Shown here piece by piece: positions 1 through 52,150 of a DNA stretch of 52,150 nt. The position numbers and the translations under genes are program-made. The notes under the pieces were generated by a model that saw only the letters and a program-made list of their open reading frames with translations, ran no database searches and was not told the origin of the DNA. This DNA is from Isosphaeraceae bacterium (GTDB taxonomy: Bacteria > Planctomycetota > Planctomycetia > Isosphaerales > Isosphaeraceae), in NCBI GenBank assembly GCA_025356475.1, contig JANXSX010000041.1, positions 1 through 52,150 on the forward strand, given 5' to 3'. Numbering within the stretch: position 1 is the stretch's first letter; each line of letters begins with the position of its first letter.

Positions 1-155
1 CAAGAACCCACTGCCGCCTCGAATCCGCCGTAGAGAAATACAATCGCCTGGTGAGCCATTCAACTCAGCCTTAGTGCTGGATCACCCTCTTTCCGGGCCG
101 ATCTGCACGCGATACACTCAACAGTGGAGTCGACTCTCCCCCCCGCCCTGCGAGC
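1..155. other. Window edge, no confident gene
   Basis: This stretch precedes apbE. One plus-strand frame ends in a TAG at 31-33 and another in a TAG at 82-84, so the 3' end of an upstream gene could lie here, but too few residues are visible to recognise a family or choose a frame. No terminator hairpin or clear promoter is seen. Confidence 0.3.
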
Positions 156-1277
156 GTGCGTTCGATGTCTCCCTTGAGCCCATTTTCCCCGGATCGGCAG
201 CTCCGCCGCCGCGATGCGCTCGGTGCCCGGGCATGGTCCCGGCGTAGGGAACAACCCGAGATCGCTGCGAAACGGTTCGACCTGATCAAAGCAGAACGCC
301 GGGGTATGGGAACTTCGTTCGAACTCAGGTTCGCGGCGAATACCCCAGGAGCAGTCGAGCTAGCATCGCGATCACTCGACATCCTTGACGACCTTGAAGC
401 TCAGATGACGGTCTATCGCGACGATTCGGAGATCAGTCGGATCAACGCGAACGCCCATATCGCACCCGTAGAAGTCGAATCCAAGCTTTTTGAGTTGATT
501 AAGCACGCGGTCGGATTAAGCTACCTGACGGGTGGGGCCTACGACATCGCCTCGGGAGCACTCTCACTCGCGTGGGGATTCACCCGTGGTCCCAAGCGAG
601 TCCCCACGAGCGAGTCTCTCGCTGAAGCACGAGCATGCACAGGGTTCCAGCATCTGATTCTCAATCACACCCACCGGACGATTCTGTTCGATCGGCCAGG
701 GATCGTGCTCAACCTCGGAAGTATCGGCAAGGGATACGCGATCGACCAGGCGATTGACGTTGTCAGAAAGCATTGGTGGCCAACATCGGCACTGTTGCAT
801 GGTGGGCATTCGAGTGTGTATGCGCTTGGTTCTCCTCCCGACCGGTTTGGTGGTCGCTGGCAGGTTGCCTTACGAAACCCCTTCGACCTGGAACAACCAC
901 TCGGTACGGTCCACCTCCGGAATCGCGGGATGGGGACATCGGGCGACCTCTTCCAACGGTTCGAACATGAAGGGCGACTCTTTGGCCACATCCTTGACCC
1001 TCGGACCGGTGAACCTGCGGCCTCCGGGCTGGCCGCCGTGACGGTTCTGGCCCCGACAGCGGCGGAAGCCGATGCCCTTTCGACAGCAGTTACCCTTTTA
1101 GGCCCGGTAGAGTCGCGGAAAATCCTTGCCGATCGACCTGAGATTGGGGTGATCTTTGTCCACTCGAGTCCCAATGGCTTATCCCCTAGGGTAGAGACAT
1201 TCCACCTCTCGGATTCCGACTACACGCCCAACCGGATCGACCCCGACCGTCCCCAGAAGTTCCGCCCGAACCTCTGA
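156..1277 (+). CDS. apbE: FAD:protein FMN transferase (ApbE family)
   Basis: ApbE enzymes use FAD and Mg2+ to attach FMN to a Thr/Ser of target flavoproteins such as Rnf/Nqr subunits. Family landmarks are clear in the 373-residue product: LNLGSIGKGYAID near residues 186-198, a glycine-rich LLHGGHSSVYALG at about 213-225, HILDPRTGEP at about 278-287, and the metal-site segment AEADALSTAV at about 303-312. The length is normal. The start given is GTG; an ATG lies three codons later, and the first 45 residues (with LRRRDAL, weakly Tat-like) are not conserved, so the exact start is uncertain. No obvious flavinylation target is next to it. A DoxX-type gene follows 30 nt later in the same direction. 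Confidence 0.93.
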   Translation: MRSMSPLSPFSPDRQLRRRDALGARAWSRRREQPEIAAKRFDLIKAERRGMGTSFELRFAANTPGAVELASRSLDILDDLEAQMTVYRDDSEISRINANAHIAPVEVESKLFELIKHAVGLSYLTGGAYDIASGALSLAWGFTRGPKRVPTSESLAEARACTGFQHLILNHTHRTILFDRPGIVLNLGSIGKGYAIDQAIDVVRKHWWPTSALLHGGHSSVYALGSPPDRFGGRWQVALRNPFDLEQPLGTVHLRNRGMGTSGDLFQRFEHEGRLFGHILDPRTGEPAASGLAAVTVLAPTAAEADALSTAVTLLGPVESRKILADRPEIGVIFVHSSPNGLSPRVETFHLSDSDYTPNRIDPDRPQKFRPNL

Positions 1278-1306
1278 CGTTCCTGCCCCCTGAAAGGAGC
1301 AGTCCC

Positions 1307-2281
1307 CTGGCCCCCTCGCGACCTTACTATTACCCGGGCTTCTTTGGCGCTCTCTTCCTGGTGCTTCTGCGGATCGCGATCGGCTGGCACTTCTGCAACG
1401 AGGGACGGGAAAAGCTCGAGTCGTACTCGACCTCCAAACCCTTCACGGCCGAACCCTATCTCCGGGCATCATCGGGGCCGCTCGCCCCTTACTTCCGCAA
1501 CCTTGTTCCCGACGTCGATAGCAAGAACAAGCTCTTGCCGGAGGTTCTGAAAACGAATTGGGAGGTTGATAGTGATCGGATTCGCGACCAGTACCGGTTC
1601 GATCAGCCGCAGATCGAGAAGCTGAACGCGGAACTCACGAACGCGACGACCCGGGCGGACGACTGGTTCCGGGCGACCGAGAACGCGGAGAAGGTCAAGA
1701 AATACATCCATGATCTTGGAGCGATCGAAGCTGTCGAGGCCAACCCGGATGCCCTCTCTTATGAGCGCGAGCGGGCCGCTCTGGCCAGGAAATCCCTTGA
1801 GGCCGACCGCCGGACACTCGCGACAATCATCGACAGTTGGACAGCAGGCTTCAGGGAGAGCACGCTCAAGATTGCGACCAAAGAACAAGTGGAGAACTAC
1901 GGGCCGTACGCCCCGGTCAAGACGCAACTCGACACGATCAACCTCGTGACAGCCTATGCTCTAACCATCTTTGGCGCGTGTCTGATCGTCGGGCTCCTCA
2001 CCCCTCTCGCAGCGCTAGGTGCGGCTGGGTATTTGGCGATGTTCTATTTCAGTATGCCCCCTTGGCCAGGACTCCCCGAGAGCCCAATCGCCGAAGGCCA
2101 CTACTGGATTGTGAACAAGAACCTCGTAGAAATGTTCGCCTGTCTTGCTCTTGCTTCGACGCCGAGCGGACTCTGGATCGGGTTCGATGCCTTGCTGTTC
2201 GGCCCTTATGCCCGCCGCGCGGCTCTCCGACGCGAAGCCAAACTCGCCGAGCGGAATGCTCGCCTCGCCACCCGACATTGA
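1307..2281 (+). CDS. DoxX-type membrane protein, probable CTG start
   Basis: The product is a polytopic membrane protein. It starts with a hydrophobic helix (PGFFGALFLVLLRIAIGWHF), continues with a charged soluble region of about 150 residues, and ends with three hydrophobic segments resembling the DoxX/DoxD fold. The first standard start codon is GTG at 1361, but that cuts the first helix in half. Reading upstream in frame gives LAPSRPYYYPGFFGALFLV, beginning at a CTG placed 7 nt after a strong AAAGGAG (1293-1299), so CTG at 1307 is the better start; the protein would be 324 residues. DoxX-family proteins are tied to quinone or thiosulfate metabolism, but the role here is unknown. It lies between apbE and a Tat oxidoreductase and may be co-transcribed with them. 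Confidence 0.8.
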   Translation: MAPSRPYYYPGFFGALFLVLLRIAIGWHFCNEGREKLESYSTSKPFTAEPYLRASSGPLAPYFRNLVPDVDSKNKLLPEVLKTNWEVDSDRIRDQYRFDQPQIEKLNAELTNATTRADDWFRATENAEKVKKYIHDLGAIEAVEANPDALSYERERAALARKSLEADRRTLATIIDSWTAGFRESTLKIATKEQVENYGPYAPVKTQLDTINLVTAYALTIFGACLIVGLLTPLAALGAAGYLAMFYFSMPPWPGLPESPIAEGHYWIVNKNLVEMFACLALASTPSGLWIGFDALLFGPYARRAALRREAKLAERNARLATRH

Positions 2282-2357
2282 CATGCAGGAATGAACCAAT
2301 CCGGGCCGGAAGTCGAAATCACTCTATAGACCTTCTTCGACGAGGAGCGCTGACACG

Positions 2358-3935
2358 ATGATGAACTTGACACCTGAACAGCGGGCGCTTGGCCGCGAGA
2401 ATACCAATACCGCGCTCGGCATGACCCGTCGCGATGTCTTGAAGGCCGCCGCCGCCGCTCCCGCGCTGGGCTCGTTCTACTTCGGATACAAGGCTATGGG
2501 GGATAAGTCCCCCGTTCGAGCCGCAATTATCGGCACCGGCAACGAAGGTTGCCAGGCGATGATCCGCGATCACAACCGCGACTACCTCAACTATATTGGT
2601 TTCTGCGACATCCGCCCCTCGCAGCAGGAACGGGCCGTCAAAGAGTTCACCACTCACAAGCAGTACGGTAAGGCGGAAGCCGAGAAGCTCAAACGCTACC
2701 CGGACTACAAGGCGATGTTGGAAGACAAAGACGTCGAAGTCGTTGTCATCGCCCTGCCGCTTTGGCTTCATGCTCCAATCGCGATCGAGGCCATGAAGGC
2801 GGGCAAGCACGTCTTTTGCGAAAAGCTGATGGCCCACAATGTGACCCAGTGTAAGGACATGGTCCGCACTGCTCACGAGACCAATAAGTTGCTGGCGATT
2901 GGCCACCAGCGGCATTACTCCGTCCTCTACGACAATGCCAACTACCTGGTCCAGAACGGGCACCTGGGCGATATCCACCACATTCGCGCCCTCTGGCACC
3001 GCAATAATGCCAACCCGATGATCGAGAAGGACAAAGACGGCAAGCTTAGGTACGACGGCAAGGGCGAGCCTGTCTACATGCGCGACGAGAACGGGGTGAT
3101 CCGCTATTACGATGGCTGGAAGCCCGACATTCTCGCCGAAGACCGCGATATTGACTTCTCGAAGCATGGCTATAAGAGCCTAGACGAGCTGATCCGCTGG
3201 CGGCTCTACAATCGCACGGGCGCTGGGCTGATGGCCGAACTTGGTAGCCACCAGCTCGATGCTTGCTCAATCTTCCTGGGTAAGAAGCATCCCCGAAGCG
3301 TCACAGGCGCGGGCGGAACCTACTTCTACAAAGATGGCCGTGAAGTCGATGATCACGTGTTCGTGACGTTCGAGTTTCCCGGCAAGACCCAAGAAGATAC
3401 GGTGGTCGTCACCTATTCGTCGATCAACACCAACGCCTTCGAGAACTACGGCGAAACCCTGATGGGTTCTCGTGGGACGATGATCGTTGAGGGTGAGAAG
3501 GAGATTCTCCTCTACAAGGAGATCGACCGGAACACATGGAAGCCGGGCTCGGGTGCGCCAAAAACGACCTCGATCACCGTCGAGGCCAAGGGAGGCTCCA
3601 AGCCGACAATTGAGGCAAGCCCAAGTACCGCCGGCCCCTCGGCGGCATCGAGCCTCGGTGGTCTGGCCACCGCCGACCCCTCACGCGGCTATCGCGAAGA
3701 GCTTGAACACTTCGCGTATTGCATCCGGCATGGCGACGCCTCCAACTACCACGCCGACGAGGAACATAAGCCCCGTTGCCGAGGCGAAGTCGCGCTGGCC
3801 GACGCCGTGATCGCCTTGACCTCGAACCTCGCGATGAAGCAAAAACGCCGCATCGAGTTCGACGAGGCCTGGTTCGACTGGAAGTCTCCCGCCGTTCCTG
3901 AGACCGCGACTCCAGAGATTGCCAAGCGGGTCTGA
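2358..3935 (+). CDS. Tat-exported Gfo/Idh/MocA family oxidoreductase
   Basis: The 525-residue protein carries a twin-arginine signal (TRRDVLKAAAAAPALGSFYF, residues 23-42), so it should be exported folded. The Rossmann NAD(P) motif AAIIGTGNEGCQ follows, and HVFCEKLMAHN is the family's conserved EK(P) segment that places the catalytic lysine. The C-terminal alpha/beta substrate domain is present. Planctomycetes hold many such exported paralogues, thought to act on sugars or sugar derivatives in the periplasm; the substrate here cannot be named. ATG ATG at 2358 is preceded by GAGGAG. A strong hairpin lies just after the stop. Confidence 0.92.
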   Translation: MMNLTPEQRALGRENTNTALGMTRRDVLKAAAAAPALGSFYFGYKAMGDKSPVRAAIIGTGNEGCQAMIRDHNRDYLNYIGFCDIRPSQQERAVKEFTTHKQYGKAEAEKLKRYPDYKAMLEDKDVEVVVIALPLWLHAPIAIEAMKAGKHVFCEKLMAHNVTQCKDMVRTAHETNKLLAIGHQRHYSVLYDNANYLVQNGHLGDIHHIRALWHRNNANPMIEKDKDGKLRYDGKGEPVYMRDENGVIRYYDGWKPDILAEDRDIDFSKHGYKSLDELIRWRLYNRTGAGLMAELGSHQLDACSIFLGKKHPRSVTGAGGTYFYKDGREVDDHVFVTFEFPGKTQEDTVVVTYSSINTNAFENYGETLMGSRGTMIVEGEKEILLYKEIDRNTWKPGSGAPKTTSITVEAKGGSKPTIEASPSTAGPSAASSLGGLATADPSRGYREELEHFAYCIRHGDASNYHADEEHKPRCRGEVALADAVIALTSNLAMKQKRRIEFDEAWFDWKSPAVPETATPEIAKRV

Positions 3936-3963
3936 TCTCGTCGCGTTCTCAATCAACAATCAT

Positions 3964-3992
3964 AACGCCCAGGTCATCCTGACCTGGGCGTT
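3964..3992 (+). terminator. 13-bp hairpin, possible terminator
   Basis: AACGCCCAGGTCA and its exact complement TGACCTGGGCGTT pair around a TCC loop, 28 nt after the oxidoreductase stop. No U-run follows, so it is either an atypical intrinsic terminator or an mRNA 3'-end stabiliser. Confidence 0.55.
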
Positions 3993-4171
3993 GCCGTTCC
4001 TCGAGAGTCTTGAGAGCAAGTCCGACCTACAAAACAGGCAGAACAGGCAGGGTGGAGAAGGAGCAGTCTAAGAAATCCCCACCTGGACCCCAAAACGGAA
4101 TCAGTTCGCCAAAACCCCTTAGTCGACCTTGCCAAGAATACAGGTTTTCTCAAGAATGCTTTTAGAGTCTT

Positions 4172-4190
4172 AATGCGCATGAGGCGCATT
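4172..4190. promoter_or_regulatory. Inverted repeat upstream of mlaE
   Basis: AATGCGC and GCGCATT are perfect 7-bp arms around ATGAG, about 40 nt before the chosen mlaE start. This could be an operator or a 5'-UTR hairpin. The same gap (3936-4229) also holds a tandem direct repeat of AACAGGCAG (4033-4050). No confident -35/-10 pair was found. Confidence 0.3.
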
Positions 4191-4229
4191 CAAGAGTTGC
4201 ACCATGGGGCGGCTCGCGAAGGAGCAGGG

Positions 4230-5093
4230 ATGTCTTCGGCCCACGTATCGCCATCGACTCAGATACCGGTCCTCATCCTTGAGACGACCCCGATCCATCG
4301 GGTCGGTCAGCGTGTCTACGACTCCGTTGCTGAGATTGGCAGTCTCACCGAATTCAGCGCGATCACGGTCAGTTGGCTGGTGAGACGTTGGCCACGCTGG
4401 TCGGTCCTGATCCCAAGCTTCTATGCCATCGGGGTTTCCAGTGTTCCCGTTGTCGCAGTCACCGGGACATTCATCGGGATGGTGTTGGCCGTTCAGGCCC
4501 ATACCCAGTTCGCCATGATGGGCCTGGAAACTCGGCTGGGCTCGGTCATCAATATCTCACTGGTCAAGGAACTCGGGCCTGTTCTGGCGGCGACCATGCT
4601 CGCCGGTCGGGTGGGTTCGAGCATGGCTGCGGAACTCGGGACGATGCGAGTCACCGAGCAAATCGACGCCCTGAGCGCACTTGGGACGAACCCCATCTCG
4701 TACCTGGTTGTGCCTCGGTTGCTCGCCTGCGTCCTGCTGATCCCACTACTGACCCTCATGGCCGACTTCATGGGCGTGATTGGCGGGGCGGTCGTCAGCA
4801 CCCAATTCCTGCGAGTCGATTCCTACCACTACTGGTATCACTCAAGGCAGTATGTGGGCGGCCTCGATATTTTTGCGGGAGTTCTGAAGAGTTACTTCTT
4901 TGGCGCAGCGATTGCTCTTGTCAGTTGTCACCGAGGATTCCACTCCAAAGCTGGGGCCGAAGGGGTGGGCAAGGCAGCGACTGAGGCATTCGTATTCTCG
5001 TTCATCGCGATTCTGGCAATCGATTTCGTCATCGGCATCCTCTGGAACACGGTCTACTACGGGATCTGGCCCGACACTGCGGGGCTGTTATGA
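4230..5093 (+). CDS. mlaE: MlaE-type ABC transporter permease
   Basis: This is a 287-residue integral membrane permease of the MlaE/YrbE family, which forms the inner-membrane channel of lipid (phospholipid) transport systems working with an MCE-domain protein. Typical family segments are visible: [17 protein letters not shown], the conserved [20 protein letters not shown] and [17 protein letters not shown]. The start is ATG at 4230, supported by AAGGAG six nt upstream; a longer in-frame form from 4173 lacks a good ribosome site. The mlaF start overlaps its stop by 4 nt, so the two are translationally coupled. The order E-F-D is the usual core; no MlaB or MlaC gene is seen nearby. Confidence 0.94.
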
Positions 5094-5902
5094 ATGGACC
5101 GATCCTGGAGCTAAATCAGATCTCGATGCGGTTCGGTCGACAGAACGTTCTACGGAACCTGACGATCCACGTCAAACGGGGTGAGACCCTCTGCGTCATC
5201 GGCGAGAGCGGGTGTGGCAAGACGGTTCTGCTCAAACTGATGATTGGCCTGCTCAAACCCACACGTGGGGTTGTGAAATTCGATGGGCAAGATCTCGCCG
5301 GCCTGAAACAGCATGAACTCGCCAAGATGCGGATCCGGTTTGGGTTCCTCTTTCAGATGGCCGCCCTGTTCGACAGCCTGACGATCTTTGATAACGTCGC
5401 CTTCGGGCTCCGTGAGCACAACCTCGCCGAGGGCGACGCCCTGACTCGTATCGTCGCCGAAAGGCTCCAAGAAGTTGGCCTGCCTCCGGGACTCGAGGGC
5501 AAGAAGCCTGCCGAGCTTTCTGGCGGTCAGCGCAAACGTGTCGGCCTGGCCCGGGCACTCGCTCTCAACCCTGAGGTTATGCTTTACGACGAGCCGACGA
5601 CCGGTCTTGACCCGATCATGACGGACGTGATCAACGAGCTGATCCTGCAAACCCAACGGACCAAAAAAGCCACAGGGATCGTGGTGACGCATGAGATGAA
5701 GACAGTCACCAAGGTCGCCGACCGAGTGGTGATGCTCTATCCCCTCGCTCGGTTAGGGCCGCAGGATTCACAGATCCTTTACGATGGTCCCCCCGAAGGG
5801 CTCGAAGAATCACCCGACCTCCGGGTTCGACAATTTGTCCGAGGCGAAGCTGGCGAACGGCTCCGCGAACTTGCCCAACAGCGCGAGGCCGTCACGGATT
5901 GA
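5090..5902 (+). CDS. mlaF: MlaF-type ABC transporter ATPase
   Basis: The 270-residue nucleotide-binding subunit powers the Mla lipid transporter. Walker A is GESGCGKT (about residues 38-45), the ABC signature is [15 protein letters not shown], and Walker B with the catalytic Glu is [13 protein letters not shown]; a downstream H-loop His is in VVTHEMK. Length and the [11 protein letters not shown]-loop region match MlaF. The ATG overlaps the mlaE stop and mlaD follows after about 50 nt, so this is the middle gene of a three-gene operon. Confidence 0.95.
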
Positions 5903-5954
5903 CGGCCCCAGAGTGACACAAGAATCGATCCAGTGAAGCGAGGCGAGGAACGCC

Positions 5955-7070
5955 ATGAACGATCGCGTGATGCAGTTTCGGATCGGCATATTCGTGATCT
6001 TTGCCGCCTTGGTCCTTGCCATGATGCTCATCTGGTTCGGCGAGCGCCCTTCCCTATTTCGCGACAACGGCTTCCTGGTTGCGCGCTATGAAGAGGCACC
6101 CGGCGTCAATGTCGGAATCCCCGTACGCAAGAGTGGCATCCGGATCGGCGAAGTCACATCAATCGAGTTTGACGAGCGCCCTGGCCAGCCCGACGGCGTC
6201 CTGGTCACCATGTCGCTCGACCGTAAGATCAAGCTCAAGGTCGGATCAGCACCCAAGATTGGCCGGGCCTTGATCGGCGACGTCAGCATCGACATGACCC
6301 CAGGCAAAGGGACCGACTTCATGGTCCTGAGCCCGAACCCCAAGGTCGCGATGGAACCGAGCCGGATCATCACTGGCGAGCTGACCCCGGACCCTTCCAA
6401 GGCTCTCGCAGCCGCGAGCGCCGCCTTTGAGAAAGTGGGGCCGACCCTCGAGGCGATCAAACTCGCAGCCACGGGGGTCTCGGACCTATCGACAAGCGCA
6501 AAAGATGTTCAAGCGTTTATTGACACCTGGAAAGCGACAGGTGCCAAGGTTGGAAATGCGGCCGACGGGATCGATCGAGTGATCAAGATGAATGAGGATG
6601 ACCTCAAGCCCGCGATCTCAAGCCTGAGAAGTGTGACCAACAAACTCGACATGACGCTTGACGCCAAGACCTTGGAGGACATTCAGGGAGCGGTCGTTCG
6701 CTTCTCGGCAGCCGCCGGAAAGCTCGATCAGAGCCTTGGAGACCTCCGACCGCTCCTGACCGACCTTGGTGCCAGCGTAAACGCCAAGCCGCTCACCAAC
6801 TTCGGCCAGACGATCTATCGACTGAATCGCATGGGCTACGACCTTGGACTCCTCACTGCTGCCCTCAACGACAATGGCAAGCTCAGTACCACAGGTACGC
6901 TACAACGACTCGTTGTGAGTTCCGAACTCTACGAAAACCTCAATCAGATGGCCCTCGCAGCGAGAGAGGTCTTCACGTCTGCCAAACCCGCACTTATCTC
7001 TCTGCGAACGTTCGCCGACAAGGTGGCACGCGACCCCTCAGCCATTGCACGAGGGGCCCTCAAGAATTGA
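5955..7070 (+). CDS. mlaD: MlaD-type MCE-domain protein
   Basis: The 371-residue protein has an N-terminal membrane anchor (FRIGIFVIFAALVLAMMLIWFG, residues 8-29) followed by an MCE domain at roughly residues 38-115, with APGVNVGIPVRKSGIRIGEV as the hallmark strand-turn region. The long C-terminal part is alpha-helical with repeated leucine/alanine segments, like the helical barrel extensions of MCE proteins. It should sit in the periplasm as a lipid-binding ring above MlaE. The ATG is preceded by GCGAGGAACGCC. It is the last gene of the mla operon. Confidence 0.92.
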   Translation: MNDRVMQFRIGIFVIFAALVLAMMLIWFGERPSLFRDNGFLVARYEEAPGVNVGIPVRKSGIRIGEVTSIEFDERPGQPDGVLVTMSLDRKIKLKVGSAPKIGRALIGDVSIDMTPGKGTDFMVLSPNPKVAMEPSRIITGELTPDPSKALAAASAAFEKVGPTLEAIKLAATGVSDLSTSAKDVQAFIDTWKATGAKVGNAADGIDRVIKMNEDDLKPAISSLRSVTNKLDMTLDAKTLEDIQGAVVRFSAAAGKLDQSLGDLRPLLTDLGASVNAKPLTNFGQTIYRLNRMGYDLGLLTAALNDNGKLSTTGTLQRLVVSSELYENLNQMALAAREVFTSAKPALISLRTFADKVARDPSAIARGALKN

Positions 7071-7087
7071 GTGGGGAGCGCCTTTGT

Positions 7088-7390
7088 TCACGCCGAGTTG
7101 CCAGTCGAGCGTGACCAAGGGAGCTTTGACCAAATCCGTTGTCGGATGACCTGCCAAAGCGAATCCGGGGGCAGCTCATCATCGATCGTTGAGATCCGAA
7201 ACAGATCTTCGAGCGCACGACGAAATCCCCAATCGTCCGTCAGAGACCAGAGCCGGTCAAAGTCCGACTTGCTCATGAAGCCTCGCCATAGGAGGCGCTT
7301 GGTTGCTACGTCGTAGCGAACCTGGTCGCGCAGTGCGGGAGGGAATTCGATCCCCTCAGGAAAACTCTCCAGACGAACAAATCGGTCCAT
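7088..7390 (-). CDS. Hypothetical 100-residue protein
   Basis: A small acidic/aromatic soluble protein of unrecognised family, converging on mlaD with only 17 nt between stops. Its ATG has AAGGGGTG a few nt upstream on the minus strand, and the composition (FPEGIEFPPALRDQVRYD, then DFDRLWSLTDDWGFRRALED) is protein-like with no low complexity. No signal peptide or membrane helix is visible. It may be a lineage-specific gene; I cannot give a function. Confidence 0.6.
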   Translation of the reverse strand: MDRFVRLESFPEGIEFPPALRDQVRYDVATKRLLWRGFMSKSDFDRLWSLTDDWGFRRALEDLFRISTIDDELPPDSLWQVIRQRIWSKLPWSRSTGNSA

Positions 7391-7832
7391 AGGTCACCCC
7401 TTGGCTATCGATTCCTCATCGTCTCGGTTGCGCTCCTTGCAACGAAAATCGCATTTTCCATGATACCATCAAGATTGCCGCTGGGGAGTAGCCCGGATAT
7501 CAATTGTTTCTGGTTGAGTTCATCTTTCGTCGATCGCGAGGTACGAGCGATACCACCGGTCGCGGCGGATTTCCCTCGTGGCCCTCTAATGTCGCACAAC
7601 GATTCGATTCCAAGCGTTTGGGGTTGAACTCGTAAGCCTCAATGAGCCTTGGATTTGGGGAAAATGAGACGATTGTGCCGAAATATTCTATCCGGTGATT
7701 CGTCCTATTTCGAATGGCGTCGTGGATGAGACGCGACTCGACGAAATTCGGCTGAGAAAGCTGTTGAGTTTTGATTCGTTGGCGATTCGAAGAGATTGCA
7801 ATTCGCTGCCGTGCGACATTAGAAGGCCACCA
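7391..7832. other. Gene-poor stretch before the tandem repeat
   Basis: About 440 nt with lower GC than its surroundings. Short open frames exist on both strands, but none has a convincing ribosome site or recognisable product. No tRNA or clear terminator is seen. Confidence 0.4.
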
Positions 7833-7877
7833 CGCGTTTTTCGTCGAAGGTGGCGAAGGATAGTCTCGGGTCGCATA

Positions 7878-8015
7878 GCGCAATCTGGGGCTAGCTTGGG
7901 AGGCCCTCTTCACCCAGAGTACGCTTCGCGGCTATCGGCTGTAATATTGAACGCGTTCGACGTTATGGTCATGAAGCGGCTGGGCTCCCTTTGCCCTCAC
8001 ACTAAAAAGTGCTGA
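7878..8015 (+). other. Conserved open frame in repeat flank, copy A
   Basis: A 45-codon plus-strand frame ending CPHTKKC-stop has an exact-length partner in copy B. Of the eight base differences between the copies, seven fall at third codon positions in this frame, as expected if the frame had been under protein-level selection. The frame is open upstream to 7695, but that part is not shared with copy B, and no ribosome site is evident. It may be the tail of a degraded gene. No family is recognised. Confidence 0.3.
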
Positions 8016-8089
8016 CGATAGAACTTATCGGAAACCGGTGGCTCGGCTCTCCCGAAATCCGAAAGTTCTTTCCACACGGTTATGAAGAC

Positions 8090-8776
8090 CTAGACACCCG
8101 CGCCCTCATAGAAACTTGAGATCCAAACGCTGAGCCTGTAGCAAGGCATAACGAGAAGCCAAAAGACACCCAACGCACGACCCGTCCGGTCGATCCAGGT
8201 CTTCTCGGCACGCCAACAGCCTGCCATCCCCATGATCAGCCAGACGGCTGCCACGACCGCAGTGCTAGAACTGCCATGCACTACTCCAACGACCTCCCGT
8301 ACGGATAACTCTCTAACCCAAGCTGCCACCGAATCCAACGACTGGAGGTCGTAACAAGTAAGACCTCCAAAAAATCGGGTCGTTAGTGCGCCATAAAAAA
8401 AATCAAAGACCCGGTCGACACAGATCGCGACCACTGCTGTAAATCCGGGGCGACATGCCAGCTCACGGCGCGTTGTGCGGTAACGCGTAAGGTTTAACGC
8501 CAGGATCGCAATCGACCACGTTAAAGCCACTGATACCACCCAGTTCTGAATAATATCACCTGGTAAAGGGGTGCCTGGTCCTTGCATAGATCGAGCTTGC
8601 ATGGATCGAGATACCTCTCGCCCTATCGCAAGCCCTACTGCCACGATGGCCGACGAATTCCAGTATGCCGAGTCCCATCGAGATACCTCTCGCCCCAACG
8701 CAAGTCCAACTGCGGTCGCCGCGACGAGCACGATGGCATCGATCAAGTTGAATCGTTTCTGGTTCGGATTATCCAT
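8090..8776 (-). CDS. Small polytopic membrane protein, paralogue A
   Basis: A 228-residue integral membrane protein with about five hydrophobic segments, starting MDNPNQKRFNLIDAIVLV. It is the diverged twin of the gene at 9193-9768. The ATG at 8776 matches the twin's start and has AAAGGAAG upstream; an open frame continues to 8821 but is not shared. The N-terminal region contains an internal duplication: AVGLALGREVSR recurs as AVGLAIGREVSR, about 25 residues later, followed by a doubled SMQ-type segment. The function is unknown; KRFxLIDAxVLVAATA N-termini recur among planctomycete membrane paralogues (family knowledge). Confidence 0.72.
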   Translation of the reverse strand: MDNPNQKRFNLIDAIVLVAATAVGLALGREVSRWDSAYWNSSAIVAVGLAIGREVSRSMQARSMQGPGTPLPGDIIQNWVVSVALTWSIAILALNLTRYRTTRRELACRPGFTAVVAICVDRVFDFFYGALTTRFFGGLTCYDLQSLDSVAAWVRELSVREVVGVVHGSSSTAVVAAVWLIMGMAGCWRAEKTWIDRTGRALGVFWLLVMPCYRLSVWISSFYEGAGV

Positions 8777-8961
8777 GCATGACCTTCCTTTGGGTTCTGA
8801 GCTCATCCGGCATATGACCACCTTCTCCCGAGGGTAAAGGCACGGACTTTGAAATGCTCATAACCTCTTGTCCGGACCGTAGATACCCAGCCGGATGGCA
8901 TGTTCAAAGTCCCTCGCGTTTTTCGTCGAAGCTGGCGGAGAATAGGTTCTCGGGTCGCAGA

Positions 8962-9099
8962 GCGCAATCTGGGGCTAGGTTAGGAGGCCCACTTCACCCA
9001 GAGTACGCTTCGCGGCTCTCGGCTGTAATGTTGAACGCGTTCGGCGTTATGGTCATGAAGCGGCTGGGCTCCCTTTGCCCTCACACTAAGAAATGCTGA
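8962..9099 (+). other. Conserved open frame in repeat flank, copy B
   Basis: Partner of the frame at 7878-8015, ending in the same CPHTKKC-stop. The segment upstream of the shared part differs by a small indel and is out of register with copy A, so only these 45 codons are conserved. There is no convincing start or ribosome site. Confidence 0.3.
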
Positions 9100-9192
9100 C
9101 GATAGAACTTATCGGAAACCGGTGGCTCGGCTCCCCCCGAAATCCGGAGGTTCATTCGTCACGCTTTCGATGTCCTAGACATTCTCGACCTC

Positions 9193-9768
9193 CTAGAAAC
9201 TTGAGACCCAAACCATGAGCCAGTAGCCGGGCGTAATGAGAAGCCAAAAGACACCCAACGCGCGACCGGTGCGGTCGATCCAAGAGTTCTCAGCACGCCA
9301 GCAGCCAGCCATCCCCGTACTCAGCCAGACTGCTGCCACGATCCCATTGCTAGAACCGCCGGGCACTACATTCGTGACCGACGCTGAGATTAATTGCATA
9401 AGCCAAGATGCCACTGAGTCCAACGACTGGAAGTCAACATCGATTAAACCTCCAAAAGGTCCGAGCGGCAGTGCGTAAAATACAAATTCCAAGACCCTGT
9501 CGATACAGATCGTGACCACTGCTGTGAATCCGGGGCGACAGGCAAGCTCACGGCGCGTTGTTCGATAACGCGTAAGGTTTAACGCCAGGATCGCAATCGA
9601 CCACGTTAATGCCACTGATACCCCCCATTCTACAAGATCAGCTAGGAAATGGCTGCCAGGTTCTGGCTGCCTACAGACTGTTCGCCCCAACGCAAGTCCA
9701 ACCGCAGTCGCCGCAACGAGCACCATGGCATCGATCAAGCTAAATCGTTTCTGCTTCGGATTATCCAC
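9193..9768 (-). CDS. Small polytopic membrane protein, paralogue B
   Basis: A 191-residue membrane protein starting MDNPKQKRFSLIDAMVLV, paralogous to the protein encoded at 8090-8776 and probably closer to the ancestral form because it lacks the internal repeat. Shared blocks include VSVALTWSIAILALNLTRYR, TRRELACRPGFTAVV and MAGCWRAE. About four to five membrane-spanning segments can be drawn. Its ATG is preceded by AAAGGAAG as in the twin. It ends a few residues earlier than the twin, at VWVSSF. The function is unknown. Confidence 0.72.
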   Translation of the reverse strand: MDNPKQKRFSLIDAMVLVAATAVGLALGRTVCRQPEPGSHFLADLVEWGVSVALTWSIAILALNLTRYRTTRRELACRPGFTAVVTICIDRVLEFVFYALPLGPFGGLIDVDFQSLDSVASWLMQLISASVTNVVPGGSSNGIVAAVWLSTGMAGCWRAENSWIDRTGRALGVFWLLITPGYWLMVWVSSF

Positions 9769-9923
9769 GCGTGACCTTCCTTTTGGTTCTTGGCTCGTTG
9801 GTAGGCTTAACCGCCTGATTTCAACCCGACCCGTGACAGACCTCAGGAGGACAATGCGTAGCTCTGATAATCACGGCCTATTCACATCATTGCATCATCC
9901 GATATTATTTATATCACTTGTGA

Positions 9924-11267
9924 TCAATCCTGCGTTGTCGCCGGTTTGGAACTGGCGATTGGCGATTGAATGTAGCCGGAGTCGGCGGGGGGATCGTAGT
10001 CGATCGTGGCGAGTTGGGGGGTGAGGATGCGTCTGGACTTTTCAAGTCGGCTCGTGAGCGCGGCGTCGAGGATTCCTCCTGTGAGAAGAGTCCGCTCGAC
10101 CGGATAGGGAGTCTTCCCCGACTTGAGAAAGTCGCAAATGCGAAGGCAAAGTGGGTTGAAGAAGCTCGCTCCAGGTGGGGCGGGGAGGTAGAACAAGGAG
10201 GAGACACTCTGGCGTTTCCCGTTGGCGTCAATGAATGTTCCTGCGAACGATGTGTCGTCGATATGACCGTTGAGAATTAAGGCACTCGCCTTGAATCCAT
10301 CGGCGTACTCGACCAGGAAGGCGATCGGTTGGGCCAACATCGTGGGACGACCGCCAGGAGGAGCGAACTCGCGAGTGTTCTGGCGGACGTCGCCAATGTT
10401 CGTGCTGTGATTGCGCGAGAGGGCTCGATCGAGCAACTTCTTGGACCAGAGACCTTGGGCTTCAGCCTCCCAGATCGCGTCCCCTTCCAGGCAAGTGACG
10501 GCGACCACACCCTGGGACTTTCCTTTACGGTCCCGTCGTTCGACCATGCACTGTAAGGTCTCAAGGGCGTGGAATCCAAAGATCTCGATCTCCCCGCGCG
10601 ACGCGACAATGGCATCGGTCCAGGTCAGGCCCAGGGGGACTTCGACGGCGGGGATTCGCCAGGTGACTGGCAGGCTGGAGCCGGCCATCAAGGGGATTTT
10701 GAGCCGTTTCGAGGTTTCCACCATCGCCATCGCTTCACGATGATCGTACGACAAGTGCTTATCGACGAAGATCGGAATGGGTCGGTTGGAGGCCTCAATG
10801 ACCTTAACGGCCTCGTCAAAAAATCGTTTTCTGGGATAGAGCTTCTGGAGTTTGAGATTGATCGGGTACTCGCCATGTTCGGCGATCAGGAGAATCCCAT
10901 CTACCGCAGGTTTGCCAGTCCCCAGCGTGAGAGCATCGGCAATTGTGGGGCTGATCCGAACGTTGTTGCGGGTCGCACTGGAGTGCCCCAGATCAATCGT
11001 CGGCCCACTTTGTTCGGTGAACAGGCTCGCCACCTTAAAGGGGGGCTTGAACAGACCGGTCCCATCGTGCATCTCGAACCCATCGAGAAACCGACCCATG
11101 ATGTGATAGGCATGAGAAAGGTAGTAATACGTTGACGCCAGCACCGCGATCTTGGGTCGCGTCGGTTCAGTCGTTTCGATGACACTTGATTCCGAACGGG
11201 GAGCGAGCCCAATCGCAAGGCCTGCGGTACCAAGAAACGTCCGACGATTCGGCTGCGGGTCGGTCAT
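9924..11267 (-). CDS. Tat-signal protein of unknown function
   Basis: A 447-residue protein with an N-terminal twin-arginine signal (NRRTFLGTAGLAIGLA), so probably exported. The mature part begins KIAVLASTYYYLSHAYH and contains VDGILLIAEHGEYP and an extended C-terminal domain. The segment pattern suggests an alpha/beta nucleotide- or sugar-binding fold, but I do not recognise a named family. ATG at 11267 is chosen because it directly precedes the Tat motif and has AGGATG upstream; an open frame extends to 11378 and would overlap selD. It follows selD by about 100 nt on the same strand. Confidence 0.8.
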   Translation of the reverse strand: MTDPQPNRRTFLGTAGLAIGLAPRSESSVIETTEPTRPKIAVLASTYYYLSHAYHIMGRFLDGFEMHDGTGLFKPPFKVASLFTEQSGPTIDLGHSSATRNNVRISPTIADALTLGTGKPAVDGILLIAEHGEYPINLKLQKLYPRKRFFDEAVKVIEASNRPIPIFVDKHLSYDHREAMAMVETSKRLKIPLMAGSSLPVTWRIPAVEVPLGLTWTDAIVASRGEIEIFGFHALETLQCMVERRDRKGKSQGVVAVTCLEGDAIWEAEAQGLWSKKLLDRALSRNHSTNIGDVRQNTREFAPPGGRPTMLAQPIAFLVEYADGFKASALILNGHIDDTSFAGTFIDANGKRQSVSSLFYLPAPPGASFFNPLCLRICDFLKSGKTPYPVERTLLTGGILDAALTSRLEKSRRILTPQLATIDYDPPADSGYIQSPIASSKPATTQD

Positions 11268-11368
11268 CGGACACATCCTGATTCGGGACAGAGAACTGGG
11301 TCGGAAGGACAGTCGGTCACTCAAAACATCTAGCGAGTGCGCAAGTGACGAAGGCACCCTGCCGCCAG

Positions 11369-12424
11369 TCATCCGCACAGTACCACAGCCAGAGAACCTT
11401 GTCGTGGACAGACTCGGCCAATGATCGTGGCCGCTTTCGCACCGCGAAGGTTAAGTTCAGAAATGAGCCGAGGGGCTTGGGCAGGATCGACGGCGATCAG
11501 TAATCCGCCCGAGGTTTGGGGATCAAACACATACCCAACCTTAGGGGATTCGATTCCATCGATCTGGATCTGGTCCGCCAAAAACTCTCGGTTCGCTTTG
11601 CTCCCGCGGGTGTGGTACTTCGCGACGGCAAGTGGCTCCGAGCCGGCGATGACGGGCAAGGCGGCGACATCGAGTTCGAATGTGGTTGCTGAACCTTCCG
11701 CCATCTCGAACGCGTGTCCCCCAAGCCCAAATCCCGTCACATCGGTCAGGGCATGGACTCCGCCCGAAGCTCGAATGGCATCGCGTCCGATCACGTTCAG
11801 GCTGATCATAATGTCAATCGCAGCGGCGAGAACGTCAGCGGGGCACTCGCCTTTCTTGTTGGCAGTGGTGATGAATCCTGTGCCGAGCGGCTTGGTTAGG
11901 ATGAGCATGTCTCCAACCTTCGCTCCCGCGTTGGTCAGAACATCGGCTGGATTCACGAGACCGGTCACGCTGAGCCCGAATTTCACTTCGGTATCACGCA
12001 CGGAGTGACCCCCAACGGTCACAGCTCCGGCCAATGCGACCCGGTCCGCCGCGCCTCGCAAGATCTCGGCGAGGATCGTCAGGGGCAACTCGTCGTCGGG
12101 GAAGCCGACAATGTTCATCACAGTCAGCGGCTGTCCATTCATGGCATAGACGTCGGAAAGCGCGTTCGCAGCGGCGATCTGTCCATAGATGAACGGATCG
12201 TCGACCAGCGGCGGGAAGAAGTCCAGGGTCTGGACGAGCGCCACCCCTTCGGCGATGCGGTAGACACCCGCGTCGTCGCTGGTCTCGGTCCCAACCAAGA
12301 GGTTGGGATCACTCGACCTCGGAGGCAAGTCACGCAGAACCTGCGCGATCCCTGTGGGAGAGAGCTTACCTGCTCACCCCGCACAGTTCGCATAATCCAT
12401 CAATCGCTTTTGACGTCCCGACAT
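11369..12424 (-). CDS. selD: Selenophosphate synthetase, Sec-containing (in-frame UGA)
   Basis: SelD makes selenophosphate from selenide and ATP, the selenium donor for selenocysteine. Family segments are clear: NLLVGTETSDDAGVY, AAANALSDVYAMNGQP, GGHSVRDTEVKFGLSVTG and LTKPLGTGFITTANKKGE. A conventional call starts at a TTG (12328) and loses the active site. Reading upstream in the same frame gives ATG (12424), MSGRQKRLMDYANCAG, then TGA (12376-12374), then AGKLSPTGIAQVLRDLP. The UGA falls at residue 17, the position of the catalytic Cys17 of E. coli SelD, which is Sec in many species. With readthrough the protein is 351 residues, normal for SelD. A SECIS-like hairpin follows the UGA. It lies 30 nt after a second UGA-containing selenoprotein gene. 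No selA, selB or tRNA-Sec is in the window. Confidence 0.93.
12330..12348 (-). promoter_or_regulatory. SECIS-like hairpin in selD
   Basis: On the transcript, TCGCGCAG pairs with CTGCGTGA (8 bp, one G-U) around the 3-nt loop GTT. The loop starts 34 nt after the UGA and begins with G. Bacterial SECIS elements recognised by SelB lie in the coding region just after the UGA, with a small apical loop carrying a G in the first two positions; this fits. Confidence 0.7.
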
Positions 12425-12454
12425 AGCGTTCTCATCGTGTGAATTCCTTGAACA

Positions 12455-12691
12455 TCATGTGAGGTGTTCCTCAATTGCTTTGAGGATCTCCTGCTCGTTG
12501 GGGAATACCCCGGTCTTGAGCTTCGAGTAGAGCAGCTTTCCGCCCAATTTGATCTCAAAACAGCCCCCTTTTGAGGGGACCAGCTCAACGCGAGTTAGCC
12601 TTCGCTTGAAGCGAGGAAGCACCTGGGCCATCAGACTGATGGCTTGAGGTTCGTAGTTTCAGAGAGCGCAGTATTCCAGCTTCAAATCCAT
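12455..12691 (-). CDS. SelW/Rdx-type selenoprotein with CxxU motif (in-frame UGA)
   Basis: This 78-codon gene is broken by a TGA at codon 11 (12661-12659) and is invisible to standard calling. Read as Sec, the product begins MDLKLEYCALUNYEPQA and continues with VELVPSKGGCFEIKLGGK, LLYSKLKTGVFPNEQEIL and a final helix. That is the thioredoxin-like Rdx (SelW/SelT/SelH) layout: a CxxU redox motif right after strand 1, then the GG-FE strand and the FP turn. Rdx proteins act in thiol redox reactions; the partner is unknown. The start is firmly supported by a 10-nt Shine-Dalgarno match 4 nt upstream. A SECIS-like hairpin lies 16-32 nt after the UGA. It directly precedes selD in the same operon, which strengthens the Sec reading over a pseudogene. 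Confidence 0.9.
12627..12643 (-). promoter_or_regulatory. SECIS-like hairpin in the SelW-type gene
   Basis: GCCATCA pairs perfectly with TGATGGC (7 bp) around the loop GTC. The loop begins 23 nt after the UGA and its first base is G, as in the selD hairpin. Stem length, position and loop base all suit a bacterial SECIS element. Confidence 0.72.
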
Positions 12692-12695
12692 AGCA

Positions 12696-12705
12696 CACCT
12701 CCTTT
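12696..12705 (-). promoter_or_regulatory. Full-length Shine-Dalgarno of the SelW-type gene
   Basis: AAAGGAGGTG on the transcript is a complete complement to the usual 16S rRNA 3' end, 4 nt before the ATG at 12691. It is the strongest ribosome site I noticed in the window and fixes the start of the UGA-interrupted gene. Confidence 0.85.
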
Positions 12706-12711
12706 ATTGAA

Positions 12712-12727
12712 GAATTGTTCACAATTC
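12712..12727. promoter_or_regulatory. Inverted repeat between transporter and selenoprotein genes
   Basis: GAATTGT-TC-ACAATTC is a perfect inverted repeat (7-bp arms, 2-nt spacer) overlapping the stop of the upstream transporter gene and lying about 20 nt before the SelW-type start. It resembles a dimeric repressor operator in form. It may regulate the selenoprotein genes, or be chance. Confidence 0.35.
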
Positions 12728-13895
12728 ACGCACTGACATCTTCGCCTTGATCGTACTGTCCGCGATTCAGCTTGAGCGGAAGTGCCCCAGCCTCACCGGA
12801 ATCGCCCCCTTCGACAGGTTCAATGGGGGGATGCCAGTCGACGCTCATGAGCTCGGCCCAGCGGTAGAGTTCCGGAACGTTCTGGAAAACGAGTTTGAGA
12901 CTGACGGTGATTGGCATCGCCAAAATCAGGCCGACAAGTCCCCAGAGATAGCCCCACACCAGACAGGCGATCAACACCGTTGTCCCATTGAGATCGAGCG
13001 ACCTGCCCATCACCCAAGGGGTGACCACATACCCTTCCACTCCCAGGATCGCCAGATACATAGAGACCACGATCAGGGCGTCGCCAACAGATCCATTTTG
13101 GCCGAGTGCGACCATCGTGGGGACCGCCCCACCGATCACCTGGCCGACGTAGGGGACGAAGTTCGTGAGCGCAGCGAGTAGCCCAAGAGCGAACGGAAAA
13201 CGAACACCTCGGCTCCAGAGCGCCAACGCGACGACCGTTCCCATTCCGAGGTTGATCACAGTCCGGGCGGCCAGATAGGAACGGATCTGGCGGGTCAAGG
13301 CTTTGAGTTCTCGTTCCGCAACCCGAGCCTCGCCTGGGGAACTCGCGAAGAAGCGGATCAGCTTGGGGGTCAGCATTTCACTCTCGGCGAGTAAGAAAAG
13401 GACCAGGACTAAAATCACGAGCCCCTGGACCAGCCACCCCATCAAGTCACTCAGGCCGTAGCTGAGATTTGAGATCAACAGCCGTGAATTCGTATCGCCA
13501 AGCTCATCGATCGTCCCCGGGTTGGGCAGGATCGTTCGGAGTGACGGGTGGTCCTTGACGATTGTCGACAACTGCGAACTCAGCTTACTGGAGAGTGCTT
13601 GGAGATCACCCGGTAAGGTGATCGTAGCCTGGATCAGGCTCTCCGCCGTGAGGCTCGCGACATAGAGACCAATCACGACCGTCCCAAGAAAGAGTAGCAC
13701 GGCGGCACCAGTCGGCCCGAGTGGGAAAATCCGCCGGAGGAGCGTCGTGATTGGGGACAGAACGCACGCCAAAACCAAGGCGAGTGCGATTGGGACCAGG
13801 ATCACTCTCATCAGATAAATTGACGCGACGACACCTAAGACCGCAAGGATCATCAGCGACAACGTCGCAATCTTCGAGTTCCGATCCACGCCCAT
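12726..13895 (-). CDS. AI-2E family transporter
   Basis: A 389-residue polytopic membrane protein of the AI-2E (PerM/TqsA-like) family. Hydrophobic helices at the N-terminus (LMILAVLGVVASIYLMRVI and VPIALALVLACVLSPI) are followed by a soluble region, then the conserved block around FPFALGLLAALTNFVPYVGQ and the C-terminal GYLWGLVGLILAMPITV. Members export small molecules or ions; substrates range from autoinducer-2 to Na+ or unknown, so none is assigned. The last about 35 residues are a polar cytoplasmic tail. It lies upstream of the two selenoprotein genes on the same strand, with its stop 34 nt before the SelW-type start, so they may share a transcript. Confidence 0.9.
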   Translation of the reverse strand: MGVDRNSKIATLSLMILAVLGVVASIYLMRVILVPIALALVLACVLSPITTLLRRIFPLGPTGAAVLLFLGTVVIGLYVASLTAESLIQATITLPGDLQALSSKLSSQLSTIVKDHPSLRTILPNPGTIDELGDTNSRLLISNLSYGLSDLMGWLVQGLVILVLVLFLLAESEMLTPKLIRFFASSPGEARVAERELKALTRQIRSYLAARTVINLGMGTVVALALWSRGVRFPFALGLLAALTNFVPYVGQVIGGAVPTMVALGQNGSVGDALIVVSMYLAILGVEGYVVTPWVMGRSLDLNGTTVLIACLVWGYLWGLVGLILAMPITVSLKLVFQNVPELYRWAELMSVDWHPPIEPVEGGDSGEAGALPLKLNRGQYDQGEDVSA

Positions 13896-13949
13896 GCCGA
13901 TGGCAAATGCCTCCCTGTCACCGCAACTACGAAGTCTGGAGGATCATTT

Positions 13950-14939
13950 TTACACGCTCGCCGGATCGGGACAAGGGCCACCGGCAACGTCGTTGAGCCG
14001 TTCGACAGTGGCGAAGCGTCGCAACAGAGCTGAGAGAGTCTCCACGGCAGACTCGGGAATGTCCGAAGGCATGGCCGGAGTCATCCCGTCGGCTTTGGTC
14101 ACTCCGTGCCATGCCAGTCGGATCGGCCAATCGGTCAACTCGGCAGTACGATTGAACCGCTCCATGACACGCAAACCCCAAACCACCCCCCAGTGATCGC
14201 GGAACCAGATCCAGAGCCGTTCCAGACTTGAGTTCGAGTGCGTTCGACGTCCGCTCAGCCAGCCAAGCCAGATCGACGCCCCCAAGCTCCACGGAACAAA
14301 CTCCCAGATCATGCCCCGCGCTCCTCGCGAGAAATCGGTCCGGGTGAGGCCAACGAACATCGCCGCCAGCCCTGCCCCGAAGATAAGGATGGCCCCGCAA
14401 TAGCGGGTCGGCAAGAAGTTCGTGACTCCCGCGATGAAAAGGAGTCCGTAAAAAATCGTCCAAGGGGCGGAGAGCCTCAGCCGATCCCAGCCCCGATCGG
14501 CGCGGGCAAGCCCGCCTCCTTCGAGCCAGGGGATCAGAAACACGAGGACAAGTATCCCCATGAGGATCGCCCAGGCCCCGCTCCCAGGTCTTCGTGCGTT
14601 GAGGATAGAGATTGCAGCCGCAAACGACGCCAGGGTCGCGAGATATGCCCACTGGCCGGTGATTGGTCGACCTGTGGAGACCGGCTCGGTAAGCGCCATC
14701 ACTTGAGAAATCATCGCCAGCGTGATGGCTAAGACGGTCCAGACGATCGCTCCTTGGAGCGCGGTGCCGGACGCCGCTCGATAGGCGATCCCGATCGGCA
14801 AAAACGAAGAAATCAGGACAAGAAATATGACGATCGGTGGGAGGTTTTCCGACCTCAGGCTTGGGGCTAACTCGGACGCGAGCAACATCGGCCCCGACAG
14901 TAGAACCAGCCACCCCACAAGTCGAAGCCAAAGGTTCAT
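13950..14939 (-). CDS. Polytopic membrane protein, unknown
   Basis: A 329-residue protein with roughly seven to eight hydrophobic segments (for example LVGWLVLLSGPMLLASELA, LPPIVIFLVLISSFLPIGIA, WAILMGILVLVFLIPWL) and a soluble C-terminal tail of about 90 residues rich in charged residues. No family motif is recognised. Its ATG overlaps the stop of the epimerase gene by 4 nt, indicating translational coupling; that pairing hints at a role in envelope glycan or lipid modification (inference). Confidence 0.75.
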   Translation of the reverse strand: MNLWLRLVGWLVLLSGPMLLASELAPSLRSENLPPIVIFLVLISSFLPIGIAYRAASGTALQGAIVWTVLAITLAMISQVMALTEPVSTGRPITGQWAYLATLASFAAAISILNARRPGSGAWAILMGILVLVFLIPWLEGGGLARADRGWDRLRLSAPWTIFYGLLFIAGVTNFLPTRYCGAILIFGAGLAAMFVGLTRTDFSRGARGMIWEFVPWSLGASIWLGWLSGRRTHSNSSLERLWIWFRDHWGVVWGLRVMERFNRTAELTDWPIRLAWHGVTKADGMTPAMPSDIPESAVETLSALLRRFATVERLNDVAGGPCPDPASV

Positions 14940-15916
14940 CGGCCCTGGACTACGCCCTGTTGGGTCTGCTCGGCGATCACGTCGGCCAGGATATTGTCAA
15001 GGGTTTGCGTTGGGCAATATCCGATCAGCGCCTTGATCTTTCGAAGGTCGGGGACGCGTCTGACCATGTCCTCAAAGCCCACGGTGTACGCTTCGCCATA
15101 GGGAACCATGCGGATCGGACTTTTCCCGCCGGTGAGGAGTCGGATCCGTTCGGCAAGTTGAAGGATCGTGATCTCTTCATCATTGCCGATGTTGTAGACC
15201 TGGCCACATGCCTCTGGCCGGCCCATAAGCCCGGTCAAAGCTCCCACGATATCGGCGACATGACCAAAACAGCGCGACTGGGTCCCGTCACCAAAGACGG
15301 TGATCGGCTCACCTCTCAAACCTTGGGAGACGAACCTGGGAATCACCATCCCATACTGCCCGGTCTGTCGAGGCCCGACCGTATTGAACAATCGGGCCAC
15401 AACCACAGGTAAGCGGGTCTGATACCAGTGTGCCAGCGCCAGGAACTCGTCCAGGGCTTTGGCACACGCATAGGCCCAGCGGCGAGTCGTTGTCGGCCCC
15501 ATGACGCAATCGTCCCCCTCGCTGAAGGGGATCTTCTCGCTCTTACCATAGACCTCACTCGTCGAAGTTAACAGGACCGGACGCCGATACCGAGCCGCTG
15601 CTTTGAGGACGACATCGGTCCCTCCCACGATCGTCTCGATCGTCTTGACCGGCTGTTCCACAACAAGCTTCACGCCGACAGCGCTCGCGAGGTGGAAAAT
15701 GGCGTTGCACTCGGTGACGCAGTGCTCGACGACGCGAGACTCGGTCACACTGGCAACCCTGAGCTCGAACTCAGGCCGGTTCTCAAGGTGGGCGACATTC
15801 TCATATCGACCGGTACTCAGGTCATCGAGTGCCAGGACCGAGTGCCCCTGTTCGATCAGCTTCTCACAGAGATGACTTCCAATGAAGCCCGACCCACCCG
15901 TCACTAAATAACGCAT
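14936..15916 (-). CDS. NAD-dependent nucleotide-sugar epimerase/dehydratase
   Basis: A 326-residue extended short-chain dehydrogenase. The NAD-binding motif GGSGFIGSHL is at residues 7-16, the acidic DDLSTG at 31-36, the STSEVYG segment at 118-124, and the catalytic Tyr/Lys in YACAK at 149-153. The pattern is closest to UDP-glucose 4-epimerase or UDP-glucuronate decarboxylase-type enzymes; the precise sugar cannot be fixed from sequence alone. It begins a two-gene unit with the membrane protein downstream. Confidence 0.88.
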   Translation of the reverse strand: MRYLVTGGSGFIGSHLCEKLIEQGHSVLALDDLSTGRYENVAHLENRPEFELRVASVTESRVVEHCVTECNAIFHLASAVGVKLVVEQPVKTIETIVGGTDVVLKAAARYRRPVLLTSTSEVYGKSEKIPFSEGDDCVMGPTTTRRWAYACAKALDEFLALAHWYQTRLPVVVARLFNTVGPRQTGQYGMVIPRFVSQGLRGEPITVFGDGTQSRCFGHVADIVGALTGLMGRPEACGQVYNIGNDEEITILQLAERIRLLTGGKSPIRMVPYGEAYTVGFEDMVRRVPDLRKIKALIGYCPTQTLDNILADVIAEQTQQGVVQGR

Positions 15917-15954
15917 CGAGAGATCCGAGGGACAATGAGAACGACTAAGGCTAT

Positions 15955-16557
15955 TTATGCGGTTTCTTCGAGCGAGACTGTCCAGTATGCCTCGCTGAGG
16001 AACCGAGACCAGCTTGCGACTCGAATCGCCGACGTATCATACAACGGCTTCCAAGCGGGACGATGCGGCAGTTTCTTGAGTTTCATGTTCGCTTGCTCGG
16101 GGGTGCGATTCGCCTTGCGAGCATTGCACGCAACACACGCCAGCACACAATTCTCCCAGGTCGTCAGACCTCCCTGGGCTCTGGGCAATACGTGATCAAT
16201 CGTCAGTTCTTCTGTTCCAGGTCGAACTCCGCAATATTGGCAGGTTGCATGATCACGTTTGAAGACGTTCCGACGGCTGAACGTCACCGCGTTTTGGCGA
16301 GGTTTGTCGTGATGGGTCAGGGTCAAAACCTCGGGGACACGCATGCGTGAGCTTACCGTTCGGATGAAGGGCTCGCCCTCTTTCGGAGCAAGTTGCGCCC
16401 AATCCGACCAGTTGTAGAGCCTAAAGTCGTCCGGGTCGATGACCTGGGCGGCCTCGTTCCACAACAGGGTGAGGCTCCTGGCCACGGTTGCAACGTGGAC
16501 AGGTTGCCAGTTACGGTTCAGTACCAACGTAGGTCGTTCGAGCACGCCGCTGACCAT
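15955..16557 (-). CDS. HNH endonuclease family protein
   Basis: A 200-residue protein with a C-terminal HNH/zinc nuclease domain: CQYC at 106-109, TIDHVLP at 119-125 with the catalytic DH, ENC with Asn136, and CVAC at 141-144 followed by N145. The N-terminal half starts VLERPTLVLNRNWQPVHVAT, a block common to a widespread family of stand-alone bacterial HNH proteins of unclear biological role. GGGAGG lies upstream of the start. It is divergent from cinA across about 280 nt. There is no methyltransferase partner, so a restriction role is not supported. Confidence 0.88.
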   Translation of the reverse strand: MVSGVLERPTLVLNRNWQPVHVATVARSLTLLWNEAAQVIDPDDFRLYNWSDWAQLAPKEGEPFIRTVSSRMRVPEVLTLTHHDKPRQNAVTFSRRNVFKRDHATCQYCGVRPGTEELTIDHVLPRAQGGLTTWENCVLACVACNARKANRTPEQANMKLKKLPHRPAWKPLYDTSAIRVASWSRFLSEAYWTVSLEETA

Positions 16558-16833
16558 GCACGCCTCCCGAGGGAACCACCGGGGCGGAACAATTCAAACG
16601 GTCGACTGACTCATTCACCTTACCGGACGACTGATCACGTGGAGACACTGCCTGAACTCGAACAATAGAATTACACCACACCCGGCCCGACTGGGCAAAC
16701 GCTCTGCTCGATTTGACGACGACTCTGGAAAGGGGCAATCCTCCCTAGTCCGAAAATCGGCCACCCTCTTTGGAGTCGAGAGGGCGGTTCGACCTTGGTA
16801 AGATCAATCTGAGAACCGATAGGTCGAGACCAC

Positions 16834-18111
16834 ATGCTGGAGCGTTCGCGAATTATGAAGGCCGAGATTATCGCTGTCGGGTCGGAGCTTGTCAGTGGTC
16901 AGTGCCTCGACACCAATAGCCAGTGGCTGAGCCAAAAGCTGGGCGACCGAGGGATTCCGACCCACTTCCACACCACGATCGGCGACGACCTGGCTGAGAA
17001 TGTCGCGGTCATCGACGCAGCGCTGAATCGTGCGGACCTCGTCCTGATCAGTGGGGGCCTTGGCCCAACCCAGGACGACTTGACGCGTCAGGCTCTGGCC
17101 GATGTCGCCAAGGTTCCCCTTCAGGAAGATCCAACTTCCCTTCAGGCCATTGCCGACTTCTTCGCCCGACGGCACCGGGAAATGGCCTCTCGGAATAAGG
17201 TCCAAGCCCTCTTCCCGATGGGGGCCAAGCCGATCCCCAACCGCACCGGCACCGCCCCCGGCATCTGGATGCGAGTCGGCACCAGCATGGTCGTCTGCCT
17301 TCCGGGTGTTCCGTCCGAGCTGAAAATCATGTTCACCGAGCAGGTGATCCCCCGCCTTGTGGACCTTAACTGGATCGATCAGGTCATCGTCCATCATAAG
17401 ATCAACCTCTTCGGTCGGGGCGAGTCCGAGTTCGAGGCGATGGCGATGGACCTGACCGCTCGTGGAAGAGTACCCGCAGTCGGGATCACTGCGAGCGACG
17501 CCACGATCAGTTTCCGGATCTCGGGTACAGGGCCCGATGAGGCCGAAGCTCGCGCGGCGATCGAGCCCACGCTGGCGATCATTCGCGATCGGTTTGCGGA
17601 GTTCGTCATCGGCGAGGGAACCGACGATCTTCCCGAGGCGGTCGCCCGGGAGCTGGCGCGGACCGGCAAGACTCTCGCTCTTGCCGAGAGCTGTACTGGC
17701 GGGATGGTCGGTGAACTTTTGACCAACATTCCTGGCATCAGCGAACATTTCCTGGGCGGGGTCGTCAGCTATGCAAACTCGGCCAAGATCGGTTTGCTTG
17801 GGGTTCCGGAGACCTTGCTCGCAGTTTACGGAGCCGTGAGTCCCGAGGTCGCAGAGGCCATGGCCATCGGTGCCCGGTTGAAGTTTGGAGCCGATCTGGG
17901 CCTCTCAATTACCGGAATCGCCGGGCCAGACGGGGGTTCGGAAGATAAGCCCATCGGACTGGTCTATCTCGGCTTGTCGACCGCCGAAGGAGTGACCACC
18001 AAACGGCTCGACATCGGACCGGAACAGCCTCGGGCGATCATTAGACGACGCTCGTCCAAGCATGCACTGAACTATGTCCGACTGGGATTGAAGGGTCTGC
18101 GGACCGTGTAA
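16834..18111 (+). CDS. cinA: CinA family protein (competence/damage-inducible, NMN amidase domain)
   Basis: The 425-residue protein has the full two-domain CinA layout. The N-terminal MoCF-like domain (about residues 8-175) carries AEIIAVGSELVSGQ, DTNSQWLSQKL and LISGGLGPTQDDLTRQ. The C-terminal domain (from about 265) carries LALAESCTGGMVGELLT, FLGGVVSYANSAK and ITGIAGPDGGSEDKPIGL, matching nicotinamide-nucleotide amidohydrolases that recycle NMN. ATG at 16834 is given, but the internal ATG at 16855 (MKAEIIAVG) matches the usual family start, so the first seven residues are doubtful. No recA or competence gene is adjacent. An imperfect hairpin lies at about 16761-16789 in the upstream gap. 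Confidence 0.94.
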   Translation: MLERSRIMKAEIIAVGSELVSGQCLDTNSQWLSQKLGDRGIPTHFHTTIGDDLAENVAVIDAALNRADLVLISGGLGPTQDDLTRQALADVAKVPLQEDPTSLQAIADFFARRHREMASRNKVQALFPMGAKPIPNRTGTAPGIWMRVGTSMVVCLPGVPSELKIMFTEQVIPRLVDLNWIDQVIVHHKINLFGRGESEFEAMAMDLTARGRVPAVGITASDATISFRISGTGPDEAEARAAIEPTLAIIRDRFAEFVIGEGTDDLPEAVARELARTGKTLALAESCTGGMVGELLTNIPGISEHFLGGVVSYANSAKIGLLGVPETLLAVYGAVSPEVAEAMAIGARLKFGADLGLSITGIAGPDGGSEDKPIGLVYLGLSTAEGVTTKRLDIGPEQPRAIIRRRSSKHALNYVRLGLKGLRTV

Positions 18112-18139
18112 TTCGAATCATATTCGCAGACCACAATCC

Positions 18140-18949
18140 TCACCGCCCCCAGACCTTGGCTGCCTCTTCTGAGAGACTGGTCATCTGAGCCGTCACGTGG
18201 TTTAGCAAGGCCCGGCGCGATGCTCCTTTAACGAGCAGAGCCTTTTTGAAATCTTCGAGCAGTGGCTTGAGCAACTGATCATCATCGCTCGTCTCCCGCT
18301 CGATCCGAAGCCTGGCCTCTCCATCAGGGATCTCGGTTCCAGCCCCTGCGAAGCTGCTCCATATCTTGATGAGCGGCTCCTGATCTGTACCGAGCTTTGC
18401 GATCGACTTGCCATCATAAGAACGGACCTCCTCAGCGGCATACGCGAGCAAACGAACCACGGTGAGTCGGAGCCAGATTGGCCAATCTTCTCGGGCGGCC
18501 ACCTCTCGAGCAAAGCCACGGGGATCTTCCTGGATGAGCAACGGGGTCAAGGCCCGGGCAAGCCGATAGCGAGCTTGATCGGGAAGCCGGGAATCCAGAC
18601 ATAAGTCCCAGAGTTGGCGTTGAGTGGCGCGAGGGTCGGTCGCCAACGCCTCTGCTGCCTGAATCCGATCGACTTCCGACCTCAAAGGGTCGTTGAGCAC
18701 ATACACATTCGCCAGAACCCCACGTAGCGACCAGACCCCCCAGCCGAACCAGCCCAACAAGCCGACCAAAACCGCCAGGCCAAGGATGCCGAGGTAGAAG
18801 AAGCCCCCGTACTTCTCAGTCTGCGACATCCGAACTTCGTCAGCACCGAGGATCGGCAGGCTCGGAAATGCATGTCCATTTTGTGACTGATGTTCTGAGT
18901 TGTATGCCATGAGCGATGGGCACCCTCCCGGATTGCATGAACTCGACAT
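18140..18949 (-). CDS. Membrane-anchored hypothetical protein
   Basis: A 269-residue protein with one clear membrane helix (FFYLGILGLAVLVGLLGWFGWGV, starting near residue 49) and a helical, charged C-terminal region of about 200 residues (AAEALATDPRATQRQLWDLC and similar) that may form short helical repeats. No family is recognised. Alternative ATG starts at 18910 and 18829 would remove 13 or 40 residues; the 18829 start puts the helix close to the N-terminus and is also plausible. It converges on cinA with a 28-nt gap. Confidence 0.7.
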   Translation of the reverse strand: MSSSCNPGGCPSLMAYNSEHQSQNGHAFPSLPILGADEVRMSQTEKYGGFFYLGILGLAVLVGLLGWFGWGVWSLRGVLANVYVLNDPLRSEVDRIQAAEALATDPRATQRQLWDLCLDSRLPDQARYRLARALTPLLIQEDPRGFAREVAAREDWPIWLRLTVVRLLAYAAEEVRSYDGKSIAKLGTDQEPLIKIWSSFAGAGTEIPDGEARLRIERETSDDDQLLKPLLEDFKKALLVKGASRRALLNHVTAQMTSLSEEAAKVWGR

Positions 18950-19125
18950 AGTCTAACCACCAGCGTCGATCCTGGTCATCAAGAGATGCGATTGGCGAGC
19001 GAGATACGATGGTTCTCTCAGTGGGAGATCCATGAAACTTCGAGAGTCACAGAGAGCGAATGATCGACTAGAGTCCGCCGGCGCGGTACATTAGTTGTTT
19101 TGGCCTTTCGTGAAGATTGGCCGTG

Positions 19126-20334
19126 ATGCGCTATGTCTCCAGCATTGGTGGCTTTGGTATGAAGGTCAAACGGATCGTTGATGACTTCGTGGTCGAGGAA
19201 TTGCCTCTCGTCGAACCAGGCGAGGAAGGGCCATTCGTCCTGTACAAGCTCAGCAAACGCGGGCTCGGTACTCTCGAAGTGATCGAGGCCGTTTCGAGAC
19301 GTTGGAACATCGCAGGACGCCGATTCAGTTATGGTGGCCTGAAAGACCGCCATGCCTCTACAATTCAATATGTGACGATTTTTGATGGTCCTGAACGGCC
19401 GCTGCGCCAAGCCTCGTTCGCGATGGAACCACTGGGCCGACTACCGTACGCGTACGGTCCGGGCCATTTTCGGGGCAACCGGTTCGAGGTCGTGCTCCGT
19501 GACCTTTCTGATCCAGCGGTCGCCCGAGCGGTTCGCGCTCTGAAGTCGCTTCCGGTGGATGGATTGCCCAACTATTTTGATGACCAGAGGTTTGGGTCGG
19601 TCGGCTTCGATGGCGGTTTCATCGCCGAGGCCTGGCTCAAGGCCGACTACGAACGCGCCTTCCGGCTGGCGGTCGCCGAGCCAACCCCGATGGATCGGCC
19701 CGACACGCGCGACGAGAAGACGATCCTTCGCGAATGCTGGAACGACTGGTCCGCTGCCAAAGCGAAGCTCGGTCGATCTCATGCTCGGAGCTTGGTGACC
19801 TACCTCTGCGACCACCCCACCGATTTCCGAGGTGCCTTCGCTCGGATCCGTCGTGAGTTGCGTTCTCTCTATTTCTCCGCGTTCCAGAGCCACCTTTGGA
19901 ATCTGATTCTCGCACGCCTGATCGAGCGGTCGACTTCCGAAGAACAACGAGCAATCATCGACTTCAAGGTCGCCCAGCTTCCGATCCATCACGATCTGGA
20001 ACCCAGTGAAGCCGAGGTCCTTTCCTCCGCGAAAGTCCCTCTGCCCGCCTCGCGCACACCGCTGCCTGAGGGACTGCTCGGTGAGCTTGCGCTCGCGGTT
20101 GTCAGCGAACACGGCTTGACCTGGAACGATCTCCGGGTCAAGCATCTCGACGATATCTTCTTCGGAAAAGGAACGAGACCCGCCGTCTTCCACACCGAGA
20201 ATTTGACCCAATCGGTACGGAATGACGAACTCTACCCCGGTCGGCGCAAGCTCTCGATGAAGTTCGAGTTGCCGAAGGGGGCGTATGCAACCCTGGTCGT
20301 AAAACGCATCACCGAGGTGATGGCGAACGCATAG
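19126..20334 (+). CDS. truD: tRNA pseudouridine(13) synthase TruD
   Basis: TruD converts U13 of certain tRNAs to pseudouridine. The catalytic segment YGGLKDRHA carries the nucleophilic Asp, and FRGNRFEVVLR, GLPNYFDDQRFGS and YFSAFQSHLWN are family hallmarks. The protein of about 402 residues is longer than E. coli TruD (about 350), but the TRUD insertion domain varies in size. The ATG at 19126 is used; TTG at 19117 and GTG at 19123 are in frame, and ATG at 19159 (MKVKRIVDDF) is a plausible shorter start. A second pseudouridine synthase follows 65 nt downstream, so the two form a small RNA-modification cluster. Confidence 0.93.
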   Translation: MRYVSSIGGFGMKVKRIVDDFVVEELPLVEPGEEGPFVLYKLSKRGLGTLEVIEAVSRRWNIAGRRFSYGGLKDRHASTIQYVTIFDGPERPLRQASFAMEPLGRLPYAYGPGHFRGNRFEVVLRDLSDPAVARAVRALKSLPVDGLPNYFDDQRFGSVGFDGGFIAEAWLKADYERAFRLAVAEPTPMDRPDTRDEKTILRECWNDWSAAKAKLGRSHARSLVTYLCDHPTDFRGAFARIRRELRSLYFSAFQSHLWNLILARLIERSTSEEQRAIIDFKVAQLPIHHDLEPSEAEVLSSAKVPLPASRTPLPEGLLGELALAVVSEHGLTWNDLRVKHLDDIFFGKGTRPAVFHTENLTQSVRNDELYPGRRKLSMKFELPKGAYATLVVKRITEVMANA

Positions 20335-20399
20335 GCAAGGAATCGAGGCCGGCGAGCGAGGAAGCCGTTCCCACTTGCCGGGCTCACAATAATGGATTT

Positions 20400-21068
20400 A
20401 TGCTAGAAATCCTTCACGAAGATAATCACTGTCTGGTCGTTAATAAGCCGGCCGGTCTCCCATCGCAGGGGGACGACTCAGGCGATGTCTGCCTCGTCGA
20501 TCTGGTTGGGGCCGATCTGAAGCATCGCTATGGTAAGCCCGGCAAGGTGTATGTCGGCCTTGTCCATCGACTTGATCGTCCGACATCGGGCGTGATCCTG
20601 ATCGCCAAGACCAGCAAGGCGGCGGCCCGGCTTTCCCTCCAGTTCCACGATGGGATTGTCGAGAAAACCTATCTTGCGGTCGTGGAAGGGCACCTTCAGG
20701 TGGAAGAGGGAACCTGGATCGATGCCCTCAAGAAAGATCGCCAGAAGAATGTTGTGAGCGTGGTGGCTGCTGGTGATCCGGAAAGCGTCGAGGCTCGGGT
20801 CCGCTTCCGAGTCCTAGAGCGACGATCCAGGACGACGTTGATCGAACTCAAGCCCCTCACCGGGAGGAGTCATCAGCTTCGCGTTCAACTCGCCTCAAGA
20901 GGTCTGCCGATCGTGGGTGATCGCAAATATGATGCGACCACCCGGCTGTTAGCACTCGACGGCAAGCCACGCATCGCCCTGCACGCGGACCAGCTCAGGT
21001 TCATTCACCCGACACGTGGGCAAGTGCTGGAAGTACTCGCACCCGTACCGGCAGACTGGCCTGGCTGA
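20400..21068 (+). CDS. RluA-family pseudouridine synthase
   Basis: A 222-residue RluA-type synthase. It begins with the family strand LEILHEDNHCLVVNKPAGLP, has the catalytic motif HRLDRPTSG with Asp59, and ends with the RSHQLRVQLASRGLPIVGDRKY region. There is no N-terminal S4 domain, so it resembles the short RluA/TruC-like subgroup; the RNA target (rRNA or tRNA) cannot be set. The last 68 nt overlap, in antisense, the 3' end of the lipoprotein gene on the other strand. Confidence 0.92.
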   Translation: MLEILHEDNHCLVVNKPAGLPSQGDDSGDVCLVDLVGADLKHRYGKPGKVYVGLVHRLDRPTSGVILIAKTSKAAARLSLQFHDGIVEKTYLAVVEGHLQVEEGTWIDALKKDRQKNVVSVVAAGDPESVEARVRFRVLERRSRTTLIELKPLTGRSHQLRVQLASRGLPIVGDRKYDATTRLLALDGKPRIALHADQLRFIHPTRGQVLEVLAPVPADWPG

Positions 21069-22509
21069 CGACTCGATGGATCGATCCGAACGAGGAAGTC
21101 CGGCTCCAATAGGCGAGTGGGAACCCCATTCCGGTCAAGGCGAGGATCGCATAGGGACGCCAGGCGGCAGCAGATTGAGGAATGTTTGGAACCGCCGGGA
21201 TCGTTTCTGACCCTAGGTCCTGGGCAGGAATCGTCGCGCCTGCGACCGGCATCGAGACCGTGGGCTCGGGGATCTCGATCACCGCGACAGGCTTGATCGA
21301 TCCCAGATACTTCGCGATCGCCTCGGACCGAGCCTGGTCAATGGTTCCAATCTGTTCCGCTTCGTGACGGGCCACTTGAGCATCGACTTTGTCGATCGCT
21401 TGACGCCGGATCGACCAGAGCGCGGCTGCGTTCGAACCGGACGTATCGAAGAAAAAGATGGGACGGGCTTCGGTCTGGCTGAGTTCGAGGTTGAAACGGG
21501 TGATTCGCGTCGAGTCCAAAGTTTGGGGAGTGACAGGAAGGCCGACATATCGCAAACCATGAGCACTGGCACAAGCAATGAATGACGAGTGAACCTCATC
21601 AGGATTACGGAGGTCGATCACCGTCTTGTAGCCGAGCGACACGAGCCGGATCATGTCCTCATTGTTGGGAACCGTGCCACCGGCGAGCCCAGGCTCGACA
21701 ACCTCCAGGCGCAGGACCGCCGACCCCGGAGCCGCATTCGCGGTCGCCGGGGGAGCGGGGGTTGTCGGGGGTGCGGGAGGAGGTGAAACCGATTCGATCG
21801 GTTTGATCTCAGGCGCGACACTCAAAGGAGGAGCCTCACCCGCCGCAGGGGGCAGGAGGTCACTTGTTGACGGCTTGGCCGAGGCCACCGAGGGGGCGGG
21901 CCGAGGTATCTCGAGCGGGGGAAGGTCGTCGAGTGGGTTAACAACCTGAGCCCCCCCGACCGGTGATACCGGCGCGGGGGTCAGGGCGACGTTGTTGGAT
22001 CGGCCGCGGGTCCGAGCCCGTGGCGAGACGGACTCGAACGCCGATTTGTTCGTTGAGTTCCCAGACGTGGCTCCGGTCGTCTCACCTGGCGCGACGGTCT
22101 TGGCCTTGGGTGTGGCCGGCTCAAGCATTGAGGGCTCGCCACCGAGACCAGATGGTCCTGGCACGATCGTGCCGGGGCTCATCGGAACGCCACCACCGCT
22201 GTACTCAACGGCACCTTCGCTCATCACGCCCGAGTCACCGCAGCAACCCGCACTCGTTCCGTAGGCCATCCCACCTTGCTTGTGGTGGAAAACCTTGGAG
22301 CCCAGATTTCGGAAGCTTGCACCAGTGGCTCGAACGCCGTTACCCAACTTATTACCGAGGTTGCAGGACCCGCAGCCGCCTGTCTGGCAGCCAACGCCGC
22401 TGAGTGCTAGGGACAAACTGGCAGCGAACGTGAAGGCCACTCTGGCCACCCGTTGCCGGAGCGGACGAGGCGATACACGACTCGACCCTCCTATCTCTCG
22501 CATCTTCAT
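21001..22509 (-). CDS. Exported Cys-rich protein with degenerate phosphatase-like domain
   Basis: The protein of about 502 residues starts MKMREIGGS after GGGAGAATCAGACC. An N-terminal hydrophobic segment ends in a Cys (LALSGVGCQTGGCGSC), consistent with a lipoprotein or exported protein, though the lipobox is not classical. A long Pro/Ala/Thr-rich linker of about 220 residues follows. The C-terminal half resembles the tyrosine-phosphatase-like DUF442 fold (LVSLGYKTVIDLRNPDE, then LRYVGLPVTPQTLD). Where that fold has HCxxG, this protein has FFFDTSGSN, so the catalytic Cys is absent. A late hydrophobic segment (AILALTGMGFPLAYW) precedes a tail that overlaps the synthase gene in antisense. Confidence 0.8.
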   Translation of the reverse strand: MKMREIGGSSRVSPRPLRQRVARVAFTFAASLSLALSGVGCQTGGCGSCNLGNKLGNGVRATGASFRNLGSKVFHHKQGGMAYGTSAGCCGDSGVMSEGAVEYSGGGVPMSPGTIVPGPSGLGGEPSMLEPATPKAKTVAPGETTGATSGNSTNKSAFESVSPRARTRGRSNNVALTPAPVSPVGGAQVVNPLDDLPPLEIPRPAPSVASAKPSTSDLLPPAAGEAPPLSVAPEIKPIESVSPPPAPPTTPAPPATANAAPGSAVLRLEVVEPGLAGGTVPNNEDMIRLVSLGYKTVIDLRNPDEVHSSFIACASAHGLRYVGLPVTPQTLDSTRITRFNLELSQTEARPIFFFDTSGSNAAALWSIRRQAIDKVDAQVARHEAEQIGTIDQARSEAIAKYLGSIKPVAVIEIPEPTVSMPVAGATIPAQDLGSETIPAVPNIPQSAAAWRPYAILALTGMGFPLAYWSRTSSFGSIHRVVSQASLPVRVRVLPALAHVSGE

Positions 22510-22790
22510 GGTCTGATTCTCCCTGATTCGACCCTGCTGTCGTCCAGCACGTGACCCGCTACCCATCGCTGACCAAGAGTGAGCCTGGCTCACTTCCTGA
22601 CGGCGATCGATCGCGAACGTCTTGGGAACGTCCGCCGGTACATGCCGGCGCGGGCTGTCCGTGGATGCTTAAGCCTGGAAGTACGTCTCTGGTCCCGGTA
22701 TCAGGGCGACGGCGCGATGACCCATGTGGGGAATCGATCCACACCCTCTCGTGACGACCCCGATAGAGCGTCGTCTCGCAAACTTAGCCG

Positions 22791-24212
22791 ATGATTCGCC
22801 CGTTGCCAAAAAATAGGCAAGATTTCTACACTCAAATGATGAAGACATCATCTCGAAGCGCAAATTGGTGGTTTGGCCTCATTGTGGCGGTCGTAACATC
22901 GGCCTGGTTCGGCAGCGGAATCGGCTCTGAACCGCCGTTCGTCGACGAGTGGGCTTACCTCTCGCAGGCCTACTTCACCGACCTTCTCATCAGCGGTCGC
23001 CGCAACGATCCAGCCTGGCTCGAATACCCAGGTTACGACTTGCCCCCACTCCCTAAGTACCTGATAGGCGGTTCGTTACGACTTGCCGGATTGCCTCGCC
23101 CGCCCCGTGACATGATGGTCCGTTGGTATAATAACACTTCGACCAAGACGGGGACCGACGCCATGCTTCGCGCCGGTCGCTGGCCTTCCGCCGTCTTGGG
23201 AGGCCTCGGCTGCGCGATGATTTACGCGATTGGGGTGCTTGTCGGGGGTCGGCGGCTTGGGCTAATTGCAGCGATTCTGCTAGCGATCAATCCGCTCTAT
23301 CGACTTCACGCACGGCGGGCAATGTCCGACGTCCCTGCCGAAGCCTTGATCCTGCTGACACTGGCTATCGGCCTCTGGGCCTTGCATCAACGTTGGCAAG
23401 AGATAAGGATATCCCTGAGTCTTATGATCAGCGTGATTGTAGGGATTCTTGGTGGTCTTGCTGTCCTCGCCAAGCTCAACGGAGCACTTGCGTTGATGAC
23501 GATTGGTGCATGGGCAACGATGGAAGCGATTTTGTGTTCTGCACGCAAATTAGCGACTGTCAATCAGTCGAACGAATCTACGACGGTTCAAAGGCTCGTG
23601 GTCCGAGCAGGGGAACCGGCTTTGCTCACCCTGATTTCTGCGATTGTAGGGTTTGCGACGTTTACGTTCCTCAACCCCTACATGACGGCCAAGCCACCGG
23701 GCGCAATGATTCCTTCGACGCTCGCGGAGGTTGCCAGGCTTGACCTGGTCGGACGGGCAAAGCTCGTGGCGTCCCATCGAGCTGGTGTTTCAACCCAGGC
23801 CGCCAACCTCTTTCCCCACAATGCCTTGCGCACTCTGCCCGATAAGGTCGCGGCGGTCACGGTGCAAGGGTTCGGTCGCTTCGGTCCGCTCGGACCTGGT
23901 CACACCGATTCGACGAAACGATTCGACCTTGCTCAGGACTGGGGAGCGGCGGTCTGGCTTCCACTCGTCCTCGGCGGACTTATGCTGCAAATCCGCAAGA
24001 CCCACAGGCAGTGGCGAAGCGCGACAACACCGACGTCACTGGCCCTGATCCTCATGAGCGCGATCGCATTCCTCGTGGTGACCCTGTTCATTCCCCTGGC
24101 CTGGGATCGCTATTTCCTATCGATCCAGGCGAGCGCCGCTCTCTTGGGGGCAACCACCATCAATGCGCTTGTCGCATTATTGAGACCTCGACCCACTAAA
24201 CCTGCGTATTGA
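22791..24212 (+). CDS. ArnT/PMT-like glycosyltransferase, family 39 type
   Basis: A 473-residue protein with about ten membrane helices. The N-terminal loop holds PPFVDEWAYLSQAYF, matching the acidic catalytic loop (D/E after the first helix) of dolichyl/undecaprenyl-phosphate-sugar-dependent transferases, and RAGRWPSAVLGGLGCA matches the following conserved loop. Such enzymes move sugars from lipid carriers to proteins or lipids in the periplasm; donor and acceptor are unknown. The start could instead be ATG at about 22836 (MMKTSSRSANWW). The 3' end overlaps the small membrane gene on the other strand by 17 nt. Confidence 0.85.
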   Translation: MIRPLPKNRQDFYTQMMKTSSRSANWWFGLIVAVVTSAWFGSGIGSEPPFVDEWAYLSQAYFTDLLISGRRNDPAWLEYPGYDLPPLPKYLIGGSLRLAGLPRPPRDMMVRWYNNTSTKTGTDAMLRAGRWPSAVLGGLGCAMIYAIGVLVGGRRLGLIAAILLAINPLYRLHARRAMSDVPAEALILLTLAIGLWALHQRWQEIRISLSLMISVIVGILGGLAVLAKLNGALALMTIGAWATMEAILCSARKLATVNQSNESTTVQRLVVRAGEPALLTLISAIVGFATFTFLNPYMTAKPPGAMIPSTLAEVARLDLVGRAKLVASHRAGVSTQAANLFPHNALRTLPDKVAAVTVQGFGRFGPLGPGHTDSTKRFDLAQDWGAAVWLPLVLGGLMLQIRKTHRQWRSATTPTSLALILMSAIAFLVVTLFIPLAWDRYFLSIQASAALLGATTINALVALLRPRPTKPAY

Positions 24213-24384
24213 TCAGGAGCAACGCGACGGTCGTGCCGATGAGGATCCCCAGGATCATGAGCGACAAGCGACCTGCATGTCGCCAGATCATCGGCCAGGA
24301 CTCATGCCTTGAGGCCGCGTAGACCAGGCTGATGGCGATCACCAAGGGCAAAACGAACCAGTAGATGTGGATTTGGTCGGACAT
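24196..24384 (-). CDS. Small two-helix membrane protein
   Basis: A 62-residue protein with two hydrophobic helices (IYWFVLPLVIAISLVYAAS and LSLMILGILIGTTVALLLI) separated by a charged turn. Its ATG shares one base with the stop of the DUF6677-type gene (TAATG), indicating coupled translation and a joint role. No named family is recognised. Confidence 0.8.
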   Translation of the reverse strand: MSDQIHIYWFVLPLVIAISLVYAASRHESWPMIWRHAGRLSLMILGILIGTTVALLLINTQV

Positions 24385-24944
24385 TACTGAGCGACCTCCA
24401 CGGTACTCTCTTCGCCAGGTTTCGTTTCGCGGACCGGAACCGGCAAGGGCACCCCGCCTTCAGCGGGCCCTTCGTAGGCGTCGAAGATGGCGAGCAGGTT
24501 CAAGAGGCCAGCGATCGTCGTATAGATCTTGCCGATCTCGATCAGTTTCCCACGCTGATGGAGCCCGTTCAGGACTTCCATCGGAGGCTCGGCCATGAAC
24601 CCACCGAACATGGTCGGCCGACCATAGTGGGTCAGAGTCGCTTGGATCAAGGCCGGAAGAGCGGCGATCCCCGCCCAAAACTGGCCGAGATACCAGGGCT
24701 GGAAGCTTTCGCTATCCTGCATAGGGTTGATCCACCGCCACAGGACGATCTTTCCTTCACCGAGGATAAATCCGGTAAAGAAAAGACCCAGGATACAGAT
24801 TGCGTAGAGGGCCGCCTTACCGCGCCTCCCTTGATAGAGGTGTCCAAGACCAGGCACGAGCCAGGCGAGGAAGCCAGCAACATAGGGGTTGCGCAGGTCG
24901 ACGATCGTTCTGGATGTTGGGGAAGCGGCGGAAACGTCGGCCAT
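24384..24944 (-). CDS. DUF6677/TM2-like membrane protein
   Basis: A 186-residue protein with three to four helices. It opens with RNPYVAGFLAWLVPGLGHLY, QGRRGKAALYAICILGLFF, the TM2-like signature of P-G-x-G-H-x-Y-x-G-R-x-x-K. That composition matches DUF6677-type proteins found in planctomycetes. The C-terminus is acidic and Pro-rich. The function is unknown. It is coupled to the 62-residue membrane protein downstream and lies 38 nt after an ATPase gene on the same strand. Confidence 0.82.
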   Translation of the reverse strand: MADVSAASPTSRTIVDLRNPYVAGFLAWLVPGLGHLYQGRRGKAALYAICILGLFFTGFILGEGKIVLWRWINPMQDSESFQPWYLGQFWAGIAALPALIQATLTHYGRPTMFGGFMAEPPMEVLNGLHQRGKLIEIGKIYTTIAGLLNLLAIFDAYEGPAEGGVPLPVPVRETKPGEESTVEVAQ

Positions 24945-24982
24945 TGCGAAGGCTCTCCTCGTCGGGGTCTCTCACCGGCATG

Positions 24983-25747
24983 CTACCCGATGCGCCGAGG
25001 AATTGACCACCCCGGCATCACCGACTCCGCCGCGAGGGCCTCAATCGATCCCTCCGTCACGAAGGTGTAACCATCCCTCGCAGCCCGCTCGAAGCCCAAT
25101 GACGCTAGCCGATTCAGCTCGCCAGGAACCCCATTCGCGAGCGAGTGCAACGTGGTCAGCCCTTTGTGGTCGAGAGGAAGAGCTTTTCCCCCGGCCCACC
25201 GCCACCGAGTCTCCAAATACGTTGCCGATTCCCGGCGTGTCAGACTCGGGAGCGGGATCGTCAGGCCCCACGTCGGTGCATCCTCAAGAAGTGATTGGGA
25301 AACCCGAATCACCGTCAAGTGGTAGCGGCTCGAGAGGGCTTCGAGACGCTCGGTGACTGTCCCCTCGGACTCGTCGACCGCGACCACAATGTGCTGTCCC
25401 TGAAGCGACGCAAGATCAAGCGCAACAAGAAGTTCCCGCCAGGGTAAATCCCCGAGAGCAACACGACGACCTAGCCCCCGAGCCACTCGAATTGTGAGAT
25501 CTTCCGCATCGAGAGGCTGAGCGAGGTACACGAGTCGTCGGTCGGGCTGACGTGCCTGATTCAACGCCTCACGAACCAAGATCGACTTCCCCTGCCCCGA
25601 CTCGGCGATCAGCGAGACAACTCGATGGCCCGACTCCACAATATGGGCAAGCCTGGCGAGTGCCTCGACCCGCGAAGGGAGCGGAATGAACACTCCGAAA
25701 CGCGATGAGAAAGGGTCAACATCCAGTTTCCAATGGTCCTGCCACAT
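24983..25747 (-). CDS. ExeA/GspA-like AAA ATPase
   Basis: A 254-residue P-loop ATPase starting WQDHWKLDVDPF, the usual opening of ExeA/TniB-like ATPases. Walker A is AESGQGKS near residues 48-55, and HIVVAVDESEG is the Walker B equivalent. Relatives help assemble secretins through peptidoglycan, or act in transposition; here no transposase or secretin gene is adjacent, so the role is open. No membrane or peptidoglycan-binding domain is attached. Confidence 0.82.
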   Translation of the reverse strand: MWQDHWKLDVDPFSSRFGVFIPLPSRVEALARLAHIVESGHRVVSLIAESGQGKSILVREALNQARQPDRRLVYLAQPLDAEDLTIRVARGLGRRVALGDLPWRELLVALDLASLQGQHIVVAVDESEGTVTERLEALSSRYHLTVIRVSQSLLEDAPTWGLTIPLPSLTRRESATYLETRWRWAGGKALPLDHKGLTTLHSLANGVPGELNRLASLGFERAARDGYTFVTEGSIEALAAESVMPGWSIPRRIG

Positions 25748-25941
25748 CGTTTAAAGAATCGCTCCGACGTGGTGAAAACTTTGGGTTTTTTGGCCAGCCT
25801 ACCTCACCAAGACTCCGCTCCTCTGGGGCAGGTCAGGTGAGGGAGATTCGCGCGAAAGCTGCCGCCAGCCCCTCCTCCCCCGCCAGACCTTGGCACGAAC
25901 GAGAGGGAAGGGAATCCCCTCACAAGGGAGGATCGGATAGG

Positions 25942-26691
25942 ATGACGACGTGTCTTGAGGTCTGTTCGGGAGATATCGCCTTGTCCGATCGTGTCTATTG
26001 TGCTGAGCCAGTCGAGTTAGGTCGCGTGACGGTCTTCGATGAAGAAGCACGACACCTGGCAAAAGTCCGGCGAATTGTTGTTGGCGACCTGGTCGAGCTG
26101 TTCAATGGTCGAGGTGGCTCGTGGCCTGCCGAAGTCGATGTCATCGGCAAAGATCGGGTGGAACTTCGAGTCGTGGGACTCCCTCTCCCCGACCGCAAGC
26201 CTAGGCTCAGGCTCACCTTGGCGACCGCCGTCCCGAAAGGCGAGCGGTTCGACTGGCTCGTTGAAAAGGCCAGCGAGCTTGGGGTCGCTCGACTGACGCC
26301 CATACTCACAGAACGGAGCGTCGTGGACCCGCGTGACTCGAAGCTCGACCGATTGCGCAGGCTGACCGTGGAGAGTGCCAAACAGTGTGGGCGTAACACG
26401 TTACTCGAAATCGATCCGCCGGTCCCGTGGTCAGTCTTGATGAATCGCAGTACCGGACTGCGGTTGATCGCTCACCCGGGGGGTCTGCCTTCCTCCCATT
26501 GGAAACAGCACAGCACGGAAGGGATCGTCGCAATCGGACCAGAAGGCGGATTCAGCGAGTTCGAGCTGGTCAGTGCCATCGCCGCCGGCTGGACTGCGAT
26601 CGGATTGGGGCCGACAATTCTACGCATTGAGACCGCAGCGATCGCCGCGTGTGCAACATTGATCGGCATGGGAGAGGGGGTCGAGCCGTGA
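25942..26691 (+). CDS. rsmE: 16S rRNA (uracil-1498-N3)-methyltransferase RsmE
   Basis: RsmE methylates U1498 of 16S rRNA with S-adenosylmethionine. The 249-residue form from ATG 25942 has the normal size. Family blocks are RLTLATAVPKGERFDWLVEKA, VARLTPILTERSVV and the knotted SPOUT-fold cofactor loop IGPEGGFSEFEL, LGPTILRIETAAIA. The frame is open upstream to 25705, but that part overlaps the divergent ATPase gene and looks non-protein-like, so the shorter start after GGGAGG is used. The GTG of the next gene overlaps its stop by 4 nt. Confidence 0.94.
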   Translation: MTTCLEVCSGDIALSDRVYCAEPVELGRVTVFDEEARHLAKVRRIVVGDLVELFNGRGGSWPAEVDVIGKDRVELRVVGLPLPDRKPRLRLTLATAVPKGERFDWLVEKASELGVARLTPILTERSVVDPRDSKLDRLRRLTVESAKQCGRNTLLEIDPPVPWSVLMNRSTGLRLIAHPGGLPSSHWKQHSTEGIVAIGPEGGFSEFELVSAIAAGWTAIGLGPTILRIETAAIAACATLIGMGEGVEP

Positions 26692-27107
26692 ACGAGAACC
26701 TGGCAATGATCGTGGTGGGGCTGATCGCCGGCGTGCTGAGCGGCATGTTTGGGATCGGCGGCGGTCTGATCATCGTTCCCGCGCTGGTCCTGATCTTTGG
26801 GGTCGATCAGCGGACCGCCGTGGGAACCTCGCTGTTTGCGTTGCTCTGGCCGGTCGGCTTACTCGGTGTGCGCGAGTATTGGCTTCGTGGCGAGATGAAC
26901 ATCGTGCATGGGACTGGAGTCGCCTTCGGACTCATTTTTGGCGTCCTTGCGGGGGCCAAGATTACCGGCTCGATCTCACCCTTGACCGCTAAACGGTGTT
27001 ATGCCGCCTTTCTGCTCCTGGTCGGTGCGTACATGCTCGCGACGAACTGGTACGCGCCTCAAAAACCACAAGCTCCGACACCGGTCGAAGTCGATCAGGT
27101 CCACTGA
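26688..27107 (+). CDS. Half-length TauE/SafE-family permease
   Basis: A 139-residue membrane protein starting at GTG (GTGA overlap with rsmE). It contains the N-terminal TauE/SafE signature GVLSGMFGIGGGLIIVPALV, then AVGTSLFALLWPVG, and about four helices. Full TauE/SafE sulfite/organosulfonate exporters have about 250 residues formed by two homologous halves; this one has a single half and would have to dimerise. It lies directly after rsmE, with which it is coupled but not functionally related as far as known. Confidence 0.85.
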   Translation: MNENLAMIVVGLIAGVLSGMFGIGGGLIIVPALVLIFGVDQRTAVGTSLFALLWPVGLLGVREYWLRGEMNIVHGTGVAFGLIFGVLAGAKITGSISPLTAKRCYAAFLLLVGAYMLATNWYAPQKPQAPTPVEVDQVH

Positions 27108-27505
27108 CCGTCCGACTTGTCCTGGTAGATCGACCAGACGTAACCATCGGGGTCTTTGAGCGCGAACTCACGCCAGCCCCACGACTGATCGACCGGCTCT
27201 CCAGAGACAGCCGTGTAAGCCCCTTGGTCCAAGCAATGTGCATAAAATGCGTCGACGTCGTCGACTTTGAGTTGGAGGTGCATTCCAACTCCGAGTCGCG
27301 TGTCGGTAAACTCTTCGGGATGCTCATCTTGGGGGTGAAGCATCAGCGAGAAATTGCCGATCCGCAGGATGCCCAAAGTGATCGGACCGCCTTCAAAAGC
27401 AGTGTGAACCTGGGCAATCTCAGCTCCCACAACATCGTTGTAGAAGTCTAGAGAATCCTGCACGTCTTCCACGTAGAGGAACATACTCGTGACCTGGGCT
27501 GCCAT
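27095..27505 (-). CDS. VOC (glyoxalase/bleomycin-resistance-like) protein
   Basis: A 136-residue single-domain vicinal oxygen chelate protein. The beta-alpha-beta pattern starts SMFLYVEDVQDSLDFYNDVV, and the last strand is FALKDPDGYVWSIYQ, typical of the fold. Candidate metal ligands include His84 or so in GVGMHLQLKV and a late Glu/Tyr. Members range from isomerases to resistance proteins; no substrate is assigned. Its 3' end overlaps the permease gene by 13 nt on the opposite strand. Confidence 0.87.
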   Translation of the reverse strand: MAAQVTSMFLYVEDVQDSLDFYNDVVGAEIAQVHTAFEGGPITLGILRIGNFSLMLHPQDEHPEEFTDTRLGVGMHLQLKVDDVDAFYAHCLDQGAYTAVSGEPVDQSWGWREFALKDPDGYVWSIYQDKSDGQWT

Positions 27506-27581
27506 CCCTCATCCTCCCGTCGGTGTGACGCAACGGGTCGGAAGATACCCCAGAGCGGCTTCGGTCGCAACGTGAGTGCTG

Positions 27582-28538
27582 TCAGAGTTTGGGGTTATCG
27601 ACTTCAAAGAACGCCACAGTCTCCCGAATTGCGGGGAGAATGAAGCCAGCGACCGAGTAGTGGCCGCAGTCGTACCAGGTAATCGGCGGGCGACCGGCAG
27701 CCTCCCAGAGCATCGTCGCAGAGTAAGGCGGGATCACTTCGTCGACGTTCCCCGCGACCATCATCACGCGCTTCCCCTTCAGGCCTGATGCGTAAGTCAA
27801 AGGGTCAAACGGGGTTGTCAGCTCCTGGAACTGGGCTCTCGATCGACCCGACTTGACCCACGCGGTACGAGCTTCGATGGCTTCCCGCTCGGGCATTTCC
27901 CAGAGGATGTTATGAAGGCTCCCGCCGGCGAGCAAGAGGGCGGTTCGGTTTAAGGTTGGGTCGACGCTCGCCGCCAAGGCCGAGAAGACGCCTCCCAGGC
28001 TGATGCCTGTCACCCCGAGTTTGCTGGGGTCGACCTCAGGCCGACATCCCAGCCACGCGGCTGCGTAACGGATGTCACACACGCCCTGCCTCATGGCCAA
28101 TACGGAGCGATCCACGTCATGGGAAAGGAATTTGGGAGAGTTCTTGGGCCTTCGTTCCCCATAGTAAGGAAGCTTGATGAACAGGGCCGACACACCCCGG
28201 TCCGCCAACCGAGCCGCCAGATATCGCGAGAGTGCAAAGTCGGCCCCGAGGATGTGCAAGACCACCACCGCCGGACGCTTCCCAGGTGCTTTGGCCTGGA
28301 AATACTCCGCGTGGACCGTGTTGTTATCGATGTCCGGGGAGACGATCGGCGATGGAAACCGAACCGCCGAGACCGTGTAAGCCGGAGTTTCTAACCGAAA
28401 TTCCATCTCGTAACGGAACGGACTTGCCGCCAGCCGGAAGAGTTCGGGGACCTGCCCCTCCGCCGAGGTGGGAGTAAAGCTTGCTTCGCCCTGCTCGATA
28501 GCCGCAAACATAGCAAGACAGAGGATCCAGGTCGACAT
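27582..28538 (-). CDS. Secreted alpha/beta hydrolase
   Basis: A protein of about 318 residues with an N-terminal signal-like helix (STWILCLAMFAAIEQGEAS). The hydrolase fold is shown by PAVVVLHILGADFALSRYLA (oxyanion region), the nucleophile elbow GISLGG, the acid in AGNVDEVIPP and the His in YDCGHYS near the C-terminus. The likely activity is an esterase or peptidase-like hydrolase (inference). ATG 28538 is favoured by GGAAGG eight nt upstream; GTG 28547 is an alternative. It is divergent from the glycosyltransferase gene that follows. Confidence 0.87.
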   Translation of the reverse strand: MSTWILCLAMFAAIEQGEASFTPTSAEGQVPELFRLAASPFRYEMEFRLETPAYTVSAVRFPSPIVSPDIDNNTVHAEYFQAKAPGKRPAVVVLHILGADFALSRYLAARLADRGVSALFIKLPYYGERRPKNSPKFLSHDVDRSVLAMRQGVCDIRYAAAWLGCRPEVDPSKLGVTGISLGGVFSALAASVDPTLNRTALLLAGGSLHNILWEMPEREAIEARTAWVKSGRSRAQFQELTTPFDPLTYASGLKGKRVMMVAGNVDEVIPPYSATMLWEAAGRPPITWYDCGHYSVAGFILPAIRETVAFFEVDNPKL

Positions 28539-28633
28539 TGATCGCACCTTCCAGCCGAGGTTGTGGCATTCCGCAAGTTCCGTTAGGTTACCGTGAGCGA
28601 AACGGATCGGGGAAGGGATGTCCCGAGGGATCG

Positions 28634-29698
28634 ATGCCGACCGACCTGATCAATCTCAAACCACAACGCGTCTGCCTCATCAAGCCAAGCTCGCTGGGCG
28701 ACGTGGTCCATGCCCTGCCCGTCCTGTCCGCTCTTCGCGATCATTGGCCCCAGGCTCAGTTCACCTGGGTGATCAACAAAGGGCTCAGGGGACTCGTCGA
28801 AGGACACCCCGACCTCCACGAGGTCATCTCGTTTGACCGTGCCGCCATGACAGCAACTCCGCAAGGGATCGCCCGGTTTCTGCAATTCCTGAATGTGCTC
28901 AAATCTCGACACTTTGACTTGACAATCGACCTTCAAGGTCTGCTGCGATCGGGAGTGATGGCTGCCGCCACGGGCGCTCCCATCCGAGTGGGAGTCGGCG
29001 AGGCCCGTGAAGGATCTCGCATGTTCCTCACCCATCGAATTCGCCCCGAACCAACGGTGACTCACGCGGTCGACAAGCTACTTGCTGTGGCAGAAGCGTT
29101 TGACGCTGATGTCCGATTACCTCGATTTGAGGTCACAATTCGTGACGAGGATCGCTCGTGGGCTAGGCAGGTCCTGGGGACGACCCCTCGACCGATCCTG
29201 GTCCTCAATCCTGGGGCTCGTTGGTTGACCAAACGCTGGCCACCCGCCCAATTCGCTGCGGTTGCCCGACGCGCAGTTGCAGAACGAGGCGTCGGGTTGG
29301 TCGTCGTTGGTGCCCCTGAGGACCGTCCCCTAGCCGAATCGCTCCGAGCGTCCTTAGCTGGTCTCCCTTTACTCGACCTCGCGGGTCGCACGACGCTCGG
29401 TCAACTTGCGGCGATCGCTTCATTGTGCGACGTCTTCCTGTCCAACGACACCGGCCCACTCCACCTCGCGGCGGCGGTCGGTGCCAAGACGGTTGGTGTC
29501 TTCACATGCACGAGCCCACTCCTGACCGGCGCTTACGGGCCCAGGGCATTCAGCGCCCGTTCGTGCGTCTGGTGTGCCCCCAGCTTCGTCAAGAACTGCG
29601 ACCGACTTGAATGTATGAGTGAACTTTCCGCCGATCGCGTTTGGCCACTCGTTCAGACCCAGCTCGATAAGGGACGAGTCGACCAATCGGCCGCATAA
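28634..29698 (+). CDS. Glycosyltransferase family 9 (heptosyltransferase-like)
   Basis: A 354-residue GT-B glycosyltransferase of the ADP-heptose:LPS heptosyltransferase type. Landmarks are IKPSSLGDVVHALPVLSALR near the N-terminus, LNPGARWLTKRWPPAQFAA in the middle and LSNDTGPLHLAAAVGAKTVG in the nucleotide-sugar site. It should act on the cytoplasmic face, building a core oligosaccharide or related envelope glycan. ATG 28634 follows GAGGGATCG; an upstream in-frame extension overlaps the divergent hydrolase gene and is not used. With the nearby LptB and family-39-type transferase it supports an LPS-like envelope (inference). Confidence 0.92.
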   Translation: MPTDLINLKPQRVCLIKPSSLGDVVHALPVLSALRDHWPQAQFTWVINKGLRGLVEGHPDLHEVISFDRAAMTATPQGIARFLQFLNVLKSRHFDLTIDLQGLLRSGVMAAATGAPIRVGVGEAREGSRMFLTHRIRPEPTVTHAVDKLLAVAEAFDADVRLPRFEVTIRDEDRSWARQVLGTTPRPILVLNPGARWLTKRWPPAQFAAVARRAVAERGVGLVVVGAPEDRPLAESLRASLAGLPLLDLAGRTTLGQLAAIASLCDVFLSNDTGPLHLAAAVGAKTVGVFTCTSPLLTGAYGPRAFSARSCVWCAPSFVKNCDRLECMSELSADRVWPLVQTQLDKGRVDQSAA

Positions 29699-29703
29699 CT
29701 CCT

Positions 29704-31131
29704 TCACTTCGTCGACCGACTCGGCGTGGCCAACACCAAGCTTAGACCAGCTACGATCTGAAACAAGGCCAGTGGCACGAACCGCCACGCTCCGCCATTG
29801 TTTGGCTTAGGATTCGAACTCAAATCGACAACCAAGCGAGCAAACCGCCCCCCTGTCGCCCAACCCGGCAACGGTGCCCCAGTCCAGAGGGGCCAAACTG
29901 CGTCGCGTAACGGCCTGGCGATCGGGTCGGGAATGCGTCCGCCTATCCCGACGAACAGACTCATTTCCATCCATCCAAAAATGCTCAAGACTATCGCGAC
30001 AACGATCACCCAACGCGGCGCCACCGCCAAGGATTGTGCGACAGTGAGAACGGCGAATGGCAGAAGCGGGACCAATAAGCGTGGCCCGGTCGACCAACCT
30101 CCCGTCCATTCGGGATAGCTCAGGTTCACACCAAAGATACTAAGCATAATTAGCCCGGTTACGATTGCGAGTGATTTTTCGCCACGTTGGAACATGACGT
30201 AAAATCCGAATGGGACGAGCGCGACGATCGGTGCAAAGATCAGCAGTCCACGCTTCTCGCCGCAGAGCAACTCGCCAACGATCGAGAGGTCGGGTCGCCG
30301 CAGGCCGAGCGGGTTGTCTTTGGAATGAACTTGAGCAAAGCGCTGGGTTGCGTGGTGAAAATAGCCCATTTCCAGGGGAGACCCAAACGCGAATAGGTTG
30401 TAGAGGCCCAGAAAGAGAGTCGGGCCGGCCGCCCCAAGGGAGAACAGGAACACATCACTCCAGGGTCGAGTCTTGAGGATCGCTTGAGCGAGGCACCAGG
30501 TCCCCAGAATCGCCGAGACCGGCCCGACCTGAAGCTCAATCACCGAGGCATAGGCCGCCAAAACTCCCGCCAGAAAAATCCCCGATCGACTCTTTATTTT
30601 CCAAATTAGAGCGAACGCACCGAGGAGCGCGAATGCCGATGCCTGGTGGCCATAGGCCATCGTCGCATACGCATATGCCGGAGTCCCTAGGCCATAGGCG
30701 AGTCCGACCAAGACTGATAAGCGAGGATGACAACCCACCGTCATAGCCAGGTAGGCCAGCAACGCCGACGCCAAGGCGGTCGCGAGTCCTGAAGTCGCCA
30801 GGGTGACCCAATAATCAGCGACCCAGAGGGCGAATCCCGGTTGGTTGAGCGGGTGGGGCGGGAGTCGAAAGATCCCCTTGGCGGCGAGATACGGGGGCAA
30901 CGCCAGAACCGAGTAACCCGGCAACTTGTCGGTGTAATATTGGCCCCGGTAGAACGCCTTGTCGCCCGTTTGCTGATCAAGACCAGTCAGCGACACTGTA
31001 CCGCGATCGCCAAGTGCATACGTCAGCATCAGTCGGCTTGCGCTATTCCAGTCTCGCGATTGCCAGTATGCGGAGTAACTCAAGAAGGTGATGAGAAAGA
31101 CCCCGAGAACAGCTCGATATCGCGAGTTCAT
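29704..31131 (-). CDS. Polytopic membrane protein, glycosyltransferase-like
   Basis: A 475-residue protein with about eleven to twelve hydrophobic helices. The layout, with a long first periplasmic loop (GTVSLTGLDQQTGDKAFY) and charged loops between helices, resembles membrane glycosyltransferases of the GT-C type, but the classic acidic motif is not obvious, so the call is tentative. ATG 31131 follows GAGTGAG; a TTG at 31146 is an alternative. It begins just after the lptB stop on the same strand and converges on the GT9 gene with a 5-nt gap. Confidence 0.72.
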   Translation of the reverse strand: MNSRYRAVLGVFLITFLSYSAYWQSRDWNSASRLMLTYALGDRGTVSLTGLDQQTGDKAFYRGQYYTDKLPGYSVLALPPYLAAKGIFRLPPHPLNQPGFALWVADYWVTLATSGLATALASALLAYLAMTVGCHPRLSVLVGLAYGLGTPAYAYATMAYGHQASAFALLGAFALIWKIKSRSGIFLAGVLAAYASVIELQVGPVSAILGTWCLAQAILKTRPWSDVFLFSLGAAGPTLFLGLYNLFAFGSPLEMGYFHHATQRFAQVHSKDNPLGLRRPDLSIVGELLCGEKRGLLIFAPIVALVPFGFYVMFQRGEKSLAIVTGLIMLSIFGVNLSYPEWTGGWSTGPRLLVPLLPFAVLTVAQSLAVAPRWVIVVAIVLSIFGWMEMSLFVGIGGRIPDPIARPLRDAVWPLWTGAPLPGWATGGRFARLVVDLSSNPKPNNGGAWRFVPLALFQIVAGLSLVLATPSRSTK

Positions 31132-31151
31132 CGGGGTCTCACTCAAGGAGT

Positions 31152-32036
31152 TCAGGAAGCGATCGCGTCGTTGTCATCGTCGTCGTCATCATCATCATCA
31201 TCCATCATGACACGACTGGTATCGATCACCATGTCATTCGTATCAATCACGACCACGTTACTCTTCGTCGGCTTGATGGTGTGTGGCTTTTGCTCATCGA
31301 GCAAGTGACCGGCGTCGAAGCGATCTCCCAAATAGATCCGCCGAACATCCTCGTTTTCGAGGATCGACCTGGGGTCCCCTTCGGCGAAGACCTTCCCTTC
31401 GGCAATCACATACGAGCGATCGGTCACTCCTAGAGTTTCGCGAATATTATGGTCGGTGATCAAGACCCCAAGACCATGAACGGTTGCAAGCGCTTTGATG
31501 GCGTCCTGGATCTCTCCCACGGTTTTGGGGTCGATACCGGCGAACGGCTCGTCGAGCATCATCAGCTTCGGTTCGATGATCAAGGAACGAGCAATTTCAA
31601 GGCGGCGTTTCTCGCCACCTGAAGCCTGCTGCGCGATCGTGTCTCGGATATGTTGCAAGCCAAACTGGTCGAGGAGCATTTCCATGCGGGCCTTGCGCTG
31701 TTTTCGATTGAGGTGAGGGCGTGTTTCCAGAATAGCCATCAAGTTATTGGCAACACTGAGCTGGCGGAAGATGCTCGATTCCTGGGGGAGATACCCCATC
31801 CCTGCCCGAGCCCGCAGGAACATCGGCATCTTTGTCACGTCGTTGCCATCGAAGATGACCCGACCGGCATCTGCGGTCACCAGGCCGATGGTCATGCGAA
31901 AACTCGTCGTCTTGCCCGCTCCATTGGGGCCAAGCAGACCGACGATCTCGCCTTGATTTACTTCGAAGTTGACACCATTCACGACCTTGCGGCGTTTGTA
32001 CGACTTTTCCAGGCCATGAGCTTCGAGCAGAGCCAT
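31152..32036 (-). CDS. lptB: LptB-type ABC ATPase with Asp-rich tail
   Basis: A 294-residue ABC ATPase matching LptB, which powers LPS extraction from the inner membrane. Walker A is GPNGAGKTT, the signature is ASGGEKRRLEIARSL, and Walker B is LMMLDEPFAGIDP; IRDTIAQQ and VLITDHNIRETL are typical of LptB. E. coli LptB has about 240 residues; here about 50 extra C-terminal residues end in a run of ten Asp, encoded by a GAC/GAT trinucleotide repeat. No lptF/G/A/C gene is seen in the window. It lies 50 nt after lepB in a minus-strand run. Confidence 0.92.
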   Translation of the reverse strand: MALLEAHGLEKSYKRRKVVNGVNFEVNQGEIVGLLGPNGAGKTTSFRMTIGLVTADAGRVIFDGNDVTKMPMFLRARAGMGYLPQESSIFRQLSVANNLMAILETRPHLNRKQRKARMEMLLDQFGLQHIRDTIAQQASGGEKRRLEIARSLIIEPKLMMLDEPFAGIDPKTVGEIQDAIKALATVHGLGVLITDHNIRETLGVTDRSYVIAEGKVFAEGDPRSILENEDVRRIYLGDRFDAGHLLDEQKPHTIKPTKSNVVVIDTNDMVIDTSRVMMDDDDDDDDDDNDAIAS

Positions 32037-32086
32037 TGGACGGTCCTCCCTGACCGGGTGCAGCGTCTCCGAGACGGTTCAAACCC

Positions 32087-33817
32087 TCAACGAATCCACT
32101 TCATCCGTTCGACGTAAGGACGGAACGGAACTCGTACATCCGGGCCCTTGACTGGGATACTCGGCCAGAACGGAACCCCATGCGGCCAATAGACAAAGAA
32201 CGCCTTGCCGACCAAGAGAGCACGAGGGACCTCCCAACTCTGCCGGCCCGTATGGTCCCATTTCGAGTCAAGTGAGCGCCACGCCCGGCTATCGCTCGAT
32301 CGGGGACTGTTATCGCCCATCATCATGAACGAATCCGACTTGATTGGATAATCGGTATAACCAACCGAGCCGAGTGCTGGAAACCGCTTGGGGTCGGCCA
32401 AGGCATCGATCAACTCCACGGGGGACCGCGGGTTGAACTCAGCCTGGACTCCGGCGTAATCCGAACTCTGTGGGTCCTGGGTATAGTAGATATCGCGTTT
32501 CAGGACAAGGTCGGACACTGCCACCGAGGTCCCTTCCGCCAAGAGACCGACGGGGTCAAGGTCAGCAACAGTTGGAGTATTCCCCTCCGTCGGCCCTTCC
32601 GTGTAGGACAACCCCTCTCCAAACGGGAGCGAGCCCCCCGCGCGGAATGTGAGGCGATTATCGACGTTGGCGAACTCAATCGCATGCCAACCCTTACTGT
32701 TCAATGTGGTTTTGGCGGTCCCAAGCGTTGTTTCGCCGTGCGTCAAGATTGCCTCACCTGTCGCCAGATCGACGGTCACTCGGTTCGCGACCCCCGCCTC
32801 GATCAGTTCGAAGGTCACTTTCCCCTTGGTTTCCAAGACTTGCAGATTCAAGGAGAGGGTCAGGTCGCCCACCCAGTGCGGGTGCATCCAGGCGATCCGT
32901 TGGCTTCCATCTTGCGGATAGCCGGTCAGATCGCTGTTCCGCGCAGAGAGGTTGGTGTTGAAGGCGTAGAAGTCGGTGATCAACGAGGCTCTGGGAGCAC
33001 GCGGCAAGGGCCGGGCGTTGGCAACAGCCTCCCACTGCTCAGGATCAGGGACCAAGTGCTGATAGCGCAGTTTCCCAGATCCGAGGGTAAACGTCCCAGG
33101 CTTCTCCTCTTTTCCACCTTCCACGCGCCAACGCTGCCAGGACTCGCCGGGCAGGTCCTTAGGCCGGTAGCGGTCGTCCCAGACGGCGATCTGCATCGCA
33201 TCTTGATGGATCAGTGGGCGGGGTGGGCGCGCGAATTCTTGCGACCCAGCCGCCCGAGCCAGCAGATCCCCGCGTTGGACCCGAAGGTCTTCGCCGGGCA
33301 TGCCAATCAAGCGCTTGATGTAGACCTGTTCCGGCTTCTCAGGATAGCGGAACACCACAACATCCCACCGGCGAGGCCCTGACGAACCGGGAAGGTCGGG
33401 GAACTCGTAGGGGAACTTTAGTACCAAGATCCGGTCGCCGTTGAAGCTTGGGGTCGCAGCCAGTTTCTTGGCCTGGAACCGGCAGTTGGGACAGATACCT
33501 GCGTCTACCCGGTAGGGCTTCGACCCTGGGAAGGGGACATCCTCTTCGTCATGAGCATTGACAGCATAAACAAACGAACACTGGGGGCAAGTGATTTCTT
33601 TATGACGACCCATCAGGGTGGGGGCCATCGAACCCGTTGGGATGACGAACGCCTCCGCCTCGAACCCCCGCATTAGCAGCGCGAGGATGAAGGCGACCGA
33701 GATTTGCTCGACGATGTCGCGGAGCCCGCTGATCTTGGGGGGCTCTTCGGGAGCTGGAGCACCTTGCTTCTTGGCGGGCTCGGACTTGGGCTTGGCGGCG
33801 ATCGTCTGGCTCATCAC
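32087..33817 (-). CDS. lepB: Signal peptidase I with Cys4 module and long insertion (first copy)
   Basis: A 576-residue type I signal peptidase, about twice the usual size. After one N-terminal membrane helix comes the catalytic Ser63 in IPTGSMAPTL, and Lys168 in VYIKRLIGMPGE completes the Ser-Lys dyad; MMGDNSPRSSDSR is the late conserved box. Two CxxC pairs (Cys77/80 and Cys109/112) sit between Ser and Lys and look like a zinc-binding module. A 250-300-residue insertion follows, partly beta-rich and concanavalin/LamG-like (LTLSLNLQVLETKGKVTFEL). It should cleave signal peptides on the outer face of the cytoplasmic membrane. A second copy lies immediately upstream. Confidence 0.92.
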   Translation of the reverse strand: MMSQTIAAKPKSEPAKKQGAPAPEEPPKISGLRDIVEQISVAFILALLMRGFEAEAFVIPTGSMAPTLMGRHKEITCPQCSFVYAVNAHDEEDVPFPGSKPYRVDAGICPNCRFQAKKLAATPSFNGDRILVLKFPYEFPDLPGSSGPRRWDVVVFRYPEKPEQVYIKRLIGMPGEDLRVQRGDLLARAAGSQEFARPPRPLIHQDAMQIAVWDDRYRPKDLPGESWQRWRVEGGKEEKPGTFTLGSGKLRYQHLVPDPEQWEAVANARPLPRAPRASLITDFYAFNTNLSARNSDLTGYPQDGSQRIAWMHPHWVGDLTLSLNLQVLETKGKVTFELIEAGVANRVTVDLATGEAILTHGETTLGTAKTTLNSKGWHAIEFANVDNRLTFRAGGSLPFGEGLSYTEGPTEGNTPTVADLDPVGLLAEGTSVAVSDLVLKRDIYYTQDPQSSDYAGVQAEFNPRSPVELIDALADPKRFPALGSVGYTDYPIKSDSFMMMGDNSPRSSDSRAWRSLDSKWDHTGRQSWEVPRALLVGKAFFVYWPHGVPFWPSIPVKGPDVRVPFRPYVERMKWIR

Positions 33818-33869
33818 TCGTCGTCCCCGGGGAGAAGTCCCGGCCCTGATCAGGCGCGAGCGGACTCAG

Positions 33870-35324
33870 CTAACGAATGTAGCGAATTTCTCGTGGGTCG
33901 GGAACCCAATAAACCGATTGACCAAAAACTCGGAGAGGGACAACCTGACCAGGAAGGTGGACTAAGAACGGCTTGCCTAAGAACATTCCCCGGTGAACAA
34001 CAGGGCTTTCGTCCCAAAATCGCGAGTCGTTCGAGACTGCGCTGTTGTCCCCCAGGACAAAGAACTGGTTCTCGCCAAGTTGATAAGGAGCATCGACCCC
34101 GAACGGTCGTCGAGGCGTGTTCGCCAAGGCGGAGGTGTAATAGACGTCCCGGAACAATTTCAGGTCGCTGACCTCCAAATGGCCCTTCTTAACCCCAACA
34201 CCGACCGGACTGGCAAATCCACGAGGACCCAGGCCGTTGGGCAAGAAGTCGATCGGCTCGAATTGGAGGATCCCGTCGACTGCGACCGTGAGTCGCCGGT
34301 CAAACAACGAGGCCTCGACAAGCTGGGGCTCCCCCTTCGAGACCAGGCCCGAACCAAGACCTTTGAGGACCTCGGGGCGTCCACTCCTTCGGACCTCAAC
34401 CTGACCTTGGCCATCCACAGGCAGGGTTACGACATAACGGTCGCCGCCCCGGGAGAGCCGAATATTGACCTCCGCGAGGTCCGGACCGGGGGCGAACCTG
34501 GCCGCAAAGAAGAGGTCGGGGACCGTATTCTCCCCTCTCAGGTCCATGCCGTTGTAGGACGCAAAGTCGAGAACAGGTCCGTACTTGGCCCGATCCGCCT
34601 CCCAGTGGGTATATTCCAGCCAATCCGACTGGTCTGGGTCTAGCTCCCGGGAGGTCTCGTGGACGAATCGTGTCCCTTGGCTTGCCCAGCCGCTCTTTTG
34701 GGTTGAGGGCCGTCCGATCCCCCCTGGTCGGAACATCCAGCGAGGGTACCGATCCCCATCCTTGGGCATATAGTTGTGGTCATAGACCGCAATCCGCATC
34801 GCCCTCTGTTCCGCGAGCGCCTTGTGGGCAACCTGACCATTGATTACGACATCGCCATCAACAATCTGAACGGTCTCACCCGGCAGGCCGACGACGCGCT
34901 TCACATAAGCCTGGGTTGGCTCATTCGGGCTCTGAAAAACCGCGACTTCCCACCTCCTGGGTGCTCGGAGGTCGAAGAGGAATTTCTGGACGAGGAGCCG
35001 GTCACCATTGCACTCAACCGACGCGGCGTTCTTAAGGTCGTCCTGCCCGCAGTTGGGGCAAACCGCCCTGCCCGACCTACCCTGTTCGTCCATTCCCAGG
35101 GCGAACCGTAAACCGCAGTTGGTGCAGACAATATCCTTGTGCAGACCAAGCAGGGTTGGGGCCATTGAGCCGGTCGGGACGACATAGGCCTCGGCGGCGA
35201 AGGTCCGGAAGATCAAGATCGAGAGGGCCAAAACGACGAGAAAATCCACGGTTTGACGGACGACGCCGGGTCCGTCGTCGAGGACAGGACCGTGCGTGGG
35301 GTTCTCGCTATTTGGTTCTTGCAT
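33870..35324 (-). CDS. lepB: Signal peptidase I with Cys4 module and insertion (second copy)
   Basis: A 484-residue paralogue of the neighbouring signal peptidase. Ser53 is in VPTGSMAPTLLG and Lys142 in AYVKRVVGLPGE; VLGDNSAVSNDSR is the late box. Paired Cys67/70 and Cys89/92 repeat the zinc-type module, and a shorter beta-rich insertion (LAEVNIRLSRGGDRYVVTL) is present. One N-terminal helix anchors it. The two copies are only moderately similar, so the duplication is old and both dyads are kept. It lies between lepA and the first copy, 52 nt from each. Confidence 0.92.
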   Translation of the reverse strand: MQEPNSENPTHGPVLDDGPGVVRQTVDFLVVLALSILIFRTFAAEAYVVPTGSMAPTLLGLHKDIVCTNCGLRFALGMDEQGRSGRAVCPNCGQDDLKNAASVECNGDRLLVQKFLFDLRAPRRWEVAVFQSPNEPTQAYVKRVVGLPGETVQIVDGDVVINGQVAHKALAEQRAMRIAVYDHNYMPKDGDRYPRWMFRPGGIGRPSTQKSGWASQGTRFVHETSRELDPDQSDWLEYTHWEADRAKYGPVLDFASYNGMDLRGENTVPDLFFAARFAPGPDLAEVNIRLSRGGDRYVVTLPVDGQGQVEVRRSGRPEVLKGLGSGLVSKGEPQLVEASLFDRRLTVAVDGILQFEPIDFLPNGLGPRGFASPVGVGVKKGHLEVSDLKLFRDVYYTSALANTPRRPFGVDAPYQLGENQFFVLGDNSAVSNDSRFWDESPVVHRGMFLGKPFLVHLPGQVVPLRVFGQSVYWVPDPREIRYIR

Positions 35325-35378
35325 CAGCCCACGTGCGAGTTCGGGGTGGCTCCGAAAACGTCAAAGCAACCTAAGCCA

Positions 35379-37184
35379 TCATTCGTCGCCGTCATCCAGC
35401 ACTGAGAGGAATGCTTCCTGCGAGATCTCAACATTCCCCACCTGCTTCATCCGCTTCTTGCCTTCCTTCTGCTTCTCCAACAGTTTCCGCTTTCGCGAAA
35501 CGTCGCCGCCGTAACACTTTGCGGTCACATTCTTACGAAGGGCGGAGATTGTCTCTCGGGCTACCACACGACTCCCGATCGCCGCTTGGATCGCCACTTC
35601 GAACTGGTGCCGGCCAATCTCGGCCCGAAGCTTCTTCACCAACCGACGACCGCGACGGTCGGCATGGGCCTTGTGAACAACAATTGACAAGGCATCGACT
35701 TTCTCACCTGCCACCAGAATATCTAGGCGACAAAGTTCGTCGGCCCGGTAGCCGATCAGTTCATAATCCATGGTCCCATACCCGCGTGTCGCGCTCTTCA
35801 ACTTATCGTAGAGGTCGTAGATCATTTCGGCCAGAGGCAGCTCATAGCTCAGAATCGCCCGAGTCGGGGTCATGTACTCCGTCTTAATGTACGTCCCACG
35901 CCGGTCTTCACAGAGCTGCATGATTGCACCAATGCAATCGGACGGAAGGATGAAGTTCACCCGCGCCATTGGCTCCCGGAACTCCTCGATATCCCCGGCG
36001 TCGGGGATTCGGGTCGGATTGGCGATATGGAGAACTTCGTTCCGCTTGGTCAAGATCTCATAGGTGACGTTGGGAGCTGTCTGGACCAAGAAGAGGTTGC
36101 TCTCGCGTTCGAGCCTCTGCTGGACAATCTCCATGTGGAGCATTCCCAGGAACCCGCAGCGGAACCCGAACCCCAAGGCGTCCGACGTCTCAGGCTCGAA
36201 CGTAAAGCTGCAGTCGTTCAATGCCAGCTTCTGGAGGGCCGTTCTGAGGTCTTCAAACTGGTTGTGGGTTGCTGGAAACAGGCCACAATAAACCACCTGG
36301 ACCGGCTCTTGGTAACCCGGCAGCGGAGACTCAGCCCCACGAGGATGCTCGGTCATCGTGTCACCGATCCGGACATCCGCAAGTTGCTTGATGTTGGCGG
36401 TGACATAACCGACCTGCCCAACCCCTAACTCCTCGCAGGCGACTTCGTGAGGCCGGAACCGACCAAGACCCGTCACTTCATACGTCGTCCCACCCGCCAT
36501 CAGCCGGATCTTCTGACCGACCTTCAGGTGGCCGTCGACAACCCGTACGTAAGTCACCACACCTTGGTAATCATCAAACTTGGAGTCGAAGATCAATGCC
36601 CGAAGCGGAGCACTCGGGTTCCCTGCCGGGTGGGGGACCCGCGCGATGATCGCCTTGAAGATCTCACCGACACCCTCACCGGTCTTGGCCGAACAGGCGA
36701 GGACTTCGTCGGGATTGACCCCCAATGTGTTAAACAATTCTTCCTTGACATCGTCAGGACGAGCGGCCTGCATGTCAATCTTGTTCAGTACCGGCACGAT
36801 CGACAGGTTGCCGTTGATCGCAAGGTAAGCGTTTGCAACCGTTTGCGCCTGAACCCCTTGGGTACAATCGACGAGCAGGATCGCCCCTTCGCACGCGGCC
36901 AAGCTGCGGCTGACCTCGTAATTAAAGTCGACGTGGCCAGGAGTATCGATCAGGTTCAGTTCGTAGAGCTGACCTTCCAAGGTGTAATTGATCGCCACAG
37001 CGCGGGCTTTGATGGTGATCCCACGTTCACGTTCAAGGTCCATGTCGTCAAGCAATTGCTCACGAAACTCGCGCTGCGAGATGGCACCGGACTGGAGCAG
37101 AAGTTGATCCGCAAGGGTGCTCTTGCCGTGGTCGATGTGCGCCACGATCGAGAAGTTACGGATGAACTTGGGATCGAAGGCCAT
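35379..37184 (-). CDS. lepA: Elongation factor 4 (LepA)
   Basis: LepA/EF4 is a ribosome-bound GTPase linked to initiation and back-translocation. The 601-residue protein has full length and order: AHIDHGKSTLAD (G1), GITIKARAVAI (switch region), DTPGHVDF (G3), LNKIDM (G4), then EF-G-like domains III and V and the LepA-specific C-terminal domain (VAGEKVDALSIVVHKAHAD and GGDVSRKRKLLEKQKEGKK). The ATG at 37184 follows GGGAGATATC. It is the first gene of the lepA-lepB-lepB-lptB run, an arrangement related to the lepA-lepB pair of many bacteria. Confidence 0.96.
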   Translation of the reverse strand: MAFDPKFIRNFSIVAHIDHGKSTLADQLLLQSGAISQREFREQLLDDMDLERERGITIKARAVAINYTLEGQLYELNLIDTPGHVDFNYEVSRSLAACEGAILLVDCTQGVQAQTVANAYLAINGNLSIVPVLNKIDMQAARPDDVKEELFNTLGVNPDEVLACSAKTGEGVGEIFKAIIARVPHPAGNPSAPLRALIFDSKFDDYQGVVTYVRVVDGHLKVGQKIRLMAGGTTYEVTGLGRFRPHEVACEELGVGQVGYVTANIKQLADVRIGDTMTEHPRGAESPLPGYQEPVQVVYCGLFPATHNQFEDLRTALQKLALNDCSFTFEPETSDALGFGFRCGFLGMLHMEIVQQRLERESNLFLVQTAPNVTYEILTKRNEVLHIANPTRIPDAGDIEEFREPMARVNFILPSDCIGAIMQLCEDRRGTYIKTEYMTPTRAILSYELPLAEMIYDLYDKLKSATRGYGTMDYELIGYRADELCRLDILVAGEKVDALSIVVHKAHADRRGRRLVKKLRAEIGRHQFEVAIQAAIGSRVVARETISALRKNVTAKCYGGDVSRKRKLLEKQKEGKKRMKQVGNVEISQEAFLSVLDDGDE

Positions 37185-37768
37185 TGGGGAGATATCCCAG
37201 GGTCGAGGATGCTACCGGCGGGCGAACACTGCGAGGCAATCGCGTATGGAGTCTATTCTAACGAGAGATTCGAGAAAAGTCGCGGTGTGTTAGGGGCTCC
37301 CACGCGTGGGTTCGTTTTCTGCATGCCCAGGAATCGCGAACAAGATGCTAGTGCCCCGCCCAGACCAGGACGTCATCCCCCGGATCTTTTTCCAACCGAG
37401 GGCCGATAAAACGCCGCTGAGGGTAAACCCATCGATGCTATCAATCAATCGTGCTTTTCAGGGGTTGTCGTTGATGTTGACCCTTCATGGAGCATCATGT
37501 TCAGAAAGTTGAGAGACCAAACGTGGTTTCTCACGGTTTTTTGACAAAAGGCTGTCACACGCACGCATCTGCTCTGTACGTGTGAGCGTCCACTTTGCTT
37601 AACAAGCGTGTGCGATGTCAAAAAAGAGTGATACCTCCGCTTTTTTTGTGGCGGTCCGACATCGCTCTCCGGTATGTTAAGTGTTCAACTCTCCTACGCG
37701 GTGTGACCTCCTTCCCGAGCGTCTCGCCCGAACATCTTGATCCTCATCTCTGAGTCTGGGAGCATCCA
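37185..37768. other. Divergent intergenic region, lepA / surface protein
   Basis: This 584-nt gap must hold promoters for both flanking genes. An interrupted inverted repeat, TCACACG (37555-37561) and CGTGTGA (37579-37585), lies about 180 nt before the surface-protein start. A TTGACA at 37541 has no good -10 partner at 17 nt. A T7 run occurs near 37643. The upstream half reads as unique non-coding DNA. Confidence 0.4.
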
Positions 37769-40465
37769 TTGTCATACGAGCTCGCGCGCACTTGGCTGCA
37801 TTTGTTTCGGTCAGTCTCGCCACGGGTTGGGACTTCGACGAAGACAAATTCTCGGATGAATCGGTCGAGGAGACTTGATCTCGACCGACTTGAAGAACGC
37901 GTCGTGATGTCGGTTACGATCGCGACGACGAACAACAGTGGTGCCGGTTATGCGGGCATGGACTTTAGCCAGAGTAGCGGGGGTTATGTTCCTCCCGATA
38001 CGAATGGTGCCGCAGGCCCGAACGCCTACGTGGAGACCGTCAACCAATCGGTCGCCCTCTACACCTCGAGAGCGACCGGTGCCACTTCGGTTCGCACTTC
38101 TCTAAGCTCGTTCTACTTCACGACGGGTGGCCTGAGCCGCGCTGACGGTGGTTCTGGACTCTCCGACCCGATCGTCACGTATAACGATCAGATTGGACGG
38201 TTCATTGTTGGTGACCAAGATGTGAACTTTAGCACACACGTCAGCAGTTTTGATATCGCGGTCTCAACGACGAGCAATCCGAGCACACTGACGAAAACAG
38301 ATTGGAACTTCTACAAGATCACAACAACGGAGAGTGGTTACGACGCCGATTATCCTGGGAACTTCGGCTACAACCACGACGCGTTCGTCTTCACATTGAA
38401 CATGTTCGGCTCATTGTTCCACACGCAGGTAGTCTCGGTAAACAACGCGGACCTGGCGAGTGGTGTCAGCCAAGCTGCTCTGCACACCTACAAGAATGAC
38501 CTGAATGACGGCAGCCTCCGTCCGGTGGTCATGCACGACTCAGTCGCGGGCGACCCGATGTGGCTGCTCACCGAGCACGGGGATAACAAGTCCATTGACG
38601 TGATCAAGATGGGGGGCGTCCTCTCAACGTTTGCCACTTTCAACTTCACCAACTTGCCAGTCGCCTCCTACACCCGACCGGTCAGTCCCTTGAACCCCAA
38701 CGGAGCTGTCATCACGAACAACATGGACTCGCGGATCCTCAAATCCGCCGAGTCCAAGAATGTGATCGTGGCCAGTCATAGTGTGGCTGTCAGCACCACC
38801 GAGGATGACGCCCAGTGGTACGCAGTGGACGTGAGTAGCGGAACTCCAAAACTCAAGGATCAGGGTCGGGTCGGATCGGGGTCGAATACCTTTACCTACT
38901 TCCCGAGTGTGGACATCAATCCGTCGGGCCAGATCGGCATGACGTACATAAAGTCGGGTAAAGATACAACGACAGATTACATGTCGATGTACGTTACCGG
39001 TCGTAACGCGACTGATACTCCGGGGACCATGCAGACGCCGATCGTCGTCCCAGCAGGCAAGGGAGTTGCGAACTACAAGGACTTCACGAGCGGAGGGCGG
39101 GCTGGAGACCTGAGCGGCATCAATGTCGACCCCATCGACGGCAGCTTTTGGGCTGTGAACGAGTTCGCGACTGCGACTGGCCCCTCGGCCAATTGGGGGA
39201 CGGCGATCGCCAACTTCATGATCAGCAACCCGGCTCCCTCGACAGATATGTCGGTGGTGCTGAGTGGCCCGTCATCCGTGACTGCCGGCACCAATGCAAC
39301 ATATACGATTACAATCACGAATAACGGACCGAATGCGGCGTCCGGGGTGGTCATCACAGACATCCTTCCCACGGGGTCGAACTTCGTCTCGATCACTCAG
39401 ACTTCGGGTCTCAACAGCTTCACGCTTGCCCAGTCGAGTGGCTCGCTTACGGAGACTTCGACAACGAACATTCCGTCTGGTGCGTCGGACTCCTTCACCT
39501 TGGTCGTTGCCGCCCCAGCGACTCTGGGCAATGGGGCCGCGTTCTCCGACACCGCCAAGGTCCAGGCCACCAACCCCGATCCGAACCTGGTGAACAACTC
39601 GGCAACTGTTACAGGCACGATCCTCAACACATCGCCGAATGCTGACGTTTCTGTCAGCCTCTCGACGCTCTCCTCCGTGAGTGAGGGAGGAACCCTCACC
39701 TACACAATCAAGGTTAGCAATGCTGGTCCTGGTTCCGCCTCAACCGTTGTGCTAAAAGACACGCTTGCCTCCCTTTTCACCTACAAGTCGTCCACGACCT
39801 CCCAAGGTTCGGTGAGCGTCTCGGGCGGTGTCGTCACCTTCGCAATGGGGACGATCGCCTCTGGCTCGGGCGTGACAGCAACCATCGTCGTTCAGGCAAC
39901 TGAGGATGGGAGTACGAGTAATTCGGCCTCGGTGACCTCCACGACCCCCGACTCGAACTCAGCCAACAACTCCGCAAGTGTTTCCACCACGGTCACGGAA
40001 CCATCGATTACCGTCTCGGGAGCGATCACGACGATCAGTATGACTTTGAGCAACTTCCAAGTGGCCAACTTCAGCCATGCGAGCGGGGTCGAGTCGGCCA
40101 GCTCCTTTATCGCCTCGATCAACTGGGGGGATGGTTCTAAATCAACAGGCACGATTACATCCAACGGCTCGACCTACTTGGTGAGCGGCTCGCATACGTA
40201 CAAACAATTAGGCGTTCACACGATCACCACATCGGTGATCGAGAGCGGGAATTCCCCCAACGAACTGATCAACAAGTTCGGTGATAACCCTGCCTTGGCC
40301 ACCCCCAGGGAGCGAGACATTGTCCAGCTTCCTCACCCCACCAGGTTCTCACACCACAAAAAAGGGCATGCATCCGTCAAAGTGAAGACGCCATTGACCA
40401 ACGTCAACATCGCCAAGATCAGCCACCATGCTGCAAGTCCGATGACGAAGCGGAAGCCCCGCTAA
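37769..40465 (+). CDS. Large exported surface protein with DUF11 domains
   Basis: An 898-residue protein. The N-terminus carries RRLDLDRLEERVVMSVT, a motif typical of planctomycete exported proteins (family knowledge). A beta-rich domain follows (residues about 60-480, with PPDTNGAAGPNAYVETVNQ and SDPIVTYNDQIGRFIVGDQ), then two DUF11 repeats of about 115-120 residues (from DMSVVLSGPSSVTAGTNATY and from DVSVSLSTLSSVSEGGTLTY), a PKD-like stretch with INWGDGSKSTG and SHTYKQLGVHT, and a His/Lys/Arg-rich tail. It is probably displayed outside the cell. The start is TTG (37769) with GGGAG nearby; ATG at 37856 is an alternative, closer to the LEER motif. The Ser/Thr/Asn-rich composition differs from its neighbours. 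Confidence 0.88.
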   Translation: MSYELARTWLHLFRSVSPRVGTSTKTNSRMNRSRRLDLDRLEERVVMSVTIATTNNSGAGYAGMDFSQSSGGYVPPDTNGAAGPNAYVETVNQSVALYTSRATGATSVRTSLSSFYFTTGGLSRADGGSGLSDPIVTYNDQIGRFIVGDQDVNFSTHVSSFDIAVSTTSNPSTLTKTDWNFYKITTTESGYDADYPGNFGYNHDAFVFTLNMFGSLFHTQVVSVNNADLASGVSQAALHTYKNDLNDGSLRPVVMHDSVAGDPMWLLTEHGDNKSIDVIKMGGVLSTFATFNFTNLPVASYTRPVSPLNPNGAVITNNMDSRILKSAESKNVIVASHSVAVSTTEDDAQWYAVDVSSGTPKLKDQGRVGSGSNTFTYFPSVDINPSGQIGMTYIKSGKDTTTDYMSMYVTGRNATDTPGTMQTPIVVPAGKGVANYKDFTSGGRAGDLSGINVDPIDGSFWAVNEFATATGPSANWGTAIANFMISNPAPSTDMSVVLSGPSSVTAGTNATYTITITNNGPNAASGVVITDILPTGSNFVSITQTSGLNSFTLAQSSGSLTETSTTNIPSGASDSFTLVVAAPATLGNGAAFSDTAKVQATNPDPNLVNNSATVTGTILNTSPNADVSVSLSTLSSVSEGGTLTYTIKVSNAGPGSASTVVLKDTLASLFTYKSSTTSQGSVSVSGGVVTFAMGTIASGSGVTATIVVQATEDGSTSNSASVTSTTPDSNSANNSASVSTTVTEPSITVSGAITTISMTLSNFQVANFSHASGVESASSFIASINWGDGSKSTGTITSNGSTYLVSGSHTYKQLGVHTITTSVIESGNSPNELINKFGDNPALATPRERDIVQLPHPTRFSHHKKGHASVKVKTPLTNVNIAKISHHAASPMTKRKPR

Positions 40466-40560
40466 TATTGCGAGCCTGGCAGACGCGGTCGCCCTGGGCT
40501 TACGCGTGAGCGATGGTACAAAGCCATTGCACATGCATGATTCCGGGGCGATCTTGATAT

Positions 40561-40576
40561 TTGTTCTTAAGAACAA
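40561..40576. promoter_or_regulatory. 16-bp perfect palindrome between convergent genes
   Basis: TTGTTCTTAAGAACAA is a perfect palindrome in the 120-nt gap between the surface-protein stop and the ROK-gene stop. As RNA it forms a 6-bp stem with a TTAA loop, so it may mark a bidirectional 3' end; it could also be a protein-binding site. Confidence 0.35.
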
Positions 40577-40585
40577 GTCTCAATG

Positions 40586-41572
40586 TCAGGGAGTCTTAAA
40601 CTTCATCCGTGCATAGCCGGCTGCACCAATGAAGCCGGCATCGCCGCCGAGTTCGGCGTACTCCACCCGAGTCCGCGCAGCACAGATCGGGAAAGCCAGC
40701 TTCTGAATCCCCTCACGGATCATGTTCAAAAAGTTCGGTCCAGCGGCGATCATACCGCCACCGAAGAGGACCATGTCGGGATCAAACGAGTGCATCAGAT
40801 TGACGGCACCAACGGCGAGGTAGTGCGCAGTCTCCTCCATCAGCTTGACTGCTAATGGGTCGCCTGCTTCGGCCGCTAGGTCAATAATCCTGCTGGTTAG
40901 GGGACCCTCGGCCAGATGTTCGCCCAGTGATGAGACCGCCCCGCCCTCAAGCGCTTCATGCGCCCGCTTCACCAGCGAGGTTGCTGAGGCATAGGCTTCG
41001 AGATGCCCGTGCTGACCGCATGAGCAGAGCCGGCCATTCTCCATTTGAATAATGATGTGACCACATTCTGCGCCATGACTATGACGGCCTTCGATGATCT
41101 GTCCTTCGTTGACGACCCCGCAACCGATCCCCGTACCCAAAGTCAAAAGCACGACCGTATGAGCCCCTCGACCCGCGCCCGCCCAGAATTCGCCATAAGC
41201 AGCGGCGTTGGCATCGTTCTGGAATGCGACCGACCTGTTGAGGCGGGTTGCTAACTCATCACGAATCGGAAAGTTGCTCCAGTTGGGGAAATTCACAGGA
41301 TGAATGAGCATCCCCGCCGGAAGGTCAAGAGTTCCCGGCGAGCCAAGCCCGATCGACTGGATCTGGTCCCACGCGAGGCCGCTCGACTCGACAGCCTTCC
41401 GAGCGGCAATCGCCAGGTTATCGGTCCCGATTTGAGGTCCCTGCTCAGTCTCTGTCGGGAGGCTGACGGCGGAGAGAGGCTTACCTGTGTCGTCGACAAC
41501 CCCGCTCTTGATGTTAGTTCCACCCAGGTCGATCCCAAGATGAAAGGGCGGAAGATAGCCGGCGGAACTCAT
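40586..41572 (-). CDS. ROK-family sugar kinase (glucokinase-like)
   Basis: A 328-residue ROK protein. The ATP-binding motif LGIDLGGTNIKSGVVDD opens the chain; GLGSPGTLDL and NDANAAAYGEFWAGAG mark the sugar site, and LTLGTGIGCGVV the second phosphate loop. The ROK zinc motif is present as AECGHIII...CSCGQHGHLE. With no N-terminal helix-turn-helix, it is an enzyme rather than a ROK repressor; glucose is the most likely substrate, but other hexoses are possible. It is divergent from the DUF1570-like gene. Confidence 0.92.
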   Translation of the reverse strand: MSSAGYLPPFHLGIDLGGTNIKSGVVDDTGKPLSAVSLPTETEQGPQIGTDNLAIAARKAVESSGLAWDQIQSIGLGSPGTLDLPAGMLIHPVNFPNWSNFPIRDELATRLNRSVAFQNDANAAAYGEFWAGAGRGAHTVVLLTLGTGIGCGVVNEGQIIEGRHSHGAECGHIIIQMENGRLCSCGQHGHLEAYASATSLVKRAHEALEGGAVSSLGEHLAEGPLTSRIIDLAAEAGDPLAVKLMEETAHYLAVGAVNLMHSFDPDMVLFGGGMIAAGPNFLNMIREGIQKLAFPICAARTRVEYAELGGDAGFIGAAGYARMKFKTP

Positions 41573-41684
41573 GAAAAGCCTCAGGAAAGGGACAGACCCG
41601 CTCGCGACGACTGGACAACGATCAATTTCAGAGTCTAATAGAACGGCGATGGCGTGGTCAATTCACCCCACGAGAGGAAAGTTC

Positions 41685-42602
41685 ATGCTTGATTCTCGCC
41701 TGAGCCGACGCACGTGGTTGACCTCGGTGCTCGTCGGGAGTTTCACGCCTGGGCACTGCCGCGCTGATGCTCTAGCCGCAGTTCGGGATCGCGGCAAGAA
41801 GGCAGGTCTGGGGGTGTTTCAGCTCAGCCCCTCCAAAGAGTTCCAGGCCATCGGTGATGCCCCAGCTCGATTCCGTCTCGAAGCGCTCGACCGGTGCGAC
41901 CGACTCGCCAAGGTCTTCCGCGAGCACTTCCGCTTGAAGGGTTTCGAAGTCACGAAGCCGGAGGAATTGCTCACCCTTGTCACCTTGAAGTCACCCGAGT
42001 CCTATGCCGCTTATTCAGGCAGGCCTCTGGAAACCGCGATCGGTGGTCACTACGACCTCGATCGCAACGAGCTGGTCATGTTCGACCTTCGACAAGACGA
42101 ATCCAAAGGTATCGCCCGACCGGTCGATGCAAACAACCTCGTTTTGATCCATGAGGCGACCCACCTGCTCTGTTTCAATACCGGTTTATTAAGCCGGGCG
42201 AACGAACCACCTCAGGCCCTCAGCGAAGGGCTGGCATGCTATGGCGAAACGTGGCGACCGAAGGTCAAGAATGCCAGTTTCGGCGGCCAGAATCCGGGCA
42301 GAGCCCAGGTCTTTACCGAGTCCAAGGCGGCTGGCCTTGAGTGGATTCCCCTCGATCGGTTAGTTGCTGATGATGGACTCTTTGGGGACGCCAAGACCCA
42401 ACAGCTCGCCTACGCGGAGTCGTGGTTCCTGGTCTGGAATCTGGTTGGGAATGTCTCGAAGCGCGAGAAGCTCAAGGCCACTTTGAGCAAACTTGCCCAG
42501 GAAAAGACCCCCGCCGCGCGGGTCGCGGCGGTAGTCGATGGTTTGGGAATCGGTGCCCAGTACGATGAAGAGCTCCGCCGCCTCGCTCGCTGGAAGCGCT
42601 GA
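41685..42602 (+). CDS. DUF1570-like exported metallopeptidase
   Basis: A 305-residue protein with an N-terminal Arg-Arg hydrophobic leader (SRRTWLTSVLVGSF), possibly Tat-type. The zinc motif HEATH lies at residues 156-160 in LVLIHEATHLLCFNTGL, and the downstream SEGLACYGE (about 180-188) could give the third ligand, as in gluzincin peptidases. This pattern is shared by the DUF1570 family common in planctomycetes. The substrate is unknown. ATG 41685 follows GAGAGGAAAG; the in-frame extension upstream overlaps the ROK start region and is not used. It converges on secA with a 12-nt gap. Confidence 0.85.
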   Translation: MLDSRLSRRTWLTSVLVGSFTPGHCRADALAAVRDRGKKAGLGVFQLSPSKEFQAIGDAPARFRLEALDRCDRLAKVFREHFRLKGFEVTKPEELLTLVTLKSPESYAAYSGRPLETAIGGHYDLDRNELVMFDLRQDESKGIARPVDANNLVLIHEATHLLCFNTGLLSRANEPPQALSEGLACYGETWRPKVKNASFGGQNPGRAQVFTESKAAGLEWIPLDRLVADDGLFGDAKTQQLAYAESWFLVWNLVGNVSKREKLKATLSKLAQEKTPAARVAAVVDGLGIGAQYDEELRRLARWKR

Positions 42603-42614
42603 GCCCAACGCTGA

Positions 42615-44567
42615 TCAACCAAGAACCGGGTTGAGCCCCATCCCCTTGCGCATCTCGGCTCGCTGTTTCTCATAAGCCATCAGCATTTTTCGATCCTTGA
42701 AGTGCTGGCGTTCTTTCCTCGCCTGGGCTCCGAGGATGGTCCGACGCATGGCATTTGACGTCAGCTCACCCTTTCCCTTGTACCGCTTTCGAAGTCGGAT
42801 CGCCGGCTTTTCGCCGTACGCTTCGAGGATCTCGTCTTCCAGGCTGACGAAGAACTGGCAATGGCCGGGGTCACCTTGCCGCGCCGAGCGACCTGCAAGC
42901 TGCCGGTCAATTCGTCGTGACTCGTGGCGCTCGGTGCCAATGACATGTAAGCCCCCTTCGGTCGCCACCCCTTCACCGAGCTTGATGTCTGTTCCGCGAC
43001 CAGCCATGTTCGTGGCGACTGTCACTCGTGCGGGCTGACCGGCTTGGGCGACGATCTGAGCTTCGACCTCGTGGTTCTTGGCATTGAGAATTTGATGTTC
43101 AATGCCTGCAGCGTTCAGCAGAGCACTCAACTTTTCGGACTTCTCGATCGAGCGGGTTCCGACCAAAACAGGCACATTCTTCTTGTTCCAGTCGACGATG
43201 CATTTAGCGACCGCTTGGAACTTCTCCTCCTCGGTCGAGAAGACCCGATCGGGATCCCAAGTCCGTTTCCCTTTCCGGTTGGTCGGAACGGGGAAGACAC
43301 GGACCTTGTAAATCCTGCGCAGTTCTGCGGCATCGCTCGACGCCGTTCCGGTCATGCCGGCAAGTTTCTTATAACGCAGGAAGAAGTCTTGCACCGTGAC
43401 ACGTGCGGCGGTGATCGTCTCAAGGGTGATTTCAAGACGCTCCTTAGCTTGGATTGCTTGATGGAGCCCATCCTGCCACTGCCGACCTGGCATCAGACGG
43501 CCTGTAAACTCATCGACAATGACGACTTCGCCTTCATGAACGACGTAGTCGCGATCCTTCAAATACGCGATCTGAGCCCTGAGAGCCCGCTCGACATATT
43601 CATACAGACCATCAACTGTGAGCATTCCGAATGAGGAGTGTCCCGCCGATACCTGCACCTTACGCCGCCCGGCAACATTGAGCTCGGCCTTGCGTTCGGC
43701 GGGGTCGTATTTGAAATCCTTGATCCGAACCAAGGTCGCCGCAAGTTCATCCGCGCCATAATATGCAGCGGCCTCTTCCTGAGTCGGCTGGTTATTGGCC
43801 CCGATAATCAGCGGGGTTCTGGCCTCGTCGATCAGGATAGAGTCCGCCTCGTCAACGACCGCGTAGAAGTGGGTGCGCTGGACGGGCGTCTCCCCTTCTT
43901 GGTGAGCACCCTTGCCCAGGAACGCCTGCTCGAACGTCTTGCGATTCGAGTCTCCACCCAGTTGAAGGCGTTTCAGCTCATCGCGGAGGAAGTCGAAGCC
44001 AAACTCCTTGGAGGTGCCATACGTGATGTCGCAAGCGTACGCTTTGCGTCGGTCGGGGTCGGGCATGCCGGTCTGAATACAACCGACGGTCATACCCATG
44101 AACTGGTAGACCTGCCCCATCCACTCCGCGTCTCGTTTGGCGAGGTAGTCGTTGACCGTGATGACATGCACCCCCTTGCCGGCGAGTGCATTGAGATAGA
44201 CCGGCAAGGTCGCGACGAGGGTCTTCCCCTCCCCGGTTTCCATCTCAGCGATACAGCGATTATGAATGGCTGCTCCGCCCACGAGCTGGACGTCGTAGTG
44301 GCGTTGTTTAATGCTCCGCTTGGCCGCCTCGCGAGTCAGAGCGAAGGCTTCAACGAGCAGGAGATTGAGCGAATCCCCTTGCCTGGCCCGGAGTTGCAGC
44401 GCTTTGCCACGAGCCTTGATCAGGTCGTCGGACTCTTTTTCGAAAATCGGCTCAAGGTCGTTAATCTTCTCAGCAAGCAGCGAATACTTCCCCAGCCGCC
44501 CGGCGTGGGTGGGGGCCGCCAGTTGCTGAAGATTGTTGAGCCACTTCGGACCAAGTCGGCTCGCCAT
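42615..44567 (-). CDS. secA: Short SecA-like preprotein translocase ATPase
   Basis: A 650-residue SecA homologue; canonical SecA has 800-900 or more residues. NBD1 holds AEMETGEGKTLV (Walker A) and VVDEADSILIDEARTPLI; the preprotein cross-linking region is kept (VHEGEVVIVDEFTGRLMPGR), as is NBD2 (VTVATNMAGRGTDIKLG and GTERHESRRIDRQLAGRSARQGD). The chain stops soon after NBD2, at the start of the helical scaffold (TILGAQARKERQHFKDRK), so the two-helix finger, wing domain and C-terminal zinc tail are absent. It may be a SecA2-like paralogue, with a canonical SecA elsewhere (inference). The end is a clean stop, not a frameshift that I can see. Confidence 0.9.
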   Translation of the reverse strand: MASRLGPKWLNNLQQLAAPTHAGRLGKYSLLAEKINDLEPIFEKESDDLIKARGKALQLRARQGDSLNLLLVEAFALTREAAKRSIKQRHYDVQLVGGAAIHNRCIAEMETGEGKTLVATLPVYLNALAGKGVHVITVNDYLAKRDAEWMGQVYQFMGMTVGCIQTGMPDPDRRKAYACDITYGTSKEFGFDFLRDELKRLQLGGDSNRKTFEQAFLGKGAHQEGETPVQRTHFYAVVDEADSILIDEARTPLIIGANNQPTQEEAAAYYGADELAATLVRIKDFKYDPAERKAELNVAGRRKVQVSAGHSSFGMLTVDGLYEYVERALRAQIAYLKDRDYVVHEGEVVIVDEFTGRLMPGRQWQDGLHQAIQAKERLEITLETITAARVTVQDFFLRYKKLAGMTGTASSDAAELRRIYKVRVFPVPTNRKGKRTWDPDRVFSTEEEKFQAVAKCIVDWNKKNVPVLVGTRSIEKSEKLSALLNAAGIEHQILNAKNHEVEAQIVAQAGQPARVTVATNMAGRGTDIKLGEGVATEGGLHVIGTERHESRRIDRQLAGRSARQGDPGHCQFFVSLEDEILEAYGEKPAIRLRKRYKGKGELTSNAMRRTILGAQARKERQHFKDRKMLMAYEKQRAEMRKGMGLNPVLG

Positions 44568-44699
44568 GACCGCAGTCTCCCCAGGCTATGCAGATTCCCA
44601 GAAGTTGGTCGGTAAGGCCATTCGTGCGCGTGCGGCCTCTAGAAGAATAGGACACGAAGCTCGTGATACTTCCCAAGGCCAATCTGAAGGGCGAACCCC

Positions 44700-44798
44700 A
44701 TGAACGACAGTGACGGGATCTCGCCGCTTGAGGCTGAGATGATCGCAGGGCTTACCGCCTATGCCGATGCCCTCGAATCCGGTGAGCTGATCATCTAG
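44700..44798 (+). CDS. Small 32-residue ORF, tentative
   Basis: ATG...TAG encodes MNDSDGISPLEAEMIAGL followed by TAYADALESGELII, an acidic amphipathic peptide with GAAGGGCG before the start. LTPLE-x-ELI-x-GL-type N-termini occur on planctomycete proteins, so it may be a genuine small protein or a detached N-terminus. It lies between divergently placed secA and the recJ 3' end and overlaps the recJ stop by 8 nt in antisense. Confidence 0.4.
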   Translation: MNDSDGISPLEAEMIAGLTAYADALESGELII

Positions 44799-46542
44799 AT
44801 TGGCCAACCTGAAAATCCCTGATTTGGAGCTGGACGGACTTTCGTTCGTTCCACTCGTTGATCTTGGGCTCATAGACCAGGTCGAAGATCATGCCAGCCT
44901 TGAGGTTGGCCATTCGTTCGGCCATACTCCAGCCGACGGCGCGGAGGATGGTGGTTCCTTGCGCAAAGCGTGCCTGGATGTGCTGGCCTTGATTCCCCAT
45001 CGTCTTTACGTCGACAAGCTGGAGACCTGAAGACATCAAAACCGGCTTGGGATTGGATGCACCAAATGGTTCCATACGTTCGATCTGCTCAACGGCGTTG
45101 AGCGTGAGTTCTCCGAGCCTGACCTCAGCGTCGATCGTGATCGCCTTGCGTTTCTGGTCTGCGGTCAATGTTGATGTGCATTGCTGATCGAATCTTGTCG
45201 AGAACTCAGCGACCAGCTCAGGGGGGATCTTCAAACCTGCGGCGGCGGTGTGGCCTCCGAAGCTCAGGAGCCCTTCCGAACACGCTTTGATCGCTTGGTA
45301 GAGGTCGAACCCTTCGACCGAGCGCGCTGAACCTTGGGCGACGCCGTCATTGATGCCGATCACAATCGTTGGCCGGTGAAACATATCCACGATTCTGCTC
45401 GCGACGATACCAATCACACCAGGGTGCCAGCCCTCCTTGAAGAGTACGATACCACCTCGATCGTCGTGGGACCGACCATCAGCCTCGACCATTGCGCGGG
45501 CTTCGGCGACGATCGTTCGTTCGACTTCCTGGCGTCGGGCGTTGCATTCGTTGAGATTCGCTGCCAACGAACGGGCGTGTTCGACGTCGCGCGTAGTCAA
45601 CATCTCGACGACTTGGAGCGCTGCTTCCAGCCGACCGGCTGCGTTGATCCTCGGCCCGAGTTGGTAGCCGATGGTTTGGGACGTGATGGGCTTGCCGAGG
45701 CATTGCGCCGCTTCCATGAGCGCATGAAGTCCTACCGATGGTTTATGTCGCAGATTCTCAAGACCTCGACGAACGAGGAGTCGATTCTCATCGGTGAGGG
45801 GGACGACATCCGCGACGGTCGCCATCGCAACCAGACTTGTGGCATCGATCAGAAACTCACGCATCGCAGGTGAGGCCTTCTTACCATCGCCGAAGCTGCG
45901 CGCGATCTCCCAAGCCAGCTTGAAAGCGACTCCACACCCACAGAGTTCGCCGAACGGATAGAGGCTTCCCGGCAGCCGAGGATGGACCAGAACGTCGGCA
46001 TTGGGGACCGAATCCCCAATCGTATGATGATCCGTAATGATCAGCTCGATTCCAAGTTCCTTGGCTAACTCCGCCTCTGGAATTGCCGAGATCCCGCAAT
46101 CTACAGTGATGACCAGATCGGCCTCGTGCTCAGTCGCTAGCTTGCGCAAGGCATCGCCGTTGACTCCATAGCCCTCGTCGACCCGGTGCGGAATGTAATA
46201 CTCAACCTCGGTCGCACCCGCGAGCTTCAGACAGGACCAAAGCAGGCTCGTCCCACAGACCCCATCCACATCATAATCGCCATAGATGACAATCTTCTTC
46301 CCCAGCTTGATTGCGCTCACGATTCGTGCGGCGGCATCAACAACACCAGGGAGCGTTGCCGGATCATGAAGGCCCGAGAGCGGGGCGTCGAGAAACCGTC
46401 GGACATCCTCACCCCGAGAGATCCCCCTATTGATCAGGAGATGAGCCACCAATGCAGGAACACCCGCCTCATGGCTGAGCCGCTGAATCGCGTCGGGATC
46501 GTGCGGCTTCAAAATCCATCGTGAACTATTCATGCTAATCAT
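44791..46542 (-). CDS. recJ: Single-stranded-DNA exonuclease RecJ
   Basis: RecJ degrades single-stranded DNA 5' to 3' in recombination and mismatch repair. The roughly 583-residue protein has the normal size, with the DHH motifs YGDYDVDGVCGTSLL, ITVDCGISA, ITDHHTIGD and the DHHA1 region SFGGHTAAAGLKIPPE, plus the C-terminal OB-like domain (MEPFGASNPKPVLMSSGLQL). ATG 46542 is chosen because the longer frame from 46584 overlaps the corA 3' end; the ATG at 46533 is also possible. It lies 16 nt after corA on the same strand. Confidence 0.94.
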   Translation of the reverse strand: MISMNSSRWILKPHDPDAIQRLSHEAGVPALVAHLLINRGISRGEDVRRFLDAPLSGLHDPATLPGVVDAAARIVSAIKLGKKIVIYGDYDVDGVCGTSLLWSCLKLAGATEVEYYIPHRVDEGYGVNGDALRKLATEHEADLVITVDCGISAIPEAELAKELGIELIITDHHTIGDSVPNADVLVHPRLPGSLYPFGELCGCGVAFKLAWEIARSFGDGKKASPAMREFLIDATSLVAMATVADVVPLTDENRLLVRRGLENLRHKPSVGLHALMEAAQCLGKPITSQTIGYQLGPRINAAGRLEAALQVVEMLTTRDVEHARSLAANLNECNARRQEVERTIVAEARAMVEADGRSHDDRGGIVLFKEGWHPGVIGIVASRIVDMFHRPTIVIGINDGVAQGSARSVEGFDLYQAIKACSEGLLSFGGHTAAAGLKIPPELVAEFSTRFDQQCTSTLTADQKRKAITIDAEVRLGELTLNAVEQIERMEPFGASNPKPVLMSSGLQLVDVKTMGNQGQHIQARFAQGTTILRAVGWSMAERMANLKAGMIFDLVYEPKINEWNERKSVQLQIRDFQVGQSR

Positions 46543-46558
46543 TGGTGAATCAATTCGC

Positions 46559-47602
46559 TCAGAACCAGCCGTGACGTTTGCCATAACGATACATAAATGC
46601 AGGCGTAGCCAACATCACTGCGCAGGTAAGAACGAAGATCAAGCCCCTGGGTAATGGCGGGGATGTGAAGACCAACGTTTCACCGAAGAAATTCATCCCG
46701 AAGAAACCGGCGAGAAACGACATCGGTAAAAACATGACCGTGACTAACGTCAATGTCTTCATGATATCGTTTGTTCGATTCGAGATTGCCGAGAGATACG
46801 TGTCGAGCGCACTCGTGATCAAGTCGCGGAGCCCCTCTGTGATGTCGTGAACTCGGACCATGTGGTCGTAAACGTCGCGAAAATAGACGCGGTTCTCGAC
46901 TGCGACTTGATCGAATGGGTCGCGGGCAAGCTTGTTGAGAAGTTCACGTTGAGGTGCGAGGATGCGATTCAGTCGCAGGGCTGACCGCTTGATCCGAAAG
47001 ATTTTTTGGAGCGTTGCTCGTGTCGGTGCGTCGAACACTTCATCTTGCGCATCATCAATCGCCTCGTCGAGATGCTCGATCGCGGGGAGGTATTCGGCCA
47101 CACCTCGATCGATCAGGTGGTAGAGCAAGTGGTCCGCGCCATGACGGAGCCGATTGCCTGGGTCGCGTTCGATGGCGCGTCGATGATCATCAAGCACTCG
47201 CATCGGTTCCGTGTGATAGGTGACGACATAATTCGTACCTAGGAAGATATCGAGTTCGTGGAGCCGAAGGTTGTCGGATTCGGGATCGAAGTCGATCGTG
47301 TGGAAAACCAGGTAGAGGTAACAACCCCAGTCGTCGAGCTTGGGGATATGGCACTCATCGAGTGCATCGTCGATCGCTAATGGATGGAAATGGAACAGAG
47401 TTCGCATCAAGACTTCAACTTCGTGATTATTGGAAGCAATGTCTTCAATATCGACCCAAATGGTTCCCTTGAGGTCTTCGAGAGCCTGACCGAGTTGCTC
47501 AACCGGCCAGTCGAGTTCGATCGCACCGGTGGACTTGCGATAAACGACCCTCAAGGTCGGTGGAAGGAGTGGCTCGTCGGCAAGTGTCGGTTGGGTCGTC
47601 AT
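46559..47602 (-). CDS. corA: CorA-family divalent cation transporter
   Basis: A 347-residue CorA protein for Mg2+ or Co2+ uptake. A long cytoplasmic N-terminal domain is followed by two C-terminal helices, and the pore signature GMN is present in LAGFFGMNFFGE. YHTEPMRVLDDHRRAIERDP and the long coiled helix before the membrane are typical. The C-terminus RYGKRHGWF is basic, as usual in the family. ATG 47602 with GTGGAG upstream is used; a longer frame to 47671 overlaps the preceding lipoprotein gene. Confidence 0.95.
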   Translation of the reverse strand: MTTQPTLADEPLLPPTLRVVYRKSTGAIELDWPVEQLGQALEDLKGTIWVDIEDIASNNHEVEVLMRTLFHFHPLAIDDALDECHIPKLDDWGCYLYLVFHTIDFDPESDNLRLHELDIFLGTNYVVTYHTEPMRVLDDHRRAIERDPGNRLRHGADHLLYHLIDRGVAEYLPAIEHLDEAIDDAQDEVFDAPTRATLQKIFRIKRSALRLNRILAPQRELLNKLARDPFDQVAVENRVYFRDVYDHMVRVHDITEGLRDLITSALDTYLSAISNRTNDIMKTLTLVTVMFLPMSFLAGFFGMNFFGETLVFTSPPLPRGLIFVLTCAVMLATPAFMYRYGKRHGWF

Positions 47603-47627
47603 CAAGATACTCCACACGTGGCGCGAC

Positions 47628-48059
47628 TCAACCGGCGTTTCGTCTCTGCTTTTGCAGATATTCGTTGGCAATCATTCCCAGGTCGAGTTCAATGGGTGCA
47701 TTCCCATCGGCCTTGATCTGCAATTCAATCGGACTCGTGGGCAAGTTCATGAAAATATGACCAGCGACTCGTCCATTGAAGGTCAGGATCTCCCGGAGCG
47801 GCACGTGAGCCAAAACGATCCGATTGGTTCCCACAGCCACCCCTCGGATCTCAAACGTCCCATCGGGACGGATCGGCGCGACCCGAAAGTTTCCAAGTGT
47901 CCCTCCGACGGGCCAGAATTCGACCCAACCTGAGGCGATTGGCTGGCCAGACAGACGAACACGCCCCTTCACGTCGCTGGTAGGCAGTTTTTCGGGACCG
48001 AGTTCGGCCGAACAACCGATTCCGACCAAGATCAGGCTGATACATAATAAGGAACGCAT
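47628..48059 (-). CDS. Small lipoprotein with carboxypeptidase-regulatory-like fold
   Basis: A 143-residue protein with a signal helix ending in Cys (RSLLCISLILVGIGCSAE), probably a lipoprotein although the lipobox is not classical. The mature part is a single beta-sandwich-like domain (VKGRVRLSGQPIASGWVEFWP, PDGTFEIRGVAVGTNRIVL) of the kind abundant in planctomycetes. The function is unknown; it may bind carbohydrate or mediate surface contacts. The gene is 33 nt after the GXGXG gene and 25 nt before corA. Confidence 0.85.
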   Translation of the reverse strand: MRSLLCISLILVGIGCSAELGPEKLPTSDVKGRVRLSGQPIASGWVEFWPVGGTLGNFRVAPIRPDGTFEIRGVAVGTNRIVLAHVPLREILTFNGRVAGHIFMNLPTSPIELQIKADGNAPIELDLGMIANEYLQKQRRNAG

Positions 48060-48092
48060 GAGGATCTATTTCAATGATACGAAGGTGGATCG

Positions 48093-48710
48093 TTAGCGAT
48101 CAGGTTCGATATCAAATTCTCGCAAGGCCGCTTGATACTCGTCAACCTTCTCGCCTGGCGAAACGCGAATCAACCGGCCTCCCGAAGCGCCCCGGCGGTC
48201 GTGGAAGGCCTCGATCGACGCCGGGATGAACACGGTCCCGCCCGACTGCCTCTCAGCAACGAGCCGACCCGCACCTCCCCGCACGATCAATGTCCCGCCC
48301 GACATCATCAGGCCGGTACGGTGGCCGGCTGTTCCTTCGATCAGGAGCCCGCCGCCGCTCATCGCGTATCCAGCGCCATCTCCTGCCTGTCCCGCCACCA
48401 CGACGCGGCCAGCATTCATACCCCGAGCGACCCCATCGGCGACGCTTCCCATCACGTTCACGCGGAGACCTGGAGCGTTGAGTGCGGCGGCAAGCTCGGG
48501 GCCGGGATTGCCGACCACCACGATCACCGCTTGCCATCCCCCGGACAGTCCCGAAACCAGCAAACGCTGGCGATTGACGCCGACAAGCTCGATGACCGGG
48601 TGGCCTTCATCAAGCAGTCGGCGCAGTTCGGCGTTGATCTTTTGGTAGTCGCGAATGTCCGGGACCGACACAGCGGGAACATGCGCTGGGTCGGTCGAAC
48701 GAACGGTCAC
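48093..48710 (-). CDS. Stand-alone GXGXG beta-helix protein (GltB C-terminal-like)
   Basis: A 205-residue protein whose centre is a right-handed beta-helix with repeated G-x-x-G-x-G turns (VNVMGSVADGVARGMNAGRV, AGQAGDGAGYAMSGGGLLIE, GTAGHRTGLMMSGGTLIVRG). This matches the C-terminal structural domain of glutamate synthase large subunits and FwdC/FhcC-type proteins. No catalytic glutamate-synthase domain is attached or nearby, so a scaffold role in another complex is more likely (inference). Its start overlaps the stop of the next upstream gene by 4 nt, so the two are coupled. Confidence 0.82.
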   Translation of the reverse strand: MTVRSTDPAHVPAVSVPDIRDYQKINAELRRLLDEGHPVIELVGVNRQRLLVSGLSGGWQAVIVVVGNPGPELAAALNAPGLRVNVMGSVADGVARGMNAGRVVVAGQAGDGAGYAMSGGGLLIEGTAGHRTGLMMSGGTLIVRGGAGRLVAERQSGGTVFIPASIEAFHDRRGASGGRLIRVSPGEKVDEYQAALREFDIEPDR

Positions 48711-50230
48711 TTCGCCTGATCGCCATTGCCCGCGACTCTTGGGGCATCGCCAAACTGGGGTCCACCCGGCACCAGGGCGAGGTCCTTGGGCTTATTCTTA
48801 TCAAGGAACGCACGCAGGTCAGCGACCTTGGCGGCAACGTCTTCTCGACGCGGCTTCGCAACGGTTGGGGTCGCTTGAACTAGCTTTACTGCCGAAGTCG
48901 AAAGAGCCTGAATCTTGGTCAAGAGCTCGGAGATCAGCTTCTGGTCGCCCTTGGCACCCGGCATCTTCATGAATCCCGACTCACGGACCTCAACATCACC
49001 TTCGAAGGCCGGAAGGATCTGGAAGAGGAGATAGCTCGCAAGCTGGGTCGCCTCGTGGTCACTCTCTTCGTGCGTCTTGACGATCATCTCACCGATATCG
49101 GCAGCAGCCAAACCGGCGGAATACGCAACCAGACCATAGTTGTACTTGGGAACTTGGGGACCAACCTTGATCATCCCCAGCGCCCATGCAGCCCAGGCTC
49201 GGACCAGCGGATGGGCCTCACGATTGGAAAGCAGCTTCATCGCGGCGGTGGACATCTCAGCTTTCGACGAAACCTGAGTTGAAGCCTGCCGGAGCGAGCC
49301 AAGCGCCTCAAGGACTCGGGCCTTCACAACGTAGGGGCTGTCCTCTTCTTTATCCAGGAAGTCCGACAATGCCTTGGCGGCGTTCAGCGTCTTCTGGATG
49401 TCGCGGAGATCTTGCTTGCCCGACTGGGTCGCGATCGTCAGCCCTCGGGCAGCCCACTCCTTCACCCAAACAACCTGGTTGGGGTCGGAGAGTTGCTTCA
49501 CATAAAGATCGACCGCATCTTGGTTGCCACTTAGACCCAAGACAATCATCGCCTGGTTACGAGCGATCAAGTGATTGTCGAGCAGTTTGGGCAAGGTCGC
49601 CAAAAGGATCTTGTTGTAACTCGTCAAAAAGCTGGCGTTCTTTGCTTCCTTGGCGGTGATCAACGGTTCCAGGAGCAAGTCGGCTGCCCGACCGATCAGT
49701 CGAGCCTGTTCCGCGTTCTTCTTGGCGTCCTTGGACGCGGTGACGGGAACTTCCAGGAACGACTTGATATTCGCGTGGTTGGTCAGTTCCGACACACAGT
49801 AATCGACGTACCGTTGGACAGCCGCTTGATCGTAAGGGGCAACCCCACCCGCCATTGGCTTGATGGCAAGTGTCTCATTCATGGGACCGTCGGACTTATA
49901 ATTGGCAGGACGCTTCAGTTCGGGAAACGTATTGGCAAGATACTTCAGGGCTCTAGGGTCCTTAAAGACCTCGAGCGGCTTGATCTTTTTGATCTTTGAA
50001 GCATCAACGAGCCCGGCGATCGGAGCGTCGGGTGCCGCTGGATCCCCTTTGGGATCTTCGATCGCCTCTCCCTTTTCCTCACCCTTTACGGGGGGCTTGG
50101 GATCGTCCTTCGCAGGCGTTTGCCCCGGAGCCTGAGCCAGGATCGCCAGCGGGAGGCATCCACCAACCAGGAGTGCGAAAAACCCCCTCCGATACCCCAA
50201 TGGCCTCCGTGGGGCGAGCGCTTGGACCAT
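48707..50230 (-). CDS. Exported helical-repeat protein
   Basis: A protein of about 507 residues. An N-terminal Arg-rich region and hydrophobic stretch (YRRGFFALLVGGCLPLAILA) look like a signal peptide; a Pro/Lys/Asp-rich linker follows. The main part is alpha-helical with HEAT-like repeats (LIARNQAMIVLGLSGNQDAV, VVWVKEWAARGLTIATQSGK, HPLVRAWAAWALGMIKVGPQ), usually a protein-binding scaffold. No enzyme motif is seen. ATG 50230 has AAGGTCAG upstream; an open frame continues to 50281. It is coupled to the GXGXG gene. Confidence 0.8.
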   Translation of the reverse strand: MVQALAPRRPLGYRRGFFALLVGGCLPLAILAQAPGQTPAKDDPKPPVKGEEKGEAIEDPKGDPAAPDAPIAGLVDASKIKKIKPLEVFKDPRALKYLANTFPELKRPANYKSDGPMNETLAIKPMAGGVAPYDQAAVQRYVDYCVSELTNHANIKSFLEVPVTASKDAKKNAEQARLIGRAADLLLEPLITAKEAKNASFLTSYNKILLATLPKLLDNHLIARNQAMIVLGLSGNQDAVDLYVKQLSDPNQVVWVKEWAARGLTIATQSGKQDLRDIQKTLNAAKALSDFLDKEEDSPYVVKARVLEALGSLRQASTQVSSKAEMSTAAMKLLSNREAHPLVRAWAAWALGMIKVGPQVPKYNYGLVAYSAGLAAADIGEMIVKTHEESDHEATQLASYLLFQILPAFEGDVEVRESGFMKMPGAKGDQKLISELLTKIQALSTSAVKLVQATPTVAKPRREDVAAKVADLRAFLDKNKPKDLALVPGGPQFGDAPRVAGNGDQAK

Positions 50231-50620
50231 GTTCGCTGACCTTGTTAGGTTAGACCCGCCGACCTCGCAGGCCACCCTCATCGATTGAGGGCGGGGAAGT
50301 CAACGTTCGGTAGGGAGGTTGCGCGTGTAAGAATCGAGGTCGAGACCGCCCAATCCAGGACATGTCACCGGGAGAGACGCTCGGCGAAACGGCCTGTGAC
50401 ATTCTCGGGCGAAGACCATATCAGACCCGGTGGAGCCTAACCTGCAAATCGCCAACTGTCAAGTTGCCGAACCCACCAAGCTTGCCACGTCCACTCGCCG
50501 TAACCAATGATCTGGAATCGGCTTTGGGCACAGTCGCAAGAGGATTGACAGCGACGAGAATCGCCTTCTTTCTTGGACGCATCCCCAAGGCGAACAGTTC
50601 CCATCGGCCTGGACAATTTT
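50231..50620. other. Intergenic region, nothing recognised
   Basis: About 390 nt between the exported repeat protein and the 467-residue gene. A minus-strand frame beginning TTG at 50624 is open to 50421 but is basic, low in protein character and unsupported. No tRNA, terminator or clear promoter is seen. Confidence 0.35.
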
Positions 50621-52024
50621 TCAATGCTTCCGAGGGTCGACCGCGTCCAAGATCGCTGTGACCGACTGCTGATTAAAACCTTTGTAACCCTCCGAGCGCT
50701 GCAAGTTCTCCAGGTGGCTACCGATCGCCCCCTCGCTGAGGAATCGGGCGTGTGCCTCACCGTCGATCCAGCCTTGGGCCAAGAGTCGATCCGCACGGGC
50801 CCGCTCGACGTGCCACTGCTCTCCCTGGGTGAAGGCTTGTCGGAGGAAAGCGAAGTCGCTGAACGGCTTCATCGACGTGATGTTTGCCTCGTTCTTGAGG
50901 TCGCTCGCCAACTTATCAAAGTCGAACTGGCATTCGAGATGGTGCATACCCGCTCCGAGAATCGACTCGCCGTGAAGGCCCACCCACAGCCCGACCGTGC
51001 TGGGTTGAGCCAACTCGGGAAGCGGCTGCGTCGAGAAGTCGATGTTCGACTCATCGGCGGTCAGGTCGAGGTCGGCGAAGATGACGAGTCCTGCGGTCGG
51101 CTGTTCCAGAATCTGGGCTCCCCACCCGGCGCTGGTGCCGGTCTGGAACCGTTCGCGACGGACAAACCCCAGGCGATCGAAAAGTCGCATCAGTCGAGGG
51201 AAGTAACGCCTGGAGCTACGAAACGTGTGGTGGTCATGGTTCGCCCAGCCCAGCCCCAGCCGATCCTGGCGCGCCTTCTGAACCCGAGCGGCGCTATTGC
51301 GCGACTGCCAGTAGTCCCGCTCAACCTCAAGAACCACATGAGCCGCAAGGTCGGGGCTGGCCGTCAGTTCGAGGACTCGGGTGAGTGCCTGCTCCGCAAC
51401 CTCAAAGCCAAGGGCATCATCCTCGTGACGCCGCTTGCGACTCCGCCAGATATCCTCAGCAGCAAGTAGGTCGCGGGCAGCTTGGGGACGCATCCGGCCT
51501 GCCCGGACCATCGAACTTCCGAACGGGTCGAACCCCGTATAACCGCGCCGCTCGATCACCGCCAGACTTGGTTCGCCAGCAACTCGCCCGACGCGATAGG
51601 GGCCAACGGGGTAGCCTTGGACGTCAAGACCTAGGTCGTGGGCCATCGAGAAGTCGGCGACCGACTCAACTTTGATAGCGACCTCGCGGACCTCTGGCCC
51701 CTGCCCCAGCACAACCGCAACGCGTGGGAACATACCCCCGAGATGATGAAACGCCGGGGCATTGACCCCGTAAACTTCCGACTGTCGGCTATAGCCGAGC
51801 TTGAGCAAGTCCGCCTGGAGACCAGGCCGATCGGAGAGGACAAGGTGATCGACCCAGTCGAAGAATCGAGTGCTCGTTTCGATCGCCATTCGTTCCGAAA
51901 GTTTTGCCGCGAACGAGTGACTCGCGACCGCTCGCGCGACAAGATCGGTCAGGAAGGCTTCGGTCTCCGGCCAACGTTGCCAGTTGAACGAGGTCGGATT
52001 CGTCGTGAGAAAGACGGGAGGCAT
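50621..52024 (-). CDS. Large hypothetical protein
   Basis: A 467-residue soluble protein, apparently cytoplasmic. Ordered segments include TNPTSFNWQRWPETEAFLTD, YSRQSEVYGVNAPAFHHLGG and FHHLGGMFPRVAVVLGQGPE, and the C-terminal part has LWVGLHGESILGAGMHHLEC. No motif of a named family is recognised, and no signal or membrane helix is present. The ATG at 52024 is the natural start. It has no functional link to its neighbours that I can see. Confidence 0.78.
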   Translation of the reverse strand: MPPVFLTTNPTSFNWQRWPETEAFLTDLVARAVASHSFAAKLSERMAIETSTRFFDWVDHLVLSDRPGLQADLLKLGYSRQSEVYGVNAPAFHHLGGMFPRVAVVLGQGPEVREVAIKVESVADFSMAHDLGLDVQGYPVGPYRVGRVAGEPSLAVIERRGYTGFDPFGSSMVRAGRMRPQAARDLLAAEDIWRSRKRRHEDDALGFEVAEQALTRVLELTASPDLAAHVVLEVERDYWQSRNSAARVQKARQDRLGLGWANHDHHTFRSSRRYFPRLMRLFDRLGFVRRERFQTGTSAGWGAQILEQPTAGLVIFADLDLTADESNIDFSTQPLPELAQPSTVGLWVGLHGESILGAGMHHLECQFDFDKLASDLKNEANITSMKPFSDFAFLRQAFTQGEQWHVERARADRLLAQGWIDGEAHARFLSEGAIGSHLENLQRSEGYKGFNQQSVTAILDAVDPRKH

Positions 52025-52150
52025 GAGACTGCTCGCAATTGCGGAGGAGACGTTACTCTTGATCCCTCGATTAAGACAGGCGGTCGCCTCGCAAGCAAGA
52101 CCAGACGAACAGGTCGAAGTGTCCCGGTCGGCCAGGTCCGCCTCAATCTC
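52025..52150. promoter_or_regulatory. Upstream region of the 467-residue gene, window edge
   Basis: On the minus strand, TTGCTT, a 17-nt spacer and CTTAAT could form a weak -35/-10 pair. The rest carries no recognised feature and runs off the window. Confidence 0.2.

Follow-up and report, generated by a model that had tools for sequence, protein, structure and literature searches.

SelW-like (SELENOW-like) bacterial selenoproteins share the domain described by the profiles PF10262 and TIGR02174, a CxxU redox motif, a UGA codon at the U site and a bacterial hairpin downstream of that codon. Selenide water dikinase, SelD (TIGR00476), also occurs in selenocysteine (Sec)-containing forms. Some selenoproteins, SelL among them, carry two Sec residues in a UxxU motif. 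A 2026 review (PMC13188914) gives SELENOW-like proteins as CxxU proteins with one Sec, lists a Prx-like protein, an FmdB-family protein and a metal-binding protein as UxxU families, and mentions operonic clustering of SELENOW-like genes with peroxiredoxin; a Prx-like 2 family is likewise described as UxxU in PMC2398784. Full sets of Sec-insertion genes have been reported in planctomycetes, I. pallida included (PMC4807772).

Here we describe a SelW-like gene in the window, by which we mean the whole 52,150-nt stretch of DNA from an Isosphaeraceae bacterium that was analysed. The gene has the domain, the CxxU motif, the UGA site and the downstream hairpin of the known SELENOW-like proteins, and differs from them in being a planctomycete member located directly upstream of a Sec-type selD gene. 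This selD has UGA at a Cys site with a hairpin after it and differs in nothing essential from other Sec-containing SelD genes; what sets it apart is its position as the downstream neighbor of the SelW-like gene. From the sequence and its relatives we conclude with high confidence that this is a genuine SelW-like (Rdx) selenoprotein gene in a planctomycete, with the UGA at codon 11 read as Sec, and the SelW-like gene and selD almost certainly form a selenoprotein pair. The family and the mechanism are already known and the planctomycete member is new. No earlier report of a SelW-like–selD pair was found in the literature searched, from whose coverage most subscription papers fall out.

The SelW-like and selD genes

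The features of the locus, all of which lie on the minus strand, are as follows.

12726..13895, minus strand: AI-2E family transporter gene, upstream neighbor (profile match)
12696..12705, minus strand: Shine-Dalgarno sequence AAAGGAGGTG of the SelW-like gene (sequence)
12455..12691, minus strand: predicted SelW-like/Rdx selenoprotein gene, 78 aa, CxxU, stop TGA at 12457-12455 (kept in relatives)
12659..12661, minus strand: in-frame UGA, codon 11 of the SelW-like gene, predicted selenocysteine (sequence and relatives)
12627..12643, minus strand: bSECIS-like hairpin GCCATCA-GTC-TGATGGC, 7 bp (sequence, fold, conservation)
11369..12424, minus strand: selD, selenide water dikinase, with its own in-frame UGA and stop TGA (TIGR00476, 4.1e-108)
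12374..12376, minus strand: in-frame UGA, codon 17 of selD, CAGU (aligns with Cys in Cys-type relatives)
12331..12347, minus strand: bSECIS-like hairpin of selD, CGCGCAG-GTT-CTGCGTG (sequence, fold, conservation)

The preliminary description had placed a 78-codon frame with a 10-nt Shine-Dalgarno match at 12455-12691 without stating its strand. The frame is real and runs on the minus strand; the plus strand contains no open frame over the same positions. Translated from 12691 to 12455 with the UGA read as a residue, its 78 codons give MDLKLEYCAL-U-NYEPQAISLMAQVLPRFKRR..., and the Shine-Dalgarno match AAAGGAGGTG is found at 12705-12696. The placement of the UGA within the CxxU redox motif of an Rdx fold also holds, the motif being C8-A-L-U11. 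As had been anticipated for standard gene finding, the mechanical ORF list contains only wrong-frame ORFs over this stretch, and it gives selD only from a TTG beyond the UGA of that gene. The list misses the SelW-like gene and truncates selD because UGA is treated as a stop.

For profile searches of the SelW-like protein, Cys was put in place of U. The protein matches the Pfam Rdx profile PF10262 with E = 8.1e-19 (68 bits, cut-off 22.6), in an alignment that covers positions 3-73 of 74, and TIGR02174 with 6.1e-17 (61.7 bits, cut-off 34.2); the similarity to Rdx proteins on which the preliminary description had staked the gene is therefore present. Against the equivalog NF041051 (SelTWH_Campy) it scores 81.4, just below the cut-off of 88, and so it was not filed in that subfamily. 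A profile built from 27 relatives and searched against solved structures gave the SelW-related structure 2fa8 as the best match (2.4e-14) and also detected mouse SelW, 2npb (1.7e-5). An AlphaFold model of the protein was obtained with a mean pLDDT of 90.7. In Foldseek this model aligned best with SelW-related structures (TM values up to 0.91); a weak resemblance to thioredoxin, which is expected for the SelW fold, was also seen. The modelled protein has the thioredoxin-like SelW fold. A plasmid search with the protein returned one distant match only.

The selD gene follows the SelW-like gene after a gap of 30 nt, and both contain an in-frame UGA. Its product scores 361.3 bits against TIGR00476 (cut-off 125) and, read through the UGA, starts MSGRQKRLMDYANCAG-U-AGKLSP. 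The UGA occupies the site at which other SelD proteins have the catalytic Cys. A following Sec-type selD had been put forward as support for Sec insertion in the SelW-like gene; the gene is indeed present with its UGA, and its part had been understated, as it appears to be a second selenoprotein gene with a hairpin of its own. Elsewhere in the window, two adjoining minus-strand ORFs (8090-8821 and 9193-9768) have similar N-termini (MDNP.QKRF.LIDA...) and resemble tandem copies of one gene for a small protein.

Conservation of the UGA codons and hairpins

A SelW-like match was found in 34 of 99 genomes, the window's own included, and 30 fetched loci were read. Codon 11 is TGA in all 30 and the CxxU motif is present in 29. 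The remaining locus (L047:1483-1719, minus strand) keeps the UGA; Arg replaces the Cys of the motif, and other odd changes are present. This gene may be decaying or badly sequenced. A wider set, which overlaps partly with the 30 loci, consists of the best 80 of 112 loci on named genome contigs. Many of these 80 belong to Planctomycetota, others to Poribacteria and Acidobacteria/Blastocatellia, and one record is labelled Bacteroidales; the closest named records among the best 80 of 112 are Isosphaeraceae and Aquisphaera insulae. Here the site codon is TGA in 79 and Cys (TGC) in one. The preliminary description had named close relatives with a sense codon other than Cys as evidence against the gene, and no such codon occurs at position 11 in either the 30-locus or the 80-locus set. 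The single Cys form (L094:3501-3731) retains six of the seven stem pairs described below and may have lost its UGA recently, or its hairpin may be maintained by some other constraint. Within the phylum, SelW-like matches occur in at least 139 of 392 genomes, some of them being distant forms without UGA; five distant Rdx matches of this kind were read (L163-L167), and the site is Cys in three and Gly in two.

The SECIS-like hairpin that had been proposed for the SelW-like gene is found as a 7-bp stem at 12643-12627. It starts 15 nt after the UGA codon, and minimum-energy folding of the window sequence recovers it. At the equivalent positions after the terminal UGA of the gene, one of seven pairs can form. 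An Rfam search of the window gave no family match, so the hairpin was examined directly. In relatives the usual hairpin is GCCGTCA-GTT-TGACGGC. All seven pairs are present in 26 of the 30 relatives (window included), which corresponds to 205 of 210 pairs in total, and in 24 of the 30 the minimum-energy fold of 57 nt lacks at most one of the seven pairs. The peptide encoded under the hairpin, AVSLTA, is strongly conserved. We compared the stems with a null of 2000 synonymous redraws under local codon usage, which gave on average 2.1 full stems per 30 loci and never more than 7. The Ser codon of the loop is AGT in 29 of the 30 loci, the remaining one, L047, not encoding Ser, while among 501 local Ser codons the share of AGT is 5.8%. 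Of the 80 loci in the wider set, 35 form seven pairs, 24 form six, 17 form five and 4 form fewer, and the loop codon is AGT in 74, AGC in 5 and GGT in 1.

Covariation was assessed in an alignment of 35 rows (33 distinct), which comprises the 30 loci and five more picked from the wider set for stem variation and is thus biased to change. In this alignment 97.8% of cells pair and the covariation score reaches 0.169, whereas no slid structure exceeds 47.2% and 0.073, respectively. Double changes, which involve 2 pairs and 4 cells, are matched in number by the control slid by +3 columns. Individual compensated changes are seen in the window, where G-C is replaced by A-U, and in L044, where C-G is replaced by G-C. 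As the +3 slide equals the double-change counts, the strong evidence for the hairpin comes from synonymous constraint at the sequence level, to which covariation adds a little.

The selD genes provide a second comparison, for which the best 30 loci of the selD match list were used and a fixed stem position was scored in all. The site is UGA in 19 and Cys in 11. All 7 bp of the fixed stem can form in 15 of the 19 UGA genes and in none of the 11 Cys genes, and by this count the full selD stem goes with UGA. Three of the remaining UGA forms have six pairs, and the fourth, L072, has a 7-bp hairpin at a shifted position. Of the Cys forms, six have the CAGC motif in common with the UGA forms; among these six, L049 has six of seven pairs and L067 has five. 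The other five (L073-L077) carry a different motif, RAGCAAK, with Cys in all five, and some of their genomes, such as G074, also hold a SelW-like UGA gene.

Selenocysteine machinery, gene order and alternative readings

The absence of selA, selB or selC from the genome had been given as a further ground for rejecting the gene. The window genome is 99.98% complete, and selA, selB, selC and selD are all found in it. Its tRNA-Sec has a UCA anticodon and scores 71.9 bits; a second match to the tRNA-Sec model above cut-off is a tRNA-Leu according to ARAGORN. The selA (486.7 bits, cut-off 268) and selB (378.9 bits, cut-off 242) genes adjoin on contig C90. The genome also contains a formate-dehydrogenase-like gene (L185, contig C146, approximately 7631-8374, minus strand) with an in-frame UGA in the context ...NQARIUHSSTVPG..., which we take to be the usual Sec site of formate dehydrogenase. 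After this UGA a hairpin, GTGCCC-GGTCT-GGGCAC, can be drawn by eye and is absent from the 57-nt minimum-energy fold. The window genome thereby holds at least three likely selenoprotein genes, namely the SelW-like gene, selD and the formate-dehydrogenase-like gene.

As a marker of the Sec trait we used selA over its curated cut-off, which was found in 51 of the 99 genomes, the counts being taken by hand from two lists. A SelW-like match is present in 34 of the 51 genomes with selA and in none of the 48 without it (Fisher p = 4e-14, the genomes not being independent). In three of the 51 (G048, G071 and G086) the SelA scores are little above the cut-off and SelD has no match; these may not be true selA genes.

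In 18 of the 30 relatives read, the SelW-like gene has a selD gene downstream on its own strand; the gap, measured up to where the aligned selD begins, is 9-285 nt. Fifteen of these selD genes have UGA and three have Cys. In the wider set selD follows in 27 of the 80 loci and lies opposite in 1, and none is seen in 52, some flanks being short. The upstream AI-2E gene, which 12 of the 30 loci have inside their 1.5-kb flank, is possibly the first gene of the SelW-like/selD transcript. A role for it as a selenium transporter was considered and set aside for lack of support: we do not read it as selenium-related because genomes in which selA does not reach the cut-off also have close orthologues of it (among them G008, G020, G026, G036, G040, G042 and G044).

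In the mechanism we propose, SelB and tRNA-Sec would decode the UGA at codon 11 as Sec, guided by the hairpin 15 nt downstream, and the final UGA of the gene, which is without such a hairpin at that distance, would end translation. The product would be a small thioredoxin-like, thiol-dependent redox protein in which C8-A-L-U11 cycles between the selenenylsulfide and the thiol/selenol forms. Since the SelW-like gene lies directly upstream of the Sec-containing selD, the two are probably carried on one transcript and both selenium-dependent, such that the supply of selenophosphate and the SelW-like selenoprotein would each depend on selenium.

UGA does act as a stop at this locus, where it ends both the SelW-like and the selD frames, and codon 11 might be imagined to be a true stop too, with the frame beyond it a decayed pseudogene or a chance similarity. 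This is barely credible for a frame that aligns with nearly all of the Rdx profile, that keeps its UGA in every one of the 30 relatives read while the protein is still conserved, and whose hairpin is conserved beyond synonymous expectation. Hardly more credible is that a reassigned code or a suppressor tRNA makes the UGA read as Cys or Trp. The frame and the family would suit Cys at the site, and L094 has a Cys codon there; because UGA terminates both genes, however, global reassignment is unlikely, and the complete Sec machinery with its UCA tRNA-Sec, the co-occurrence of the SelW-like match with selA and the lack of the full stem where selD has Cys all point to Sec. It is also very unlikely that the hairpin is a mere by-product of the AVSLTA peptide and not a bSECIS element. 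The strong conservation of that peptide would fit such an origin, as would the six pairs retained in the Cys form L094, the full stem in only 35 of the 80 wider loci and double-change counts that do not exceed one slid control. Yet redraws that preserve the peptide never gave more than 7 full stems against the 26 observed, the cells of the stem pair more than twice as often as those of any slid structure, compensated changes occur in L018 and L044, and the full stem is found in none of the Cys-type selD genes.

An alternative of another kind accepts Sec insertion and places the SelW-like protein specifically in selenium metabolism, for example in passing reduced selenium to SelD, instead of in general redox chemistry. 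We regard this as unlikely, if appreciably less so than the readings above. The selD gene downstream on the same strand in 18 of the 30 and 27 of the 80 loci speaks for it, as does the restriction of the SelW-like match to genomes with selA among the 99. On the other side, a Sec protein would be confined to Sec genomes regardless of its function, and in 52 of the 80 loci no selD is seen in the flanks, some of which are short.

SelW-like relatives with two UGA codons

In two planctomycete MAGs named Centralia the SelW-like gene (L119:3501-3743 and L149:3501-3743) has UGA at codon 8 in addition to codon 11, so that the motif reads UxxU and not CxxU. The two proteins are 86% identical, and with the UGA codons replaced dN is 0.07 and dS is 0.50; given these values the protein looks constrained despite its two UGAs. 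Both genes have a strong Shine-Dalgarno sequence, five of the seven stem pairs and a UGA-type selD downstream (the selD codon of L119 is TGA), and selB scores above cut-off in both genomes. The stem is present in the 70-nt fold of L119 and not of L149, and in the 57-nt fold of L149 and not of L119. The next closest matches, L174 and L175, are CxxU. L192 (minus strand), from a third genome, also has UGA at codon 8; beyond its first 27 nt it does not differ from L148, which is CxxU, possibly as a result of recombination or mis-assembly. Further two-UGA candidates were rejected: the four among the phylum matches listed that had two UGAs only (L158-L161) are all CxxU, with a second UGA that is C-terminal and likely the stop, and L193, another gene listed with two UGAs, was read as CxxU.

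From these sequences we consider it reasonably probable that in some planctomycete relatives both redox residues are Sec, with one hairpin after the second UGA, which would make the product a candidate diselenide-forming SelW-like protein. The UxxU selenoproteins already described (Prx-like, FmdB-family and metal-binding) have two Sec residues in the same arrangement as L119, L149 and L192, and they belong to families other than SelW-like. No report of a UxxU SelW-like protein was found in the literature searched, a body that leaves most subscription papers outside its coverage.

The SelW-like gene and selD are an adjacent pair that is mis-called by the ORF list, and the same is expected in many planctomycetes, given the SelW-like matches in 34 of the 99 genomes and in at least 139 of the 392 of the phylum. 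The selD genes, which occur with and without UGA and whose full stem tracks the UGA, offer a natural case on which to test rules for bacterial SECIS elements. If the UxxU reading is true, one bacterial SECIS would decode two UGAs 9 nt apart, and the UxxU relatives, if real, would allow a direct test of such decoding of two close UGAs by a single element.
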